Assembly (NCBI RefSeq): GCF_014203155.1
Contig: NZ_JACHIK010000020.1
Location: 1-64,000 of the forward strand
Direction of reading: 5' to 3'
Source: Shinella fusca
GTDB lineage: Bacteria; Pseudomonadota; Alphaproteobacteria; Rhizobiales; Rhizobiaceae
DNA: 64,000 nucleotides
The first letter of the stretch is position 1. Every line of letters starts with the position of its first letter. Position numbers and translations under genes: made by a program. The notes under the pieces are model-generated. The model made no database searches, was not told the origin of the DNA, and saw nothing but the letters and a program-made list of their open reading frames with translations. Positions 1-64,000 of this stretch are shown one piece after another.

Positions 1-94
1 CTCCCACGGGCTTGGTGTCCCAAAGGTGCTGCGGTCTCTCATCCGCCACCGCAATCGGCAATACAGCGCCAATCCCGGGCAAAGGGAAGTTACA

Positions 95-121
95 AGGTGC
101 CGGCAGGCGGATGAGGGGCGG
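95..121. repeat. Partial RIME-like palindromic repeat (half element)
   Basis: The stretch reads AAGGTGCCGGCAGGCGGATG followed by AGGGGCG, which is the right-hand end of the rhizobial repeat seen complete at 23751 and 41620. Its left half is not recognisable upstream, so it is a half element or its partner is diverged. The first 173 bases of the window otherwise hold no gene that I can support. Confidence 0.5.
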
Positions 122-173
122 TCTTCATGGATGAGCCGATGACAAACGATGCTGCGATGCGGTAAGAGAGGCC

Positions 174-689
174 ATGCTGACGATCATCATGGAATGCCGG
201 GACAACGAGGCGGAGCTGGCGCAGACGCTGTCGGTGCTCGTCGCCGGGGCCGTGGAAGGCCTCGTGCGCGACGTGATCGTGCTCGACCACGGCTCGCGCG
301 ACGGCTCGGCGACGGTGGCGGACGCAGCCGGCTGCCGCTTCCTCGATACGTGGGACCTTGCCGATGTGCTGGGCTCGGCGCGCGGCGACTGGCTGCTGCT
401 GCTGGAGCCCGGCGCGCGGCCGCTTTCCGGCTGGGTGGAGGCGATCGCCGATCACGTCGCCGCCCATCCTGGCCCGGCCCGGTTCCGCGGCGCGCGCAAG
501 CGGCCGTTCCTGCAGCGGCTCAGGCAGAGGCTGCCGCTCGAAGAGGGGTATCTCGTTACGAAGCGGCAGGCGGCCGACTCGGTACGGCCGGGCATGGGGC
601 TTGCCGGGCTTGCGGCAGGGGCGAAGGTGCGGATGCTGCCCGCCGAGATCGCGCCGGCCTGGGCGACGCGGGCATTGCGCGCCGGCTGA
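174..689 (+). CDS. Family 2 glycosyltransferase-like protein
   Basis: Small (171 aa) protein with the N-terminal half of a GT-A type (family 2) glycosyltransferase fold: a hydrophobic first strand (LTIIMECRDNEAEL) and the nucleotide-binding-like LDHGSRDGSATV segment at about residues 37-48, matching the usual DDGSxDxT. The DxD metal-binding motif expected near the second half is not visible: the corresponding segment reads LLLLEPGARPLSGW. It is also shorter than typical GT2 enzymes (230-300 aa). It may therefore be a reduced or inactive relative, or act on a short sugar donor; the acceptor is unknown. It is convergent with moaB, and the two stop codons abut. Start ATG chosen because the fold begins immediately. 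Confidence 0.7.
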   Translation: MLTIIMECRDNEAELAQTLSVLVAGAVEGLVRDVIVLDHGSRDGSATVADAAGCRFLDTWDLADVLGSARGDWLLLLEPGARPLSGWVEAIADHVAAHPGPARFRGARKRPFLQRLRQRLPLEEGYLVTKRQAADSVRPGMGLAGLAAGAKVRMLPAEIAPAWATRALRAG

Positions 690-1238
690 TCAGCCCGCCG
701 AGCGCCTCAGGTGCTCGTCGAGGCGCGGCATGATTTCCACGAAATTGCAGGGCATGTGGCGATAGTCGAGCTGCGCCTTCAGGATGCTGTCCCAGGCGTC
801 CTTGCAGGCGCCCGGCGAGCCGGGCAGCACGAAGACGAAGGTGGCGTTGAGCACGCCGCCCGTCGCGCGCGACTGGATCGTCGACGTGCCGATCTTGTCG
901 TAGGAGATGCGGTGGAACACCTCGGAAAAGCCGTCCATGCGCTTTTCGAAGATCGGCTCCAGCGCCTCCGGCGTCACGTCGCGGCCGGTAAAGCCCGTTC
1001 CCCCCGTGGTGATCACCACGTCGATGGCCTCCTCCCGCGTCCAGGCCTCCACCTGCGCGCGGATGGCGGCGACGTCGTCCGCCACGATGGCGCGGGCGGC
1101 AAGGCGGTGCCCGGCTTCGGTGACGCGGGCGACGAGCGTGTCGCCGGAGCGGTCCGTCTCCGGCGTGCGGGTGTCCGAGACCGTCAGCACGGCGATGCCG
1201 ACCGGGATGAAGGGCCTTGTCTCGTCAATGCGCGCCAT
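690..1238 (-). CDS. moaB: Molybdenum cofactor biosynthesis protein MoaB
   Basis: MoaB/MogA-family protein of 182 aa, the usual length. It is expected to act in molybdopterin adenylylation during molybdenum cofactor synthesis in the cytoplasm. Diagnostic segments are TVSDTRT near the N terminus, TTGGTGFTGRDVTPEAL in the middle (the MPT-binding GGTG motif) and VLPGSPGACKDAWD near the C terminus. The ATG at 1238 (MARIDETRPF) is chosen because it begins the family domain; the 53 codons of open frame upstream are basic, low-complexity and lie inside ispE. The start overlaps the end of ispE by 14 bp on the same strand, so the pair is probably translationally coupled. Confidence 0.92.
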   Translation of the reverse strand: MARIDETRPFIPVGIAVLTVSDTRTPETDRSGDTLVARVTEAGHRLAARAIVADDVAAIRAQVEAWTREEAIDVVITTGGTGFTGRDVTPEALEPIFEKRMDGFSEVFHRISYDKIGTSTIQSRATGGVLNATFVFVLPGSPGACKDAWDSILKAQLDYRHMPCNFVEIMPRLDEHLRRSAG

Positions 1239-2106
1239 CGGATGCTCCAAGCGTCGTGGTGGCGGCGAAGAACCAGTGCGGATGCCGCCGGGAAAGCGCG
1301 GCTGCCGCTGCGTCCGCCGCCTCCCGCGAAGGATATAGCCCAAAGCAGGTCGCGCCGGAACCGGACATGCGCACGGTGCTCGCTTCGGCCTCGCCAAGGC
1401 TTTCGGATATCCGCGCGATCTCCGGGCAGAGCCGGCGGGCGGGCGGCTCGAGGTCGTTGCGCAGGCCCGCTATGGCCGCCGGCCAGTCGGCCGATGCTCC
1501 CTCAAGGGCGAGCGGCGGATTGTCCGTCGAGGCGAGGGCCTTGAAGACGGCGGGCGTCGAGACGCCGACGAGCGGATTGGCGAGCACCATGGCAAGCGGG
1601 GGGAGGGCGAGCGGCGCGATGGCCTCGCCGATGCCGCGGGCGACCAGCGGCCGGCTCGCAAGGCACATCGGCACGTCCGCGCCGAGGTAGAGCGCAATGG
1701 CGTTCAGCGCGTCGTGCGGCAGGCCCGCCTGCCAGAGTGCCAGAAGCCCGCGCAGCGTCGCCGCCGCATCCGCCGAGCCGCCGCCGATGCCGGAGGCGAC
1801 GGGCAGGTTCTTTTCGAGATGGATATGCACCGCCGGCGCGCCGCCGAGAGCCTCCCGCAGCCGGTCCCGGGCGCGCGTGACGAGGTTGTCGCCCTCCGCC
1901 GCAAGCGCGCCCGCGAAGGGGCCGGACAGCGTGAAGCGGTCCTCTTCCGCCGGCGAAAGGCCGATGCGGTCGCCGAAGGCGGTGAAGGTCACGAGGCTGT
2001 CGAGCAGGTGATAGCCGTCCGCCCGCCGGCCGGTGACGGCGAGCGCGAGGTTGATCTTGGCCGGGGCCGGCTCGATGAGCGCGAAATGAGCGGGGCTGTC
2101 AGGCAT
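1225..2106 (-). CDS. ispE: 4-diphosphocytidyl-2-C-methyl-D-erythritol kinase
   Basis: IspE phosphorylates CDP-methylerythritol with ATP, the fourth step of the MEP isoprenoid pathway. The 293-aa protein shows the GHMP-kinase signatures: PAPAKINLALAVTGRRADGY at the N terminus (substrate site with Lys and the following His) and the ATP-binding loop PVASGIGGGSADAAATLR at about residues 95-112. ATG 2106 is chosen because the family domain starts there. Upstream codons come from a palindromic repeat whose end, reading AGAGGGGGG on this strand, lies a few bases before the ATG and probably serves as the ribosome binding site. Overlaps moaB downstream. Other MEP genes in the window are dxs and ispH. 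Confidence 0.95.
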   Translation of the reverse strand: MPDSPAHFALIEPAPAKINLALAVTGRRADGYHLLDSLVTFTAFGDRIGLSPAEEDRFTLSGPFAGALAAEGDNLVTRARDRLREALGGAPAVHIHLEKNLPVASGIGGGSADAAATLRGLLALWQAGLPHDALNAIALYLGADVPMCLASRPLVARGIGEAIAPLALPPLAMVLANPLVGVSTPAVFKALASTDNPPLALEGASADWPAAIAGLRNDLEPPARRLCPEIARISESLGEAEASTVRMSGSGATCFGLYPSREAADAAAAALSRRHPHWFFAATTTLGASDGAH

Positions 2107-2114
2107 GGCGAGCA

Positions 2115-2268
2115 CCCCCCTCTGCCCTGCCGGGCATCTCCCCCTCAAGGGGGGAGATCGGCAAGCGGCGGGAACCTCGCTCAAATTGCGACGTCGGAGA
2201 GGGGCGGGGCAATGCTCCATCCAATCTCCCCCCTTGAGGGGGAGATGCCCGGCAGGGCAGAGGGGGGT
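2115..2268. repeat. RIME-like palindromic repeat (family A, copy 1)
   Basis: Two inverted arms of about 44 bp. The left begins ACCCCCCTCTGCCCTGCCGG, continues GCATCTCCCC and ends in a C-run/G-run hairpin; the right is its reverse complement, ending in GGCAGAGGGGGGT. About 65 bp of less conserved sequence separates them. It fills the gap between the TPR gene and ispE, and its edge forms the ispE leader. Further family A copies are at 5845, 9891, 17888, 21151 and 31445. Confidence 0.9.
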
Positions 2269-2318
2269 GTCCGGTGATGCTACGGCTCATAAACAGGCGT
2301 CCCGGCCGCCATCCCCGA

Positions 2319-4160
2319 TCAGGACTTGCGGTCCGCCGCCTTGCTTTCCGGCGAGGTGTTTTCCGCCGGCTTGTCTTCCTTCGCCTCGGCGGAGGCCGGG
2401 TCGGTCTTCTTCAGTTCCGGCAGGCCGTTCTCGATCTTCAGCTTGATCTTCGGGATTTCGGCTTCCTCGGGGTTGAGGCCGAGGGCGCGGTTCCACTGGA
2501 AGGTCGCCTCCAGCTTGCGGCCGACGCGCCAGTAGGCATCGCCCAGATGGTCGTTGATCGTCGGATCGCCCGCCTTCAGCTCGGCCGCGCGCTCCAGTTC
2601 GGCGACGGCGTCCTGGAAGCGGTTCAGGCGGAAATAGGCCCAGCCGAGCGAATCGACGATATAGCCGTCGTCGGGCTTGAGGCTGACGGCCTTGCGGATC
2701 ATGTCCAGCCCCTCGTCGAGGTTCAGGTTCATGTCCACCCAGGAATAGCCGAGATAGTTCAGCACCTGCGGCTGGTCGGGGTTGAGCTCCAGCGCCTTGC
2801 GGAAGTTCGGCTCGGCCTTGTCCCATTCCTTCAGCCGCTCGTAGGCGATGCCGCGCTGGAAGAAGATGCTCCAGTGGTTGCGCGCCGGAACGGCGCCGAT
2901 GGCCGCGACCGCCTTGTCGTAGAGCGAGGCCATGGCCTTGTAGTCCTTGGCCTCGGAAAGCACGCTGCCGAGCGCGAGATAGGAGCGCAGGTCAGACGGG
3001 TCGGCGTCGATCAGCTCCTGGAGGTGGGTTTCCGCGTCCTTGACCTTGCCGGTGTCGGCGAGGTTGATGCCGAGCTGCAGTTCGGAAATGCGGCGCATCG
3101 GCGATTTTTCCGGCACGGCGCGGTAGTATTCGATGGCCTTTTCCGGGTTCTTCTCGCTCTCGGCGAGCCCGCCGAGCAGCACCAGGACGTCGTCGCTGTC
3201 CGGATCGAGCGCGCGGGCGGTCTGGAGATAGAGCGAGACGATGTCCTCCGCGCCCTCGCGGTTCAGCGCGCCGCCGATGGAAAAGAGCACGGCGGCCGCC
3301 CCCTGCGCGGCGGTGCGCACCTGCTGCTCCTGCTTCTCGCCGGCCTCGATGCTCTGGCGCAGCGCCTTCAGCGGTGCGTAGCTGGCGATGAAGTTGTCGC
3401 CGACCGAGATGGCGTCCAGCGCCTTCTGCTTGTTGCCCTCGCGCGCCTCCAGCCGGGCGAGCGCCATGACGGCGCGCAGGAACGTGTCCGGTGCGGCGCT
3501 CGCGCCGTTGCGGTCGAGGATGGCGTCGTTGAGGCGGGCGCGCGCGGTGACCTTGTCACCGGCCGCCGCGGCCAGCGCGCCGGCATGGTAATTCTTGAAG
3601 ATGGCGAGCCATTCCGGCCCCTTCATGCCGCTGATGAGCTTGAGGGCTTCCTTCGGCTTGCCGTCGCCGAACTTGGCCCAGGCGAGCAGCAGGTCGTTCA
3701 TCATGCGGTCGAGATCGTTCGGGCCGGAATAGGCGAGGATCTTTTCCGCGCTCTTGTATTCGCGCTTGCGGATCGCCTCCATGCCGCGCACGACCGAGGT
3801 GATGCGCTCGACGGCCGGGTCGTTCTTCAGCGCGTCGGCGAACTTCACGCCCTCCTCGAAATCGCCGTTCATCAGGTGCGTCACCATCAGGCGCTGCTTG
3901 ACGTCGGAATTGGTCGGGTCGAACTGGAGCGCGATCTTGTAGAGCGCGACGGCGGTCTTGTAGTCCTTGTCGAAATCCGCCGTGCGGGCGGCGAGGAACG
4001 CGCCGGAGAAGGTGTTGACGTTCGCGGGGTCGAAGGGCTTTTCCTCGGCGGCGGCCGCGGCCGGTTTTTCTTCCGCGAAGGCCGCAAGGGGGCCGGTGAG
4101 GGCGATGCTCGCCGCGAGCGCCGCGCCGCAGAGAAGCCGAAGAAGAAGGGACTGCCGCAT
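2319..4160 (-). CDS. Exported tetratricopeptide repeat protein
   Basis: 613-aa protein with an N-terminal signal peptide (MRQSLLLRLLCGAALAASIA, cleavage probably after AFA near residue 28) followed by many TPR-type helical pairs. Clear repeat units include NHWSIFFQRGIAYERLKEWD, ALELNPDQPQVLNYLGYSW and LKPDDGYIVDSLGWAYFRLN between about residues 420 and 540. The C terminus is charged and low complexity. TPR proteins of this kind are periplasmic or membrane-anchored scaffolds; no specific partner can be read from the sequence. ATG 4160 is preferred over the TTG one codon upstream. It is co-directional with ispE and moaB but separated from ispE by a palindromic repeat. A 295-bp gap to the prenyl synthase gene upstream shows no gene. 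Confidence 0.88.
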   Translation of the reverse strand: MRQSLLLRLLCGAALAASIALTGPLAAFAEEKPAAAAAEEKPFDPANVNTFSGAFLAARTADFDKDYKTAVALYKIALQFDPTNSDVKQRLMVTHLMNGDFEEGVKFADALKNDPAVERITSVVRGMEAIRKREYKSAEKILAYSGPNDLDRMMNDLLLAWAKFGDGKPKEALKLISGMKGPEWLAIFKNYHAGALAAAAGDKVTARARLNDAILDRNGASAAPDTFLRAVMALARLEAREGNKQKALDAISVGDNFIASYAPLKALRQSIEAGEKQEQQVRTAAQGAAAVLFSIGGALNREGAEDIVSLYLQTARALDPDSDDVLVLLGGLAESEKNPEKAIEYYRAVPEKSPMRRISELQLGINLADTGKVKDAETHLQELIDADPSDLRSYLALGSVLSEAKDYKAMASLYDKAVAAIGAVPARNHWSIFFQRGIAYERLKEWDKAEPNFRKALELNPDQPQVLNYLGYSWVDMNLNLDEGLDMIRKAVSLKPDDGYIVDSLGWAYFRLNRFQDAVAELERAAELKAGDPTINDHLGDAYWRVGRKLEATFQWNRALGLNPEEAEIPKIKLKIENGLPELKKTDPASAEAKEDKPAENTSPESKAADRKS

Positions 4161-4455
4161 CAAGATGCCTTTCGCCGCAATGGGAGTTCGTTTGGTGCGT
4201 CTTCCGTACAGGTCATGCCACGGTGCCGCCCAAATCAGTCACGGATACATGGGGGCAGAGAATGGCTTTTTTGGCGCAGTGCGGCAAGAAAATCCTGCAG
4301 GCCCGCTTCGGATAGGGTGAGGGTGGAACGGCTCGCTCCGACGGCATCTGGTGCCTGCACGTGGTCATTCTTGCGAATGCCACAAAGAGGGCCGTTCCAA
4401 AGGAAAGGTTACCATCGCCGGGCGGCGCGTCAACCGTTTTCGCGCTCCGCCCGGG

Positions 4456-5472
4456 TCAACTGACGCGGGCGATGGAGAAGTCGATGACCTCCAGCAGCGC
4501 GTCCTTCCACGGGCTTGCCGGCAGCGGCGCCAGCGCGTCGCGGGCGATCATGCCGTAGTGCTGGGCCCGAGCGATGGTGTCGGAAAGGCCGCCGTAGCGG
4601 GTGATGAGGCCGAATGCGCGCTCCAGGTTCGCGTCGTCGCTCTGCCCGCCCTCGATGGCCTCGCGCCAGAAGGCGCGGTCTTCCGCCGTGCCGCGCCGCC
4701 AGGCGAGGATGACCGGCAGCGTGATCTTGCCCTCGCGGAAATCGTCGCCGGTGTTCTTGCCGAGGTCGGCCGCCTTGCCGCCGTAGTCGAGCGCGTCGTC
4801 GACGAGCTGGAAGGCAAGGCCGAGGTTCATGCCGTAGGATTTCAGCGCCGCGCGCTCGGCCTTGCCCGTGTTGGCGACGATGGGGCCGACTTCGGCGGCC
4901 GCGGCGAAGAGCGCGGCCGTCTTGGCGCGGATGACCTCGAGATAATCGTCCTCGGTCGTCTCCATGTTCTTGGCGACGGAAAGCTGCAGCACCTCGCCCT
5001 CGGCGATCACGGTCGCGGCGGTGGAGAGCACGTCGAGCGCCTCCAGCGAGCCGACCTCGACCATCATCTTGAAGGCCTGGCCGAGCAGGAAGTCGCCGAC
5101 GAGCACGCTCGCCTGGTTGCCCCAGATCATGCGCGCGGTCGACTTGCCGCGGCGAAGGTCGCTCTCGTCCACCACGTCGTCGTGCAGCAGCGTCGCCGTG
5201 TGCATGAACTCGACGCTGGTGGCGAGCTTGACGTGCTGGTCGCCCTTGTAGCCGAACATCGCGGCGGCCGCGAGCGTCAGCATGGGGCGCAGCCTTTTGC
5301 CGCCGGAGGAGATCAGGTGGTTGGCCACCTCCGGGATCATCTGCACGTCGGAGCCGGCCTTCGACAGGATGAGCTGGTTCACCCGCTCCATGTCGGCTTT
5401 TGTCAGGTCGACGAGCGGCTTCACCGATGCCTGTTTGTTTTTGCCTTCTTCAAGCGGTATCACGACGCCCAA
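4456..5472 (-). CDS. ispB: Polyprenyl diphosphate synthase (octaprenyl/decaprenyl type)
   Basis: Trans-prenyl chain elongating enzyme, 338 aa, expected to make the long isoprenoid tail of ubiquinone from FPP and IPP. Both aspartate-rich motifs are present: LLHDDVVDESDLRRG (first DDxxD) at about residues 92-106 and QLVDDALDYGG (second DDxxD) near residue 222. GGKRLRPML supplies the IPP-binding Lys/Arg. The start is taken at TTG 5472 (reading LGVVIPLEEGKNK) because AGGAG lies 8 bases upstream and the domain follows directly; the frame stays open far upstream only through antisense sequence of the methyltransferase and a repeat. Divergent from the DUF2007 gene. Octaprenyl versus decaprenyl chain length cannot be told from sequence. 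Confidence 0.93.
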   Translation of the reverse strand: MGVVIPLEEGKNKQASVKPLVDLTKADMERVNQLILSKAGSDVQMIPEVANHLISSGGKRLRPMLTLAAAAMFGYKGDQHVKLATSVEFMHTATLLHDDVVDESDLRRGKSTARMIWGNQASVLVGDFLLGQAFKMMVEVGSLEALDVLSTAATVIAEGEVLQLSVAKNMETTEDDYLEVIRAKTAALFAAAAEVGPIVANTGKAERAALKSYGMNLGLAFQLVDDALDYGGKAADLGKNTGDDFREGKITLPVILAWRRGTAEDRAFWREAIEGGQSDDANLERAFGLITRYGGLSDTIARAQHYGMIARDALAPLPASPWKDALLEVIDFSIARVS

Positions 5473-5579
5473 ATGCCCGGACTCCTGTTCATTTTTGTTG
5501 AAAGACAATAGAAAACGGGGCCTTCTGCGGCAAGAGGCGAATTGTCCCGCCCTCGGAATTATGGCTGGAAAACGACCGA

Positions 5580-5801
5580 ATGATCGAATTGATCCGAACC
5601 AACGACGCCGTGCTGCTCTCCTTTGCCGAAAGCCTGATGAAGGAAGCCGGCATCCACTGCCTGATCGCCGACCAGGGCATGAGCATCCTGGAAGGCTCCC
5701 TCGGCATGCTGCCGCGCCGTTTTCTCGTGGAAAGCGACCGGGAGGACGAGGCGCGGCGGATCTTGAAGGACGCAGGTCTTGCGGCGGAGTTGCGGGGGTG
5801 A
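5580..5801 (+). CDS. DUF2007 domain protein
   Basis: 73-aa protein beginning MIELIRTNDAVLLSFAESLM and containing a ferredoxin-like DUF2007 pattern: a short strand, a helix, a central GMSILEGSLGMLPRRFLV segment, and an acidic helix with EDEARRIL. This small family is thought to be a regulatory or putative signal-transducing domain; no ligand is known to me. It is divergent from ispB, 107 bp away, and followed by a palindromic repeat and then the methyltransferase gene on the same strand, a neighbourhood that I recall as conserved in rhizobia. Confidence 0.82.
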   Translation: MIELIRTNDAVLLSFAESLMKEAGIHCLIADQGMSILEGSLGMLPRRFLVESDREDEARRILKDAGLAAELRG

Positions 5802-5844
5802 GGAGGCAGGATTCCACAGCTCGCGGCTGCGTTTGGGGCTTCCA

Positions 5845-5963
5845 CCCCCCTCTGCCCTGCCGGGCATCTCCCCCACAGGGGGGGAGATTGAATCGTGGCA
5901 CCGCTTTTCCCCAAGCCGATCTCCCCCCCTGTGGGGGAGATGCCCGGCAGGGCAGAGGGGGGT
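5845..5963. repeat. RIME-like palindromic repeat (family A, copy 2)
   Basis: Compact copy of the family A repeat with both arms intact (left CCCCCCTCTGCCCTGCCGGG, right its complement ending GGCAGAGGGGGGTA) and hairpins built on CCCCCACAGGGGGG. Lies between the DUF2007 and methyltransferase genes. Confidence 0.9.
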
Positions 5964-5997
5964 ATGCCGCAAGCCGCTCCGTCGAGGCTCCCCGCCC

Positions 5998-6774
5998 ATG
6001 ACTGTCCGCGAAACCGTCGACGCCTTCCACTACGGCCGCTTCCACCTCGTCCAGCCGAAGGGCATCGGCCACCGCTCGGGCATGGACGCCATGCTGCTGG
6101 CCGCCCTCGTGACGGGTGACGGCCCCATGCGCGTCGCCGATCTCGGCGCGGGGGCGGGCGCGGCCGGCCTTGCCGTCGCCGCGCGCATCGAGAAGGCCGA
6201 GGTCCTGCTGGTCGAGCGCTCGCCGCTGATGGCCGGCTTCGCCCGCAAGACGCTGGCGCTTCCCGCCAACGCCGCCTTGGCCTCCCGCGTCTCGGTGCTG
6301 GAGGCCGACGTCGCGCTCGCCGGCAAGGCGCGCATCGCGGCCGGCCTTGCCGACGACGTCTTCGACCACGTCATCATGAACCCGCCCTTCAACGACCGTA
6401 TCGACAGCCGCACGCCCGATGCCCTGAAGGCCGAGGCCCATGCGATGGAGCACGACCTCTTCGAGCGCTGGATCAAGACCGCGGGCGCCATCATGAAGCC
6501 CGGCGGCCAGCTCTCGCTCATCGCCCGCCCGCAATCGATCGCCGAGATCATCGCCGCCTGCGGGCGACGTTTCGGCGGCATCGAGATCACCGCCCTCCAC
6601 GCCCGCGCCGGCGAAAACGCACTGCGCATCCTCGTCACCGCCGTCAAGGGTTCGCGCACCCGCCTCGCCCTGCGCATGCCGCTTGTCATGCACGAGCCCG
6701 GCCAGCACGACTTCACCCCTTTCGTCGACGACCTCAACAACGGCCGCGCCGCCTATCTCCGCCTGCCGCGTTGA
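5998..6774 (+). CDS. TrmN6/HemK-like N-methyltransferase
   Basis: 258-aa class I SAM-dependent methyltransferase. The SAM loop is VADLGAGAGAAGLAVAARI at about residues 44-62, the acidic ribose-binding end of strand 2 is VLLVERSPLM, and the catalytic motif IV is MNPPFND near residue 127, typical of enzymes that methylate an exocyclic amino group. The closest named relative is tRNA1(Val) adenine-37 N6-methyltransferase (TrmN6/YfiC), so a tRNA or other N-methylated substrate is likely but not proved. ATG 5998 starts the conserved region (MTVRETVDAFHYGRF); the open frame upstream runs through the repeat. Its TGA overlaps a TTGACA hexamer before the toxin-antitoxin pair. Confidence 0.85.
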   Translation: MTVRETVDAFHYGRFHLVQPKGIGHRSGMDAMLLAALVTGDGPMRVADLGAGAGAAGLAVAARIEKAEVLLVERSPLMAGFARKTLALPANAALASRVSVLEADVALAGKARIAAGLADDVFDHVIMNPPFNDRIDSRTPDALKAEAHAMEHDLFERWIKTAGAIMKPGGQLSLIARPQSIAEIIAACGRRFGGIEITALHARAGENALRILVTAVKGSRTRLALRMPLVMHEPGQHDFTPFVDDLNNGRAAYLRLPR

Positions 6775-6797
6775 CAATTTTCCGAAAATCGGCGACC

Positions 6798-6808
6798 TTG
6801 TATTACAA
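6798..6808. promoter_or_regulatory. Candidate operator of the CopG/ParE pair
   Basis: Perfect short palindrome TTGTA-T-TACAA located 15 bp before the antitoxin start codon, in an AT-rich patch that contrasts with the surrounding GC-rich DNA. Type II antitoxins normally bind such palindromes to repress their own operon. This is inference from position and symmetry only. Confidence 0.4.
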
Positions 6809-6823
6809 AATATGAGGTTTCCC

Positions 6824-7087
6824 ATGGAAAATCAAAGAAACCTGTCCGATCCCTTGACGCTGCGGCTGCCGGGCGACGTGCTGGCGGATATCGAGGCGGT
6901 CGCCCGGATCTGCGGGCGCACCCGCAGCTGGGTCATGGTGCGGGCGATGAAGGCCTATCTTGCGAGCGAAGGCCGCGACATCCTCGATCTCGACGCGGCG
7001 CGGCGTGCCGCTGCCGAAGAAGGGGCGACGGAACTCGACGACCTCCTGACGAAAATGGAGCGTATTCTGCCGGGCGACGCCGCCTGA
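6824..7087 (+). CDS. CopG/RHH-type antitoxin
   Basis: 87-aa protein with a ribbon-helix-helix pattern: the strand LTLRLPGDVLADI (about residues 10-22) is followed by two helices around ARICGRTRSWVMVRAMKAYL. The C-terminal tail is acidic, as expected for the toxin-wrapping part of an antitoxin. The ATG at 6824 has GAGG six bases upstream; an ATG four codons earlier is possible. The stop codon overlaps the toxin start (ATGA). Probable function: DNA-binding autorepressor and neutraliser of the downstream ParE/RelE-like toxin. Confidence 0.87.
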   Translation: MENQRNLSDPLTLRLPGDVLADIEAVARICGRTRSWVMVRAMKAYLASEGRDILDLDAARRAAAEEGATELDDLLTKMERILPGDAA

Positions 7088-7407
7088 TGCCGAAAGTCCT
7101 GTTCGCGCCGCCGGCAAGGGCCTTTGTCGAACAGGAAATCCTCTACCTGCGCGACCGCAGCCCGGCTGCCGCCATCGCCTTTCGTGCCGGCATTGCGCAT
7201 CTCGGCCGCCAGCTCGCCCGCTTTCCGCAGTCGGGTTTCCTGCGGCAGGACATTCCGCTCGGCGGTATCTACCGCATCGTTCTCGGCGATTATCGCGTGG
7301 ACTACGAATTGGCGGGGGATGACGTTCTCGTCCTGCTCATACGCCATGGCCGCCAGGCGGAGCCCGGCCTGCCGCTCGACGACGATGCGGATTACGAGGC
7401 GCCGTAG
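7087..7407 (+). CDS. ParE/RelE-family toxin
   Basis: 106-aa protein with the compact RelE/ParE fold: MPKVLFAPPARAFVEQEILY, a two-helix hairpin (RSPAAAIAFRAGIAHLGRQLA), then GGIYRIVLGDYRVDYEL and VLVLLIRHGRQ. The GDYRV-type strand and terminal RHGR are typical of the superfamily. Whether it is a ribosome-dependent RNase (RelE) or a gyrase poison (ParE) is not clear; the short, antitoxin-first, overlapping organisation fits either. Co-transcribed with the CopG antitoxin upstream. Confidence 0.87.
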   Translation: MPKVLFAPPARAFVEQEILYLRDRSPAAAIAFRAGIAHLGRQLARFPQSGFLRQDIPLGGIYRIVLGDYRVDYELAGDDVLVLLIRHGRQAEPGLPLDDDADYEAP

Positions 7408-7485
7408 GCGATTTCCGCGGCCGATCTTGCGTTTTCGCCCGCCGTGCATACATCAGCCGGGCAACATGAGAGACAGGATCGCGCG

Positions 7486-8361
7486 ATGGCCGGAATTTTG
7501 AAGAGGCTGGTTCCCAGGAGGTTTCGCAACGAGGGGGTGGCGATCCCCGTCGTGCGGCTGCAGGGGGCGATCATGGCGAACGGCAGCCAGTTCCGCCCGG
7601 CGCTGAACCTTGCCAGTGCCGCGCCGGTCCTCGAAAAGGCCTTCGGCGACAAGAAGGCGCCGGCCGTGGCGATCTCTATCAATTCGCCGGGCGGCTCGCC
7701 CGTCCAGTCGCGGCTGATCTTCCAGCGCATCCGCGATCTTGCGGCGGAAAAGGGCAAGCATGTCCTCGTCTTCGTCGAGGATGTCGCGGCCTCCGGCGGC
7801 TACATGATCGCGCTTGCGGGCGACGAGATCTTCGCCGACCCGACCTCCATCGTCGGCTCCATCGGCGTCGTTTCAGGCGGTTTCGGCTTTCCGGAGCTTT
7901 TGAAGAAGATCGGCGTCGAGCGGCGCGTCTATACCGCCGGCACCAACAAGGCGATCCTCGATCCCTTCCAGCCGGAGCGCGAGAACGAGATCGAATACCT
8001 GAAATCCCTCCAGCTCGAGATCCACCAGGTCTTCATCGACATGGTCAAGGCCCGCCGCGGCGGCAAGCTGGCGGACGATCCGGACCTCTTTTCCGGCCTG
8101 TTCTGGACGGGCACGCGCGGGCGCGCGCTCGGCCTCGTCGACGGGCTTTCCGACATGCGCACGGAACTGAAGCGGCGCTACGGGCCGAAGACGCGGCTGG
8201 AGCTCATCTCCGCGCCCAAGGGGCTCTTTGGTCGCAGGATGCCCGGCGTCGGGGGGCTTTCCGGCGGCATGGCGGAGCGTATAGGCTCGGGTGGCGTGTC
8301 GGCGGTGGCCGATCTTGCGGAAGAAAAGGCGCTCTGGGGCCGCTTCGGCCTTTCGGGATAG
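7486..8361 (+). CDS. S49 family peptidase (SohB/SppA-like)
   Basis: 291-aa S49 serine peptidase with ClpP-type crotonase fold. Visible motifs are VAISINSPGGSPVQS (oxyanion loop, about residues 62-76), DVAASGGYMIA carrying the nucleophilic Ser (about residue 104), SIVGSIGVVSGG, and the basic YTAGTNKAILDPF segment that should hold the catalytic Lys. Unlike SppA it is a single-domain protein, and no signal peptide or strong membrane anchor is seen. Known relatives degrade signal peptides or membrane fragments. ATG 7486 (MAGILKRLVP) has AGGA eight bases upstream. An upstream in-frame ATG at 7444 lacks an RBS. Confidence 0.9.
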   Translation: MAGILKRLVPRRFRNEGVAIPVVRLQGAIMANGSQFRPALNLASAAPVLEKAFGDKKAPAVAISINSPGGSPVQSRLIFQRIRDLAAEKGKHVLVFVEDVAASGGYMIALAGDEIFADPTSIVGSIGVVSGGFGFPELLKKIGVERRVYTAGTNKAILDPFQPERENEIEYLKSLQLEIHQVFIDMVKARRGGKLADDPDLFSGLFWTGTRGRALGLVDGLSDMRTELKRRYGPKTRLELISAPKGLFGRRMPGVGGLSGGMAERIGSGGVSAVADLAEEKALWGRFGLSG

Positions 8362-8388
8362 GCGCCGTCACATTCGAGGGGAGGGGCG

Positions 8389-8580
8389 ATGGCCCAGATC
8401 ATCTTTCTGCTTCTGGTCGTCGGCCTTGCCTGGTACGGCTACCGCAAATTCGTCTCGGACGCCGAGCGGCTGGCAAAACAGCAGCGGCGAAGCGAGCAGG
8501 AGCGCCGCACCGGCGCCACCGGCACGCTGGTCAAGGATCCCGAGACCGGCGAATACCGCCTGCGCCGCGACGACGAGTAG
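8389..8580 (+). CDS. Small single-span membrane protein
   Basis: 63-aa protein: an N-terminal membrane segment (IIFLLLVVGLAWYGYRKF), a charged helix rich in Arg/Gln/Glu (ERLAKQQRRSEQERR), and a C-terminal GTLVKDPETGEYRLRRDD segment. The last resembles the short conserved motif of small rhizobial proteins of unknown function with a PxTGxYR pattern. A strong GAGGGGAGGGG ribosome-binding stretch precedes the ATG. It starts 27 bp after the S49 peptidase stop and is probably co-transcribed. The next 200 bp hold no gene. Confidence 0.75.
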   Translation: MAQIIFLLLVVGLAWYGYRKFVSDAERLAKQQRRSEQERRTGATGTLVKDPETGEYRLRRDDE

Positions 8581-8784
8581 CTTTGCGCGGTTCTGTGCCT
8601 CGGCGGGAAGGGAAAAACAGCCGCGCCGCCCCATTCCGGCACATTAACCACGACGCGTAAGGTTAACCCCCGTTTTATCCGTTTGCGGCTTTCCCAGCCG
8701 TTGCACCCGCGCGGGGCCGGGCCGATCTAGGGGCAAGGCCGATTCAATGCGGCCGCCCGATGTCTGCAATGAACGGAGTAAACC

Positions 8785-9855
8785 ATGGCCTCGCTCGACC
8801 TCGACCGGATCCGCACCATCGTCGTGACGGGCGGCGCGGGCTTCCTCGGCTCGCATATCGTCGACGATCTTCTCCTTCATTGCCCGAACGCGCGCATCCG
8901 CGTGCTCGATACCTTCACCTATGCCGCGGACATGGCGCATCTCGACGCGGCCTTCCGCACGGGCCGCGTGACGCTGCAGGAAGGCGATGTCGGCAATCTC
9001 GACCTCGTGACCGAGATGCTGAAGGATGCCGACCTCGTCGTGCATGCGGCCGGCGAAAGCCATGTCGAGCGCGCCTTCTCCGTGCCGGAGCGCTTCACGC
9101 TCGCCAATGCGCTGGGCACGCAGGTGCTCGTGGAGGCGATGGGCCGGCGCCGCGTGCCGCTGATGATCCATGTCAGCTCCGCCGAGGTCTATGGCACAGG
9201 CAAGGGCCTGCCGCTCGGCGAGGCGACGCCGCTCCTGCCGGACAATCCCTACGGCGCCTCCAAGGCGGCCGCCGAAATGCTGATCGCCGGCCTTTCCCGC
9301 TCCTTCGATCTCGATATCCGCGTGCTGAGGCCGGTGAACGTCGTCGGCACGCGGCAGAACGTGGAAAAGCTGCTGCCGCGCTTCCTGGAGCTTGCCGCCG
9401 TCGGCCGGCCGCTGCCGGTGCATGGCGACGGCATGCAGGCGCGCGCCTTCCTCACCGTGCGGGATTTCTGCGCGGCGCTGCGCACGGTCGTCACGCGCGG
9501 GGCGGAAAACAGCACTTACAACGTCTCGGGCCGCGATCATCTCGATGTGCTCTCCGTCGCCCGCATGGTGCTCGATGCGGTGCAGGAGCCGGTTTCCGGC
9601 GTCGCCTTCACCGGCGGCCGGCCGGGCAATGCCAGCCGCTCGCCGCTCGACACGGCGGCGCTGGAAGCGCTCGGCTGGAAGGCGTCGGGAACGCTCGCCG
9701 GCGAACTGCCGATGCTTGCCGCCTGGTATGGCGCGCGCGTGCCGGGCGGCGCCCGCCGGCAGGTCCGCCGCGTGCCGGACCTCGCCCCGCAGCGCGTGCA
9801 CGCCGTCACGCAGGCGGCGGGCTCGGGCCTTTTCCGCTCGCTCGAGCGGCATTGA
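8785..9855 (+). CDS. NAD-dependent epimerase/dehydratase (dTDP-glucose 4,6-dehydratase-like)
   Basis: 356-aa extended short-chain dehydrogenase. The N-terminal NAD-binding loop is VTGGAGFLGSHIVDDLL (about residues 14-30), VVHAAGESHVERAF is at about 90, SSAEVYGTG holds the catalytic Ser, and NPYGASKAAAEML is the YxxxK catalytic pair near residue 155. RPVNVVGTRQNVEKLLPRF resembles the sugar-nucleotide binding part of RmlB-type dehydratases. It probably modifies a nucleotide sugar for surface polysaccharide, but there is no polysaccharide cluster around it to name the substrate. The C-terminal about 40 residues are Arg-rich and not conserved in the family as far as I can see. Confidence 0.88.
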   Translation: MASLDLDRIRTIVVTGGAGFLGSHIVDDLLLHCPNARIRVLDTFTYAADMAHLDAAFRTGRVTLQEGDVGNLDLVTEMLKDADLVVHAAGESHVERAFSVPERFTLANALGTQVLVEAMGRRRVPLMIHVSSAEVYGTGKGLPLGEATPLLPDNPYGASKAAAEMLIAGLSRSFDLDIRVLRPVNVVGTRQNVEKLLPRFLELAAVGRPLPVHGDGMQARAFLTVRDFCAALRTVVTRGAENSTYNVSGRDHLDVLSVARMVLDAVQEPVSGVAFTGGRPGNASRSPLDTAALEALGWKASGTLAGELPMLAAWYGARVPGGARRQVRRVPDLAPQRVHAVTQAAGSGLFRSLERH

Positions 9856-9890
9856 GTGTCATGCGAGTCTGAACCGCTTTGCCCTCATCA

Positions 9891-10010
9891 CCCCCCCTCT
9901 GCCCTGCCGGGCATCTCCCCCACAGGTGGGGAGATCGGCTTGAGGCAAGGCGGTGCCACGATTCAATCTCCCCCCTTGTGGGGGAGATGCCCGGCAGGGC
10001 AGAGGGGGGT
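9891..10010. repeat. RIME-like palindromic repeat (family A, copy 3)
   Basis: Complete family A copy, arms CCCCCCTCTGCCCTGCCGGG and its complement, hairpins around CCCCCACAGGTGGGG and CCCCCTTGTGGGGG. Lies between the epimerase gene and glyQ. Confidence 0.9.
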
Positions 10011-10118
10011 ATGGCGTGTTGCTCCCCTCGTGGCCGTGCCGGCGCCCGAAACCCTTGACCCTTCCGGCGCATCGTGGCACCAGTCCGCCAGCTTCCCAAG
10101 TATGCCGGACATGAACCG

Positions 10119-11075
10119 ATGACCCCTGCCGCCCTGCCTGACCACATGAATCCGACCCGCTCCTTCCAGGCTCTGATCCTGACGCTGCACAATTACTGGG
10201 CGGACAAGGGCTGCGCGGTGCTGCAGCCCTACGACATGGAGGTGGGCGCCGGCACGTTCCATCCGGCAACGACGCTGCGCGCCCTCGGCCCGCGCCCGTG
10301 GCGCGCCGCCTATGTGCAGCCCTCGCGCCGCCCCTCCGACGGCCGCTACGGCGAGAACCCGAACCGCCTCCAGCACTATTACCAGTACCAGGTCATCCTG
10401 AAGCCGAACCCGTCGAACCTGCAGGAACTCTATCTCGGCTCCCTCGCCGCCATCGGCCTCGACCCGCTGCTGCACGACGTGCGCTTCGTCGAGGACGACT
10501 GGGAAAGCCCGACGCTCGGCGCCTGGGGTCTCGGCTGGGAATGCTGGTGCGACGGCATGGAGGTCTCGCAGTTCACCTATTTCCAGCAGGTCTGCGGCAT
10601 CGAATGCGCGCCCGTCGCCGGCGAGCTGACCTACGGTCTCGAACGCCTCGCCATGTACGTCCAGGGCGTCGACAACGTCTACGACCTCAACTTCAACGGC
10701 CGCGAGGGCGCGGAAAAGATCACCTATGGCGACGTCTTCCTGCAGGCCGAGCAGGAATATTCCCGCCACAACTTCGAATATGCCGATACGGCGATGCTCC
10801 ACCGCCACTTCATCGATGCGGAAAAGGAGTGCCAGGCGCTGCTCGCCGCCGGCGCGCCGGGCGATACGAACGCGCTGCACAAATGCGTGCTGCCGGCCTA
10901 CGACCAGTGCATCAAGGCCTCCCACGTCTTCAACCTGCTCGACGCGCGCGGCGTCATCTCCGTGACCGAGCGCCAGAGCTACATCCTGCGCGTGCGCACG
11001 CTGGCCAAGGCCTGCGGCGAAGCCTTCCTGCTCACCGACGCAGGCGGCGCGAACTGGACGAAGGACGCCGCCTGA
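10119..11075 (+). CDS. glyQ: Glycine--tRNA ligase alpha subunit
   Basis: Catalytic alpha subunit of the heterotetrameric (alpha2beta2) bacterial glycyl-tRNA synthetase, 318 aa. The family core is unmistakable: [40 protein letters not shown], and [20 protein letters not shown]. It charges tRNA-Gly in the cytoplasm but needs the beta subunit GlyS for tRNA binding; glyS is not in this window, although it usually follows glyQ or lies close. The start at 10119 ([16 protein letters not shown]) is uncertain; the ATG at 10146 (MNPTRSF) is the alternative and neither has a strong RBS. A hairpin directly after the stop looks like a terminator. Confidence 0.96.
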
Positions 11076-11110
11076 GCGGCCGGCCTTCGGGCCGCCGTTT
11101 GGCTGTTTTC
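11076..11110 (+). terminator. Probable intrinsic terminator of glyQ
   Basis: Directly after the stop, CGGCC-TTCG-GGCCG forms a tight stem with a stable TTCG loop (a longer GCGGCC/GGCCGC pairing is also possible). It is followed by an interrupted T-rich stretch (CGTTTGGCTGTTTT). The T-tract is weak, so confidence is moderate. Confidence 0.5.
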
Positions 11111-11191
11111 TCTGCGTTTTCCGCTCAGTGTGACCTTTCGGTTTGGTCTACCTCTTCGCTCACCGCCGTTCCCTACCTGCTCTCCTCCTCT

Positions 11192-11285
11192 CCGTTGTCA
11201 TCCTCGGGCCTGACCCGAGCATCCATGCGGCACCCGCTGCGGACGAGGCGTGGATCCTCGGGTCAAGCCCGAGGATGACGACGGA
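11192..11285. repeat. Inverted repeat family C, copy 1
   Basis: Inverted arms GTCATCCTCGGGCCTGACCC and, 45 bp on, the near-complement GGTCAAGCCCGAGGATGACG, each containing its own hairpin. The same family recurs at 27549 and 56258. It lies in the otherwise gene-free 226 bp between glyQ and the small reverse-strand gene. Confidence 0.88.
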
Positions 11286-11301
11286 GAGGAGGAGAAGGGC
11301 C

Positions 11302-11499
11302 TTACCCCAGCGCGGAAACCTTCACCCCAAGCTCCCACACGGGCTTGAGCGTGGGGCGGGCGCCGGTCGGCAACTGGCCGGCATAGATCTGGAGCGTCCG
11401 CCGCACGCCGGCCGGACGCTCGGCCCTGTCGCCTGCCGTATAGGTGAGGAAGAGGGCGGAAAAGCAGATGACGTTGAGGATAAGGGCGAGCGTTTTCAT
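11302..11499 (-). CDS. Small hypothetical exported or membrane protein
   Basis: 65-aa product starting MKTLALILNVICFSALFLTY, a clear signal-peptide or anchor-like N terminus, followed by a polar tail with YAGQLPTGARPTLKPVWELG. AAGG lies about 8 bases before the ATG. I do not recognise a family. It is isolated on the reverse strand between glyQ and the LemA gene, and the next 166 bp upstream contain only leader sequence. Confidence 0.55.
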   Translation of the reverse strand: MKTLALILNVICFSALFLTYTAGDRAERPAGVRRTLQIYAGQLPTGARPTLKPVWELGVKVSALG

Positions 11500-11665
11500 G
11501 GAAGTTGCCTTGCGGGTCCGATCTCACTGGTGAAGCGACTATCGGGCAAAGGCACCGGCGGCGCGGTTCCCCCGGTGACAGGCGCGACCGGTGCGCAAGG
11601 GGGCTTTCCTGCGGCGGCATGAATGCTAAGGTCGCGCCCAACGCAGGAAAGCAACGGAGAAGGTC

Positions 11666-12214
11666 ATGATCGCTCTGGCAATCGTGGCGGTGGTCGTCAT
11701 CTACGCCATCGTCATCTACAACGGCCTCGTGCGCGCCCGGCAGATGAAGGAGGAGGCCTGGTCCGGCATCGACGTGCAGTTGAAGCGCCGCGCCGACCTG
11801 ATCCCCAACCTCATCGAGACCGTGAAGGGCTACGCCGCGCACGAGAAGGAGACGCTGGAGAAGGTGGTGGAGCTGCGCAACCGCGCGCAGGCGCTGCCCG
11901 CCGGCGACGTTGCCGGCCGGGCGCAGGCCGAGGGCATGCTGAGCCAGGCGCTCGGCCGCCTCTTCGCGCTTGCCGAGGCCTATCCGGACCTCAAGGCCAA
12001 CCAGAACTTCGCCGAGCTGCAGGCGACGCTGGAGACGATCGAGGGCGAGATCCAGATGTCGCGGCGCTACTACAACGGCGCGGCGCGCGACCTCAACGTC
12101 AAGGTCGAGAGCTTCCCGTCGAACCTCGTCGCCGGGGTCTTCAAATTCGTCAAGGCGCCCTATTTCGAGATCGACAACCCGGCCGACCGGGCCGTGCCCA
12201 GCGTAAAATTCTGA
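11666..12214 (+). CDS. LemA family protein
   Basis: 182-aa protein with an N-terminal membrane helix (MIALAIVAVVVIYAIVIYNG) and a helical-bundle body. The family signatures are QLKRRADLIPNLIETVKGYA (about residues 38-57), RNRAQAL, and YPDLKANQNFAELQATLETI (about 107-126), ending with VKAPYFEIDNP. LemA proteins are membrane-anchored with mostly extracytoplasmic helices; the biochemical role is unknown. The downstream gene encodes a DUF2207 protein 14 bp away, a pairing seen widely in bacteria, which suggests a shared membrane complex. Confidence 0.93.
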   Translation: MIALAIVAVVVIYAIVIYNGLVRARQMKEEAWSGIDVQLKRRADLIPNLIETVKGYAAHEKETLEKVVELRNRAQALPAGDVAGRAQAEGMLSQALGRLFALAEAYPDLKANQNFAELQATLETIEGEIQMSRRYYNGAARDLNVKVESFPSNLVAGVFKFVKAPYFEIDNPADRAVPSVKF

Positions 12215-12228
12215 TCCCGGAGGCGCTC

Positions 12229-14169
12229 ATGACGCGGATCGCCGCCTTCCTGGCACTGTGCTTCTGCCTCCTTGTCGGGGGCGCGGCGCGGGCGGAGGAA
12301 TATTTCGACAGCTACCGCTCCGATATCGCGGTGGCGCGGAACGGCACGCTGACGGTGACGGAAACGATCCGCGTCCATGCCGAGGGCGACAGGATCCGCC
12401 GCGGCGTCTACCGCGATTTCCCGCTGACCTTCACCGATGCCAAGGGCCGCGAGCGGGAGGTCGGCTTCAAGGTCATCGCCGTCGAGCGCGACGGCCGGCC
12501 GGAGCCCTATCACACCGAAAGCATCAGCCGGGGCGTGCGCATCTATTTCGGCTCGTCAGACGTGCTGCTCCAGCCCGGCTTCCACGAATACCGCCTCACC
12601 TACGAGACGAGCCGGCAGATCCGCTTCTTCGACACGCATGACGAACTCTTCTGGAACGTCACCGGCACGGAGTGGGCCTTTCCCATCCGCAAGGCCTCGG
12701 CCGTGGTGCGGCTGCCGGCCGGCGTGCGCGCGCAGGAGCTCACCTTCTTCACCGGCCCCTACGGCGCGGCGGAGAAGAACGCGCGGGCGGAGAACCGCGG
12801 CGAGACGATCTTCTTCGAGACGACGCAGCCGCTCGGGCCCGAGGAGGGCCTGACCATCGGCATCAAGATGCCGGCCGGCAGCATCGACAAGCCGACGGCG
12901 GCGGAGGAGCGCGCGCTCTTCCTCAAGGACAACCGCAACCTCTTCCTCGCCTTCGGCGGGCTCGTCCTCGTCGTTGGCTACTATCTCTGGGCCTGGGTCT
13001 CGGTGGGGCGCGATCCGCCGGCCGGCGTGGTCGTGCCGCGCTGGGATGCGCCGGAGGGCATATCGCCCGCGCTCGTCAACTATATCGACGAGAAGGGGTT
13101 CGGCGGGAGCGGCTGGACCGCGGTGTCCGCCTCCTTCCTCAACCTTGCGGTCAAGGGGCTGGTGGAGCTGAAGGACCTGAAGACCTCGATTGCCGTCACC
13201 CGCACGGCAAAGCCCGTCGAGGCCCCGCTGCCGACCGGGGAAGCGACCCTCATCAACGCCATGGCAGGCGAGGGCAGCAGCTTCGTCATCGAGAAGGCCA
13301 ACGGCAAGCGGGTGCAGAAGCTCGGCGCCGATTTCCGCGATGCGATGGAAAAGGAGCATCGCCAGAAATACTACCTCGCCAACTGGCCGCAGGTGATATG
13401 CGGTGTCTTCCTGTCGCTCGCCTGCCTTGCCGCCCTCCTGCTGTTCGGCTCGCTGCCGGAGGAGGGCGTGGTGCTCGTCATCCTGCCCGTCTTCGCCTCG
13501 GTCTTCGTCTCCATCTTCGCCATGACGCTGGGGCAGAGCATGCGGCGGTCGAAATCGCTCGGTTCGCGCATCGCCGCGGTCGCCTTCGCCGCCTTCTTCG
13601 GCTTCGTCCTGCTGACGGTCTTCGGCGGCATCGCGCTCTCGCTCTTCGCCGAGGCGGAGGCGACGGGGCAACTGCCGATCTTCGCCGCCGTCGGCGGCAT
13701 CGTCGTCGCCAATCTCGTCTTCTTCTTCCTGATGGGTGCGCCGACGCCGCTCGGCCAGCGGATGATGGACGGCATCGCGGGCCTGCGGCAATACCTGACG
13801 CTGGCCGAGAAGGACCGCATGAACATGGCCGGTGCGCCGGACATGTCGCCGCGCCACTACGAGACGCTGCTGCCCTATGCCGTGGCGCTAGGCGTGGAAA
13901 AGCCATGGTCGGAGACCTTCGACCGCTGGCTGCTCACCGCCGCGGCGGCCGGCGCTGCCGTCGCCTACCAGCCGGCGTGGTATCACGGCGACGGCTTCTC
14001 CTCCGGCAGCTTTTCCGACCGCATGGGCGGCTTTGCCGGCTCCATGGCCGATACCATGACCCGCTCGCTCCCCGACCCGCCGAAAAGCTCGTCCTCGGGC
14101 TTTTCGTCAGGCGGAGGCTTTTCGGGTGGCGGTGGCGGTGGCGGCGGCGGTGGCGGCGGAGGGTGGTAG
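12229..14169 (+). CDS. DUF2207 membrane protein with Gly-rich C terminus
   Basis: 646-aa protein. A signal peptide (MTRIAAFLALCFCLLVGGAA) is followed by a beta-rich extracytoplasmic DUF2207 domain (YRSDIAVARNGTLTVTETIR, then GVYRDFPLTF) to about residue 235. A membrane span (LFLAFGGLVLVVGYYLWAWV) follows, then a cytoplasmic part, and two pairs of membrane spans between about 385 and 505. The C terminus ends in FSSGGGFSGGG plus a long Gly run and a final Trp, the typical tail of this family. CGGAGG lies just before the ATG. The function is unknown; the tight link to lemA suggests joint action at the membrane. Confidence 0.9.
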   Translation: MTRIAAFLALCFCLLVGGAARAEEYFDSYRSDIAVARNGTLTVTETIRVHAEGDRIRRGVYRDFPLTFTDAKGREREVGFKVIAVERDGRPEPYHTESISRGVRIYFGSSDVLLQPGFHEYRLTYETSRQIRFFDTHDELFWNVTGTEWAFPIRKASAVVRLPAGVRAQELTFFTGPYGAAEKNARAENRGETIFFETTQPLGPEEGLTIGIKMPAGSIDKPTAAEERALFLKDNRNLFLAFGGLVLVVGYYLWAWVSVGRDPPAGVVVPRWDAPEGISPALVNYIDEKGFGGSGWTAVSASFLNLAVKGLVELKDLKTSIAVTRTAKPVEAPLPTGEATLINAMAGEGSSFVIEKANGKRVQKLGADFRDAMEKEHRQKYYLANWPQVICGVFLSLACLAALLLFGSLPEEGVVLVILPVFASVFVSIFAMTLGQSMRRSKSLGSRIAAVAFAAFFGFVLLTVFGGIALSLFAEAEATGQLPIFAAVGGIVVANLVFFFLMGAPTPLGQRMMDGIAGLRQYLTLAEKDRMNMAGAPDMSPRHYETLLPYAVALGVEKPWSETFDRWLLTAAAAGAAVAYQPAWYHGDGFSSGSFSDRMGGFAGSMADTMTRSLPDPPKSSSSGFSSGGGFSGGGGGGGGGGGGGW

Positions 14170-14175
14170 ACCGCA

Positions 14176-14311
14176 GGCCCCTCCCTAAATCCCTCCCCAC
14201 AAGGGGGAGGGACTTGACGCGCGGCACCCTCAGCGAAAAATTTTGAGGGAAGAGCAGGCTGCCAGCCTTTCTCCCCCCTTGTGGGGGAGATGCCGGCAGG
14301 CAGAGAGGGTC
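14176..14311. repeat. RIME-like palindromic repeat (family D, copy 1)
   Basis: Starts GGCCCCTCCCTAAATCCCTC with a CCCTCCCCACAAGGGGGAGGG hairpin region and ends with CTTGTGGGGGAGATGCCGGC followed by AGGCAGAGAGGG. The other end differs from family A, so it is an asymmetric mosaic. An inverted copy with a similar centre lies at 51022. It separates two convergent genes. Confidence 0.8.
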
Positions 14312-14316
14312 TTCCC

Positions 14317-15411
14317 TCAGAAATCCTGATAGTTCAGCGGCGTGATCTCGACCATCCGCTTGCCCGGCATCACGGTTGCCGACCCGGCGGCGGAAAGGCC
14401 GGCACCGGCCTCCGCGGACACGCTGACGGCGAAGGCGCCCGCCGTGCCCGAGGCGAGCGTCACCGCGCCCGCCGTCTGCACGCTTGCCCCGGCCGAGGCG
14501 TCCGCATCGGCGCTGGCCTTCAGCGCGCCGGCGGCGGGAATGGAGGCCGTCAGCATCTCGTCCACCGGATCGAGGGGCTTTTCCGGCACGAGGGCGCCGA
14601 AGGCCCAGATCTTCGCCAGCGCCGCCTTCGTCATCGGCGCGACGTTGACGTCGATGTCGTTTGCCGCGCCCTTCACGCGGTAGGGACAGCGGCGCTTGGT
14701 GCAATTGGCGGCGGCGGAGAACTGCCAGAGCGCATAATTGTCCCAGTTGCCCATCGGGAAGGTGCCGGCGATCTCCGGCCGGTAGCGCGCATACCAGAGC
14801 GGCAGGCGCGAGAGGATGCGGTATGTGTCACGGTTCGCGGCGATGTAGCGGGCGGTCGCGTGGTTGGTGTAGAGCACCGGATAGCGCCCCGTGCGCGTCT
14901 TGATATGACCGGCGAAGACCTGCGCATCCTCCAGCGACATGTCGGTCTCGGGATTGCGGCCCTCGATGTCGAGCACCATCATCTCGTCATCCTGCGGATT
15001 GGCATAGTCGAGGAAATGGTTGGCCTGCTCGACGGGATTGCCGGGCCTTGCGAGGTGATAGGCGCCCCAGAGCAGGCCTTTCGAGCGGGCGAGCAGCCGG
15101 CGCGTCTCGTAGAGCTCGCGGCTCACCGCGTATTTGCGCCACATGGTCTTGCAATGGGCGACGGTGTCGCCGCCATGGTCGCCCTTGCAGCTATAGCTTT
15201 CCGGCAGGCCGTCGGAGGCTTTCGAGATGAAGCCGGCGATGCGCCCGTCCGTCAGCATGTCCGACCATTCGATGGCGTTCAGCTCGTAGGCGTCGATGAC
15301 GATGGCATTTTCCGGCTTCTTCCACGGCGCCCTGTCGGCGGTAAGGGCGGAAAGGGGGAGCGCAGCGGCAAGGAGAAGGGCGGCAAGGCCGGAAAGCTGC
15401 TTGACGTTCAT
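14317..15411 (-). CDS. GH25 (lysozyme-like) glycoside hydrolase, exported
   Basis: 364-aa secreted protein with a signal peptide (MNVKQLSGLAALLLAAALPL). The glycosyl hydrolase family 25 barrel spans about residues 35-250: VIDAYELNAIEW at the position of the usual DVSxxQ strand, FISKASDG, LLWGAYHLARPGNPVEQANH, the acidic MVLDIEG motif (DxE catalytic pair), YPVLYTNHATARY and LWYARYRPEI. Two Cys near NCTKRRCPY may form a disulfide. The C-terminal about 110 residues are Ala/Ser-rich low complexity. It probably cleaves peptidoglycan N-acetylmuramyl linkages. It stands alone, convergent with the DUF2207 gene across a repeat. Confidence 0.85.
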   Translation of the reverse strand: MNVKQLSGLAALLLAAALPLSALTADRAPWKKPENAIVIDAYELNAIEWSDMLTDGRIAGFISKASDGLPESYSCKGDHGGDTVAHCKTMWRKYAVSRELYETRRLLARSKGLLWGAYHLARPGNPVEQANHFLDYANPQDDEMMVLDIEGRNPETDMSLEDAQVFAGHIKTRTGRYPVLYTNHATARYIAANRDTYRILSRLPLWYARYRPEIAGTFPMGNWDNYALWQFSAAANCTKRRCPYRVKGAANDIDVNVAPMTKAALAKIWAFGALVPEKPLDPVDEMLTASIPAAGALKASADADASAGASVQTAGAVTLASGTAGAFAVSVSAEAGAGLSAAGSATVMPGKRMVEITPLNYQDF

Positions 15412-15581
15412 GGACGGTCCTTTGCGAATCTCTTCTCCCCCGCAAGCGGCGATGATGCGGCCGGCATGGTTAACGAAGGGCTAATCGGGGATTGCGGAAC
15501 AATGCCGGCGCCACCCGCGTTGCATCGGAAAGCCGCATTGCGGCCTTGCGGCTGCTGCGGAGAATATCCGGGAGATCAGCC

Positions 15582-16001
15582 ATGAGACTTACCAGCAAAT
15601 GCCTTGCCGTCGCGCTTTCCGCGCTCTTTGCCGCCACGCCGGCGATGCCTGTCAATGCCATGCCGCTGCCCGCCGTCACGGTTCAGCCGGTCGCGGGCGG
15701 AGATGCCGTGCAACTCGTCGAGCATCGGCGGTACATCCGCCGGCATTGGCGTGGCCATCGCCACTGGGGCGAGCGCCGCTACTATCGTCACCGTCATCGC
15801 CACCATCACAGCAATGCCTGGGTGCCCTTCGCCATTCTCGGCATGGGAGCCATGATCGGCGGTGCCGTCGCCAATGACCGCGGCTATGGCGGCTCGCATG
15901 TGCGCTGGTGCGCGAACCGTTACCGGTCCTACCGGGCTTACGACAACACGTTCCAGCCCTATAACGGCCCGCGCCGCCAGTGCCATTCGCCCTATCGGTG
16001 A
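15582..16001 (+). CDS. BA14K family protein
   Basis: 139-aa exported protein. A signal peptide (MRLTSKCLAVALSALFAATP) is followed by a His/Arg-rich segment (RRYIRRHWRGHRHWGERRYY), a hydrophobic stretch (VPFAILGMGAMIGGAV), and the family's C-terminal motif HVRWCANRYRSYRAYDNTFQ with PYNGPRRQC. BA14K proteins were named from a Brucella immunoreactive 14-kDa antigen and are common in Rhizobiales; the molecular function is unclear. The two Cys of the C-terminal motif are present. GGAGA precedes the ATG. No operon partner. Confidence 0.92.
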   Translation: MRLTSKCLAVALSALFAATPAMPVNAMPLPAVTVQPVAGGDAVQLVEHRRYIRRHWRGHRHWGERRYYRHRHRHHHSNAWVPFAILGMGAMIGGAVANDRGYGGSHVRWCANRYRSYRAYDNTFQPYNGPRRQCHSPYR

Positions 16002-16011
16002 TTGCGCAACG

Positions 16012-16039
16012 TTGACGTTTACGTAAAAATCAATAATCT
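16012..16039 (+). promoter_or_regulatory. Candidate promoter with a LiuR-like palindrome before the acyl-CoA dehydrogenase
   Basis: TTGACGTTTACGTAAA (16012-16027) is a near-perfect palindrome resembling the ACGTnnACGT-type sites recognised by MerR-family regulators of fatty and branched-chain acid catabolism (LiuR type). TTGACG can also serve as a -35 element with TAATCT at 16034-16039 as -10 (16-bp spacing). It lies 54 bp before the acyl-CoA dehydrogenase ATG. The regulator assignment is inference. Confidence 0.45.
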
Positions 16040-16092
16040 GTCCGCCAACAAGCCGCGCCCCTGAGTCCGGGGCGCGATGGAGGAGGATAGAG

Positions 16093-17865
16093 ATGTACAA
16101 GGCGCCGGTCGAGGAGATTGCGTTCACGCTGAAGCATGTCGCGGGGCTGGCGCCTGCGCTGGAGGGCGGCCATCTCGGGGACCTGACGGACGACCTCGTC
16201 GATGCCATCCTTTCCGAAGCCGGGCGCTTCGCCAGCGAGGAGGTGGCCCCGCTCGGCGCGATCGGGGATACGCAGGGTGCGCGCCTCGTCGACGGCAAGG
16301 TGAAGATGCCGGACGGCTGGCCCGCCCTTTACAAAGCCTGGGCGGAGGGCGGCTGGAACTCGCTGACGGCTTCGCCGGAATTCGGCGGGCAGGGGCTTCC
16401 CCACATGCTGCATGTCGCCGCGCTCGAAATGTGGAACAGCGGCTCCATGGCCTTCGCCATCGGCCCGACGCTCACCATCGGCGCCATCGAGGCGCTGACG
16501 GCGCACGGCTCGGATCATCTGAAGGCCACCTACCTGCCGAAGATGGTCTCGGGTGAATGGATGGGCTCGATGAACCTCACCGAGCCCCATGCCGGCTCCG
16601 ACCTCGGCGTGATGAAGACCCGCGCCGAGCGACGCGACGACGGCACCTATCGCCTCTTCGGCCAGAAGATCTTCATCACCTATGGCGAACACGACTTCAC
16701 CGACAACATCGTGCACCTGGTGCTTGCGCGCCTCCCCGATGCGCCCGCCGGCACGCGCGGCATCTCGCTCTTCCTCGTGCCGAAATTCCTCGTCAACGAA
16801 GACGGGTCGCTCGGCGCGCGCAACGATGCCTATTGCCATTCCATCGAGCACAAGCTCGGCATCCACGGCTCGCCCACCTGCACGATGATCTACGGCGACG
16901 GCCGCTTCGGCGAGGAGCCGGGCGCCATCGGCTGGCTGGTCGGCGAGGAGAATCGCGGCCTTGCCTGCATGTTCACCATGATGAATAATGCCCGCCTTGC
17001 CGTCGGCATGCAGGGCGTCGCCATCGCCGAGGCCGCCACGCAGAAGGCCATCGCCTATGCGAAGGAGCGCACGCAGGGCAAGGCGCCCGGCTGGCAGGGC
17101 TCCGGCATGAGCCCGATCATCGAGCATCCGGACGTCGCCCGCATGTTGCTGACCATGAAGGTGCTGACGCAGGGCGCCCGCGCCATCACCTATGCCTGCG
17201 CCCATGCCGTCGACATGAGCCACGGCGAGGAGGCAACGCACTGGTCGGAGCGCGCCAGCCTCCTCACACCCATCGCCAAGAGTTTCGCCACCGATGCCGG
17301 CGTCGACGTCTCCTCGCTCGGCGTGCAGGTGCATGGCGGCATGGGCTTCATCGAGGAGACGGGCGCGGCCCGCCTTTACCGCGACGCCCGCATCGCGCCG
17401 ATCTACGAGGGCACCAACGGCATCCAGGCCATCGACCTCGTCACCCGCAAGCTGCCGCTGTCGGATGGCGCGCATGTCCGCGGCTTCATCGCCGAATTGC
17501 GTGAGATCGCCGCGAAGGCCAGCGCCGCGAATGCCCCGGCCCTTGGCGAGACCGGCGCCCGCCTCGAGGCGAGCATCGCCGATCTCGAAGCCGCCACCGA
17601 ATGGCTGCTCGCCACGCTTGCCGAAGGAAAGCAGGCCGAAGCCCTTGCCGGCGCCACGCCCTACCAGCGCCTCTTCGGCCTCGTGCTGACCGGCGCCTAC
17701 CTCGCCAAGGGCGCGCTCGCCGACGGCGGCGACGGCCGCAACGCCGAGCGCGCCGCGCTCTGCCGGTTCGCGGCTGAGAACGTGATCGGCGAGACGGCGG
17801 CCTTGCGGGATCGGGTGATGACCGGCGCGGCGAGCCTTGCAGCGGCGCGGGTGGCTTTGGGGTAA
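16093..17865 (+). CDS. Acyl-CoA dehydrogenase (long-form, DmdC-like)
   Basis: 590-aa FAD-dependent acyl-CoA dehydrogenase of the long subfamily that includes DmdC (3-methylmercaptopropionyl-CoA dehydrogenase). Segments seen are SEEVAPLGAIGD, NLTEPHAGSDLGVMKTRA (flavin/substrate strand, about residues 162-179), LGIHGSPTCTM, VGMQGVAIAEAATQKAI, QVHGGMGFIEETGAARLYRD and IAPIYEGTNGIQAIDLVTRK, which holds the usual catalytic Glu position. A C-terminal extension of about 130 residues follows. It oxidises an acyl-CoA at C2-C3; the actual acyl group cannot be read. It is followed by an enoyl-CoA hydratase gene on the same strand, separated by a repeat, making a two-step beta-oxidation pair. Confidence 0.92.
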   Translation: MYKAPVEEIAFTLKHVAGLAPALEGGHLGDLTDDLVDAILSEAGRFASEEVAPLGAIGDTQGARLVDGKVKMPDGWPALYKAWAEGGWNSLTASPEFGGQGLPHMLHVAALEMWNSGSMAFAIGPTLTIGAIEALTAHGSDHLKATYLPKMVSGEWMGSMNLTEPHAGSDLGVMKTRAERRDDGTYRLFGQKIFITYGEHDFTDNIVHLVLARLPDAPAGTRGISLFLVPKFLVNEDGSLGARNDAYCHSIEHKLGIHGSPTCTMIYGDGRFGEEPGAIGWLVGEENRGLACMFTMMNNARLAVGMQGVAIAEAATQKAIAYAKERTQGKAPGWQGSGMSPIIEHPDVARMLLTMKVLTQGARAITYACAHAVDMSHGEEATHWSERASLLTPIAKSFATDAGVDVSSLGVQVHGGMGFIEETGAARLYRDARIAPIYEGTNGIQAIDLVTRKLPLSDGAHVRGFIAELREIAAKASAANAPALGETGARLEASIADLEAATEWLLATLAEGKQAEALAGATPYQRLFGLVLTGAYLAKGALADGGDGRNAERAALCRFAAENVIGETAALRDRVMTGAASLAAARVALG

Positions 17866-17887
17866 GGCAGGGTACAGTATAGCCAGC

Positions 17888-18036
17888 ACCCCCCTCTGCC
17901 CTGCCGGGCATCTCCCCCTCAAGGGGGGAGATTGGATGGAGCGCTGGCTTCCTTCCCATCAAAAGAGGAATTGAGAGCAGGCCACCTGCCGATCTCCCCC
18001 CTTGAGGGGGAGATGCCCGGCAGGGCAGAGGGGGGT
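17888..18036. repeat. RIME-like palindromic repeat (family A, copy 4)
   Basis: Complete family A element between the acyl-CoA dehydrogenase and enoyl-CoA hydratase genes. Arms ACCCCCCTCTGCCCTGCCGG and complement, with CCCCCTCAAGGGGGG hairpins and a variable 50-bp centre. Confidence 0.9.
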
Positions 18037-18111
18037 ATACTCCACCCGCATTTTTTACAGACGATCCCCTGCCGTTCGCGGGATGAGGGGTAGACGCCCG
18101 AGGAGACGACA

Positions 18112-18867
18112 ATGACCGACCACATCCTGATCGAGCGCCCGCAAGACGCCCCCGGCGTCATGGTGATCCGCTTTAACCGCGCGGAGAAGAAGAATGCCAT
18201 CACCCGCGCCATGTACCAGGCGATGACCGATGCGCTGAAGGCTGCCGATGCGGACGAGGCGGTGCGGGCCACCGTCTTCCTCGGCTCGGACGGCTGCTTT
18301 TCCGCCGGCAACGACCTCAACGACTTCATGGCCTTCGCCATGGGCGGCACGATGGGCCGCGAGGTGATCGATTTCCTCCATGCGCTCGCCACGCACGGCA
18401 AGCCGCTTGTCTCGGGCGTCGACGGCCTTGCCATCGGCATCGGCACGACGATCCATCTCCATTGCGACCTCACCTATGCCTCGGCCCGCACCCGGTTCCG
18501 CACGCCCTTCGTCGATCTCGCGCTGGTGCCGGAGGCGGCCTCCAGCCTCTTGGCCCCGCGCCTGATGGGCCACCAGCGCGCCTTCGCGCTGCTCGCGGCA
18601 GGGGACGGCTTTTCGGCCGATGCGGCGCGCGAGGCGGGCCTCGTCTATGCCGTGGTCGAGCCCGGGGCGGTGGAGGCGGAGGCGCTCGCCGCCGCCTGCC
18701 GCCTTGCCGCCAAGCCGCCGAAGGCGCTCGCCATCGCCCGCAGCCTCATCCGCGGCGACCGTGCCGACGTGCTGGCGCGGATCGACGAGGAAGCCGCCCA
18801 CTTCGCCGCGCAGTTGAAGAGCGCCGAAGCCCGCGCCGCCTTCGAGGCCTTCATCGCGCGCCGGTGA
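18112..18867 (+). CDS. Enoyl-CoA hydratase/isomerase family protein
   Basis: 251-aa crotonase-fold protein. Motifs are VIRFNRAEKKNAITRAMYQA at the N terminus, the oxyanion-hole segment GCFSAGNDLNDF (about residues 61-72), PLVSGVDGLAIGIGTTIHLH (about 98-117) and FVDLALVPEAASS. The two catalytic Glu of classical hydratases are not both evident: position 1 reads DGLAIGIGT, and Glu is seen in LVPEAASS. It could therefore be a hydratase or an isomerase. With the acyl-CoA dehydrogenase upstream it probably acts on the 2-enoyl-CoA product. Confidence 0.9.
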   Translation: MTDHILIERPQDAPGVMVIRFNRAEKKNAITRAMYQAMTDALKAADADEAVRATVFLGSDGCFSAGNDLNDFMAFAMGGTMGREVIDFLHALATHGKPLVSGVDGLAIGIGTTIHLHCDLTYASARTRFRTPFVDLALVPEAASSLLAPRLMGHQRAFALLAAGDGFSADAAREAGLVYAVVEPGAVEAEALAAACRLAAKPPKALAIARSLIRGDRADVLARIDEEAAHFAAQLKSAEARAAFEAFIARR

Positions 18868-19043
18868 GCCTTCGGCGATTTGTGGTCGACCAATTTTAAC
18901 AGGGTCTTAAACACGTTTTCCTATAGTGCGGCCACTTTCCGGCGTTCTGCCGGCGGCCGCATGACGCGGTTGATTTTCGCCTCCGGCATGCCGTTCAGCA
19001 TCGCGCCCGCCGCCCGGCGGGCCCCCGAAGGAATACCGCACCC

Positions 19044-21128
19044 GTGTCCAAGCGCACCAATCTCATGACGCGCATCCTTGTCGTCGCGTCCCTCGTCGTC
19101 GTTGCCGCCTTCACCGGCTTTTCCGTCTATATCGACAGCCTGCAGCGCAAGGTGCTGACGGGCTCGGTCGAATCCAGCATCGAATCCTCCGGCAAGCAGG
19201 CGGCCCAGGGCATCGCCAACTGGCTGAACGCCCGCGTGGCGCTGACCGAGATGGCCGGCAACGCCGCCGCCAAGGCCGCCAACCCCGCCGGCATCGAGGC
19301 CGTGCTGCAGAACGACGTTCTGGTCGGCCAGTTCATGACCACCTATGTCGGCGACGAGGCGGGCGTCTTCACCCAGTGGCCGAAGTCGGAGATGCCGGAA
19401 GGCTACGATCCGCGCAAGCGCCCGTGGTATCAGGATGCCGTCAAGGCGAACGGCAGCGTGCTGACCGAGCCCTATATCGACGCCTCCACCAACGACCTCA
19501 TCATCAGCGCCGCCACGCCCGTCAAGCGCGACGGCAAGCTCGTCGGCGTCGCCGGCAGCGACTTCTCGCTGAAGTCCCTCGTCGACATGGTCAATTCGGT
19601 CGATCTCGGCGGTGCGGGCTTTGCCTTCCTCGTCAGCAAGGACGGCCAGATCCTCGTCCATCAGGACAAGGCGCTCGTCACCAAGACGCTGGCCGATGCC
19701 TTCCCCGAGAAGACGCCCGCCATCGGCGGCGGCATCATGCACACCACCTATGCCGGCAAGCCGGTGCTGGTCTCCTTCGTGCCGGTCACGGGCCTGCCGT
19801 CGGTGGAATGGTATCTCGGCTTCACCATCGACAGCGGCATGGCCTTCGCTGCCATCGACGAGTTCCGCATCGCGGCGACGATCGCCACCGTGCTCGCCGT
19901 CATCGTCATGATGGGCTTCCTCGCCACCGTGCTCTCGCGCCTCGTCGTGCGCCCGGTCAAGGACATGACCGTCGCCATGGACAAGCTCGCCGCCGGTGAT
20001 GTCGGCACCGACATTCCCGGTCAGGAGCGCAGGGACGAGATCGGCCGCATGGCCGCCGCCGTCGCCGTCTTCCGCGATAACGCCATCGAGCGCACGCGCC
20101 TCGAAAACGCCGCCGAGGAGGGCCGCGTGCTCTCCGAAAGCGAGCGCCGCGAGCGCGAGGCCGCCAAGGCCCGCGAGGCCGAGGAGATCAGGCACGTGGT
20201 CGAGGCTCTTGCCGACGGCCTCGGCCGCCTCGCCGAAGGAGACCTTGCCCATCGTATCGGCACGCCCTTCGCCGGCCATCTCGACCGCCTGCGCACGGAC
20301 TTCAACAATTCCGTCGCCAGGCTGCACCAGGCCATGACGACGGTGGGCCAGAACGCCCGCGCCATCGATGCCGGCGCAACGGAAATCCGCTCGGCCGCCG
20401 ACGATCTCGCCCGCCGCACCGAGCAGCAGGCCGCCTCCGTCGAGGAGACCGCCGCCGCGCTGGAGGAGATCACCACGACCGTCAAGGACTCCACCCGCCG
20501 CGCCGAGGAGGTCGGCTCGCTCGTCTCGCGCACCCGTCTCGGTGCGGAAAAGTCGGGCGATGTGGTGCGCCGCGCCGTCTCGGCCATGCAGGGCATCGAG
20601 AAGTCCTCGCACGAGATTTCCAACATCATCGGCGTCATCGACGACATCGCCTTCCAGACGAACCTGCTGGCGCTGAACGCCGGCGTGGAAGCCGCCCGTG
20701 CGGGCGAAGCCGGCAAGGGCTTTGCGGTCGTCGCCCAGGAAGTGCGGGAACTTGCCCAGCGCTCGGCCAATGCCGCCAAGGAGATCAAGGCGCTCATCAC
20801 CACCTCTGGCGATCAGGTCCGCTCCGGCGTGGCGCTGGTCGACGAGACGGGCGCGGCCCTTGAGACGATCGTCCGCGAGGTGCAGGAGATCAACGGCCAC
20901 GTCAACGCCATCGTGACGTCCGCCCGCGAGCAGTCGACGGGCCTTCAGGAGATCAACACCGCCGTCAACACGATGGACCAGGGCACCCAGCAGAATGCCG
21001 CGATGGTGGAGGAACAGACCGCCGCCAGCCATGGCCTCGCCGCCGAAGCCGCCGCCCTCAACGCCCTCCTCGCCCAGTTCCGCCTGGGCTCGGAAACGGC
21101 CGCAGCGGCTACGCGCCGGGCGGCGTAA
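19044..21128 (+). CDS. Methyl-accepting chemotaxis protein with Cache sensor
   Basis: 694-aa transmembrane chemoreceptor. The first membrane helix is at about residues 8-30 ([20 protein letters not shown]). A periplasmic double-Cache ligand domain covers about 31-275 ([20 protein letters not shown] and [16 protein letters not shown]). The second helix is [20 protein letters not shown], then HAMP ([20 protein letters not shown]). The cytoplasmic coiled-coil signalling domain has the hairpin tip [20 protein letters not shown] (about 530-549). It relays ligand binding to CheA/CheW; the ligand is unknown. No C-terminal CheR pentapeptide is seen. Start is GTG 19044 with AAGGA upstream; no chemotaxis genes are adjacent. 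Confidence 0.94.
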
Positions 21129-21150
21129 GGTGGGGATGGGGGAGCGATAG

Positions 21151-21303
21151 CCCCCCCTCTGCCTTGCCGGGCATCTCCCCCACAAGGGGGAGATCGGATG
21201 GAGAGATGTTTTGACAACCTTGAGCGTTGCTATTTGAGCAATGCTTTTGCGTCCTGCCAATCTCCCCCCCTTGTGGGGGAGATGCCCGCAGGGCAGAGGG
21301 GGT
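21151..21303. repeat. RIME-like palindromic repeat (family A, copy 5)
   Basis: Family A copy between the convergent chemoreceptor and RNA methyltransferase genes. The right arm reads GATGCCCGCAGGGCAGAGGG and has lost one G against the consensus, showing some decay. Confidence 0.88.
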
Positions 21304-21320
21304 AACAAACCCGCTAGGCT

Positions 21321-22571
21321 CTACTTCTCCAGCACCGCCACCGCCTCGACGTGGGCCGACCAGAGGAACTGGTCGATGGGCGTTACGAGGCGGATGCGGT
21401 AGCCGGCGGCGGTGAGGATGGCGAGATCGCGGGCAAGGCTCACGGGATTGCAGGAGACGGCGACGATGGTCTTCACGCCGGAGCGGGCGAGTTCCTTGCA
21501 TTGGTCCTCGGCGCCCGCGCGCGGCGGGTCGAAGACCACGGCGTCGTAGGCTTTCAGCTCCGAGGCCATCAGCGGGCGGCGGAAGAGGTCGCGCCGCTCC
21601 ACCGTCACGGGCTTGAGCCCTTGTGTGTTGCGCGCGCCGTGGTCCAGCGCCTTCACCGCCTTTTCCTCGCCCTCGACCGCATGCACCTTGGCCTTACGGG
21701 CGATGCGCAGCGCGAAGGTGCCGGAGCCGGCAAAGAGGTCGGCGACGCGTTTGGCCTTGCCGAGGGCGGCAAGCACCAGGCCGGCCATCGCCTCCTCGGC
21801 CTCCTTCGTCGCCTGCGTGAAGCCGCCGGCGGGCGGGGAAACGCGGACGCCGCCGAAATCGATCTCCGGCTTCTGCGGCTCGATCAGGATCTCGCCGTCG
21901 TTCGATACCCGTGCGATGCCGCGCAGCGAAAGGACGCATTGGGTGACGGCGCGCCGCTCCCTGTCACCGACCGTCTTCACGCCCTCGAAGGCAAGGTCGA
22001 GGCCGGAAAGCGTTTCGAGCACGGTGAGGCGGAAGGGCTCGCTGGAGGTGGCGATGGCGCCGGCGACGCGGCGGATGTCCTCCAGCCGTAAGACGATGCC
22101 GTCGCTGGCGATGGGACAGTGGTCGATGGAGACGATGTGGTGGCTGCCGGCCTGGTTGAAGCCGAGCAGCATGCCCTTTTCCGTCCTGCGCGCGGTGAAG
22201 ACGACACGGCGGCGCTCGCCGGGCCGGGCGATGACGAGCGGCGCCACCTCCGGCGTCAGGCCCTTCGATTTCAGCGCCGCGACGACGAGGTTGCGCTTGA
22301 AGGGGTGGTAGAGCGCATCGCCCGCATGTTGCAGCGTGCAGCCGCCGCAGGTGCCGTTCCTGCCGTCCGGGCCGAAATGCACGCAGGGCGGCGTCACGCG
22401 CTCGGGCGAAGCCACCGACATGGACATGACGGTGGCGTGGTTCTTCACCCGCGCGACGGCGACGACCTCGCCGGGCAGGGTGAAGGGCACGTAGACGGGG
22501 CCGGCGGACGTATCGGCAATGCCGTCGCCGCCCGAGCCGAGCCGGGCGATGGTGAGGGTTTCCGTCGTCAT
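21321..22571 (-). CDS. RNA (uracil-C5) methyltransferase, RlmD/TrmA family
   Basis: 416-aa SAM-dependent RNA methyltransferase. An N-terminal TRAM-like beta domain (IARLGSGGDGIADTSAGPVY) is followed by an iron-sulfur type Cys cluster (PPCVHFGP then GTCGGCTLQH, about residues 62-82). The Rossmann domain has VADLFAGSGTFALRIARKAK and the catalytic pair of motifs VVFDPPRAGAEDQ and VSCNPVSLARDL, the Cys being the nucleophile. Relatives make m5U in 23S rRNA (RlmC/RlmD) or tRNA; the exact site is not certain. Its start overlaps the end of the tlyA-like gene by 4 bp (ATGA), so the two are translationally coupled. Confidence 0.92.
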   Translation of the reverse strand: MTTETLTIARLGSGGDGIADTSAGPVYVPFTLPGEVVAVARVKNHATVMSMSVASPERVTPPCVHFGPDGRNGTCGGCTLQHAGDALYHPFKRNLVVAALKSKGLTPEVAPLVIARPGERRRVVFTARRTEKGMLLGFNQAGSHHIVSIDHCPIASDGIVLRLEDIRRVAGAIATSSEPFRLTVLETLSGLDLAFEGVKTVGDRERRAVTQCVLSLRGIARVSNDGEILIEPQKPEIDFGGVRVSPPAGGFTQATKEAEEAMAGLVLAALGKAKRVADLFAGSGTFALRIARKAKVHAVEGEEKAVKALDHGARNTQGLKPVTVERRDLFRRPLMASELKAYDAVVFDPPRAGAEDQCKELARSGVKTIVAVSCNPVSLARDLAILTAAGYRIRLVTPIDQFLWSAHVEAVAVLEK

Positions 22572-23311
22572 GGCTTTCGCCCTCCAAGAAGGAATTCGTG
22601 ATTGCCGTCGCCGCCGGTGATGGGCGAGGGGATGAGCCCGAGGCTCCGCCAGCCCATGTCCTCGACGAGCCAGCGCTCCATCTCGGCGGCGACCGCGGGC
22701 GCGCTCTCCGGGTCCTTCAGGAGACCGGCCTTGCTGATCGCCTCGCGCCCCGCCTCGAACTGCGGCTTGACGAGCAGCACGCAGAAGGCGCCGGGCTCGG
22801 CAAGCGCAAGGGCCGGCGGCAGCGCCAGCTTCAGCGAGATGAAGGAGACGTCCGAGACCACCGCGCCGACGGCGTCGTCGCCGATGTCGTCACGCGCAAG
22901 GCCGCGCGCGTTCAGCCCTTCGCGGTTGCTGACGCGCGGATCGTCCCGCAAGAGCGGATGAAGCTGATGATGGCCGACGTCAACGGCAACCACATGCGCC
23001 GCACCCCGCTCCAGCAGCACTTGGGTGAAGCCGCCGGTCGAGGCGCCGATGTCGAGGCAGGCAAGCCCTCTCGGATCGAGGCCGAAATGGTCGAGCGCCG
23101 CCGTCAGCTTTAGCGCGGCGCGCGAGACATAGGCCTGCGCCGGATCGTTGATGGCGAGCACGGCCGAGGCGGGAAAGCCGGCGCTCGGCTTGGTGACGAC
23201 GCGCCCGTCCACGCTCACGGTGCCGCGCGCGATGGCATCGCGCGCCCGCGAGCGGCTGGCGACGAGGCCGGCATTGAGGAGAAGCTGGTCGAGGCGGGTG
23301 GTTTCAGACAT
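22568..23311 (-). CDS. tlyA: TlyA family rRNA methyltransferase / hemolysin-like protein
   Basis: 247-aa protein with an N-terminal S4 RNA-binding domain (RLDQLLLNAGLVASRSRARD, about residues 5-24, then GTVSVDGRVVTKPSAG) and an FtsJ/RrmJ-like methyltransferase domain (ACLDIGASTGGFTQVLLERG at about 84-103, VVSDVSFISLKLALPP, VLLVKPQFEAG). TlyA enzymes 2'-O-methylate cytidines in 16S and 23S rRNA; the hemolysin name is historical. It lies between dxs and the RlmD-like gene, the usual rhizobial order, and overlaps the latter. Confidence 0.93.
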   Translation of the reverse strand: MSETTRLDQLLLNAGLVASRSRARDAIARGTVSVDGRVVTKPSAGFPASAVLAINDPAQAYVSRAALKLTAALDHFGLDPRGLACLDIGASTGGFTQVLLERGAAHVVAVDVGHHQLHPLLRDDPRVSNREGLNARGLARDDIGDDAVGAVVSDVSFISLKLALPPALALAEPGAFCVLLVKPQFEAGREAISKAGLLKDPESAPAVAAEMERWLVEDMGWRSLGLIPSPITGGDGNHEFLLGGRKP

Positions 23312-23354
23312 GGCCTCTCATGACGCCTTGCAGAACAAGAGGCAAGCCCCAGCC

Positions 23355-23615
23355 TCAAAGCGCGGCAAGGGGGGTATTCGAATCGGGGCCGGTATCGGCG
23401 GAAACGCCCTGCGACTGTATCTCCAGCCGGGACCTGCGCACGATGGTCCGGTCGTCGTTGATGCCGAGCGATTTGCGCAGTTCCGGCAGCTTCTTCTGGA
23501 GAATGGCGATGGCCGCCGTCTCGATCACCGGGTCGTAAGCGGGCCGCTCCCAGGCGGCCGCGATCGGGGCATGGCAAAAGGTTGCGGCAAATACCGCAAG
23601 CAGCACGCGGCGCAT
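23355..23615 (-). CDS. Small hypothetical secreted protein
   Basis: 86-aa product with a signal peptide (MRRVLLAVFAATFCHAPIAA, cleavage near AAAW) and a mature part containing YDPVIETAAIAILQKKLPEL and IVRRSRLEIQSQG. I recognise no domain. It is co-directional with dxs and tlyA, between them. The 306 bp upstream to dxs hold a family B palindromic repeat and no gene. Confidence 0.65.
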   Translation of the reverse strand: MRRVLLAVFAATFCHAPIAAAWERPAYDPVIETAAIAILQKKLPELRKSLGINDDRTIVRRSRLEIQSQGVSADTGPDSNTPLAAL

Positions 23616-23750
23616 TCGTGGAAATCCCTGTCCGGTCTTTATTCCTTGGCGGAAAGACTAGCAGCCGGAGGTTTCGCAACGGCCAAGGGATGTGGTTACG
23701 CGCTTGCAAAACGGGATGGTTGAGGAAAGGTGAGCTGTTTTGGAAAGCTG

Positions 23751-23909
23751 CCCCTCATCCCGCTGCCGCGACCTTCTCCCCGCAAGCGGGGCGAAGGGGC
23801 AGGAGGTTGAACTTTCCCTTACTCGGTGGGCGTTTTATTCGGGAAAACGGAGCGGCATCCCCTTCTCCCCGCTTGCGGGGAGAAGGTCCCGGCAGGGGGA
23901 TGAGGGGCG
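23751..23909. repeat. RIME-like palindromic repeat (family B, copy 1)
   Basis: Arms CCCCTCATCCCGCTGCCGCG plus ACCTTCTCCCCGCAAGCGGGG on the left and the matching GGGGAGAAGGTCCCGGCAGG plus GGGATGAGGGG on the right, each with its own CCCCGCnnGCGGGG hairpin. Lies downstream of dxs. Confidence 0.9.
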
Positions 23910-23921
23910 GTTTCGCGAGGT

Positions 23922-25841
23922 TCACCCCGCCGCGCCGATACCCGCGCCCTTCTGCCCCAATGCCTGGAACACCGTCGCGACGATGCCGGCGCGGTCGAGG
24001 CCGGCTTTGACATACATGGCCTCGGGCTTGGCCTGCTCCATCCAGATATCCGGCAGCACCATGGGGCGCACCTTCAGGCCTTGCTCCAGCAGCCCTTCCA
24101 GCGCGAGGAACTGCAGCACATGGCTGGCGAAACCGCCGATGGCGCCTTCCTCGATGGTGATCAGCACCTCGTGGTGGCGGGCGAGCTGGCGGATGAGGTC
24201 GTGGTCGAGCGGCTTGGCGAAGCGCGCGTCGGCGACGGTGGTGGAAAGCCCCGCCGCATCGAGGTCCTCGGCCGCCAGAAGGCAATCGCGAAGGCGGGTG
24301 CCGAAGGAGAGGAGCGCCACCTTGGAGCCCTGCTTGACGATCCGGCCCTTGCCGATCTCGAGGATTTCCCCGCGCGCGGGCATGTCGACGCCCACACCCT
24401 CGCCGCGCGGATAGCGGAAGGAGATCGGGCCCGCGTCATGGGCGGCGGCGGTGCGAACCATGTGCTTCAGCTCCGCCTCGTCGGCGGCGGCCATCACCAC
24501 GAAGCCGGGCAGGGTGGCGAGATAGGTCGTGTCGAAGGAGCCGGCATGGGTCGGCCCGTCCGCACCGACGAAGCCGGCGCGGTCGATGGGAAAGCGCACG
24601 GGAAGGCCCTGGATCGCGACGTCGTGCACAACCTGGTCGTAGCCGCGTTGCAGGAAGGTGGAATAGAGCGCGCAGAACGGCTTGTAGCCTTCGGCGGCAA
24701 GGCCGGCGGCGAAGGTCACGGCATGCTGCTCGGCGATGCCGACGTCGAAGGTGCGGGCGGGATAGGCCGTCTTGAACTTGTCGATGCCGGTGCCGGCCGG
24801 CATGGCGGCGGTGATGGCGACGATCTTCTCGTCGAAGCCCGCCTCCTGCACCAGCGCCTCGGCGAAGACGGAGGTGTAGGCCGGCGCGTTGGGCTTGGCC
24901 TTCGCCTGCGCGCCGGTGATGACGTCGAAGGTGTTGACGCCGTGGTACTTGTCGGCGGCCGCTTCCGCCGGCGGATAGCCCTTGCCCTTCTGCGTCACGA
25001 CATGGATCAGCACGGGGCCCTTGGCGTTGTCGCGCACGTTGCGGAGCACCGGCAAAAGGTGCTCGAAGGAATGCCCGTCGATGGGGCCGATATGGTAGAA
25101 GCCCATCTCCTCGAAGAGCGTGCCGCCGGTGACGTAGCCGCGCGCATGCTCGACGGCGCGGGTGATCGCCCGGTCCACCTTCTTGCCGAGATAGGCCGTC
25201 AGCTTCTTGCCGAGGTCGCGGAAGCCCATATAGGTGCGGCCGGAAGCAAGGCGCGCGAGATAGGCGCTCATCGCGCCGGTCGGCGGGGCGATGGACATGT
25301 CGTTGTCGTTGAGGATGACGATGAGGCGCGCGTCGAGCGCGCCGGCATTGTTCAGCGCCTCGTAGGCCATGCCGGCCGAAAGCGCCCCGTCGCCGATGAC
25401 GGCGATGACGTTGCGCTTCTCGCCGGAAAGGTCGGCCGCCACCGCCATGCCGAGGCCAGCGGAGATAGAGGTCGAGGAATGGGCGGCGCCGAAGGGGTCG
25501 TATTCGCTCTCCGCCCTGCGGGTGAAGCCGGAAAGGCCGTCCTCCTGGCGCAGCGTGCGGATGCGCTCGCGCCTGCCGGTGAGGATCTTGTGCGGGTAGC
25601 ACTGGTGGCCGACGTCGAAGATCAGCCGGTCGTGCGGCGTATCGAACACCTTGTGGATGGCGATGGTCAGCTCCACCACGCCGAGGCCCGCGCCGAGGTG
25701 GCCGCCGGTGCGCGAGACGGCGTCGACCATCTCGGCGCGCAGCTCGCTTGCCAGCTGCGGCAGGTCGCGGTCCTCGACGGCCTTCAGGTCCGCCGGAACG
25801 CGGACCTTGTCGAGCAGGGGGGTGGCTGGCGTCTGTGTCAC
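23922..25841 (-). CDS. dxs: 1-deoxy-D-xylulose-5-phosphate synthase
   Basis: DXS condenses pyruvate and glyceraldehyde-3-phosphate with thiamine diphosphate, the entry step of the MEP pathway (also feeding thiamine and pyridoxal). The 639-aa protein has the substrate-site [19 protein letters not shown] (about residues 73-91), the ThDP-binding [20 protein letters not shown] (about 150-169), the catalytic Glu segment [16 protein letters not shown] (about 365-380) and the C-terminal transketolase domain. Start at GTG 25841 ([13 protein letters not shown]) with GAGG six bases upstream; 57 codons of open frame further upstream are unlike DXS. First gene of a run with tlyA and the RlmD-like gene. 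Confidence 0.96.
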
Positions 25842-26070
25842 TCTATGCCTCGTTGTCGCGCCCGGTTGCGAAAGCTCCGTTGCGAAGCCCGCGCCGGATA
25901 TGCGGTCCAAACCGCGCTTGCCTGTCAAATGCAGAATGCGGCGCGCGATTTCAACCGTTTCGACAAGTCTAGAGCGTATTTCGCCCGATTGATACCGCCC
26001 AATCCGACGCATTGCTGCGTTGTGTCGGGCAATTCGGGCATTTTGCGGACGGGGGTTTCCGGGCGGCGGC

Positions 26071-26463
26071 CTACTTCTTCTTCCGGGCGCGCATGGACCG
26101 GTTCAGCGCCACGGCGGCGCGGATGAGCGCCTTCAGCGCCTCCTCGTCGATTTCCGCGCCCTCGTGGACGTCGATGGCGCGGCGCGTGTTGCCGTCGAGA
26201 CTGGAATTGAAGAGGCCGGCCGGGTCCGCCAGCGACGCTCCCTTGGCGAAGGTCATCTTCACCGCCGCCTTGTAGGTCTCGCCGGTGCAGACGATGCCGT
26301 CATGCTCCCAGACGGGAACGCCGCGCCACTTCCATTCCTCGACGATATCGGGATCGGCTTTCTTGATCAGCGCGCGCAGCCGGGCGAGCGTCTCGCCGCG
26401 CCAGTCGTTGAGTTCGGCGATGCGCCTGTCGATCAGCCGGGCGGGGGTGTCTGTTTCCGTCAT
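26071..26463 (-). CDS. DUF1801 (YdhG/iron chaperone-like) domain protein
   Basis: 130-aa protein of the DUF1801 fold (about residues 5-125): [40 protein letters not shown] and [16 protein letters not shown]. Family members relate to bacillithiol/iron chaperone-like YdhG but are mostly uncharacterised; the basic C terminus (SMRARKKK) is typical. ATG 26463 precedes the domain. It is the last gene of a reverse-strand run starting with an ArsR regulator, and such regulators are often linked to SRPBCC and DUF1801 genes. Confidence 0.82.
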
Positions 26464-26503
26464 GCCTTGTCCTTTCGCTAGCAGGGTCCTTTCGCTACAG
26501 CCG

Positions 26504-26710
26504 TCAGCCGTGCCGCCATCGCGCGACATAGGGCAGAACGAAGAGATAGAGCCCGCTTGCCAGAAGCAGGATGAGGGGAAAGAGGGCGAGGAGGCCGACC
26601 CAGAGGGGCGGCTGCCCTCCGGTCATCGCCGCGATGTTGACGAGCACGGCGAGCGTGAAGGCGATCGAAAGCCAGCGATGGACCTGGCGGATATTCAGCG
26701 TCCAGTTCAT
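26504..26710 (-). CDS. Small two-span membrane protein
   Basis: 68-aa protein with two hydrophobic helices (WLSIAFTLAVLVNIAAM and WVGLLALFPLILLLASGLYL) and a short basic tail (YVARWRHG). The ATG overlaps the stop of the SRPBCC gene upstream (ATGA), so it is translated from the ArsR operon message. No family recognised beyond a general resemblance to small membrane proteins that accompany ArsR-SRPBCC pairs. Confidence 0.75.
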   Translation of the reverse strand: MNWTLNIRQVHRWLSIAFTLAVLVNIAAMTGGQPPLWVGLLALFPLILLLASGLYLFVLPYVARWRHG

Positions 26711-27144
26711 TTTCGTTCCCCTTCCTGTTTCAGTTCCGCCAGAACCCGTTCGAGGTTCGTGAAGTTCTGCTCCCAGCCATGGCGCGCGCCGCCGAAGGCC
26801 TGCTTCTGCTCCGGCCGGAAGCCGGTCTGCTCCATGCGCAGCAGCGTGCCGGAGCCCGTGGGCGTCAGCGTGAAGCTGACCACGCTTCTAAGGTCGAAAG
26901 CCGGGTCGGCATGCGGGTGGTTCCAGGTGTAGGTGAGGGTTTTCCCGGGCTCGACCGCAATGACGTCGCATTCGACGCTGCCCCAGTCCCCGCTGAGGGT
27001 GAACCTGTGGCCGACGACCGGCGCGAAATCGTTGCGCATCAGCCATGCGGCGATGAGATGCGGCTGCGTCAGCGCGCGCCAGAGCTTTTCCGGCGGATGG
27101 GCGATTTCGCGCTCCACGACGACCGAGCGTATCTCCGTGTTCAT
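26707..27144 (-). CDS. SRPBCC (AHSA1-like) family protein
   Basis: 145-aa START/Bet v1-like protein: VVEREIAHPPEKLWRALTQP at the N terminus, LIAAWLMRNDFAPVVGHRFT, a central WNHPHADPAFDLRSVVSFTL strand pair and a C-terminal helix (HGWEQNFTNLERVLAELKQE). AHSA1-like proteins bind small hydrophobic ligands in a helix-grip cavity. It overlaps the ArsR stop by ATGA. Such pairs are widespread; the ligand may be what the regulator responds to, but that is inference. Confidence 0.88.
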   Translation of the reverse strand: MNTEIRSVVVEREIAHPPEKLWRALTQPHLIAAWLMRNDFAPVVGHRFTLSGDWGSVECDVIAVEPGKTLTYTWNHPHADPAFDLRSVVSFTLTPTGSGTLLRMEQTGFRPEQKQAFGGARHGWEQNFTNLERVLAELKQEGERK

Positions 27145-27464
27145 TGGTCCATTCTCCTCAGCAGATTTTCGAGATCGTCGAACCGCGCCTCCCAGAACCG
27201 GGTCATCCGGCCGGTCCAGTCGACCAGCGGCGCGAGCGCGTCAAGTTGCGCGCTGTAATGGGTCTGCCGGCCCTCGTGGCGGTCGCGCACGAGGCCCGCC
27301 TGCTTGAGCAGGCTGAGATGTTTCGAGACGACCGGCTGCGAGACGCCCGCCTTCGCCGTCAGCGCGCCGACCGTCTTCTCGCCCTCGCGGCAAAGCCGCT
27401 CGAAAAGCGCCCGCCGCGTCGGATCGGCCAATGTGCGGAAGAGGATGTCGTGGGGCTCGGTCAA
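27141..27464 (-). CDS. ArsR family transcriptional regulator
   Basis: 107-aa winged-helix regulator. The domain reads ILFRTLADPTRRALFERLCR, VGALTAKAGVSQPVVSKHLS (recognition helix at about residues 40-50) and LVRDRHEGRQTHYSA (wing). The metal-binding ELCVCDL Cys motif of metalloregulatory ArsR proteins is absent, so it probably does not sense metals. It is the first gene of the operon ArsR-SRPBCC-membrane protein-DUF1801, with overlapping start/stop codons, and an inverted repeat in its promoter region is a likely autoregulatory operator. Confidence 0.92.
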   Translation of the reverse strand: MTEPHDILFRTLADPTRRALFERLCREGEKTVGALTAKAGVSQPVVSKHLSLLKQAGLVRDRHEGRQTHYSAQLDALAPLVDWTGRMTRFWEARFDDLENLLRRMDQ

Positions 27465-27465
27465 A

Positions 27466-27513
27466 ATCCATACCTCAATGGCTATGGATTTTTATATAGC
27501 TGGATGGCTATGG
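27466..27513 (-). promoter_or_regulatory. Candidate ArsR operator(s)
   Basis: Immediately before the ArsR start lies a perfect inverted repeat ATCCATA-N10-TATGGAT (27466-27489). A second copy of ATGGCTATGG follows 26 bp later (27504-27513), itself part of ATAGC-N6-GCTAT. The region is AT-rich (TTTTTATATAGC) and should also contain the promoter. Binding by ArsR is inference. Confidence 0.5.
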
Positions 27514-27548
27514 GTTCGTCAAGCCGGCAAGAAAGCCCGCCACCCTCT

Positions 27549-27645
27549 CCGTCGTCATCCTCGGCCTTGAGCCGAGGATCCACGCCCCACGCTAAGCCGT
27601 CGCCGTGGCATGGATGCTCGGGTCAAGGCCGAGCATGACGACGGA
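27549..27645. repeat. Inverted repeat family C, copy 2
   Basis: Arms CCGTCGTCATCCTCGGCCTT and the complement AAGGCCGAGCATGACGACGG around a 45-bp centre. Same family as 11192 and 56258. Located between the ArsR operon and pirin gene. Confidence 0.88.
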
Positions 27646-27749
27646 GAGGGCGGAGAGGCAGGAGAAGACAGAGGAACAGGAACGGCCGGAGATACAGGAG
27701 AGGCCGGAGCGACAGAAGGGAGAGGAGAGACACGAGAGGCCGGCGAGCA

Positions 27750-28673
27750 TCACCCCTCCGGCAGGGGGATGAACTCCTCCTCGTCGCCGGGCACGATGTC
27801 GAAGCGGCCGGTGCGCCATTCTTCCTTGGCCTGTTCGATCCGCTCCTTCGAGGAGGAGACGAAATTCCACCAGATGTAGCGCTTCGAGCCGAGCGCCGCC
27901 CCGCCGAAGAGCATGATGTGACAGCCTTCCGGTCCGGCCCTCAGCGTGATCGCGTCGCCCGGACGGAAGACGAGCAGCCGGTCGGCCTCGAAGAGATCGC
28001 CCGAAACGTCGAGCGTGCCGGAGAGCACGTAGACCGCGCGCTCCTCCCAGTCGGCCGCAAGCGGCGCGGCGGCGCCGGGGGCGAGCGTCAGGTCGGTATA
28101 GAGCGTGTCCGTCGGCACGCCGACGGGCGAGGCGTGGCCCTCGTATTTGCCGATGATCGTGCGCCCGGTGATGCCGTCCGCCGAGAAGGTCGGAAGCTCC
28201 CCCTTCGTGGTGTGCGAGAAGACGGGCGCCATCTCCTCCTGGCTGTCGGGTAGCGCCAGCCACGTCTGGAGGCCGGAAATGGATTGCGGCCGGCCGCGCA
28301 GGTTTTCCGGCGAGCGCTCGGAATGCACGATGCCGCGCCCCGCCGTCATCAGGTTCACGTCGCCGGGGGCGATGACCATCTCGGTGCCGAGGCTGTCGCG
28401 GTGCTTGATCTCGCCGTCGAAGAGATAGGTGACGGTGGAAAGGCCGATATGGGGATGCGGGCGCACGTCGATGGCCTCGCCCGCCCGCAGCAGCGCGGGG
28501 CCCATGCGGTCGAAGAAGATGAACGGGCCGACCAGCCGGCGCTTCGCCGTCGGCAGCGCGCGCCGCACCCCCAGCCCGCCGATGTCGCTGGTGCGCGGAA
28601 TGATCAAAAGGTCCAGCGCATCGCACGCCGCCGCATCGCCGGCCTCGGGGTCTTTTCCCGGAAAGAAGCTCAT
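27750..28673 (-). CDS. Pirin family protein
   Basis: 307-aa bicupin of the pirin family. The metal-binding signature is VRPHPHIGLSTVTYLFDGEI (about residues 70-89), followed by HRDSLGTE and the conserved GRGIVHSERSPENLRG near 115. Bacterial pirins such as YhhW oxidise quercetin or modulate pyruvate dehydrogenase; the role here is not known. The C-terminal WWNFVSSSKERIEQAKEEW is characteristic. GGAGGGTGCG precedes the ATG. It lies downstream of the HepT gene on the same strand. Confidence 0.92.
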   Translation of the reverse strand: MSFFPGKDPEAGDAAACDALDLLIIPRTSDIGGLGVRRALPTAKRRLVGPFIFFDRMGPALLRAGEAIDVRPHPHIGLSTVTYLFDGEIKHRDSLGTEMVIAPGDVNLMTAGRGIVHSERSPENLRGRPQSISGLQTWLALPDSQEEMAPVFSHTTKGELPTFSADGITGRTIIGKYEGHASPVGVPTDTLYTDLTLAPGAAAPLAADWEERAVYVLSGTLDVSGDLFEADRLLVFRPGDAITLRAGPEGCHIMLFGGAALGSKRYIWWNFVSSSKERIEQAKEEWRTGRFDIVPGDEEEFIPLPEG

Positions 28674-28771
28674 CGCACCCTCCTGTGATGGTTCGTGGAA
28701 GGCATGCTAGCGGCAGGCGGAGGAGAGGGATAGGCCGGCCGGCGTTGACGGTGTGTCGCCGCCGCGGAATG

Positions 28772-29149
28772 TCAGGAGCCGTCGTCCGGCAAACGGCCGG
28801 CTGCTTGCCTCGCATCGGCAAGAAGCGCGGGCAGACGCTCTACGACAATCGACCAGACAATGTCTGCGTCGAGGTTGTCGTAGACATGGCGGATAACGTT
28901 GCCGAGGTCGCGAATTTGCCGCCATGGATGCTGCGGCAGCATGGTCTCGGCCTGCGCCCCCAGTTTCACCGCCGCTTCGGATATTCTGGACAGGCAACGT
29001 TCGGTGGCATCCCGCGTGCGCCGGTCCTTTGCGAACGAATCCCGATCCATGTCGGCGGTGTATTCCAGAATGGCCTCAGCATTTTCCGCGATATCGAGGA
29101 AACGGGTTTTGGGTCGGCTAGAAGGCAACGATCCGTTCCCGCTCGACAT
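28772..29149 (-). CDS. hepT: HepT-like (DUF86) toxin
   Basis: About 125-aa all-helical DUF86/HepT protein: FLDIAENAEAILEYTADM, TERCLSRISEAAVKLG, and the signature stretch IRDLGNVIRHVYDNLD at about residues 85-100, where the Arg/His-Tyr residues lie. HepT proteins are RNase-like toxins whose toxicity is blocked by AMPylation of the Tyr by the partner MntA. Start ATG 29149 overlaps the 3' end of mntA by 32 bp. An in-frame ATG 14 codons earlier is possible but would extend deep into mntA. Confidence 0.82.
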   Translation of the reverse strand: MSSGNGSLPSSRPKTRFLDIAENAEAILEYTADMDRDSFAKDRRTRDATERCLSRISEAAVKLGAQAETMLPQHPWRQIRDLGNVIRHVYDNLDADIVWSIVVERLPALLADARQAAGRLPDDGS

Positions 29150-29426
29150 TCCGGCGCAGCCGATCTTTCTGGATCGGCTCGGGCAGGACATCGACGGCCC
29201 GCCCCGTGAAGCTTTCGATCATGTTCTTGAGATCGGCGAGAGCACCGAAATAGCCGAAGCCCGATTGCCGCACCGGCTCCGACAGCTTGACGAGCACGTC
29301 GATGTCGGACTGGTTCGTGTGATCGCCTCGCGCCACCGATCCGAACAAGGCGACATGCTCCGCCCCCGCAGCCTCAAGTTCGGCGCGGTGCTCCAGCAGT
29401 TTCGCGATGATCTCGTCCTTCGTCAT
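29118..29426 (-). CDS. mntA: MntA-like nucleotidyltransferase antitoxin
   Basis: 102-aa minimal nucleotidyltransferase. The catalytic motif GSVARGDHTNQSDIDVLV at about residues 29-46 has the GSx10DxD pattern. A short helix (DEIIAKLLEHRAELEAAG) precedes it. MntA-type proteins adenylylate the partner HepT and neutralise it. The pair overlaps HepT by 32 bp. It lies 24 bp downstream of xseB on the same strand; a palindrome covers its start codon. Confidence 0.88.
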   Translation of the reverse strand: MTKDEIIAKLLEHRAELEAAGAEHVALFGSVARGDHTNQSDIDVLVKLSEPVRQSGFGYFGALADLKNMIESFTGRAVDVLPEPIQKDRLRRNVERERIVAF

Positions 29427-29445
29427 GGCTTCATGCTACCATGAC
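29422..29445. promoter_or_regulatory. Candidate operator overlapping the mntA start
   Basis: Perfect inverted repeat GTCATGG-N10-CCATGAC centred on the start region of mntA, between the mntA ATG and the xseB stop. Its position would allow autoregulation or translational control. Function inferred from symmetry alone. Confidence 0.4.
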
Positions 29446-29450
29446 GGGCA

Positions 29451-29696
29451 TCAGCCGTCGAGCGGCTCGGTGCCCTGGGGCTTGCCGGCGCGGTCGAGGC
29501 GGATCTTCTCGATGCGGTTCTCGGCGGCCGAGAGAAGCGTCTCGCAATGCTTCTTCAGCGCCTCGCCGCGCTCGTAGATCTCGATGGAGCGGTCGAGCGG
29601 CACGTCGCCGCGTTCGAGGGCCGCGACGATCTTTTCCAGTTCCTCCACGGCCTGCTCGAAGGAGAGGGCGGAGACGTCGGGGGCGGGTGCAGTCAT
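29451..29696 (-). CDS. xseB: Exodeoxyribonuclease VII small subunit
   Basis: XseB, 81 aa, is the small subunit of the heteromultimeric exonuclease VII that degrades single-stranded DNA into oligonucleotides. The helical-hairpin signature [20 protein letters not shown] (about residues 12-31) followed by [20 protein letters not shown] is diagnostic. The large subunit XseA is not in this window. It follows the histone deacetylase-like gene by 4 bp on the same strand, so the two share a transcript. Confidence 0.94.
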
Positions 29697-29700
29697 GGAG

Positions 29701-30627
29701 TCAGCCTCTCATCAGGCGGAAGATATGGGTGGCGGCGGATTCGGCAAGGCCTTCGAGGTCGTAGCCGCCTTCCAGCAGGCTGACCACCCGGTTATTCGCC
29801 GATTTTTCGGAAAGGTCCATCAGCTTGCCCGTCGCCCAGTCGAAATCGTCGGCGACGAGGTTGATCTGCGCCAGCGGGTCGCGGTGATGGGCGTCGAAGC
29901 CGGCGGAAATGATGATGAGGTCCGGCTTGAAATCGGCGACGCGCGGCAGCACGCGCGAGCGGAAGGCCTCGCGGAAATGATCGCTGCCGGTATCGGGCGA
30001 AAGCGGCGCGTTGACGATGTTGCCCGCGCCCGTCTCGTCCTTCGCGCCCGTGCCGGGATAGAGCGGCATCTGGTGCGTCGAGCAGAAGAGCACGGAGGGG
30101 TCGGCAAGGAAGATGTCCTGCGTGCCGTTGCCGTGATGCACGTCCCAGTCGACGATGGCGACGCGCTCGGCCCCGTGCGCCCTCTGCGCATGGCGGGCGG
30201 CGATGGCGGCATTGTTGAAAAAGCAGAAGCCCATCGCCTTTTCGCGCTCGGCGTGGTGGCCCGGCGGGCGCGCGGCGACGAAGGCATTGTCCGCCTTGCC
30301 GGAAAAGACCGCATCGACCGCCGCGACCGCCCCGCCGATGCCCGTCAGCGCCGCCTGGAGGCTGGCGGGGCTCGCATGCGTGTCGGCCTCGAAATGGTTG
30401 ATGCCTTCTTCCGGAATCACGTCCATCACGGCGCGCAGGTGGCTTTCGGGATGGGCGAGCAGCACGAAATCCTCGTTCGCCTGCGGCGCGGTCTTGCGCT
30501 GGAGAGCGGAAAAGCGCTCGTGCTCCAGCGCAAGGTTCAGCGCGCGGATGCGGTCGGAGCGCTCCGGGTGACCCTCCGGCGTATGGTGCTCGAGGAAAAT
30601 CGGGTTCTCGAAGAGAAACGTCGTCAT
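29701..30627 (-). CDS. Histone deacetylase-like amidohydrolase
   Basis: 308-aa zinc-dependent deacetylase of the HDAC/acetylpolyamine amidohydrolase superfamily. The active-site motifs are RPPGHHAE (His-His charge relay, about residues 119-126), [13 protein letters not shown] (zinc ligands Asp and His, about 158-170) and [13 protein letters not shown] (third ligand Asp, about 244-256); [11 protein letters not shown] carries the C-terminal Gly-Gly-Tyr. Bacterial members act on acetylated polyamines, acetoin-type or protein lysines; the substrate is unknown. Upstream of xseB in an arrangement that I recall from other rhizobia. Confidence 0.92.
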
Positions 30628-30697
30628 GGCCGGAGGCTACCCATTGGAGATGGCAAGGTCCACGGGAAATGGGCCGGTCCTTCCGCCTTTTCAACAG

Positions 30698-31840
30698 TCA
30701 CGGCGCCAGAAGCAGTTTTCCCTTGCGCGCCGGATCCTCCTGCCGGGCGAGGGCCGCGGCAAGCTCGGACAGCGGAAAGACGCCGTCGATCGCCGAGCCG
30801 AGCACGCCGGCGCGGATCCCGGAAAAGCTGCGCGCGAAAGCGTCCTCGATGGCCGCGCGCGGGGCGGAATGCACCCAGTTGCGCAGCCAGAGGAAGGAGA
30901 AGGAGACCGCCTCGCGCCGCGCCGAAACCAGCACCGGGTCGAGCTGCGCGCCGGAGAGCGCGCCATACTGGATGAAGGCGCCGCCGGAGCGGATCCGCCG
31001 GAAGAGCGCATCTCCGGCGGCCCCGCCGACGGCATCGAGCACCGCATCGAGCATCGGGGCGGACTGGACGGCGATCTCGCCGGAAAAGCCCTCCCGCAGC
31101 CGCGCGGCCGTGGCGGGGCTGCGCACCAGCGCGACGGGCCGGAAGCCGGCGTCGGCCAGCAGCGCCAGCAGCATCTTCCCGATGGCCGAGGCGGCGGCGG
31201 TGACGCCGACGCGCCGCCCGTCCGCCGCGCCGAAATGCGCGCTGACGGCCTCGACCAGCCGGAAGGCCGTCAGCGGGTTCACATAGGCCATGGCCGCCTG
31301 ATCGTCCGAAAGATCGTCCGAAAGATCGTCCGGCACGGCAAAGCACCATTCGGCGGGGCGGACGAGATATTCCTGCCAGAGCCCGCTTGCGCCGATGGGC
31401 AGGACGCGCTGGCCGACGAAGAAGCGGGAGGCGGTTTGCGGCTCACCCCCCTCTGGCCTGCCGGCCATCTCCCCCACAAGGGGGGAGATCGGATGGGGCA
31501 CCGTTTTCCTCCCCTTCAGCGACGCAGCATGAGCAGGGTTCCAGCCTCCTGCCGATCTCCCCCCTTGTGGGGGAGATGGCCGGCAGGCCAGAGGGGGGTA
31601 GGCTTCCGCCACCCCATCTCCCATCCGCACGATCTCGCCCACGCCCTCGAATCCGGGCACGAAGGGCAGGGTCGTGCGGCTGCGATAGGCGCCGGTGACG
31701 GGGATGAGGTCGGAAGGGTTGATCGCCGCGCGGCGGATGCGGATCTCCACCTCGCCGGGTCCGGGCGCGATGCGCTCCGCCTCTTCGATGCCGACCGCTT
31801 GCCGGGGCTCGCCGAACGCTCTAACAACGGCACGAAGCAT
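30698..31840 (-). CDS. Zinc-independent enoyl/quinone reductase (MDR family) with in-frame repeat insertion
   Basis: 380-aa medium-chain reductase of the 2-enoyl thioester / quinone reductase type, NADPH-dependent. The N terminus (MLRAVVRAFGEPRQAVGIEE, RAAINPSDLIPVTGAY) and the nucleotide-binding part (GVTAAASAIGKMLLALLADA) are normal. Between about residues 80 and 132 the protein contains a Pro/Gly-rich stretch (PPLACRPSPPQGG ... GGEPQTAS) encoded by a family A palindromic repeat inserted in frame. Without it, GDGVAEA would run into RFFVGQRVLPIGASGLWQEY, the usual family sequence and length (about 325-330 aa). A 12-bp tandem repeat (DDLSDDLSDD) lies a little downstream. Divergent from a thioesterase gene with starts 3 bp apart. 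Whether the enzyme is active is not known. Confidence 0.88.
   Translation of the reverse strand: MLRAVVRAFGEPRQAVGIEEAERIAPGPGEVEIRIRRAAINPSDLIPVTGAYRSRTTLPFVPGFEGVGEIVRMGDGVAEAYPPLACRPSPPQGGRSAGGWNPAHAASLKGRKTVPHPISPLVGEMAGRPEGGEPQTASRFFVGQRVLPIGASGLWQEYLVRPAEWCFAVPDDLSDDLSDDQAAMAYVNPLTAFRLVEAVSAHFGAADGRRVGVTAAASAIGKMLLALLADAGFRPVALVRSPATAARLREGFSGEIAVQSAPMLDAVLDAVGGAAGDALFRRIRSGGAFIQYGALSGAQLDPVLVSARREAVSFSFLWLRNWVHSAPRAAIEDAFARSFSGIRAGVLGSAIDGVFPLSELAAALARQEDPARKGKLLLAP
31300..31332. repeat. Tandem 12-bp repeat inside the reductase gene
   Basis: Unit GATCGTCCGAAA occurs twice in full, then once as GATCGTCCG. On the reverse strand it encodes the repeated tetrapeptide LSDD in the sequence VPDDLSDDLSDDQAAMAYV. 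One unit is probably the ancestral state, since the family normally has a single DDL/D step here. Slippage would add or remove four residues at a time without frame change. Confidence 0.75.
31445..31600. repeat. RIME-like palindromic repeat (family A, variant) inside a coding gene
   Basis: A complete family A element (arms ACCCCCCTCTGGCCTGCCGG and complement, hairpins CCCCCACAAGGGGGG and CCCCCTTGTGGGGG) sits inside the enoyl/quinone reductase gene. The measured core is 156 bp, a multiple of three, and contains no stop codon in the reductase frame. Arms read CTGGCCTGCCGGCCAT rather than CTGCCCTGCCGGGCAT as elsewhere, with compensating changes on both arms. No clear target-site duplication was seen here. 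Confidence 0.9.
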
Positions 31841-31843
31841 GGT

Positions 31844-32263
31844 GTGACCTTGGGACAAGACGTGGAACAGGCGGCAGACATCACGGTCGGCGAGGTCCGG
31901 ATACCCTTCCGCGATATAGACATGCACGGCCATATGCACAATGCCGCCTATTACGCCCATGCCGAGGCGGCGGTGGCGGGCCTCTGGCGGCATCGCCCGC
32001 AGGGGGAGAACGACCCCGTCTATTTCGTCCGCAAATCCGGCTGCACCTTCCACCGCGGCCTGCGGCTGGACGATGTCGCCCGCTTCAAGGTCGCCGTCAC
32101 GCGCATCGGCGCGACCTCGCTCACCTTCGCCGTCGCGATCACCTCGGAAGGTGCGCCGGTCGCGGAGCTGGAGATCGTCTGGGTCGCCGTCGATCCCGCA
32201 ACGCGCCAGCCCGTCAACGTGCCGCAGACGGTGCGCGACTGGCTGAAGGCCTTCCTTTCCTGA
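31844..32263 (+). CDS. Hotdog-fold acyl-CoA thioesterase
   Basis: 139-aa single hotdog domain of the YbgC/4HBT type. The conserved N-terminal segment is VRIPFRDIDMHGHMHNAAYY, in which the Asp of FRDID is the catalytic residue, followed by AHAEAAVAGLWRH and VRKSGCTFHRGLRLDDVARF. It would cleave a short or medium acyl-CoA; the substrate is unknown. No ATG fits: GTG 31844 or GTG 31862 are the likely starts, and the catalytic Asp precedes the first ATG. Transcribed away from the reductase; the two start codons are 3 bp apart. It is convergent with the thiolase gene. Confidence 0.8.
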   Translation: MTLGQDVEQAADITVGEVRIPFRDIDMHGHMHNAAYYAHAEAAVAGLWRHRPQGENDPVYFVRKSGCTFHRGLRLDDVARFKVAVTRIGATSLTFAVAITSEGAPVAELEIVWVAVDPATRQPVNVPQTVRDWLKAFLS

Positions 32264-32269
32264 CGCCCT

Positions 32270-33439
32270 TCACGCGCGCCGGAAGAGCGCGGCGATCCCC
32301 ATGCCGCCGCCGATGCCCATCAGCGCAAGCCCTTCCGTGCCCGCCGGCTCTTCCCGCATCTGCGCGAAAAGCCGCGTGACGAGGATCGCGCCCGACGCGC
32401 CATAGGGATGGCCGAGCGCCAGCGCCCCGCCGTCGCGGTTGACGGATGCTGGATCGATGCCGAGCGCATCGAGGCTGGCGAGCACCTGTGCGGCGAAGGC
32501 CTCGTTGAACTCGGCGAAGGGGATTTTCGCCGCATCGAGCCCGGGGTTGCGTACGGCAAGCTTTTCCATGGCCGGCACGGGGCCGAGGCCGAGCAGGTTG
32601 GGATCGACCCCGGCCACCGCGCTGTCGACCACCTCCAGCAGCGGGGAAAGGCCGAGGGCGCGCGCTTCGGCCAGCGAGGTGACGAGCACCACGGCCGCGC
32701 CATCGTTGACCGGGCAGGCATTGCCCGCCGTCACCGTGCCGTCCGGCCGGAAGACGGGCTTTAGCGCGGCGAGCCTTTCCAGCGAGGTGTTTTCGCGCGG
32801 GCACTCATCGCTGCGAATGTCCCCGACAGGCACGATCTCGCCGTCGAACCGCCCGGCCCGCTGCGCGGCGACGGCGCGGCGATGGCTTTCAAGCGCGAAG
32901 GCATCCTGCCGTGCGCGGCCGATGCTGGCGTGGGCGGCGACGTTTTCCGCGGCAATCCCCATGTCCGGATCGCCCACCGAATCGGGCGCCATGCGGGCGC
33001 GGGGCACGGGCTCCGGCGTGCCGCCGGGCTCTGAAGCAGGGCGGAAGCGCAGATGCGCCCGGCTGGTGCTCTCGGTGCCGCCGGCAAGGTAGAAGCGGCC
33101 GGCCCCGGCCGCGATCAGCCGCGCGGCAAGGGCGATCGCCTCCAGCCCCGAGCCGCATTGCCGGTCCACCGTCATGCCGGGTATCGAGACGGGAAGGCCG
33201 GCCTCCAGCGCGGCAAGGCGCGCAAGGTTCCCGGCGCTGTTGGCCGCATTGCCGAGGATCACGTCGTCGACGGCACCGGGAGCAAGCCCCGTTTCGGCAA
33301 GGATGCGGCGGATGAGCGGCGCGGCAAGGCTTGCCGGCTCGACGGCGGCAAGCGATCCGCCCTTGCGGCCGATCGGCGTGCGGAACGCCGCGGCGATAAC
33401 GGGAATGCGCGCGGGATCAATAGAGCCGTTCGAGCGCAT
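32270..33439 (-). CDS. Thiolase-family protein with altered second active-site cysteine
   Basis: 389-aa thiolase-superfamily protein. The acyl-carrying Cys is present (MTVDRQCGSGLEAIALAARL, about residues 89-108), as is the catalytic His (GHPYGASGAILVTRL near 346). However, the C-terminal motif that is normally CxGGGxG reads GIGGGMG (about 376-382): the second catalytic Cys, which activates the thiol, is Gly. The thiol-transfer step would therefore be impaired or changed. It is the last gene of the bioM-bioN-bioY-ligase-thiolase run; its start lies inside the CoA ligase 3' end (overlap 23 bp). In-frame codon GGC versus expected TGC differs by one base. Confidence 0.9.
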   Translation of the reverse strand: MRSNGSIDPARIPVIAAAFRTPIGRKGGSLAAVEPASLAAPLIRRILAETGLAPGAVDDVILGNAANSAGNLARLAALEAGLPVSIPGMTVDRQCGSGLEAIALAARLIAAGAGRFYLAGGTESTSRAHLRFRPASEPGGTPEPVPRARMAPDSVGDPDMGIAAENVAAHASIGRARQDAFALESHRRAVAAQRAGRFDGEIVPVGDIRSDECPRENTSLERLAALKPVFRPDGTVTAGNACPVNDGAAVVLVTSLAEARALGLSPLLEVVDSAVAGVDPNLLGLGPVPAMEKLAVRNPGLDAAKIPFAEFNEAFAAQVLASLDALGIDPASVNRDGGALALGHPYGASGAILVTRLFAQMREEPAGTEGLALMGIGGGMGIAALFRRA

Positions 33440-35099
33440 CGCTGTCCTCCGCCACCCATTGCCGCACCGTCTTCGCCTCGACCTTGCCGGAGGGCGTGAC
33501 CGGCAGGGCGCGGCAGAGCCACAGCCGGCGCGGCTGCTTGTAGCGCGGCAGAACGGCGTCCATCGCCGCCTTCAGCGCCGCCGCCGTGAGGCCGGGCGCC
33601 GCCGGCTCGACCACGGCGACGAGCTCGCTGCCGAGATCGGCATGGTCGAGGCCGAACACGTGGGCGGCCCGCACGCCGGCAAGGCCGGTCAGCGCCGCCT
33701 CCACCTCGGAGGGATAGATGTTGTTGCCGCCGGAAAGCACCATGCCGCCGGAGCGGCCGAGAAGATGCAGCGTGCCGTCTTCTTGGAGGAAGCCGAGGTC
33801 GCCCACCGTGGCGAGCGTCCCGAAGCGCGCCGGCTCCGCGCCGAGATAGCCGGTGGCGACGAGCGGGCTTTCGACGAAGATCGTCCCCGTCTCGCCGGCC
33901 GGCAGCGCCGCGCCCGCATCGTCGCGAACCGAAAGCCGCACGCCCGGAAAGGCCTTGCCGACCGCGCTGGCGGAGGCGGCATCGCCCGGCGCGGTGACGG
34001 TGATGAAGCCGAGTTCCGACGCGCCGTAATATTCGCGCAGCGCCGCTTCAGGGAAATGCGCCGCGCAAAGCGCATGGTCGGCGGCCGTCAGCTTGGCGCC
34101 GGCAACGGTGACGGCCGAGACGGTGGTGACCGGCGCGCCTTCGCACAGCCGCCGCAGCATGGTCGGCACCAGAACGAGGCGGCGGATGCCCTCCGCCCGG
34201 ATCGCCGTCCGTGCTTCCACGGCATCGAAATGCCGGGCGGAATGGAAGGTCGCGCCGGCAAGCAGCGTCTCCGTCATCGCATAGAGCGCAAGGCCGTGGG
34301 CGAGGGGGCCGGGGGCATAGGTGCCGGTCTTGGCATCGATACCGAAGAACGGCGCGCCGCTCGCAAGGCTCACGCGCCAGGAGCGGCGGTCGCGGATGAT
34401 GGGCTTCGGATCGGCCGTGGTGCCGGAGGTGAAGACGATCAGGAACGGCCCGTCGTCGTCCCCTTCCGGCAGCGAGCAGGGTGATCGCCCATGGCGTTCG
34501 GCGGGTGCCACCTGCCCCTTCTCCCCAGCGGGGAGAAGGTCGCGGCAGCGGGATGAGGGGGAGCCGCTGGCAAGATGCTGAAGCCTTGCCCCCTCATCCG
34601 ACCCTTCGGGCCACCTTCTCCCCGGCGGGGAGAAGGGGAAAGAGGCAATAGCCTGCCCAATGCGATTTCCCTGCGGCAGCGGGGAAGCATCGGGTGCCGC
34701 GCTTTCGGCAAGGCGTAGCGCCTCGCCGCTTTTCCGGGCGGAAAGGAGGAGGTCGGGGCCCTCGGCGGTGACGACTACGTCGGGAGCGAGCTTTTCGAGA
34801 AGGCGCCCCCGCGTCGCTTCCGGCAGGTGCGGGTCGATCAGCGCGGCGCAGGTGCCGCCGGCCGTCGCGGCGGCGAAGGCGGCGGGAAAGAGCGCGTGGT
34901 TGCCGGTGAGAAGCGCGACGAGCCGGGTTTGCGGCCCGATAAGGCTTGCGCCCGCCGGGGCGAGCGCCGCGAAGGCGGCATGGGCCTGCCGGGCGGTCGC
35001 GGCAAGGCTTCCATAGGAAAGAACCCGGCCCTCGATCTCGAAGGCCGGGTTTGCGGGGATGCGCGCGGCGTGCCGTTCGAGGGCGCCGGAAAGCGGCAT
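33417..35099 (-). CDS. AMP-forming acyl-CoA ligase with in-frame repeat insertion
   Basis: 560-aa ANL-superfamily acyl-CoA synthetase. The ATP-binding loop IVFTSGTTADPKP lies at about residues 216-228; EYYGASELGFITV (A5), the GDLGFLQEDGTLHLLGRSGG stretch (A7) and VLSGGNNIYPSEVE (A8) follow, and TPSGKVEAK holds the catalytic Lys. Between about residues 140 and 208 the sequence is foreign (basic and Pro/Gly/Ser-rich). It is encoded by a 199-bp palindromic repeat flanked by an 8-bp direct repeat, and its removal gives SPLPEGDDDGPFLIVFTSGT. The substrate is unknown; position after bioY suggests a role in pimelate or related acyl-CoA supply, which is inference. Confidence 0.9.
   Translation of the reverse strand: MPLSGALERHAARIPANPAFEIEGRVLSYGSLAATARQAHAAFAALAPAGASLIGPQTRLVALLTGNHALFPAAFAAATAGGTCAALIDPHLPEATRGRLLEKLAPDVVVTAEGPDLLLSARKSGEALRLAESAAPDASPLPQGNRIGQAIASFPFSPPGRRWPEGSDEGARLQHLASGSPSSRCRDLLPAGEKGQVAPAERHGRSPCSLPEGDDDGPFLIVFTSGTTADPKPIIRDRRSWRVSLASGAPFFGIDAKTGTYAPGPLAHGLALYAMTETLLAGATFHSARHFDAVEARTAIRAEGIRRLVLVPTMLRRLCEGAPVTTVSAVTVAGAKLTAADHALCAAHFPEAALREYYGASELGFITVTAPGDAASASAVGKAFPGVRLSVRDDAGAALPAGETGTIFVESPLVATGYLGAEPARFGTLATVGDLGFLQEDGTLHLLGRSGGMVLSGGNNIYPSEVEAALTGLAGVRAAHVFGLDHADLGSELVAVVEPAAPGLTAAALKAAMDAVLPRYKQPRRLWLCRALPVTPSGKVEAKTVRQWVAEDSDALERLY
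34467..34681. repeat. RIME-like palindromic repeat (family B extended) inserted in the CoA ligase gene
   Basis: Element 34475-34673, with the identical octamer CGGCAGCG at both borders (34467-34474 and 34674-34681). The core has CCCCTTCTCCCCAGCGGGGA and the complementary arm ending GGGGAGAAGGGG. Outer ends read GCAGGGTGATCGCC and TGCGATTTCCCTGC, an inverted pair. Element plus one repeat copy is 207 bp (69 codons) and carries no stop in the ligase frame. A similar extended copy, in the opposite orientation, is at 37094. Confidence 0.92.
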
Positions 35100-35103
35100 C
35101 GGC

Positions 35104-35667
35104 TCAGGCGCGCTGCGGCAGCAGCGGATAGCCGGCGAGCACCGCCCGGCCGGCCAGCATGGCGACGAAGGCCTTGATGAGGTCGCCCGGCAGGAAGACG
35201 AGCGAGGCGGCGGCCGTCCCGAAGAAGGCCTTGCCGCTCATATAGGCGAGCCACGGAATGCCGAAGAGGTAGACGACCGCGATGCCGCCGACGACGGAGG
35301 CCGCAAGGAAGGAGAGGAACTGCGAAAGCTCCGCCTGGTCTTCCTTGACGAGGCGCTCGGCGATCAGGCCGCAGACATAGGCGCCGGGCGCGAAGCCGAC
35401 GAGATAGCCCGCGGTTGGGCCGGCGAAGACGGCAAGGCCGCCGCGCCCGCCGGAAAACACCGGCAGGCCGATGGCGCCCAGCAGCAGCACGAGCAGCACC
35501 GCCGCCGCGCCGCGCCTGGCCCCGAGAATGCAGCCGGCGAGCATGACGCCGAGCGACTGCGCGGTGATCGGCACGGGGATGAAGCCGAGCGTGATCGGCG
35601 GCAGCAGGCCCAGCACCACGATGATGGCGGCGAAGAGGGCGACGAGGACGATGTCTCTGGTGCTCAT
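35104..35667 (-). CDS. bioY: Biotin transporter substrate-binding subunit BioY
   Basis: 187-aa S component of an ECF-type biotin transporter. It is strongly hydrophobic with six predicted helices: DIVLVALFAAIIVVLGLLPP, ITAQSLGVMLAGCILGARRG, VLLVLLLGAIGLPVF, GGLAVFAGPTAGYLVGFAPG, SFLAASVVGGIAVVYLFGIP, and the C-terminal helix. The loop between the first two helices and the GPTAGYLVGF stretch are family signatures. BioY binds biotin with high affinity and works with BioM (ATPase) and BioN (T component), encoded directly upstream. The 38-bp gap to bioN and 4-bp gap to the ligase gene indicate one operon. Confidence 0.94.
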   Translation of the reverse strand: MSTRDIVLVALFAAIIVVLGLLPPITLGFIPVPITAQSLGVMLAGCILGARRGAAAVLLVLLLGAIGLPVFSGGRGGLAVFAGPTAGYLVGFAPGAYVCGLIAERLVKEDQAELSQFLSFLAASVVGGIAVVYLFGIPWLAYMSGKAFFGTAAASLVFLPGDLIKAFVAMLAGRAVLAGYPLLPQRA

Positions 35668-35705
35668 GTCGAAAATTCCTCGAATGGACAGGATCGGGTG
35701 GGTGC

Positions 35706-36311
35706 TTAGTGCCGCCGAAAGCCGCGGGCGTCAATCGCCATGGCGATCGTATCGGCATCCTTCAGCGTCAGGATGATGAGCGGAACGAGCGTGGTGAGCG
35801 GGCGCACCGGCAGGCCGCGCGCCCGGTGTGCTTCGGCGATATCCCGGTAGCGCGAAAGGATTTCCGGCACGAAGCGGATGACGAGGCCGACCGCGAGGCT
35901 GACATCCGCCGCGCGGACGAAGCCGTAGCGCTCCAGCGGTGTGAGGAGCCGCGCGATCTCGTCCATGAAGGCGGAAATGCCGGTCGTCGCCGTGACGGCG
36001 GCGGCAAGCAGCACCAGCGCGGCAAGGCGGCAGAAGACGACGGCGGCCTCGTGCGGCGAGACGAAGACATAGTTGGCGGCGGCGACGAGAAGGACGGTGA
36101 AGAGGACGAACCGCGTGCGCCGGAACGCTTGCCCGGTCCCGATGCCCGTCGAAAGCAGCAACCACGCCGAAAGCGCGAGCGCCGGCACCAGCAGGCGAAG
36201 GTCCGAAACGACGAAAAGCCCGACGGCGGCGGAAAAGAGCAGGACCAGCTTGCCGCGCACCGGCATGCGGTGCAGCGGCGAATCGCCTTCGATGTCGAGC
36301 GCGTTCAGCAT
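35706..36311 (-). CDS. bioN: ECF transporter T component BioN
   Basis: 201-aa membrane protein of the CbiQ/EcfT family. Helices include LVLLFSAAVGLFVVSDLRLL and LVPALALSAWLLLSTGI. The two coupling-helix signatures with Ala-Arg-Gly, AHRARGLPVRP and AMAIDARGFR, are both present (about residues 160 and 193). It couples ATP hydrolysis by BioM to movement of BioY in the inner membrane. It overlaps the 3' end of bioM by 7 bp, indicating coupled translation. Somewhat shorter than many EcfT proteins, as is usual for BioN. Confidence 0.93.
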   Translation of the reverse strand: MLNALDIEGDSPLHRMPVRGKLVLLFSAAVGLFVVSDLRLLVPALALSAWLLLSTGIGTGQAFRRTRFVLFTVLLVAAANYVFVSPHEAAVVFCRLAALVLLAAAVTATTGISAFMDEIARLLTPLERYGFVRAADVSLAVGLVIRFVPEILSRYRDIAEAHRARGLPVRPLTTLVPLIILTLKDADTIAMAIDARGFRRH

Positions 36312-36985
36312 GCCGCGATCTTCCGGTAGGCGCCGATGGCCTCCGCCGGGCGCGAATCCGCCGCAAGCCGGCCCTCGTGGAAGACCAGCACCCGGTCGAA
36401 GCCCTCGATGAGGGCGAGGTCGTGCGTGATGACGATGACCTGCTCGGGCAGGCTCGCGACGGTGCGCTCGATCAGCGCGCGGTTCTTCAGGTCGAGCTGG
36501 TTGGTCGGCTCGTCGAGGATCAGCAGGTCCGGCCCGGTGACGAGCACGCTGGCAATGGCCGCAAGCTGCGTCTCGCCGCCCGAAAGCTCATGCACGCGGC
36601 GGCGGGCGAGATACGCGATGTTGAAGCGGGAAAGGATCGCCTCCGTCCTCTCGGCGATCTCCGCCTTGGCAAGGCCCCGGTTCTTCAGGCCGAAGGCGAT
36701 ATCCTCGGCAAGGATCGGCAGGATCATCTGGTGCTGCGGGTTCTGGAAGATGAAGCCGGTCTTTCCCCGCGCGGCCTTCTCGTCGGCCACGGTATCGAGC
36801 CCGTCCACCGTCACCGAGCCCTCGGTGGGCTTCACCAGGCCGTTGATCAGGCGCGCCATCGTCGTCTTGCCGGAACCGTTGAGGCCGACGATGCCGATGC
36901 GCCGTTCGGAAAGCGCAAGGTCCAGCGGATGGAGCGCGACACGCCCGGCATAACGCACCGTGGCGGCGGTAAAGACGATATCCAA
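36305..36985 (-). CDS. bioM: ECF transporter ATPase BioM
   Basis: 226-aa ABC ATPase. Walker A is GLNGSGKTTMARLI (about residues 33-46), then the Q-loop in FIFQNPQHQMILPI, the signature LSGGETQLAAIASVLV (about 132-147), Walker B LLILDEPTNQLDL, and the switch His in VIVITHDLALIEG. Hydrolyses ATP to drive BioNY. The start is TTG 36985 with GGGA upstream: the residues before it are not conserved, and no ATG is near the domain start. It is the first gene of the operon; the 400 bp upstream hold palindromic repeats and no BioR-like box (TTATnnATAA) that I can find. Confidence 0.9.
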   Translation of the reverse strand: MDIVFTAATVRYAGRVALHPLDLALSERRIGIVGLNGSGKTTMARLINGLVKPTEGSVTVDGLDTVADEKAARGKTGFIFQNPQHQMILPILAEDIAFGLKNRGLAKAEIAERTEAILSRFNIAYLARRRVHELSGGETQLAAIASVLVTGPDLLILDEPTNQLDLKNRALIERTVASLPEQVIVITHDLALIEGFDRVLVFHEGRLAADSRPAEAIGAYRKIAAC

Positions 36986-37093
36986 GAGCGGTTCCCGGTT
37001 CGCAGAAATTCGCGGCGAGCTATAACACGACGGGCGGTAAAGAAAACCGCGGGGGCGATTGCATGTGGATTGAAGACCCCTCCTCACAGTGGG

Positions 37094-37287
37094 AAAGGGT
37101 ATCGCCTATGGCAGGCGGCTGCCTCTTCCCCTTCTCCCCGGCGGGGAGAAGGTGGCCCGAAGGGTCGGATGAGGGGGCAAGCGTGCTGTAGTGCGCCAGC
37201 GGCCCCCTCATCCCGCTGCCGCGACCTTCTCCCCGAGGGGGAGAAGGGGCAGGCGGCATCTGTCGACGTCCATATGCGATTGCCCTG
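37094..37287. repeat. RIME-like palindromic repeat (family B extended, opposite orientation)
   Basis: Matches the insertion in the CoA ligase gene read on the other strand: ends AGGGTATCGCCTATGGCAGG and the complementary CATATGCGATTGCCCT side. Core arms are CCCCTTCTCCCCGGCGGGGA, and GGCCCGAAGGGTCGGATGAG toward the middle, then CCCCCTCATCCCGCTGCCGC on the far side. It lies in the 398-bp gene-free stretch upstream of bioM and before the YcaQ-type gene. Confidence 0.85.
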
Positions 37288-37293
37288 TCCCGT

Positions 37294-37323
37294 GTTGGGG
37301 GAGATGCCGGCAGGCAGAGAGGG
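37294..37323. repeat. Half element of a RIME-like repeat (family A/D right arm)
   Basis: GGGGGAGATGCCGGCAGGCA followed by GAGAGGG: the right-hand arm of the family D repeat, directly next to the family B copy. There is no matching left arm. The adjacency makes a mosaic of two families. Confidence 0.65.
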
Positions 37324-37383
37324 TCTTGAACATGGAAAGAAAACCGGGTGGAACAAACCGGGAATATATGCCTATCATCCGGC

Positions 37384-38574
37384 ATGACGATTCTCCTTTC
37401 CAATGCCGAGGCCCGGCGCATCTTCCTCGCCCGACAGGGGCTCAGCGCGCCGCCCGGCCGCATGCTCGGCAAGGCGGGCCTGTTGCAGCTCATCCACGAT
37501 ATCGGCTTCGTGCAGGTCGACAGCATCGCCACCGTGGAGCGGGCGCATCACCAGATCCTCTTCTCGCGCAACCAGACCTACCGGCGCGAGCACCTTGCCG
37601 AGCTTCTCGAAGAGGACGGCGAGCTTTTCGAGAACTGGACGCACGACGCCTCGATCATCCCCAGCGCCTTCTTCCGCTACTGGAAGCACCGCTTCCGCCG
37701 CGAGGACGAAACGATCCTCGAGCGCTGGCGAAAATGGCGCGAGCCGGGCTTCGAGGAGGCTTTCGGGGAGACCTATGAGCGCATCGCCTCGGGCGGCGCG
37801 GTGCTGTCGCGCGATCTTAAGGCGGAGGACCACAAGTCCGGCGGCTGGTGGAACTGGCACCCGAACAAGACCGCGCTGGAATATCTCTGGCGCACCGGCA
37901 AGGTGGGGATCGCAAGGCGCGAGAATTTCCAGAAGGTCTACGACCTCGTCGAGCGCGTGCTACCGCCGCATCATCATGCGCCCGACGTCGACCACGACGC
38001 CTTCGTCGACTGGGCCTGCCGCAGCGCGCTCGAAAGGCTAGGCTTTGCCACGCACGGCGAGATCGCCGCCTTCTGGGCCCTCATCTCGCCGGAAGAGGCG
38101 AAGGCCTGGGTGGAGGCGCACCGCGACGAGCTGCGCCTCGTTTCCGTCGAGCCCGCTGACGGCGGCAAGCCGCGCGCCTCGCACGCCTTCGCCGGATTCC
38201 CGGGCAGTCTCGGCGACATCCCCGAGCCGCCCCAGCGCCTGCGCGTCCTCTCGCCTTTCGATCCGCTGATCCGCGACCGGAACCGCACCGAACGGCTCTT
38301 CGGCTATTTCTACCGCATCGAGGTCTTCGTGCCGGAGCCGAAGCGCCAATACGGCTACTACGTCTTCCCGCTGCTGGAGGGCGACCGCCTCGTCGGCCGC
38401 ATCGACATGAAGGCCGACCGCAAGGCCGGCACCCTCGACGTCAGGCGCCTCTGGTGGGAACCGAAGGTCCGCGCCTCGGCGGGGCGGATGGAGAGGCTGG
38501 AGGCGGAACTGGCCCGGCTTGCGAAGTTCACGGGTGTCGAGGACGTGCGCTGGCTGGAGGGGGCGCGAGGCTAG
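37384..38574 (+). CDS. YcaQ/HTH_42-type DNA glycosylase (interstrand crosslink)
   Basis: 396-aa protein of the AlkX/YcaQ (DUF1006) family of DNA glycosylases that unhook interstrand crosslinks. It consists of tandem winged-helix domains; the catalytic Gln-hydrophobic-Asp motif is QVDSIATVERAHH at about residues 39-51. Other conserved parts are LFENWTHDASIIP, AWWNW-like GWWNWHPNKTALEYLWR, RLRVLSPFDPLIRDRNR and GRIDMKADRKAGTL. It probably protects DNA from alkylating agents. It lies alone; upstream is the repeat-rich stretch, downstream a convergent MazF gene. Confidence 0.88.
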   Translation: MTILLSNAEARRIFLARQGLSAPPGRMLGKAGLLQLIHDIGFVQVDSIATVERAHHQILFSRNQTYRREHLAELLEEDGELFENWTHDASIIPSAFFRYWKHRFRREDETILERWRKWREPGFEEAFGETYERIASGGAVLSRDLKAEDHKSGGWWNWHPNKTALEYLWRTGKVGIARRENFQKVYDLVERVLPPHHHAPDVDHDAFVDWACRSALERLGFATHGEIAAFWALISPEEAKAWVEAHRDELRLVSVEPADGGKPRASHAFAGFPGSLGDIPEPPQRLRVLSPFDPLIRDRNRTERLFGYFYRIEVFVPEPKRQYGYYVFPLLEGDRLVGRIDMKADRKAGTLDVRRLWWEPKVRASAGRMERLEAELARLAKFTGVEDVRWLEGARG

Positions 38575-38599
38575 AGGGTGTAGCTGCCAGTCGACACGA

Positions 38600-38959
38600 T
38601 CAGGCGGGGTCGATCATGCTGACCACGCGGGCGGCGATCTCGTCCGTGAGATGGTCATCCAGCGTTTCCACGTAGCGCGCGGACTTGTTCTTCACGCGCT
38701 CGGCGATATCCAGCGCCCTGACCTGGTTGCAGAGAGCGACGCCCGTGGTCCTGTGGCCGGAAATGTTCACCGCAAGGCCGGCATTGCGGGTGAACTGCCC
38801 GCCGGTCGTGACCGGCACCACAAGGCACATGCCCACCGCGTTGATTTCGCGCGGTGTGATGACGACGCAACGATGGTCGTCCTTCATCTCGCGGCCGACG
38901 ACCGGATTGAGATCGACGATGAAGACGTCGCCGCGTTTGGGAATATTGCTGCGGACCAT
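38600..38959 (-). CDS. MazF/PemK-family toxin
   Basis: 119-aa protein with the PemK/MazF fold: KRGDVFIVDLNPVVGREMKD (about residues 8-27), HRCVVITPREINAVGMCLVV, PVTTGGQ and GVALCNQVRALDI. MazF/ChpB toxins are sequence-specific mRNA interferases. The first Arg-Gly-Asp-Val motif and the central Val-Pro-Thr-Thr are conserved in the family. The start overlaps the antitoxin stop by 1 bp (38959), so the two are coupled. Convergent with the YcaQ-type gene. Confidence 0.9.
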   Translation of the reverse strand: MVRSNIPKRGDVFIVDLNPVVGREMKDDHRCVVITPREINAVGMCLVVPVTTGGQFTRNAGLAVNISGHRTTGVALCNQVRALDIAERVKNKSARYVETLDDHLTDEIAARVVSMIDPA

Positions 38960-39222
38960 CAGAAGACTTCGTTGCCGGTGCGTCTCCCGCCCTGCCAGGC
39001 TTTGGCTTCCTCGCCGAGCGTGGCCATCTCGTCAGCCCCTTCCAGAAGCTCGGCGAGCGTGTATCTCTTCTTCGGCTTCCGGGGCGTGGCCACGAGCGAT
39101 CCGTCGCTCACCGCCAGCGTCAGCTCGGTTCCCACCTCGGCGCCGAGCATCTTCAAAAGCGCCGGCGGAACGCTGAAGACCGTCGCGCCGCCCTGCCGGC
39201 GGATCTTTGCCGTAATCGTCAT
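38959..39222 (-). CDS. MazE/AbrB-type antitoxin
   Basis: 87-aa protein with a swapped-hairpin (AbrB/MazE) DNA-binding domain: MTITAKIRRQGGATVFSVPP, then LLKMLGAEVGTELTLAVSDG. The C-terminal half is acidic and flexible (LLEGADEMATLGEEA), the part that masks the toxin. It should autorepress from the palindrome covering its start. GAGGAG lies 8 bases upstream of the ATG. It is followed by the MazF-type toxin. Confidence 0.88.
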   Translation of the reverse strand: MTITAKIRRQGGATVFSVPPALLKMLGAEVGTELTLAVSDGSLVATPRKPKKRYTLAELLEGADEMATLGEEAKAWQGGRRTGNEVF

Positions 39223-39273
39223 GCCATCGCTCCTCTATGTGCTACATAAATAGCACATAGAGGAGCGATGGCA
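39222..39273. promoter_or_regulatory. 52-bp perfect palindrome at the mazE start (operator candidate)
   Basis: Arms of 23 bp, TGCCATCGCTCCTCTATGTG plus CTA and its exact complement, flank a 6-bp centre (CATAAA). One arm ends at the antitoxin start codon, so the palindrome contains the RBS (GAGGAG) and an ATG on both strands. Perfect symmetry of 46 bp is much longer than usual operators. It may be a MazE operator, a leftover inverted duplication, or both. Confidence 0.7.
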
Positions 39274-39292
39274 AGAAGCCCGCAAATCTGCC

Positions 39293-40393
39293 TCAGCAGA
39301 GATCCGTGGACGTGATGCGGATGCCGAAGCCTTCGAGACCGACATAGTGGCGCTCGCGGGAGGCGAGGAGGCGGATGGAGCTGATGCCGAGGTCCTTGAG
39401 GATCTGCGCGCCGAGGCCGATTTCCAGCCATTCGCTTTCGCGCGCCTGTGCCTCGTCGTGGCCCTCGCGGTCGTGCTTGCCCTTCCGGGCGGTTTCGGAC
39501 TGGCCGACGCCGACCGAGCCTTCGCGCAGGTACACGATCACGCCGCGGCCTTCGCCGGCGATGCGCTTCATGATGGCGTCGATCTGCCGGTCCGCGCCGA
39601 AGACGTCGCCGCCGACATTTTCGAGGTGCAGGCGCACGGGAATGTCAATGCCGTCGCGGATGTCGCCGAAGACGACGGCGAGGTGCTGCATCGGGTCCCA
39701 GGGCAGGGTGTAGGCATATGCCTTGGCCTTGCCGCCGGGCGTGTCGATGTCGAAGCTGCCGACCTGCTCGATCAGCGTTTCCTTGCGCTGGCGATAGGCG
39801 ATGAGGTCGGCGACGGAGACCTGCTTGAGGCCGTTCTTCTCGGCGAAGCTGGAGACCTGCGGGCCGCGCATCACGGTGCCGTCGTCGTTGACCAGTTCGC
39901 AGATGACGCCGATCGGCGGCAGGCTCGCCAGCTTGCAGAGGTCGACGGCCGCCTCCGTATGGCCGGAGCGCATCAGGACGCCGCCCTCGCGGGCGACGAG
40001 CGGGAAGACGTGGCCGGGGCGCACGAAGTCGCTCGGGCCGACATTCGGATTGGCGAGGTTGCGCACCGTCAGCGTGCGGTCGTCGGCCGAAATGCCGGTT
40101 GTCGTGCCGTGCTTGAAATCGACGGAGACGGTGAAGGCGGTGGTGTGGGCCGAATCGTTCTCCGCCACCATGGCGTTGAGGTTGAGGCGCTTGGCCTCCT
40201 CGCGCGGCATGGGCGTGCAGACGATGCCGGAGGTGTGGCGCACGATGAAGGCCATCTTCTCCGGCGTGCAGTGCACGGCGGCGACGATGAGGTCGCCCTC
40301 GTTCTCGCGGCCGTCGTCATCGGTGACGACGACGATCTCGCCGGCCTCGAAGGCGCGGATGGCGTCGACGACACGCTTCTGGTCGTAGCTCAT
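39293..40393 (-). CDS. ribB: 3,4-dihydroxy-2-butanone 4-phosphate synthase with degenerate RibA-like domain (RibBX)
   Basis: 366-aa fusion. The N-terminal half (about residues 1-205) is an intact RibB: VVTDDDGRENEGDLIVAAVH near residue 23 and GHTEAAVDLCKLA near 145 hold the Glu/His/Asp catalytic and metal-binding groups that make 3,4-dihydroxy-2-butanone 4-phosphate for riboflavin. The C-terminal half resembles GTP cyclohydrolase II but lacks its three zinc Cys: the position usually reading SECLTGDVFGSLRCDCG is ENVGGDVFGADRQID. It is therefore probably not a GCHII; RibBX-type proteins of this kind are known in alphaproteobacteria. It follows aroC by 9 bp on the same strand. Confidence 0.92.
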   Translation of the reverse strand: MSYDQKRVVDAIRAFEAGEIVVVTDDDGRENEGDLIVAAVHCTPEKMAFIVRHTSGIVCTPMPREEAKRLNLNAMVAENDSAHTTAFTVSVDFKHGTTTGISADDRTLTVRNLANPNVGPSDFVRPGHVFPLVAREGGVLMRSGHTEAAVDLCKLASLPPIGVICELVNDDGTVMRGPQVSSFAEKNGLKQVSVADLIAYRQRKETLIEQVGSFDIDTPGGKAKAYAYTLPWDPMQHLAVVFGDIRDGIDIPVRLHLENVGGDVFGADRQIDAIMKRIAGEGRGVIVYLREGSVGVGQSETARKGKHDREGHDEAQARESEWLEIGLGAQILKDLGISSIRLLASRERHYVGLEGFGIRITSTDLC

Positions 40394-40402
40394 GGCAGAA
40401 TC

Positions 40403-41500
40403 CTATTTCAGGCGGCCGGTCTGGCCGCGGTCGCGGAGATAATGGTCGGCAATGGCGCAGGCGACCATCGCCTCGCCGATGGGCACGGCGCGGATGCCGA
40501 CGCAGGGGTCGTGCCGGCCCTTGGTGCGCACGTCGACATTGTTGCCGTCGGCGTCGATGGAGCGGCGCTCGGTGAGGATCGAGGAGGTCGGCTTGATGGC
40601 GAAGCGCGCGATCACCGGCTGGCCGGTGGAGATGCCGCCGAGGATGCCGCCGGCATGGTTGGACAGGAAGATCGGGTTGCCGTCGTTGCCCATGCGCATC
40701 TCGTCGGCGTTCTCCTCGCCGGTGAGCTCGGCCGAGGCGAATCCCTCGCCGATCTCGACGCCCTTGACGGCGTTGATCGACATGAGGAGCGCGGCGATAT
40801 CCTGGTCGAGCTTGCCGTAGATCGGCGCGCCGATGCCGGCGGGAACGCCCTCGGCGACGACTTCGACGACCGCGCCGATGGAGGAGCCGGCCTTGCGGAT
40901 ACCGTCGAGATACTCTTCCCAGACGGGCACGATGGCGGGATCCGGGGCAAAGAACGGGTTGTTGTTCACCTCGGCCCAGTCCCAGTTGTTGCGGTCGATC
41001 CTGTGCTTGCCGATCTGCACCAGCGCGGCGCGCACGACAAGGCCGGGCACGACCTTGCGGGCAAGGCCGCCGGCCGCGACGCGTGCCGCGGTCTCGCGGG
41101 CGGAGGAACGGCCGCCGCCGCGATAGTCGCGGATGCCGTATTTGACGTCATAGGTGTAGTCGGCATGGCCGGGGCGGTAGCGCCGGGCGATCTCGCCGTA
41201 GTCCTTGGAGCGCTGGTCGGTGTTCTCGATCAGCATGGAGATCGGCGTGCCGGTGGTGATCATCGTTTCGCCGTCCTCGTCCGGCATCACGCCGGAGAGA
41301 ACCTTGACGAGGTCGTCCTCGCGGCGCTGCGTGACGAAGCGCGACTGGCCGGGCTTGCGCTTGTCGAGCCAGGCCTGGATTTCGGCGAGCGTGAAGCGGA
41401 TGCCGGGCGGGCAGCCGTCCACCACGCAGCCGAGCGCCGGCCCGTGGCTTTCGCCCCAGGTGGTGACGCGGAAAAGATGACCGAAAGTGTTATGCGACAT
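40403..41500 (-). CDS. aroC: Chorismate synthase
   Basis: 365-aa chorismate synthase, the final shikimate-pathway enzyme, which removes phosphate from EPSP using reduced FMN. Segments are [20 protein letters not shown] at the N terminus (His and Gly-rich strand), [20 protein letters not shown] (about residues 121-140), and [20 protein letters not shown] near the C terminus, all diagnostic. ATG 41500 starts [10 protein letters not shown]; upstream codons include repeat DNA. A tandem pair of palindromes at 41531 precedes it. The ribB(X) gene follows 9 bp after its stop, so they are co-transcribed. Confidence 0.96.
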
Positions 41501-41530
41501 GAGCGGACCCGGACCCGATGGGAAGTTTGT

Positions 41531-41562
41531 CCACCAATAGGTGGAAAGCCACCTATTAGTGG
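41531..41562. promoter_or_regulatory. Double palindrome upstream of aroC (operator candidate)
   Basis: CCACCAATAGGTGG and CCACCTATTAGTGG are separated by AAAG. They are inverted copies with one mismatch, and each is itself nearly symmetric. It lies 30 bp before the aroC ATG. A regulator binding twice, or a hairpin in the leader, are both possible; no known consensus fits. Confidence 0.45.
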
Positions 41563-41619
41563 AAAATTGCGGGCAGGGACAAGGGTTTCGCGCCATCCGC
41601 GTCGTTATGTCGAGGATTG

Positions 41620-41779
41620 CCCCTCATCCCCCTGCCGGGACCTTCTCCCCGCAAGCGGGGCGAAGGGGGTGATGCACCGCCTTCCCCAAGGCGATGGGCG
41701 TCATGATGGAGGAAAAGATCGGCCCCTTGCTCCTTCGCCCCGCTTGCGGGGAGAAGGTCCCGGCAGGGGGATGAGGGGC
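41620..41779. repeat. RIME-like palindromic repeat (family B, copy 2)
   Basis: Arms CCCCTCATCCCCCTGCCGGG and complement GGTCCCGGCAGGGGGATGAG, with CCCCGCAAGCGGGG-type hairpins. Lies between aroC and the GGDEF-EAL gene. Confidence 0.9.
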
Positions 41780-41789
41780 TGTCCGCCTC

Positions 41790-44700
41790 CTACGACGCCA
41801 GCTTCCAGCGCATTTCCTGCCCGAAGGCGAGGAAGGCGTCGCGGGAGAGGGGTTTGGCGAAGGCGTAGCCCTGCAGGAGGTCGCAGCCGAGGAGGCCGAG
41901 CATTTCGGCGTGCTGCATCGTCTCCACGCCCTCCGCCACGATCTCGATGCCGAGCGAGCGGCCGATCTCGATGATCGAGCGCACCAGCGCCTGCTCGTTG
42001 TGCGAGGACAGGATGGGCGCGACGAGCTGGCGGTCGATCTTCAGGCGCTTCGGCTTCAGCTTCAGCAGGCTGACGATGGAGGTGTGGCCGGTTCCGAAAT
42101 CGTCGATCTCGATGTCGATGCCGAGCGCCTTGATGCGCGCGAGGTTGGCGAGCACCACGTCGTCGCTCTCGTCGAGGAAGATCGATTCCACCAGCTCGAA
42201 GGCGATCTGGCCGGGCTGGATGGAAAGGCCGGTGAGGCTTTCGATAAGGCTCTCGTCGCGCAGGCGCCGCGCCGAGACGTTGACCGAGATCTTCGGCATG
42301 ACGAGCCCCTGCGCGGCCCAGCGGGCGCAGTCGAGAAGGGCCTTTTCCAGCACGATCCGGTCGAGCGTCGCCATGACGTTGAGGTCTTCGGCGATCTTCA
42401 GGAAGCGGTCGGGGGCAAGCAGGCCGTCGCGCGGGTGGTTCCAGCGGATCAGCGCCTCCGCGCCGGCGAGCTTCAGCGTGCCGGCGTCGATCTGCGGCTG
42501 GTAGTAGGGCACGAATTCGTTGTTCTCGATGCCGGCGAGGATGTCGTCGGCGATGCGCTTGTTCGAGATGATCTCGGCCTGCAGTGCCTCGGTGAAGAAT
42601 TCGTGCCGGTTGCGCCCGAGGGCCTTGGCCCGGTAGAGCGCGATATCGGCGTTGACGAGGAGTTTCGCCGTATCGATCGACCGCCCCTCGGCGAGCGCGA
42701 TGCCGATGGAGACGCCGAAGCGGCACAGGTGCCCCTCATATTCCACCGGCTGCTGCATCAGCGTGATGATGCGGCGGGCGAGCGTGCTGAGATAGGCTTC
42801 GTCCGTGGTGTTGGTGACGACCACGACGAATTCGTCGCCGCCGATGCGCGCGACGATGTCGCCCTTGCGGGTGGAGGCGTGCAGCACCTTGGAGGCGTGG
42901 ACGAGCAGCGCGTCGCCCGCGGCATGGCCGAGCGTGTCGTTGATCTGCTTGAAGCGGTCGAGGTCGATGTGGAGGATGGCGGCGCGCACGTCCACCAGCT
43001 CGCTGAGCCCGGCGATCTCCGTCAGCTCGTCGTCCAGCATGCGCCGGTTGCCGAGGCCCGTCAGCGGGTCGTGCAGCGCGTTGTGCTCGATGCGCACCTT
43101 CGCCTGCTCCAGCTCGACATTCTTGGCGTCCGCCTGTTCCTTCGCCGCCTTGAGGTGTTCGCGCAGCGCGACGTCCTCCGTGACGTCGAAGGCGAGGCCC
43201 ACGAGCTTGCGGGTGCCGCCGTGGCCGTAATGGATCTTGCCGACGGAACGCACATGGCGGATTTCGCCATCGGGCAGCACGACGCGCGCCTCGTGCGCAT
43301 AGGGCAGGTCCTGCGCGGTGCAGCGCTCGACATTCTCCAGGATCGAGGCGCGGTCGTCCGGATGCACGGTGCCGAGCCAGTCCTCGTGGGACACGATGCC
43401 GTCCGTGAAGGTCAGGCCGTAGAGCTGGTGCATGCGCGGATCCCAGAAGGTCCGCCCGACGTCGAGATCGGCTTCCCACAGGCCGCATTCGTAGGAATCG
43501 AGCGCGAGGTCGAGGCGCTGCGTCAGGCGGGCGAGCTCGGCGTTCTGCACCTCGGCGTGCTCCTTGGCGCTCTTCAGCGCCTCGTTGAGCAGCACGTCCT
43601 CGGTGACGTCCCAACTGATGCCGGTCAGCTTCTCCTCGCCGTTCGGGCCGATGAGGCGGGAGCCGACATTGCGGATGTGGCGCCAGCTCCCGTCCGGCAT
43701 GCGGATGCGGTACTGTGACTTGTATTCGTTGCCGCCGGCGCGGATGACGTCCATCTCCGCCTTGGCCGTCGGGGCGTCGTCGGGGTGGAGCGCCGCGCGC
43801 CAGGCGCTGTCCTGCGGCGTCTCGTTCTCGGGAAAGCCGTGCAGGCGGTGCATCTGCGCATCCCAGTTGCGCGCGCCGGTGGCGAGCTCGATCTCCCAGA
43901 TGCCGATCTTGGAGGCGTCGAGCGCGATGTCGAGGCGCTGGGAGAGCGACTGCACCTGCCGCTCGCGCGCCTTGAGGCGGGCGATGTTGCGCTGGCGCTC
44001 GCTGACGAGGCCGCCGGTCAGGAAGATCGGCAGGATGATGATGAGCGCGGCGGCGGCGATGATGAGCCTCAGGCGCGCCAGATTGCCGGGCGGATGATGC
44101 CAGCCTTCCGCGGGAATGGCGGCGAGCTCCCACCGCCCGCCCGGAAAATCGAGCACCTGCACGACGGGTTCGCTCTCGAAGACCTCCACGTCGCCGAAGA
44201 ACGGATCGACGATGTTGTCCGCCACGCTGACGTCGCGGATCGCCAGCCGGATATCGCGGGCGTGCCCGGCAATGCCTGGCGAAAGATGCCGGTCGCCGTC
44301 GATGAGGCCGGCATCGGTGAAGAGCTTCCTTTCGTCGATCAGCCCGTCGATATAGCCCCAGAGATAGGGCCGCGCGTCTATGTTGGTGAAGACCGGGATG
44401 AAGAGGTTGAAGCCGCGTCCGCTCCTGGCGAACTCGATGGGACCGGACATCAGCGGGCGCCCCTGCGTGCCGTCCGCCTCCGCGGCCATGCGGAAGGAGC
44501 CGAAGCGGTTGAAGTCGGTGCCGATATAGTGCCGGCTCCGGTCGAGCGGGAAGGCCTGCGCGACCTTTCCGCCCGGCGCCACGCCGACGCGGCGGAAGTG
44601 CGGGTTCTGCAGCAGGAGCTTGCGGGCGAAGACGGAAAACTGCGAGGCCGCCTGATCGGGCGCGGCGGAGAAGAGATTGGCCACGCTGCGCAGCGCCGCG

Positions 44701-44921
44701 ACGTTGCCGTTCACCTCGCTCTGCAGCCGGGCGCCGACCAGCGCGAGGTCGCCGGCGACATGGCTTTGCAATTCGTTGCGGTAGACGCCCTCGTTCTGGC
44801 GCTCGTAGAGGATGCCCGCCGTCAGGATGACGCAGCCGGCGATCGCGGCCGGGACGAGCGAGGGCTTCGCCCATTCTGCGATGGACGCCACGGCGCGGCG
44901 GAATGCGGCGGTCAAAGGCAA
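41790..44921 (-). CDS. CHASE-PAS-PAS-GGDEF-EAL cyclic-di-GMP signalling protein
   Basis: About 1043-aa membrane protein. The N-terminal helix (AAIAGCVILTAGILYERQ) begins an extracellular CHASE-type sensor (to about residue 270), followed by a second helix (LRLIIAAAALIIILPIFLTG) and two PAS folds (RLDIALDASKIGIWEIELAT and RLDLALDSYECGLWEADLDV). GGDEF is intact (DIVARIGGDEFVVVV, about residue 690) and EAL is intact (LAGAEALIRWNHP near 833, DDFGTGHTSI), so it could both make and degrade c-di-GMP. Start uncertain: TTG 44921 (LPLTAAFRRA) or GTG 44891; no suitable ATG. Divergent from DUF1344. Confidence 0.9.
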   Translation of the reverse strand: MPLTAAFRRAVASIAEWAKPSLVPAAIAGCVILTAGILYERQNEGVYRNELQSHVAGDLALVGARLQSEVNGNVAALRSVANLFSAAPDQAASQFSVFARKLLLQNPHFRRVGVAPGGKVAQAFPLDRSRHYIGTDFNRFGSFRMAAEADGTQGRPLMSGPIEFARSGRGFNLFIPVFTNIDARPYLWGYIDGLIDERKLFTDAGLIDGDRHLSPGIAGHARDIRLAIRDVSVADNIVDPFFGDVEVFESEPVVQVLDFPGGRWELAAIPAEGWHHPPGNLARLRLIIAAAALIIILPIFLTGGLVSERQRNIARLKARERQVQSLSQRLDIALDASKIGIWEIELATGARNWDAQMHRLHGFPENETPQDSAWRAALHPDDAPTAKAEMDVIRAGGNEYKSQYRIRMPDGSWRHIRNVGSRLIGPNGEEKLTGISWDVTEDVLLNEALKSAKEHAEVQNAELARLTQRLDLALDSYECGLWEADLDVGRTFWDPRMHQLYGLTFTDGIVSHEDWLGTVHPDDRASILENVERCTAQDLPYAHEARVVLPDGEIRHVRSVGKIHYGHGGTRKLVGLAFDVTEDVALREHLKAAKEQADAKNVELEQAKVRIEHNALHDPLTGLGNRRMLDDELTEIAGLSELVDVRAAILHIDLDRFKQINDTLGHAAGDALLVHASKVLHASTRKGDIVARIGGDEFVVVVTNTTDEAYLSTLARRIITLMQQPVEYEGHLCRFGVSIGIALAEGRSIDTAKLLVNADIALYRAKALGRNRHEFFTEALQAEIISNKRIADDILAGIENNEFVPYYQPQIDAGTLKLAGAEALIRWNHPRDGLLAPDRFLKIAEDLNVMATLDRIVLEKALLDCARWAAQGLVMPKISVNVSARRLRDESLIESLTGLSIQPGQIAFELVESIFLDESDDVVLANLARIKALGIDIEIDDFGTGHTSIVSLLKLKPKRLKIDRQLVAPILSSHNEQALVRSIIEIGRSLGIEIVAEGVETMQHAEMLGLLGCDLLQGYAFAKPLSRDAFLAFGQEMRWKLAS

Positions 44922-45197
44922 GAATGCGGTCCCCGATGATGCCAGGAACCATAGGGATGTTTCATTAAAATTGCATTTATAACTCGCTGAAATACTTGCG
45001 CTTCCCCTGAAACGGCAGGGGTGCGCGGCGGCGGGTTCGCCGCATTTGTCGGACAAACCCGGGGATGACGCGGCCGCGCGCCTTGATTCGCGCATCCTTT
45101 CCGGCTTTCCTTCCCGCAAGCGGGCGAATTTCGCCATATTTGGGGGGCATCTGACGTGACCGGCAAGAAGACTGATTCATTCCCAGGGATTCACAAG

Positions 45198-45461
45198 ATG
45201 CGGTTGCTCATCGCGGCTCTGATGGCCACGGCCTCTTTCCTTTCACCGCTCGTCGCCTCTGCCGAAAGCGCGGATGTCGAGGCCGTGATCACCAAGGTCG
45301 ATACCGCCAACCTCAGCCTCTCGCTCGACGACGGCAAGAAGTACCAGGCGCCGGAAGAGTTCAATTTCGAGGGGCTGGAGCCGGGCGTGAAGGTGCTGGT
45401 GTTCTACACCGAAGTCGACGGCAAGCGCGTCATCAACGACCTCGAAGTGCTGCAGCAGTAG
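45198..45461 (+). CDS. DUF1344 exported protein
   Basis: 87-aa secreted protein with signal peptide MRLLIAALMATASFLSPLVA and a mature small beta-barrel-like domain (VEAVITKVDTANLSLSLDDG, APEEFNFEGLEPGVKVLVFY). The family is typical of Rhizobiales and of unknown function. AGGGA lies eight bases before the ATG; an in-frame ATG 14 codons upstream lacks these features. Divergent from the GGDEF-EAL gene. Confidence 0.85.
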   Translation: MRLLIAALMATASFLSPLVASAESADVEAVITKVDTANLSLSLDDGKKYQAPEEFNFEGLEPGVKVLVFYTEVDGKRVINDLEVLQQ

Positions 45462-45478
45462 CGGGCTGTCGCTGCCCC

Positions 45479-46060
45479 TCAGAGCCAGTTCATCCCCGTC
45501 CCGTCGAGCCGCAGGATGCGGTCCTGGTGGATGAGGGCGTTGGCGGCCTCCTCCTCGCTCATGCCGTGGAGGCGAAAGGCGGCGCGGAAGACGCCGCCGT
45601 GGCTGACGCAGACCGTCGGCCGCGTCACGTCGGCGAGGAAGGAACCGATCCGCCAGCAGAGGATCTCGTAGCTTTCGGCCGCTTCCCCCGGCGGAATGAA
45701 GTTCCACTTGGAATGGCTGCGCTCTTCCACACGCTCGGGCGCGTGCGCCTCCAGCTCGGCCAGTGTGAAACCCTCCCAGTCGCCGAAGGAGACTTCGACG
45801 AGGCGCGGATCGGTGCGGTAGGCGAGGGGGTCTAGGCCCATGGCCCTGCGCAAAATCTCCATCGTCTCGCGCGTGCGCCCGAGCGGGCTTGCCACGAAGT
45901 CGAAATCTGAAACCGTATCGCCGAGAATGCCCTTGAGGGCGAGGCCGTTGCCGGCCGCCTGCCTGCGGCCGGTCTCGTTGAGCGGGATGTCCTTCTGGCC
46001 CTGCAGCCTGCCTTCTGCATTCCACGCGGTCTGGCCGTGTCGGATCATGTAGAGGAGCAA
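45479..46060 (-). CDS. Histidine phosphatase family protein
   Basis: About 193-aa phosphoglycerate mutase-like enzyme. The active-site motif is MIRHGQTAWNAEGRLQGQKD (RHG, phosphohistidine), followed by VASPLGRTRETMEIL (the second Arg) and VCVSHGGVFRA with the second His. The substrate is unknown. The start is TTG 46060, with AGGA eight bases before it, or ATG 46048 (MIRHGQ). It follows fabI by 17 bp on the same strand, so it is probably co-transcribed. Confidence 0.88.
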   Translation of the reverse strand: MLLYMIRHGQTAWNAEGRLQGQKDIPLNETGRRQAAGNGLALKGILGDTVSDFDFVASPLGRTRETMEILRRAMGLDPLAYRTDPRLVEVSFGDWEGFTLAELEAHAPERVEERSHSKWNFIPPGEAAESYEILCWRIGSFLADVTRPTVCVSHGGVFRAAFRLHGMSEEEAANALIHQDRILRLDGTGMNWL

Positions 46061-46077
46061 GGCGGCGTCCTGGAGTC

Positions 46078-46896
46078 TTAGTCCTTGATGACGGAGATGT
46101 CCGGCGCGTCGACGGCCTTCATGCCGATGACGTGGTAGCCGCTGTCGGCATGGTGCGTCTCGCCGGTGACCGAGCGCGACAGGTCCGACAGGAGGTAGAG
46201 GCCGACATCGCCCACTTCCTCGATGGTGACGGTGCGGCGCAGCGGCGCGTTGTACTCGTTCCACTTGAGGATATAGCGGAAATCGCCGATGCCGGAGGCG
46301 GCCAGCGTCTTGATCGGGCCGGCCGAGATGGCGTTGACGCGGATGTTCTTCGGGCCGAGGTCGACGGCGAGGTACTTCACGCTCGCCTCCAGCGCCGCCT
46401 TGGCGACGCCCATGACGTTGTAGTTCGGCATGACCTTCTCAGCGCCGTAATAGGTCAGCGTCAGCATCGCGCCGCCGTCCGTCATCAGCTTTTCCGCGCG
46501 CCGCGCGACGGAGGTGAAGGAATAGACCGAGATCTGCATGGTCTTGGCGAAGTTGCCCGGCGTCGTGTCGACGTAGCGGCCGGTCAGCTCGTCCTTGTCG
46601 GAAAAGCCGATGGCGTGCACGATGAAGTCGATCTTGCCCCACATCTTCTCGACATTGTCGAAGACCGCGTCGATGGAGGCTTCGTCGGAAACGTCGCAGT
46701 CGCCGGCCAGCACCGCGCCGATCTCGGCGGCCAGCGGCTCGACGCGCTTCTTCAGCGCATCGCCCTGATAGGTGAAGGCGATCTCGCCGCCCTGCGCGTG
46801 GATGGCCTTGGCGATGCCCCAGGCGATGGAGCGGTTGTTGGCGACGCCCATGATGACGCCGCGCTTGCCCTTCATCAGACCAGATGCCTGAACCAT
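46078..46896 (-). CDS. fabI: Enoyl-[acyl-carrier-protein] reductase (NADH)
   Basis: 272-aa FabI, which reduces trans-2-enoyl-ACP in type II fatty-acid synthesis and is the target of triclosan and isoniazid-like inhibitors. Conserved parts are VANNRSIAWGIAKAIHAQGG (NADH-binding, about residues 19-38), IDFIVHAIGFSDKDELTGRY, and the catalytic Tyr-x6-Lys in NYNVMGVAKAALEASVKY near 160. ATG 46896 starts MVQASGLMKGK. A weak inverted repeat lies 140 bp upstream. Followed by the histidine phosphatase gene. Confidence 0.95.
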   Translation of the reverse strand: MVQASGLMKGKRGVIMGVANNRSIAWGIAKAIHAQGGEIAFTYQGDALKKRVEPLAAEIGAVLAGDCDVSDEASIDAVFDNVEKMWGKIDFIVHAIGFSDKDELTGRYVDTTPGNFAKTMQISVYSFTSVARRAEKLMTDGGAMLTLTYYGAEKVMPNYNVMGVAKAALEASVKYLAVDLGPKNIRVNAISAGPIKTLAASGIGDFRYILKWNEYNAPLRRTVTIEEVGDVGLYLLSDLSRSVTGETHHADSGYHVIGMKAVDAPDISVIKD

Positions 46897-47032
46897 GGTT
46901 TGTCCCCTGATATCTAGGGCAATCCCGGCAGGCGCGAAGCGCCTTGCCCTTGGAATTGCGTGGAATAAGTCGGAATTGCCTATGGCATAGGCGGCAATGC
47001 GGTTCAAGCGCGCACAGGTTCAGGAACTGTTA

Positions 47033-47052
47033 GCACCCGTAACAATGGGTGC
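47033..47052. promoter_or_regulatory. Inverted repeat upstream of fabI
   Basis: GCACCC-N8-GGGTGC lies in the 184-bp gap between the dnaJ-like gene and fabI. It could be a weak hairpin or a regulator site; there is no T-tract for a terminator. Low support. Confidence 0.3.
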
Positions 47053-47080
47053 ATCTTTCACGCAAGCGTCATAAACCGAT

Positions 47081-48142
47081 TTAAAGGTAGAGCCCCTCGC
47101 GCAGCGAGCGCATCAGGTCGATCATCTTGTCGTCGGGCTTTTCCCAGAGCAGGAGGCGGACCTGCGCGACGAGGTCGCCGCGCTCGCCGGTGTCCCGCAA
47201 CAGCCCTTCGCCCTCGATGCGGATTTCCCGGTCGGAGCCGGACCAGGCCGGCACCGTCACGGAAAGCGGGCCGGAGGGCCCTTCCACCGTCATCTCGCAG
47301 CCGAGCACGGCATTTTCGATCGTCACCGGAAGGTCGATCTTGAGGTCGAAGCCGTCGATGCGGAAGCGGCCGGGCGCGACGCGCACGGTCACGACCACGT
47401 CGCCGCGGCGGAGATTCTCGATGCGGTGCCCGGCCTCCTTGAGGCGGATCACCTGGCCCTCGGTGGTGCCGGCGCCGATCGGCACGCGGATCGTCTGGCC
47501 CTCGGGCGTCTCGATGGTCGGGCGGGTGCGGGCGAGGATATCCTCCACGCTCACCGTCACCTCGGCCATGAGGTCGGGCGCCTTGTCCGCCTTGGCGCGG
47601 CTGCCGCGGATGCGGCGGAGGATCGCCGAGACGAGCGTTGCGGCCGACGGCGCGCCTCGGCTCGCCGGCATTTCCTCGCCGGTCGCGGCGTCGTCCGCCG
47701 GCCTGCGGGCTTCCTGCGCGGGGGCGGCGCCTGCCTGCGGCTGGGCCTGTGTTTGTGCCTGTGCCTGGGGACGGGCCTGCGCCTTGCCTTCGGCCTGCGC
47801 GGTGCGGGCGTCGACGCCGAAGATGCGGGCGATCATGTCCTCCGCGTCCTCGCCGGAAAGGGGCGGGGCCTCGGCCTTTGCCTTGCGCTCGGCCTCGCGG
47901 CGGCGCATCTGCTCCATGCGGCGGAACTCGGCCTCGCGCTGCTGGCGGTCGTAGCGGCTGCGTTTGTCCGGGTCGCGCAGGAGGTCGTAGGCGCGGCCGG
48001 CTTCGGTGAACCGGACGGTGGCGAGCGGGTCGTCGTGATTCTGATCCGGGTGCACGGCCTTTGCCAGCGAGCGCCAGGCCGCCTTGATTTCTTCCTGTCC
48101 CGCGCTGCGCTTCACGCCGAGGACCGAATAGGGATCACGCAT
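47081..48142 (-). CDS. DnaJ/CbpA-class J-domain protein
   Basis: 353-aa co-chaperone. The J domain is at about residues 1-68 (MRDPYSVLGVKRSAGQEEIK; the HPD triad in AKAVHPDQNHDD near 31). A charged linker with Gln/Ala-Gln repeats (QAQAQTQAQPQAG) follows, then the C-terminal substrate-binding beta domains (VSVEDILARTRP, GDVVVTVRVAPGRFRIDG, VPAWSGSDREI). There is no Cys-rich zinc finger, so it is CbpA-like (class B). It stimulates DnaK-type Hsp70. ATG 48142 preferred over the GTG three codons earlier. Separated from fabI by 184 bp. Confidence 0.92.
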   Translation of the reverse strand: MRDPYSVLGVKRSAGQEEIKAAWRSLAKAVHPDQNHDDPLATVRFTEAGRAYDLLRDPDKRSRYDRQQREAEFRRMEQMRRREAERKAKAEAPPLSGEDAEDMIARIFGVDARTAQAEGKAQARPQAQAQTQAQPQAGAAPAQEARRPADDAATGEEMPASRGAPSAATLVSAILRRIRGSRAKADKAPDLMAEVTVSVEDILARTRPTIETPEGQTIRVPIGAGTTEGQVIRLKEAGHRIENLRRGDVVVTVRVAPGRFRIDGFDLKIDLPVTIENAVLGCEMTVEGPSGPLSVTVPAWSGSDREIRIEGEGLLRDTGERGDLVAQVRLLLWEKPDDKMIDLMRSLREGLYL

Positions 48143-48224
48143 AATTTCCACCCGTCTCCGTTGTACCGTTCAAAATAGCGATGAACGTCCTAATCGCCTG
48201 TTACGGATCAGGGTTGAGAAAGCG

Positions 48225-48692
48225 TTACCCCTGCTTGTCGAAGGCGAGCAGCAGCCATTCGCCGGTGTTGCCGAGGCAGGTCCGGCCGGTGAAATTGGCG
48301 ATGCCCTGGTAGGAGTGCTTCGTCGTCACGAAATCGCGGCAGGGGCGGCCGTCCCGGTCCCGGTTCTCCGCGATCCGGCTGATGACGCCGGCGCTGCCCG
48401 AGGCGGAATTGGCCCATGGAATGGGGTTGCCGCCGGTACGCAGGAGGTCGGCCGAAGAGACGGCGTTGCGCACGGTGATCTCGTCGGTCAGCCGCTCGGC
48501 ATTGCCGTTCTGCACCGTTCCCGTGTGCACGGTCTTGTCGACGCCGCTGTCGGAAAAAAGGTCGAGACCGCTCATGCAGCCGGAGAGGATGAAGCCGCCC
48601 ATCATGACGGCTAGGATCCCGTGGCTGCGCGTCCAGTATCGCTTTGTGTCCGGTCGCGTTTTTGCTATGTCTTTCACTCCAGACTGCCTCAT
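48225..48692 (-). CDS. RT0821/Lpp0805-type surface lipoprotein
   Basis: 155-aa protein with a lipobox-like ILSGCMSG after a hydrophobic stretch (ILAVMMGGFILSGC), following a longer basic N-terminal part than usual. The mature part has SADLLRTGGNPIPWANSASG and the family's conserved GRPCRDFVTTKHSYQG and GRTCLGNTGEWLLL, with two Cys. The family is conserved in Rhizobiales and is probably exported; its function is unknown. The start could be internal (MMGGFILSGC). Divergent from pdxH. Confidence 0.82.
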   Translation of the reverse strand: MRQSGVKDIAKTRPDTKRYWTRSHGILAVMMGGFILSGCMSGLDLFSDSGVDKTVHTGTVQNGNAERLTDEITVRNAVSSADLLRTGGNPIPWANSASGSAGVISRIAENRDRDGRPCRDFVTTKHSYQGIANFTGRTCLGNTGEWLLLAFDKQG

Positions 48693-48723
48693 ACAGCTAG
48701 ATAGATCGGCATTTGAGTAGAAT

Positions 48724-49344
48724 ATGAGCGAAAATGCGTTAACAAGCGGTGACTTTACCGAGGAAAACCAACCCTATGACCTGTTCGCGGCGTGGCTGGC
48801 GGATGCCGGCGGGAGCGAACCGAACGATCCGAACGCCGTGGCGCTCGCGACCGTCGACGAGGACGGCCTGCCGAACGTGCGCATGGTGCTGCTGAAGGGC
48901 TTCGACGAGCGGGGCTTCGTCTTCTACACGAATTTCGAGAGCCGCAAGGGCACGGAGATCCTCGCCGCCCGCAAGGCCGCCATGTGCTTCCACTGGAAAT
49001 CGCTGCGCCGCCAGGTGCGCATCCGCGGCGAGGTCGAGATCGTCAGCGACGCGGAGGCCGACGAATATTACGCCTCGCGCCCGCGCGGCAGCCGCATCGG
49101 CGCGTGGGCCTCCAAGCAGTCCCGCCCGCTCGAAAGCCGTTTCGCGCTGGAAAAGGCGGTCGCCGAGTACACCGCGCGCTACGCCGTGGGAAACATTCCC
49201 CGCCCGGCCCACTGGTCCGGCTTCCGCATCAGGCCCGTCTCCATCGAGTTCTGGCACGACCGCCCCTTCCGCCTGCACGACCGCGTCGAATTCCGCCGCA
49301 CCGCGGACGGCAAGGGCTGGGAGAAGGTGCGGATGTATCCGTGA
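48724..49344 (+). CDS. pdxH: Pyridoxamine 5'-phosphate oxidase
   Basis: 206-aa flavoprotein (FMN) that oxidises pyridoxamine- or pyridoxine-5'-phosphate to PLP. Segments: [20 protein letters not shown] (about residues 37-56), [33 protein letters not shown], and the C-terminal [20 protein letters not shown], all of which are family signatures including the FMN- and PLP-binding Arg/Lys residues. Convergent with the RelE gene. There is no other vitamin B6 gene in the window. Confidence 0.96.
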
Positions 49345-49348
49345 GCGG

Positions 49349-49621
49349 CTAGCGGCGGTAGACGGATTTCCGGTCGCCGATGCGAACGATGAAGATCGTG
49401 ACGACGGAATCCTCTATCCGCGCGATGACGCGATAGTCGCCGACCCGGTATTTCCAGAATTCCCCGAGTTCGGACCCTTTCAAGGCCTGGCCGACGGCAC
49501 GGGGATTGTCGAGTTGCGCGATGCGGTCGTGGAGAAAGCGCAGGATGCGCTGCGCGGCGACAGGGCCGATCTCGGCAAGTTCCTTCTCCGCGCCCGGATG
49601 GAACTCAATTTTCCAGGCCAT
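49349..49621 (-). CDS. RelE-family toxin
   Basis: 90-aa RelE/ParE-fold toxin: MAWKIEFHPGAEKELAEIGP, a basic helix (VAAQRILRFLHDRIAQ), then LGEFWKYRVGDYRVIARIED and IFIVRIGDRKSVYRR with the Arg-rich end typical of ribosome-dependent RelE. The start overlaps the antitoxin's 3' end by 17 bp, so the pair is coupled. Convergent with pdxH. Confidence 0.88.
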   Translation of the reverse strand: MAWKIEFHPGAEKELAEIGPVAAQRILRFLHDRIAQLDNPRAVGQALKGSELGEFWKYRVGDYRVIARIEDSVVTIFIVRIGDRKSVYRR

Positions 49622-49829
49622 GGGCCTTCATCAGTTCGCCAATCGCGATGGCCTTGCTCGATCCGTCCCGCAATTCGCGCAGGCGCTCTTCGGCAAGCTG
49701 CAGGTCTTCGAGGTCGTCGAGATGTTCAATGATGGCGTCGCGGACATGGTCGCTCTTGCTGCGCCCGGTTTTCCGGGCGAGCTCGTCGAGGCGTTTTTCG
49801 ATATCGGCGGGCAGGTGAAGGTCAAGCAT
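49605..49829 (-). CDS. RelB/RHH-type antitoxin
   Basis: 74-aa antitoxin with a ribbon-helix-helix domain (LDLHLPADIEKRLDELARKT, then KSDHVRDAIIEHLDDLEDLQ) and a charged C-terminal helix. It is expected to neutralise the RelE protein and repress the operon. GGAGA before the ATG. The gap upstream to the polysaccharide deacetylase gene is short (49 bp), with an AT-rich stretch. Confidence 0.87.
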   Translation of the reverse strand: MLDLHLPADIEKRLDELARKTGRSKSDHVRDAIIEHLDDLEDLQLAEERLRELRDGSSKAIAIGELMKAHGLEN

Positions 49830-49878
49830 CGTTCGGTCTCCACGGCTTATATAGCACGTCGGGAAGCGCCGCCAAAGC

Positions 49879-50934
49879 CTAGCGGCGCATCAGCCGGAAG
49901 GGGATGCCGGAGGCCAGTGCGCCGACATATTTCGGTTTCTGGTAGAGGCCGTTCAGCGAGATGCGGGGAAGCGCCATGGGCGCATCGAAGGAGCGCGGCG
50001 AGAGCGTGCCGGGCTCCGTCGTCACGGCGGCGCGGAAGCCGAGGTCTTTGGCAAGCCGGTGCTCGCGCGCCGAGACGGCGGGGGCATCGCCATAGGGATA
50101 GGCGAAGGTTTCCGGGCGCCGGCCGGTGATCGCGGCGATGCGCTCGGCCGATTCGGCCATTTCGCGGCGCGCCTCGCCGTCGTCCAGCCGCGCCAGCGCG
50201 CGGTGGCTCACGGTGTGGGCGCCGATTGCGGCGAGCGGATTGAGGACGAGGCTCTTCAGTTCCGGCTCGCGCATGACGAGCTTCTCGGTGATCATCCGCG
50301 GATCGATGCCGTGCGCGCGGGCGGCCGTATCGAGCCGTTCGATCGCGGCGGCCTCGTCCATCTCGGCCTGGATGAAGCGGGCGAAGCGGGAAAAGGCCGC
50401 CTGTTTCTGGAAGGGCGTGGCGAGCGGCAGGGTCACGGGGCCGGAGCCGAAATCGAATTCGAGATGCGGGACGGCGCGCAAAAGTTCGGCCAGCGTCTCC
50501 CACCAGATGCCGTGCGTGCGCGCGGCAAAGCCCGGCGCGACGAACACGGTGAAGGGAACCCGGTGCTGCGTGAAGACCGGCTGGGCGTGGACGGCATTGT
50601 TGCGATAGCCGTCGTCGAGCGTGAAGGCCGCAAAGCGCTCGCCAGCCCGCGCGATGGCAAGGCGCGCCGGCATGTCGGAAAGCGCCACGAACTGGTAGCC
50701 CTCGTCCGCAAGGTGCCGGATCGCCGCATCGAGGAAGTCCGGCGTGATCTCCAGATGCGCATTGGGGTCGAAGGCCTGTGGCGTCTTCGGCCGGACATGA
50801 TGCAGCGTGAAGATCGCACCCATGCCGCGCGCGCCGGCCATGAGCCCGGCCCGTCCGGCCAGATGGGCGACCTCCAGCCCGCCAGTGATCACGGCGCGCT
50901 TCAGCCCCTGTCTCATGACGCTGCGGATCGGCAT
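49879..50934 (-). CDS. Polysaccharide deacetylase family protein
   Basis: 351-aa NodB-homology carbohydrate esterase. Motif 1 is FAAFTLDDGYRNNAVHAQPV at about residues 104-123 (TLDDG in place of TFDDG) and motif 2 is AIGAHTVSHRALARLDDGEA near 238, giving the Asp and two His metal ligands; TFAYPYGDAPAVSAR follows. It removes acetyl groups from an N-acetyl sugar in a surface or peptidoglycan polymer. No signal peptide is seen. Isolated from other polysaccharide genes. Confidence 0.9.
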   Translation of the reverse strand: MPIRSVMRQGLKRAVITGGLEVAHLAGRAGLMAGARGMGAIFTLHHVRPKTPQAFDPNAHLEITPDFLDAAIRHLADEGYQFVALSDMPARLAIARAGERFAAFTLDDGYRNNAVHAQPVFTQHRVPFTVFVAPGFAARTHGIWWETLAELLRAVPHLEFDFGSGPVTLPLATPFQKQAAFSRFARFIQAEMDEAAAIERLDTAARAHGIDPRMITEKLVMREPELKSLVLNPLAAIGAHTVSHRALARLDDGEARREMAESAERIAAITGRRPETFAYPYGDAPAVSAREHRLAKDLGFRAAVTTEPGTLSPRSFDAPMALPRISLNGLYQKPKYVGALASGIPFRLMRR

Positions 50935-51021
50935 GTGGCGTTGTTATCCTTCGTCTTTCAGGCGGCCGTTATCGCACCCGGGCGGTATCCGAGGGGTTAA
51001 CGGGCGTGGCTGCTGGGGAAA

Positions 51022-51157
51022 AGGCCCTCTCTGCCTGCCGGCATCTCCCCCACAAGGGGGGAGAACGCTAGAGGCTTGCTCTTCCCTTCAATTTTCATGC
51101 GAAGGGTGCCACACGTTAAGTCCCTCCCCCTTGTGGGGAGGGGTTGGGGAGGGGCCT
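51022..51157. repeat. RIME-like palindromic repeat (family D, copy 2, inverted)
   Basis: AGGCCCTCTCTGCCTGCCGG continuing into CATCTCCCCCACAAGGGGGG, then a centre with TTCCCTTCAATTTTCATGCG, and ends with CTCCCCCTTGTGGGGAGGGG. It is the reverse orientation of 14176 and shares much of its centre, so the two are true copies. Lies between the deacetylase gene and tldD. Confidence 0.8.
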
Positions 51158-51181
51158 TCGTGCCATACGGGAAGCGCTGCC

Positions 51182-52597
51182 TTAAGCCTTCGTCCCGCCC
51201 ACCGTGATCTGGTCCATCCGAAGATGCGGCTGGCCCACCCCGACGGGGACCCACTGGCCGGCCTTGCCGCAATTGCCGATGCCGGTGTCGAGCCTGGTGT
51301 CGTTGCCGATCATCGAGACGCGGCGCATGGCGTCCGGGCCGTTGCCGATCAGCATGGCGCCCTTGACGGGGGCCGTCACCTTGCCGTTCTCGATGAGATA
51401 GGCTTCCGTGCAGCCGAAGACGAATTTGCCGGAGGTGATGTCCACCTGCCCGCCGCCGAAGGAGACGGCGTAGAGGCCGTTCTTCACCGAGGCGATGATC
51501 TCCTCCGGCGTCCGGTCGCCGGAGAGCATGTAGGTGTTGGTCATGCGCGGCATGGGGCGGTGGGCATAGCCTTGCCGCCGGCCGTTGCCGGTCGCGCGCA
51601 TGCCCATCAGGCGGGCGTTCTGCCTATCCTGCATGTAGCCGACGAGCTTGCCGTCCTCGATCAGCACGTTATAGGCCGAAGGCGTGCCCTCGTCGTCGAC
51701 AGTGATCGAGCCGCGGCGGTTGTCGATGGTGCCGTCGTCCACGACGGTGACGCCCTTTGCCGCCACCTGCTCGCCCATCAGCCCGGCGAAGGCGGAGGTC
51801 TTCTTGCGGTTGAAGTCGCCTTCGAGGCCGTGGCCGACCGCTTCGTGCAGCATGACGCCCGGCCAGCCGTTGGAAAGCACCACGTCCATCGTGCCCGCCG
51901 GGGCCTCGACGGCTTCCAGGTTGACGAGCGCCTGGCGCAGCGCCTCGTCGGCGCCCGAGCGCCAGCTTTCCTCCGTGAGGAAGACGTCGAAGGTGGTGCG
52001 CCCGCCGATGCCGTAGCTGCCCGTCTCCTGCCGGTCACCCTCGCCGACGACGACGGAGATGTTGATGCGGGTCATCGGGCGCACGTCGGTGACGCGGTGG
52101 CCGTCGGCGCGCAGGATGTTGACGACCTGCCAGCTTGCGGCAATCGAGGCCGTCACCTGCCGCACCTTCGGGTCCTTGCCGCGCAGATAGGCGTCGATCC
52201 CGGTCAAGAGCGCCACCTTCTCCTCGAAGGTCGGAGACCCGATCGGGTTGTCCTCGGTATAGAGCCGGCGGTTGGTGCCCTGCGGGGCGGCCGAATAGTC
52301 GCCGGAATAGCCGCGCGTGACGGCGCCGGCCGCATCGGCCGCGCGCTTCAAGGCCGAAAGCGTCATCTCGCCGGAATGGGCGTAGCCGACGGCCTCGCCC
52401 GCCACGGCCCGCAGGCCAAAGCCCTGGTCGGTGTTGAAGCTGCCGCCCTTGAGGCGGCCGTTGTCGAAGGAGAGCGATTCGGCCTGCGCATGTTCGAGGA
52501 AGAGCTCGCCGTCGTCGGCGTCCTTCAGCGTTTCCCGCAGCACCGCCTGTACGGTCGCCTCGTCGGCGTCGAAGAGGGAGAGAAGGTCGGTGTTCAT
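51182..52597 (-). CDS. tldD: Metalloprotease TldD
   Basis: 471-aa TldD of the modulator-of-DNA-gyrase family, which with TldE trims small peptide substrates. The zinc-binding HExxxH motif lies in VMLHEAVGHGLEGDFNRKKT at about residue 255, and FGLRAVAGEAVGYAHSGEMT near 66 is conserved. TldE is not encoded here. ATG 52597 has GGAG seven bases upstream; an in-frame ATG seven codons earlier is less supported. Upstream on the same strand is the ialB-like gene. Confidence 0.94.
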   Translation of the reverse strand: MNTDLLSLFDADEATVQAVLRETLKDADDGELFLEHAQAESLSFDNGRLKGGSFNTDQGFGLRAVAGEAVGYAHSGEMTLSALKRAADAAGAVTRGYSGDYSAAPQGTNRRLYTEDNPIGSPTFEEKVALLTGIDAYLRGKDPKVRQVTASIAASWQVVNILRADGHRVTDVRPMTRINISVVVGEGDRQETGSYGIGGRTTFDVFLTEESWRSGADEALRQALVNLEAVEAPAGTMDVVLSNGWPGVMLHEAVGHGLEGDFNRKKTSAFAGLMGEQVAAKGVTVVDDGTIDNRRGSITVDDEGTPSAYNVLIEDGKLVGYMQDRQNARLMGMRATGNGRRQGYAHRPMPRMTNTYMLSGDRTPEEIIASVKNGLYAVSFGGGQVDITSGKFVFGCTEAYLIENGKVTAPVKGAMLIGNGPDAMRRVSMIGNDTRLDTGIGNCGKAGQWVPVGVGQPHLRMDQITVGGTKA

Positions 52598-52669
52598 GGC
52601 GGGCTCCGCAAGCGTCATAATCTGGGGCTCATGTAAGTCCCCCGGCGGCGGGCGGCAAGCCCGCCGTGC

Positions 52670-53200
52670 TTACGGCAATGCGTCGTAGCCTTCGCCGAAG
52701 CCCTTGAGGTCGACGGGAATGCCGATGCCTTCCTCCGGCGACTGGAAGACGATGAAGGTCGCTGTCGCGCCCGAGCGGAAGGTCTTCAGCAGCTCGTCCT
52801 CCAGCACGACCTCGGCATAGCAGCCGTCGGCAAAGCAGCGCACGAAATAGGCGCGGCCGATATCCTTGCCGTCGACATTGAGGCCGAGGCCGTTCGGCAG
52901 GAGAACGCCGAGCGGGGCGAGCACGCGCAGGATCTTCGCCTTGCGGTCCGCGGTCTTCAGGACGACGACGGAAAGGCCGAGCTCCGGCCTGTCCTCGGCC
53001 AGCACGTTCTGCATCAGCGCGCACTGTTCGCCCGAAGCGCCCGCCGGCTGGTCGCAGACGATCGACCAGGCGCCATGGTTCGATTTCACCGTGCCGGGCT
53101 GCTGGGCTGCCGCAAGGGGGGCGAGCGCGGCGGTGCCGAAACCCAGAGCGGCAAGGCCAAGGGCCGCCCGGGACAGCCGGGAAAGGGAGGAAAAACCCAT
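52670..53200 (-). CDS. Invasion associated locus B (IalB) family protein
   Basis: 176-aa exported protein with signal peptide (LSRAALGLAALGFGTAALAP, cleavage near AAA). The mature IalB domain has NHGAWSIVCDQPAGASGEQC, VNVLAEDRPELGLSVVVLKT-like sequence, and FVRCFADGCYAEVVLEDELL, with four Cys that may form disulfides. IalB was described in Bartonella erythrocyte invasion, but the family is broad in Rhizobiales and its role here is unknown. Divergent from coxB; the 375-bp gap holds the coxB leader elements. Confidence 0.9.
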   Translation of the reverse strand: MGFSSLSRLSRAALGLAALGFGTAALAPLAAAQQPGTVKSNHGAWSIVCDQPAGASGEQCALMQNVLAEDRPELGLSVVVLKTADRKAKILRVLAPLGVLLPNGLGLNVDGKDIGRAYFVRCFADGCYAEVVLEDELLKTFRSGATATFIVFQSPEEGIGIPVDLKGFGEGYDALP

Positions 53201-53403
53201 GAAAACCTCGGAATCTCGAATCAGTCGCGGTATCTTTGAATAGGCGGCAGCGAAATGAAAAGCCCCAAGGGCTCCTTTCCGATTGATTGACGGCGGAAAT
53301 TGGACAAGCCGGCGCTCTTTATAAATAGAGGCGCTTTGGAAGCGCCCGCCGGGCGGCGCGAAGGGGAGGGCGCACGGCCAAACCTTTCGTGCTATAGGAA
53401 ATT

Positions 53404-53508
53404 ATGAAGAAAGTGTGTGGAGCGGCTGCGCGCTTTTGCCTTTGCGCAAAAATGCCGCATGGGGTGTCCCCCATGGCGGTTGCGGCGAGCATGAAACTGT
53501 GGTTTTAA
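53404..53508 (+). other. Possible 34-codon leader ORF upstream of coxB
   Basis: An ATG with AGGA six bases upstream opens 34 codons (MKKVCGAAARFCLCAKMPHG and then VSPMAVAASMKLWF), ending 67 bp before coxB. It overlaps a hairpin. No family match is recognisable and there is no proof of translation. It could be a regulatory leader peptide or chance. Confidence 0.25.
53455..53479 (+). promoter_or_regulatory. Leader hairpin upstream of coxB
   Basis: CATGGGG-TGTC-CCCCATG forms a 7-bp stem, extended past a bulge by CCG/CGG. It is in the non-coding stretch before coxB, downstream of an AT-rich promoter-like region. Possible attenuator or translation control; inferred from base pairing only. Confidence 0.35.
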
Positions 53509-53541
53509 GCTCTCAGTATAGCAGGGATTCTGCGCGTCTGT

Positions 53542-53555
53542 TTGATCCCGATCAA
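53542..53555. promoter_or_regulatory. FNR/FixK-type box before coxB
   Basis: Perfect palindrome TTGAT-CCCG-ATCAA, the consensus for FNR/FixK/FnrN regulators. It lies 20 bp before the coxB GTG, too close for an activator site on a normal promoter, and so would suit repression of the oxidase under low oxygen. The regulator is inferred. Confidence 0.65.
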
Positions 53556-53575
53556 ACGCCTTGGGGAGATACGTT

Positions 53576-56148
<2,573 letters not shown>

Positions 56149-56257
56149 GGTCTTCGAAAGATCGGGGCCGCCGGCAACGGCGGCTTCCGAACATACGGAA
56201 TACCGGCGGAGGCCGGGGCAAGGGCGCCAGCTATAACCGGCAGCCCGCACCCCATCC

Positions 56258-56352
56258 TCCGTCATCCTCGGGCTTGACCCGAGGATCCACACCCGCGGCA
56301 CGCCGGAGGATGTGGCATGGATCCTCGGGTCAAGCCCGAGGATGACGAAGGA
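56258..56352. repeat. Inverted repeat family C, copy 3
   Basis: Arms GTCATCCTCGGGCTTGACCC and GGGTCAAGCCCGAGGATGAC separated by GATCC-containing centres. Same family as 11192 and 27549. It lies between coxA and ctaB, 50 bp before the ctaB start. Confidence 0.9.
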
Positions 56353-56402
56353 GAGGGAAGGGCATGAGGCCCCTCGCTCCCGGACAGAAGAACGGAAAGA
56401 AC

Positions 56403-57344
56403 ATGGCGGTCATCGAGCATCACGAAACGGTTCCGGGCGGAGAGGTCTACCTTTCCGAAGCGTCCCCGCGTGATTTCTTCGAGCTTCTGAAGCCGCGCGT
56501 CATGTCGCTCGTCGTCTTCACGGCCTTTGCCGGCCTCGTCGTCGCGCCGGGCACCATCAATCCGTTCATCGGCGCCATCGCCATCCTCTGTATCGCCGTG
56601 GGCGCCGGCGCGTCCGGTGCCCTCAACATGTGGTACGACGCCGATATCGACGCGGTCATGTCGCGCACGGCCAAGCGGCCGATCCCGTCGGGCCGCGTGC
56701 GCCCGGAAGAGGCGCTCGCCTTCGGCCTGACGCTCTCGGCCTTCTCGGTCGTCATCCTCGGCCTTGCGGTCAACTGGCTTTCGGCCGCGCTGCTCGCCTT
56801 CACCATCTTCTTCTACGCCGTCGTCTACACGATGTGGCTGAAGCGCTCGACGCCGCAGAATATCGTCATCGGCGGCGCGGCCGGCGCCTTCCCGCCGATG
56901 ATCGGCTGGGCCTGCGTGACCGGCGGCGTCTCCATCGAGAGCGTCGTCCTCTTCCTCATCACCTTCCTGTGGACCCCGGCGCATTTCTGGGCGCTCGCGC
57001 TCTTCAAGATGCGCGACTACGACGCCGTCGGCGTGCCGATGCTGCCGAACGTCGCCGGCGAGGCCACCACCAAGGTGCAGATCCTCGTCTATGCCGTGCT
57101 GACCGCGGTGATCGCCGTCGTGCCGGCCGTCCTCGGCTTTGCCAGCTTCGGCTACGGTCTCTTTGCCGCAGCCCTCGGCGCGGGCTTCGTGTGGTACTCT
57201 GTCGGCGTGTTGCGCATGCCGGAGGGCGACCGCGCGATGGTGCCGGCCAAGAAGCTCTTCGCCTTCTCCATCGTCTACCTGTTCGCGGTCTTCTCCGGGC
57301 TCATGCTCGATCACCTGATCGCATCGCTTGGATGGGGGCTGTGA
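56403..57344 (+). CDS. ctaB: Protoheme IX farnesyltransferase
   Basis: 313-aa UbiA-type membrane prenyltransferase that farnesylates protoheme to heme O, precursor of heme A for the oxidase. The aspartate motif is [20 protein letters not shown] (about residues 76-95); [20 protein letters not shown] starts the first helix. Nine membrane segments fit the profile. ATG 56403 ([10 protein letters not shown]) is preferred; the upstream ATG 56364 lies at the edge of a repeat. Its TGA overlaps the coxF-like ATG. Confidence 0.95.
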
Positions 57345-57484
57345 TGGAAACCGTGAACCTTACCGAAAACCAGAAGAAGGCGCGCCGCAACCGCAACATC
57401 GCGCTCGGCGCCGTGCTCCTCGGCCTCGTCGTCCTCTTCTACATCATCACGCTGGTCAAGCTCGCCGGCGGAATGGCAGGCTGA
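57344..57484 (+). CDS. coxF: CoxF-like small membrane protein
   Basis: 46-aa protein [20 protein letters not shown] followed by one hydrophobic helix ([20 protein letters not shown]). Short proteins of this design sit between ctaB and ctaG in alphaproteobacterial oxidase clusters; the function is not established. The start overlaps the ctaB stop (ATGA) and its stop is 1 bp before ctaG, so it is translated from the same message. Confidence 0.8.
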
Positions 57485-57485
57485 C

Positions 57486-58091
57486 ATGAGCAAGATGCAG
57501 AAGACCGGAAAGGGCGGCCTCGGCAATGGCACCATCGTCGCCATCTGTTGCGCCTTCGTCATCGGCATGGTCGGCATGGCCTATGCCGCCGTGCCGCTCT
57601 ACCGCATGTTCTGCCAGGTGACGGGCTACGGCGGCACGACGCAGCGCGTCGAGCAGGCTTCCGACGTCATCCTGGACAAGACGATCAAGGTGCGCTTCGA
57701 CGCCAATGTCGGCCCGGGCCTGCCCTGGACCTTCGCGCCCGTGCAGCGCGAGGTGGAGATGCGCATCGGCGAGACGACGCAGATCTTCTACAAGGCGCGC
57801 AACAATTCGTCGGTCGCCACCACGGGGCAGGCGGTATTCAACGTCACGCCCGAATCGGCCGGCGCCTACTTCAACAAGATCGAGTGCTTCTGCTTCACCG
57901 AAACGACGCTGAAGCCCGGTGAGGAACTGGAAATGCCCGTCGTCTTCTTCGTCGATCCCGAGATCGTCGATGCCGTGGAGACGAAGGATATCCATACGAT
58001 CACGCTGTCCTATACCTTCTATCCGCATGAGGCGTCGAAGCCAGTGGCTTCGACTGCGGATGGCAAGGCGGACGACGCGAAGAAACTTTGA
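57486..58091 (+). CDS. ctaG: Cytochrome c oxidase assembly protein CtaG (Cox11)
   Basis: 201-aa copper chaperone that inserts CuB into subunit I. It has one N-terminal membrane helix ([20 protein letters not shown]) with the conserved Cys region in [18 protein letters not shown], and a periplasmic immunoglobulin-like domain with the Cys pair in [16 protein letters not shown]. Length and motifs are standard for Cox11. The overlap-rich order ctaB-coxF-ctaG supports one operon with the oxidase subunits. Confidence 0.96.
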
Positions 58092-58149
58092 AAGACATGC
58101 GTTTCCGGCTATGCCGGAACGGAACGCGATACATTCGGGGATAAGTCAC

Positions 58150-59028
58150 ATGGCCGATGCGCATCAGAAGAAACACGACTACCACATCATCGACCCTAGC
58201 CCGTGGCCGCTGCTCGCCTCCATCGGCGCCTTCATCATGGCCTTCGGCGGCGTCGCCTACATGCGCTACCTTTCGGGCGGCTCGTTCCACCTGTTCGGTG
58301 CGGACCTTGCCACGCCGTGGGTTTTCTTCATCGGCCTGCTCATCGTCCTCTACACGATGTTCGGCTGGTGGTCGGACACGGTGAAGGAAGCCCATGAGGG
58401 CCACCACACCCGCGTCGTCTCGCTGCACCTGCGCTACGGCATGATCATGTTCATCGCTTCGGAAGTGATGTTCTTCGTCGCCTGGTTCTGGGCCTTCTTC
58501 GATGCCAGCCTCTTCCCGGGCGAGGCCATCCAGGCCGCGCGCACCCAGTTCACCGGCGGCGTCTGGCCGCCGAAGGGCATCGAGGTGCTTGATCCCTGGC
58601 ACCTGCCGCTCTACAACACGGTCATCCTGCTCCTGTCGGGCACCTGCGTGACCTGGGCGCACCATGCGCTGCTGCACAACGACCGCAAGGGCCTCGTAAA
58701 CGGCCTCGCGCTCACCGTGCTGCTCGGCATGCTGTTCTCCTTCGTGCAGGCTTACGAGTACGCCCACGCTCCCTTCGCCTTCAAGGACTCGATCTACGGC
58801 GCGACCTTCTTCATGGCGACGGGCTTCCACGGCTTCCACGTCCTGGTCGGCACGATCTTCCTGATCGTCTGCCTCGTGCGCGCCGTGCGCGGCGACTTCA
58901 CGCCCAAGCAGCACTTCGGCTTCGAGGCCGCCGCCTGGTACTGGCACTTCGTCGACGTCGTCTGGCTCTTCCTCTTCTTCGCCATCTACATCTGGGGCGG
59001 TTGGGGTGCGCCGGTCGCCCACGGCTGA
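58150..59028 (+). CDS. coxC: Cytochrome c oxidase subunit III
   Basis: 292-aa CtaE/CoxC, with seven membrane helices. [20 protein letters not shown] starts the first, and [20 protein letters not shown] with the C-terminal [20 protein letters not shown] is diagnostic. It stabilises the oxidase and its proton entry. A strong intrinsic terminator follows, so the core transcript probably ends here. Confidence 0.96.
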
Positions 59029-59047
59029 CCCGGCAGAAACGACCTTC

Positions 59048-59080
59048 CGAACGGCCGCAGCGATGCGGCCGTTCGTTTTT
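59048..59080 (+). terminator. Intrinsic terminator after coxC
   Basis: Perfect 12-bp stem CGAACGGCCGCA / TGCGGCCGTTCG around GCGA, followed by TTTTT, 20 bp after the coxC stop. A classical Rho-independent terminator of the cox operon. Confidence 0.85.
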
Positions 59081-59127
59081 GGGGCTTTCGGTTGGACGGA
59101 AGGGCGATATAGGATGTGGCCGTAAGG

Positions 59128-59243
59128 CCCCTCATCCCCCTGCCGGGACCTTCTCCCCGTGAACGGGGAGAAGGAGGAAAACGGTGAGGCCATCGTTCCT
59201 CGCCCCGCTTGCGGGGAGAGGATGCCGGCAGGCAGGTGAGGGC
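59128..59243. repeat. RIME-like palindromic repeat (family B, cox-thrB copy 1)
   Basis: Left CCCCTCATCCCCCTGCCGGG ACCTTCTCCCCGTGAACGGGG, centre GAGAAGGAGGAAAACGGTGA, right GGGAGAGGATGCCGGCAGGC AGGTGAGGG. Almost identical in form to 61572 and 63159. Lies between coxC and DUF983. Confidence 0.9.
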
Positions 59244-59306
59244 CCCGGCCTGCGCCTCGGATGCAATTGCCTCGGTTTGCTGCCGGGCGGAAATACGGAA
59301 ACGACC

Positions 59307-59690
59307 ATGGAAGACGACAAGGCACTCTATCCCCCGATCGATCCCTTCAGCGCGGGCCTGCGCGGCTGCTGCCCGCGCTGCGGGCAGGGCAAGCTGTTCG
59401 ACGGGCTTTTGAAGGTGCGGCCGGCCTGCAGCAATTGCGGGCTCGATTATTCCTTCGCCGATTCGGGCGACGGCCCGGTCGTCTTCGTGCTGTTCATCGT
59501 CGGCTTCCTCGTCGTCGGCGCGGCGCTCTGGACGGACATCAACTACAATCCGCCGCTCTGGGTGCACTTCATGCTGTGGATCCCGCCGGTCATCGTCCTC
59601 GGCCTGTGGCTCACGCGCCTCGCCAAGGGCCTGCTGATCTCCCTGCAGTACCGCAACAATGCAAGGCCCGGCGAGATCGACCGTGGCTGA
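59307..59690 (+). CDS. DUF983 zinc-ribbon membrane protein
   Basis: 127-aa protein with two Cys pairs (GCCPRCGQGKLF and RPACSNCGLDYSF, residues about 18-45) forming a probable zinc ribbon, then two membrane helices (PVVFVLFIVGFLVVGAALWT and FMLWIPPVIVLGLWLT). In rhizobial clusters it lies between coxC and surf1; the function is unknown but is presumably oxidase assembly. Its TGA overlaps the start of surf1 by 8 bp. Confidence 0.88.
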   Translation: MEDDKALYPPIDPFSAGLRGCCPRCGQGKLFDGLLKVRPACSNCGLDYSFADSGDGPVVFVLFIVGFLVVGAALWTDINYNPPLWVHFMLWIPPVIVLGLWLTRLAKGLLISLQYRNNARPGEIDRG

Positions 59691-60441
59691 GGTGCCGGCA
59701 GGGCATGCTCCGGGCAAGGCGAAGGGCAGGGGCCGGACGGTCCTTGCCACGATCGCCTTCTTCGTCGCGCTCGCCATCCTCCTTGCGCTCGGCACCTGGC
59801 AGGTCGAGCGTCTGCAGTGGAAGGAGGCGCTGCTGGCCGACATGGCCGCGCGCCGCACCGCCGCGCCCGTGCCGCTCGCCGATATCGAGGCGATGGCGGC
59901 AAAGGGCGAGGATATCGAATACCGCCCCGTCACCGCCACCGGCGTCTTCGCCAACAACAGGGAACGCCACTTCTTCGCCACCTGGCACGGCCAGACGGGC
60001 TATTACATCTATACGCCGCTCCGCCTTGCCGACGGCCGCTTCCTCTTCGTCAACCGGGGCTTCGTGCCCTACGAGGCGAAGGAGCCGGAAATGCGCAAGC
60101 AGGGCCAGCTCACGGGAACGCAGACCGTGACGGGCCTTGCCCGGTCCCGCCTTGCCGGAAAGCCCTCCTACCTCGTGCCGGACAACGACATCGCCAAGAA
60201 CATCTTCTACTGGAAGGACCTCGACGCGATGGCCGCCAGCACCGGCATCGCCGCCGATGCGCTGGTACCCTTCTTCGTCGATGCGGGCGATGCGCCCAAT
60301 CCCAAGGGCCTGCCGGTCGGCGCCGTCACGCAGTTCGACCTGCCGAACAACCACCTGCAATATGCCATGACCTGGTACGGCCTTGCCGCAGCGCTTGCCG
60401 GCGTCGGCCTCTACGCGCTGTTCCGCCGCAAGGGCGATTGA
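59683..60441 (+). CDS. SURF1 family cytochrome oxidase assembly protein
   Basis: 252-aa SURF1 homologue, needed for heme a insertion into subunit I. Two membrane helices (TIAFFVALAILLALGTWQVE and LAAALAGVGLYALFRRK) flank a periplasmic domain with YRPVTATGVFANNRERHFFA, GQTGYYIYTPLRL and FVNRGFVP. GTG 59683 overlaps the DUF983 stop, so the pair is coupled; an ATG 8 codons earlier is possible. Confidence 0.93.
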   Translation: MAEVPAGHAPGKAKGRGRTVLATIAFFVALAILLALGTWQVERLQWKEALLADMAARRTAAPVPLADIEAMAAKGEDIEYRPVTATGVFANNRERHFFATWHGQTGYYIYTPLRLADGRFLFVNRGFVPYEAKEPEMRKQGQLTGTQTVTGLARSRLAGKPSYLVPDNDIAKNIFYWKDLDAMAASTGIAADALVPFFVDAGDAPNPKGLPVGAVTQFDLPNNHLQYAMTWYGLAAALAGVGLYALFRRKGD

Positions 60442-60528
60442 AAGTACGGGACGGGGCGGTTTTTCCTTGGCGGGCCGGCCTCGGGCGGCCTATATGGGCG
60501 CAAGGCGTCTGAGACCACCGGATAAGCG

Positions 60529-61536
60529 ATGAGCATGAGTGAAACCCGACCGGACTTGACCATCAGGCTGTGCGGCCCGCGCGGCTTCTGCGCCGGCGTC
60601 GACCGCGCCATCCAGATCGTCGTGCTGGCGCTGAAGGCCTATGGCGCGCCGGTCTACGTCCGCCACGAGATCGTCCACAACCGCTATGTCGTGGAGGGGC
60701 TGGAGGCCAAGGGCGCGATCTTCGTCGAGGAGCTCGACGAGATCCCGGAAGAGCACCGCCGGCAGCCCGTCGTCTTCTCCGCCCATGGCGTGCCGAAATC
60801 CGTGCCGGCGGACGCCATGGCGCGCAACCTCTTCTATCTCGACGCCACCTGCCCGCTGGTCTCCAAGGTGCACAAGCAGGCGATGCGCCACCAGCGCCTC
60901 GGCCGCCATGTCGTGCTGATCGGCCATGCCGGCCATCCGGAGGTCATCGGCACGATGGGCCAGTTGCCGGAAGGCTCCGTCTCGCTGATCGAGACCGTCG
61001 AGGATGCCGACAGATACGTGCCGGCCGATCCCGACAATCTCGGCTACGTCACGCAGACGACCCTCTCGGTGGACGACACGGCCGGCGTCATCAAGCGCCT
61101 GCACGAGCGTTTCCCGAATCTGACGGCCCCCGCCGCCGATTCCATCTGCTATGCGACGACCAACCGGCAGGAGGCCGTCAAGCAGGCCGCGCCCGGCTGC
61201 GACCTCTTCCTCATCGTCGGCGCGCCGAACTCCTCCAACTCCAAGCGCCTCGTCGAGGTGGCGCTGCGCGCGGGAGCGAAACGGTCGGTCCTCGTGCAGC
61301 GCGCCTCCGAGATCGACTGGCAGACCATCGGCGACATCCGCACCATCGGCCTTTCGGCCGGCGCCTCCGCGCCCGAGGTCATCGTCAACGAGATCATCGA
61401 GGCCTTCCGCACGCGGTACGATGCTGCGGTGGAACTCGCCGATACGGTCGAGGAGAACGAGCACTTCCTCGTCAACCGCGAACTGCGCGCCATCGAACTC
61501 ACCCCCGCCGACATGGCGTTTGTGAACGGGGAGTGA
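60529..61536 (+). CDS. ispH: 4-hydroxy-3-methylbut-2-enyl diphosphate reductase
   Basis: 335-aa IspH, the last MEP-pathway step giving IPP and DMAPP. The three Cys that hold the iron-sulfur cluster are in [20 protein letters not shown] (first), [16 protein letters not shown] (second) and [13 protein letters not shown] (third). [16 protein letters not shown] carries the Ser/Asn substrate site. Two close ATG start codons; 60529 taken. Adjacent to surf1 and thrB, a typical rhizobial order. Confidence 0.96.
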
Positions 61537-61571
61537 GGTATTGCCGTCCGCGATAGTCCTGCCGTGGATTG

Positions 61572-61688
61572 CCCCTCATCCCCCTGCCGGGACCTTCTCC
61601 CCGCAGGCGGGGAGAAGGAGGAAAACGGCGCCCCCATCGCTCCTCGCCCCGTTTACGGGGAGAGGATGCCGGCAGGCAGGTGAGGGGC
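61572..61688. repeat. RIME-like palindromic repeat (family B, cox-thrB copy 2)
   Basis: Same form and orientation as 59128, with the loop CAGGCG in place of GTGAAC in the first hairpin. Fills the ispH-thrB gap. Confidence 0.9.
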
Positions 61689-61747
61689 CGAACTCAACGC
61701 CGTGCCTTCCGATTGATCTCATCATTCCAAAAGCCTGAGACCCGCCC

Positions 61748-62713
61748 GTGGCCGTCTATACCGATATCACCGAAGACGATCTCTCCCGCTTCCTCGCCGC
61801 CTACGATGCCGGCACGCTGCTCTCCTACAAGGGCATCGCCGAGGGCGTGGAGAATTCCAACTTCCTGCTGCACACCACGAAGGGCGCGCTCATCCTGACG
61901 CTCTACGAAAAGCGCGTCGACCCGAACGACCTGCCCTTCTTCCTCGGCCTCATGCACCATCTGGCCGAGCGCGGCCTTTCCTGCCCGCTGCCGCTGCCGC
62001 GCAGCGACGGCGCGCTGCTGGGCGAGCTCTCCGGCCGCCCCGCCGCGGTCATCTCGTTCCTCGAAGGCATGTGGCTGAGGAAGCCCGCGGCGAAGCATTG
62101 CCGCGAGGTCGGTCGCGCGCTGGCCGAGATGCATCTTGCCGGCGAGGGCTTCGCCATCACGCGGCCCAATGCGCTCTCGGTCGGCGGCTGGCGGCCGCTG
62201 TGGGAGAAATCGGCCGCCCGCGCCGACGAGGTGGAACAGGGACTGGAGGACGAGATCGCCGGCGAGCTTGCCGCGCTGGAGACCGGCTGGCCGAAGGCGC
62301 TGCCGACCGGTGTCATCCATGCCGATCTCTTCCCGGACAACGTCTTCTTCATCGGCGACGAGCTCTCCGGCCTCATCGATTTCTACTTCGCCTGCAACGA
62401 CCTTCTCGCCTACGACGTCGCCATCTGCCTCAATGCGTGGTGCTTCGAGAAGGATGGTTCCTTCAACCTCACCAAGGGCATGGCGCTGCTTGCCGGCTAC
62501 GAGAGCGTGCGCCCGCTCTCGGACGCGGAGGCCGCCGCCCTGCCGCTGCTCTCGCGCGGCGCGGCGCTGCGCTTCTTCCTGACACGGCTCTACGACTGGC
62601 TGATGACGCCGCCCGGCGCGCTGGTCGTCAAGAAGGACCCGCTCGAATACCTGCGCAAATCGCGCTTCCACCGGCAGGTGCGGAACCCGGCCGAATACGG
62701 GCTTTCGCGATGA
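61748..62713 (+). CDS. thrB: Homoserine kinase (ThrB2 type)
   Basis: 321-aa kinase with the aminoglycoside-phosphotransferase fold, not the GHMP ThrB. Catalytic loop is [19 protein letters not shown] (about residue 195) and the following [20 protein letters not shown] supplies the metal Asp. [20 protein letters not shown] is the nucleotide-binding strand. It phosphorylates homoserine for threonine synthesis. GTG start. Its TGA overlaps the rnhA ATG (ATGA). Confidence 0.94.
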
Positions 62714-63150
62714 AGCATGTCGATATCTTCACGGACGGCGCCTGCTCGGGCAATCCCGGCCCCGGCGGCTGGGGCGCGGTTCTGCGCTACGGCGAGGTCG
62801 AGAAGGAAATGTGCGGCGGCGAGGCCGAGACCACCAACAACCGGATGGAGCTGACGGCTGCCGCCTCGGCGCTTGCCGCCCTCAAGACGCCCTGCGAGGT
62901 CGATCTCTACACGGATTCGAAATACGTCATGGACGGCATTTCGAAGTGGATCTTCGGCTGGAAGAAGAACGGCTGGAAGACCGCCGACAAGAAGCCCGTG
63001 AAGAACGGCGACCTCTGGCAACTGCTCGACGAGGCGCGCCTGCGCCACAAGGTCGAATGGCACTGGGTCAAGGGCCACGCCGGCCACCCGGAGAACGAGC
63101 GGGCGGATGAGCTGGCTCGGAAAGGCATGGCGCCGTTCAAGAAGGGGTAG
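62710..63150 (+). CDS. rnhA: Ribonuclease HI
   Basis: 146-aa RNase HI that removes RNA from RNA-DNA hybrids. [20 protein letters not shown] holds the first Asp, [20 protein letters not shown] the Glu, [16 protein letters not shown] the second Asp, and [20 protein letters not shown] the His and the last Asp, so all catalytic residues are present. Overlaps thrB by 4 bp. Convergent with the peroxiredoxin gene across a repeat. Confidence 0.96.
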
Positions 63151-63158
63151 AGCGATCG

Positions 63159-63275
63159 CCCCTCATCCCCCTGCCGGGACCTTCTCCCCGCAAGCGGGGA
63201 GAAGGAGGAAAGCGGTGAGCCCATCGTTCCTCGCCCCGTTTACGGGGAGAGGATGCCGGCAGGCAGGTGAGGGGC
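63159..63275. repeat. RIME-like palindromic repeat (family B, cox-thrB copy 3)
   Basis: Third copy of the 59128/61572 form, loop CAAGCG in the first hairpin. It separates the convergent rnhA and peroxiredoxin genes. Confidence 0.9.
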
Positions 63276-63297
63276 GGGCCTCACCGGAATCGTCAGC

Positions 63298-63783
63298 TCA
63301 AAGCTGCTCGATCATCGCCGCCGCGCCGGAGACGGAGGCCTGGCCGGGGCTTTCCTCGATGTTGAGCGATTTCACCACGCCGTCCTCGACGAGCATCGAA
63401 TAGCGCTTGGAGCGGACGCCGAGCGTGCCGGCGGAAAGGTCGATATCCATCCCGAGCGCCCCGGTGAAGGCGGCGTCCCAGTCGGCGATGAAGCGCAGCT
63501 TGCCGGCCCCGCCGGTGGATGTGGCCCAGGCGCCCATGACGTGATGGTCGTTGACCGCCACGACGACGATGTCGTCCACGCCCTTGGCGAGGATCGCGTC
63601 GCGATTCTCCAGATAGCCCGGCAGGTGGTTCAGCGAGCAGGTGGGCGTGAAGGCGCCCGGCACGGCGAAGAGCACGACGCGCTTGCCGGAAAAGAGGTCG
63701 CTGGTCGAGATGTCGGCCGGGCCGTCCGGCGTGCGCTCCTTCAGCTTGAGATCGGGCAGCTTTTCTCCAACGGCAATGGTCAC
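63298..63783 (-). CDS. Peroxiredoxin (Prx5 type)
   Basis: 161-aa thiol peroxidase of the Prx5/AhpE-like type. The peroxidatic Cys is in VPGAFTPTCSLNHLPGYLEN (about residue 48); AVNDHHVMGAWATSTGGAGK and the C-terminal VEDGVVKSLNIEESPGQASV are typical. Only one Cys is seen, so a separate reductant such as glutaredoxin is likely. GTG 63783 has GAGGAG seven bases upstream; 14 open codons before it are not conserved. Confidence 0.93.
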   Translation of the reverse strand: MTIAVGEKLPDLKLKERTPDGPADISTSDLFSGKRVVLFAVPGAFTPTCSLNHLPGYLENRDAILAKGVDDIVVVAVNDHHVMGAWATSTGGAGKLRFIADWDAAFTGALGMDIDLSAGTLGVRSKRYSMLVEDGVVKSLNIEESPGQASVSGAAAMIEQL

Positions 63784-63880
63784 GGTGTGTCTCCTCGTCT
63801 GTCCTGGGAAATGGTTCGGCCGCACTATAGCAAAGGCGGCGGGGCTGCGAAGCGCTTTCGCGCCGAAAACGGAAGGGCCC

Positions 63881-64000
63881 TCAATCGAGCGGAAGCGGGG
63901 CTTCCATCGTCCGCGTCCCGGCCCGCACCGTCAGGCGGATCGCCGCCTTTGCCGCATCGAACGCCTTCGGCATATGCAGCACCGGCACATCGGCGACGAA
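63881..64000 (-). CDS. C-terminal fragment of an unidentified protein (cut by the window end)
   Basis: The reverse frame is open from the window edge to a TGA at 63881-63883, ending VLHMPKAFDAAKAAIRLTVR then AGTRTMEAPLPLD. Codon usage resembles the neighbours. The protein continues beyond the window; I cannot name the family from 39 residues. Confidence 0.5.
   Translation of the reverse strand, partial: FVADVPVLHMPKAFDAAKAAIRLTVRAGTRTMEAPLPLD

Follow-up and report, generated by a model that had tools for sequence, protein, structure and literature searches.

In-frame insertion of a RIME-like palindromic repeat in a reductase gene of Shinella fusca and at shared gene sites in other Rhizobiaceae

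A gene of Shinella fusca for a medium-chain dehydrogenase/reductase of the quinone/enoyl reductase type (positions 30698-31840, minus strand, 380 residues) carries within its coding sequence a copy of a dispersed palindromic repeat, here termed family A, which leaves the reading frame open. The gene lies in a 64,000-nucleotide stretch of contig NZ_JACHIK010000020.1 (hereafter the window). Very probably the insert is a RIME-like repeat whose translation yields a disordered loop that the protein tolerates, a situation known from the palindromic elements of Rickettsia. Under this proposal, a palindromic repeat of about 155 bp would have entered the loop between two strands of the reductase N-terminal domain in an ancestor shared by this genome and two same-genus relatives, and its length and frame would permit the ribosome to read through it. 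The enzyme would then carry about 60 extra residues as a disordered and presumably harmless surface loop, while the repeat itself would be selfish or neutral DNA surviving in genes only where frame and fold permit.

The element spans 31445-31600, and an inverted-repeat search of the window resolved it into a left arm (31445-31492), read second by the gene as ISPLVGEMAGRPEGG, and a right arm (31552-31599), read first as PPLACRPSPPQGGR. The arms are 48 nt each and 100% complementary, and the 59-nt loop between them (31493-31551) is poorly conserved among the orthologous inserts. In this genome the reductase ORF is open across the palindrome and the search for a disabling lesion in the gene recovered neither a stop nor a frameshift, which, together with the empty orthologous sites presented below, bears out the preliminary description of an in-frame palindromic repeat within an otherwise normal reductase gene. 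The length of 156 bp given there for the palindrome stands, but not the estimate of about 52 added residues: anchored comparison with 19 other loci gives a net insertion of 180 bp, or 60 codons (about 31427-31606, minus strand), because about 24 nt flanking the palindrome are also missing from the empty sites. Rfam yielded no matches in the window at gathering thresholds. The translation matches the Pfam domains ADH_N at residues 29-81, with the match ending after profile position 53 of 104, and ADH_zinc_N_2 at residues 265-380. An AlphaFold model (25 sequences, mean pLDDT 75.3) is confident over most of the fold, and its best Foldseek match is the putative NADPH:quinone reductase 3gms (E-value 1.5e-23, TM score 0.69 by query). 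Residues 84-134 have a pLDDT below 50 and lie between the strands at 65-73 and 145-148, as for a disordered loop between two strands; residues 1-19 and 47-59 likewise fall below 50. Elsewhere in the gene a 12-bp direct repeat (GATCGTCCGAAA) occurs three times at 31300-31335 and is read as repeated DDLS residues, as against a single DDLS in the reductase of one relative (G008).

The comparison of the insertion site covered 20 anchored loci, namely that of this genome, 18 from the same genus and one from another genus; the search had taken in 20 same-genus relatives, of which G006 and G016 contributed no orthologues. The insertion point is empty in 17 of these loci and filled at one identical place in this genome (G000; 180 bp) and in two relatives, G008 (189 bp) and G012 (187 bp). 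Among named Shinella and other Rhizobiaceae loci (L031-L057), whose species partly overlap the 20-locus set, all 27 have no extra residues at the site. The stretch does not, then, belong to the normal reductase, a point on which the preliminary description had sought the testimony of orthologues. That the stretch is an ordinary variable loop, palindromic by accident, might be imagined, since the loop between the two strands does vary somewhat among orthologues, yet the 17 empty loci and about 40 sequence-matched genome copies reduce its probability almost to nil, and the family-A copies elsewhere in the genome refute it. In the gene tree the three filled reductases are split from the other 17 with a local support of 0.898, the deeper rooting being weak, and their position on one side of this split fits a single insertion in a common ancestor. 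With a silent divergence of 0.22-0.59 among the three, the insertion is not a recent event. The G000 and G008 genes are 83-89% identical in the flanks and 63% in the insert region.

The insert is in frame in G000 and G008 and frame-broken in G012, and this break is what would speak for an inactive or decaying reductase, in which the insert is one step in gene loss. That account nevertheless appears quite improbable, as the frame is open in the other two genomes and the sequence next to the insert has an omega close to 0.2. This holds even past the G012 frameshift, where the C-part omega of the G012 gene (L003) against the empty genes is 0.198; a dead gene was accordingly rejected on the open frame and these ratios. 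For the three filled-filled pairs, omega is 0.212, 0.382 and 0.224 before the insert and 0.272, 0.171 and 0.226 after it. The corresponding medians for empty-empty pairs (120 for each part) are 0.176 (range 0.069-0.37) in the N part and 0.205 (range 0.14-0.313) in the C part. These values point to purifying selection beside the insert, with a dN/dS of about 0.2 as in the uninserted orthologues. The N-part value for G000-G012, 0.382, lies just over the empty-empty maximum of 0.37, and the medians of G000 against the empty genes (0.232 and 0.237) are slightly over the empty-empty medians; a slight relaxation of selection on the filled reductases is possible.

The 156-bp stretch matches at least 40 distinct places in its own genome, itself included (best-strand E-values from 9.7e-77 to 7.9e-22; 40 of 141 first-look candidates scored). 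The family-A arm motif, with up to two mismatches, occurs 126 times as against once for a reversed control pattern, and the sequence-matched copies together with these counts rule out a chance palindrome. The family-A unit is about 153-156 bp long with the ends CCCCCCTCTG and CAGAGGGGGG. Genome matches and gene calls place three further copies in the window, one adjoining or overlapping the start of an ispE-like gene (2114-2268) and two between genes (17888-18037 and 21152-21302). For 56 two-armed copies among those listed for the genome, one-armed copies being left out, a codon-model gene caller placed 47 between genes, 5 across the end of a gene and 4 within genes. One copy called intergenic (L089) is actually inside a PabC-like gene whose start had been placed too late, and the corrected figures are 46, 5 and 5. 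All five intragenic copies are in frame, namely those in the reductase, CobN (two), RibD and the PabC-like gene; the earlier statement that the family is elsewhere intergenic is hence right for most copies and wrong for the four others inside genes. The paired changes in the arms that had been reported are real: among 58 elements, CTGCCC..GGGCAT is found in both arms of 29 and CTGGCC..GGCCAT in both arms of 10, the remaining 19 being mixed or degenerate. The GEM frame is open in 53 of 72 readings of extragenic copies (other frames, 36 of 72 and 15 of 72), and all seven identified intragenic insertions, five here and two in relatives, read their second arm in it, which fits sieving by stop codons and perhaps also by peptide character. 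The notion that the arms are stop-free in all frames proved wrong, TGA being frequent in one arm-2 frame.

A palindromic insert of a second family (family B) lies in frame at 34503-34640 in a gene for an AMP-binding, acyl-CoA ligase-like protein (33417-35099, minus strand). The proximity of the two inserts had been taken in the preliminary description to suggest a local tendency of repeats to enter genes. This we reject because the CobN, RibD and PabC-like inserts sit on other contigs (C1, C8 and C6) and the CobN sites are used in other genera. The family-B insert is missing from 16 of 17 ligase orthologues, including those of G008 and G012, and represents an event separate from the reductase insertion and, judging by these orthologues, probably a younger one. 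Family B has four near full-length copies in the genome along with many half matches.

The pattern seen in the reductase, with filled and empty versions of one site, recurs at four other gene positions. The CobN gene on contig C1 (L085:963-5147) was found by gene calls and orthologue comparison to contain two in-frame family-A copies. Across 20 same-genus loci, CobN site 1 is filled in 9, all in frame, and nearly empty in 11, whereas site 2 is filled in frame in 6 and empty in 12, the other two having a frame-broken 95-nt insert (G012) and an in-frame 69-nt remnant. The RibD site is filled in frame in 4 of 20 such loci, with one frame-broken insert (G012), one short remnant and 14 empty sites. 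At the PabC-like site, inserts of at least 90 nt are present in 10 of 20, all in frame, of which 8 are of family A and 2 of other make-up. Beyond the genus we surveyed CobN in 24 hand-chosen, motif-rich genomes of other genera (30 loci), in which both anchors were found for site 1 in 14 loci and for site 2 in 18 (12 genomes). Inserts of at least 90 nt occur in 9 of these genomes at site 1 and in 8 at site 2, none of them breaking the frame; judged by peptide sequence, family A accounts for 6 and 5 respectively and other sequences for the rest.

Taking the five gene sites in this and other genera together, 48 of the 51 inserts of at least 90 nt have a length divisible by three, although related genomes are not independent in this count; the 51 are between 93 and 519 nt long, and those in frame are stop-free. 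These figures bear directly on the alternative that the insert is never translated, with the ribosome hopping over the hairpin or the mRNA losing the insert so that a protein of normal length results. A minimum free energy of -148.3 kcal/mol is predicted for a 195-nt stretch with the 48-bp perfect stem, a very stable structure, and PMC6649704, in the relevant part, reports that translation in yeast mitochondria bypasses palindromic elements. Skipping would, however, make frame and stops irrelevant, and the prevalence of in-frame, stop-free inserts renders this alternative very improbable and is as expected if the inserts are read through. The three frame-broken inserts, in the reductase, CobN site 2 and RibD, all belong to G012, which suggests that an insert can conflict with an open gene, unless assembly errors in hairpins are responsible; the breaks may be true or may be such faults, and the neighbouring genes in G012 are intact.

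Some of these sites appear to have received more than one kind of repeat. As read from translations, CobN site 1 of one relative (G019) has a family-B-like sequence and, after it, a peptide similar to the right end of family A, and the PabC-like site of two others (G016 and G001) has another repeat-like sequence in frame. If these translations are read correctly, the occurrence of several repeat families in one gene site would be the most unusual point of the analysis. Comparison of insert identity between orthologues and paralogues did not discriminate between a single old insertion and repeated entry, all gapped alignments of the elements scoring high. As a tentative idea, which we hold to be doubtful, certain protein loops in the Rhizobiaceae (two in CobN and one in the PabC-like protein) might be recurrent landing places, where unrelated palindromic families enter, replace each other and then decay without loss of frame, and DNA correction within coding sequence might keep the arms of translated copies paired.

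The pairing of the arms has a bearing on whether a function maintains the element, with the hairpin tuning mRNA or DNA or the peptide being useful. Between the G000 and G008 reductase inserts, each of the four differences in arm 1 has its mirror image among the five in arm 2, so that the arms stay paired while the loop diverges, and inserts persist at identical sites across species and genera, both of which would suit such a role. When the five sites are pooled, arm 2 mirrors 43 of the 118 differences in arm 1, against a mean of 16.7 and a maximum of 41 in 200 shuffles; the pairs in this count are partly interdependent, and indels in G012 put the arms out of register. Yet the mirroring is uneven, being clear for a single reductase pair and elsewhere weak or absent (0 of 10 in RibD, 6 of 33 at CobN site 2), most orthologues have no insert and decayed in-frame remnants exist, which together make retention for a function unlikely, if less so than gene decay or skipping. 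Arm pairing is kept in some inserts, and correction, conversion or selection may each account for it.

The best-known in-frame intragenic palindromes are those of Rickettsia, whose reduced genomes and intracellular way of life form part of the story, and Wolbachia reportedly has protein-coding palindromes that are likewise fused in frame inside genes. The Rickettsia palindromic elements are described, in the relevant part of PMC2229807, as repeats of 105-146 bp that are found between genes and in frame inside genes, many for conserved proteins, and PMC6649704, in the part concerned, adds that they lie in frame in genes and that repeat identity is lost over time. Family A resembles them, by description rather than by sequence, in being a palindrome in frame inside conserved genes and missing from orthologues. 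It differs in that its hosts are free-living, GC-rich Rhizobiaceae, that the element is longer, and that, unlike what that part of PMC6649704 describes, the reductase insert retains perfect arms although diverged species share it. RIMEs (Rhizobium-specific intergenic mosaic elements), in the portions of PMC2573895 and PMC2245857 that deal with them, are dispersed palindromic repeats of rhizobial genomes with dozens of copies, treated as intergenic; family A is like them, again by description and not by the RIME1 or RIME2 sequence, as a multi-copy palindromic repeat of Rhizobiaceae, and unlike them in that some of its copies are inside genes. Small palindromic repeats in ORFs of several bacteria, the intragenic REPs of the GTAG and CGTC families, provide a further parallel, including a gene with two inserts, and recB inserts whose sites nearly coincide in two Xanthomonas species (PMC3733652, parts on intragenic REPs). 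Family A shares with this part of the account its presence within ORFs, two inserts in one gene and sites shared between species, but its unit of about 153-156 bp stands apart from REPs, which are of 20-40 bp with GTAG/CGTC tetranucleotide tags; the same parts of PMC3733652 make no mention of Shinella, Ensifer, Mesorhizobium or RIMEs. As to the route of movement, which we infer and do not observe, a search for the RAYT-type domain Y1_Tnp (PF01797) gave no matches in this genome, the control search being positive in 5 of 14 known genomes, so that mobilisation of the REP type is not supported. Of MITE features, terminal inverted repeats are present, and the aligned empty and filled reductase sites, which represent old insertions, reveal no clear target-site duplication. 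Literature searches, with most subscription papers outside their reach, found no paper on RIME-like repeats inside Rhizobiaceae genes. The phenomenon is of a known kind, and the repeat family, set apart from the Rickettsia elements and RIMEs by description, is new, as are its hosts and the shared insertion sites. Because this RIME-like family sits in frame at corresponding gene sites of several free-living species and genera, nature supplies many proteins that exist both with the insert and without it; such pairs allow one to test whether insertions are neutral, costly or useful, and how coding sequence keeps a near-perfect palindrome.

Of the 121 Rhizobiaceae genomes sampled, 60 contain the family-A motif. 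Its plasmid matches, among those listed, come mainly from Rhizobium, Sinorhizobium and Shinella, and the best 40 matches listed of each search contained no further intragenic cases, the matches having no annotated gene under them or lying in unannotated records. In a genome of another genus (G094), 53 of 56 sampled two-armed copies are intergenic, two overlap a gene end and one is inside a gene, at CobN site 1; the intragenic share thus varies, being 1 of 56 there as against 5 of 56 here. One called gene of that genome (L247:2095-3153) ends within a family-A element, which provides its last residues and stop codon. Among 20 stretches of other same-genus genomes, a biased choice made for long open frames, same-frame coding on both sides of the element was seen in two, a glycosyltransferase-like gene (L126) and an ABC permease/ATPase ORF (L128). 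In the latter, from G018, permease and ATPase are joined as one ORF through the family-A element, possibly a gene fusion created by the insertion. On contig C18 of the present genome, at about 71.8-80.1 kb (L064, L108), five family-A elements form an array with a spacing of about 2 kb, in which elements of about 153 bp alternate with shorter ones of 118 bp.
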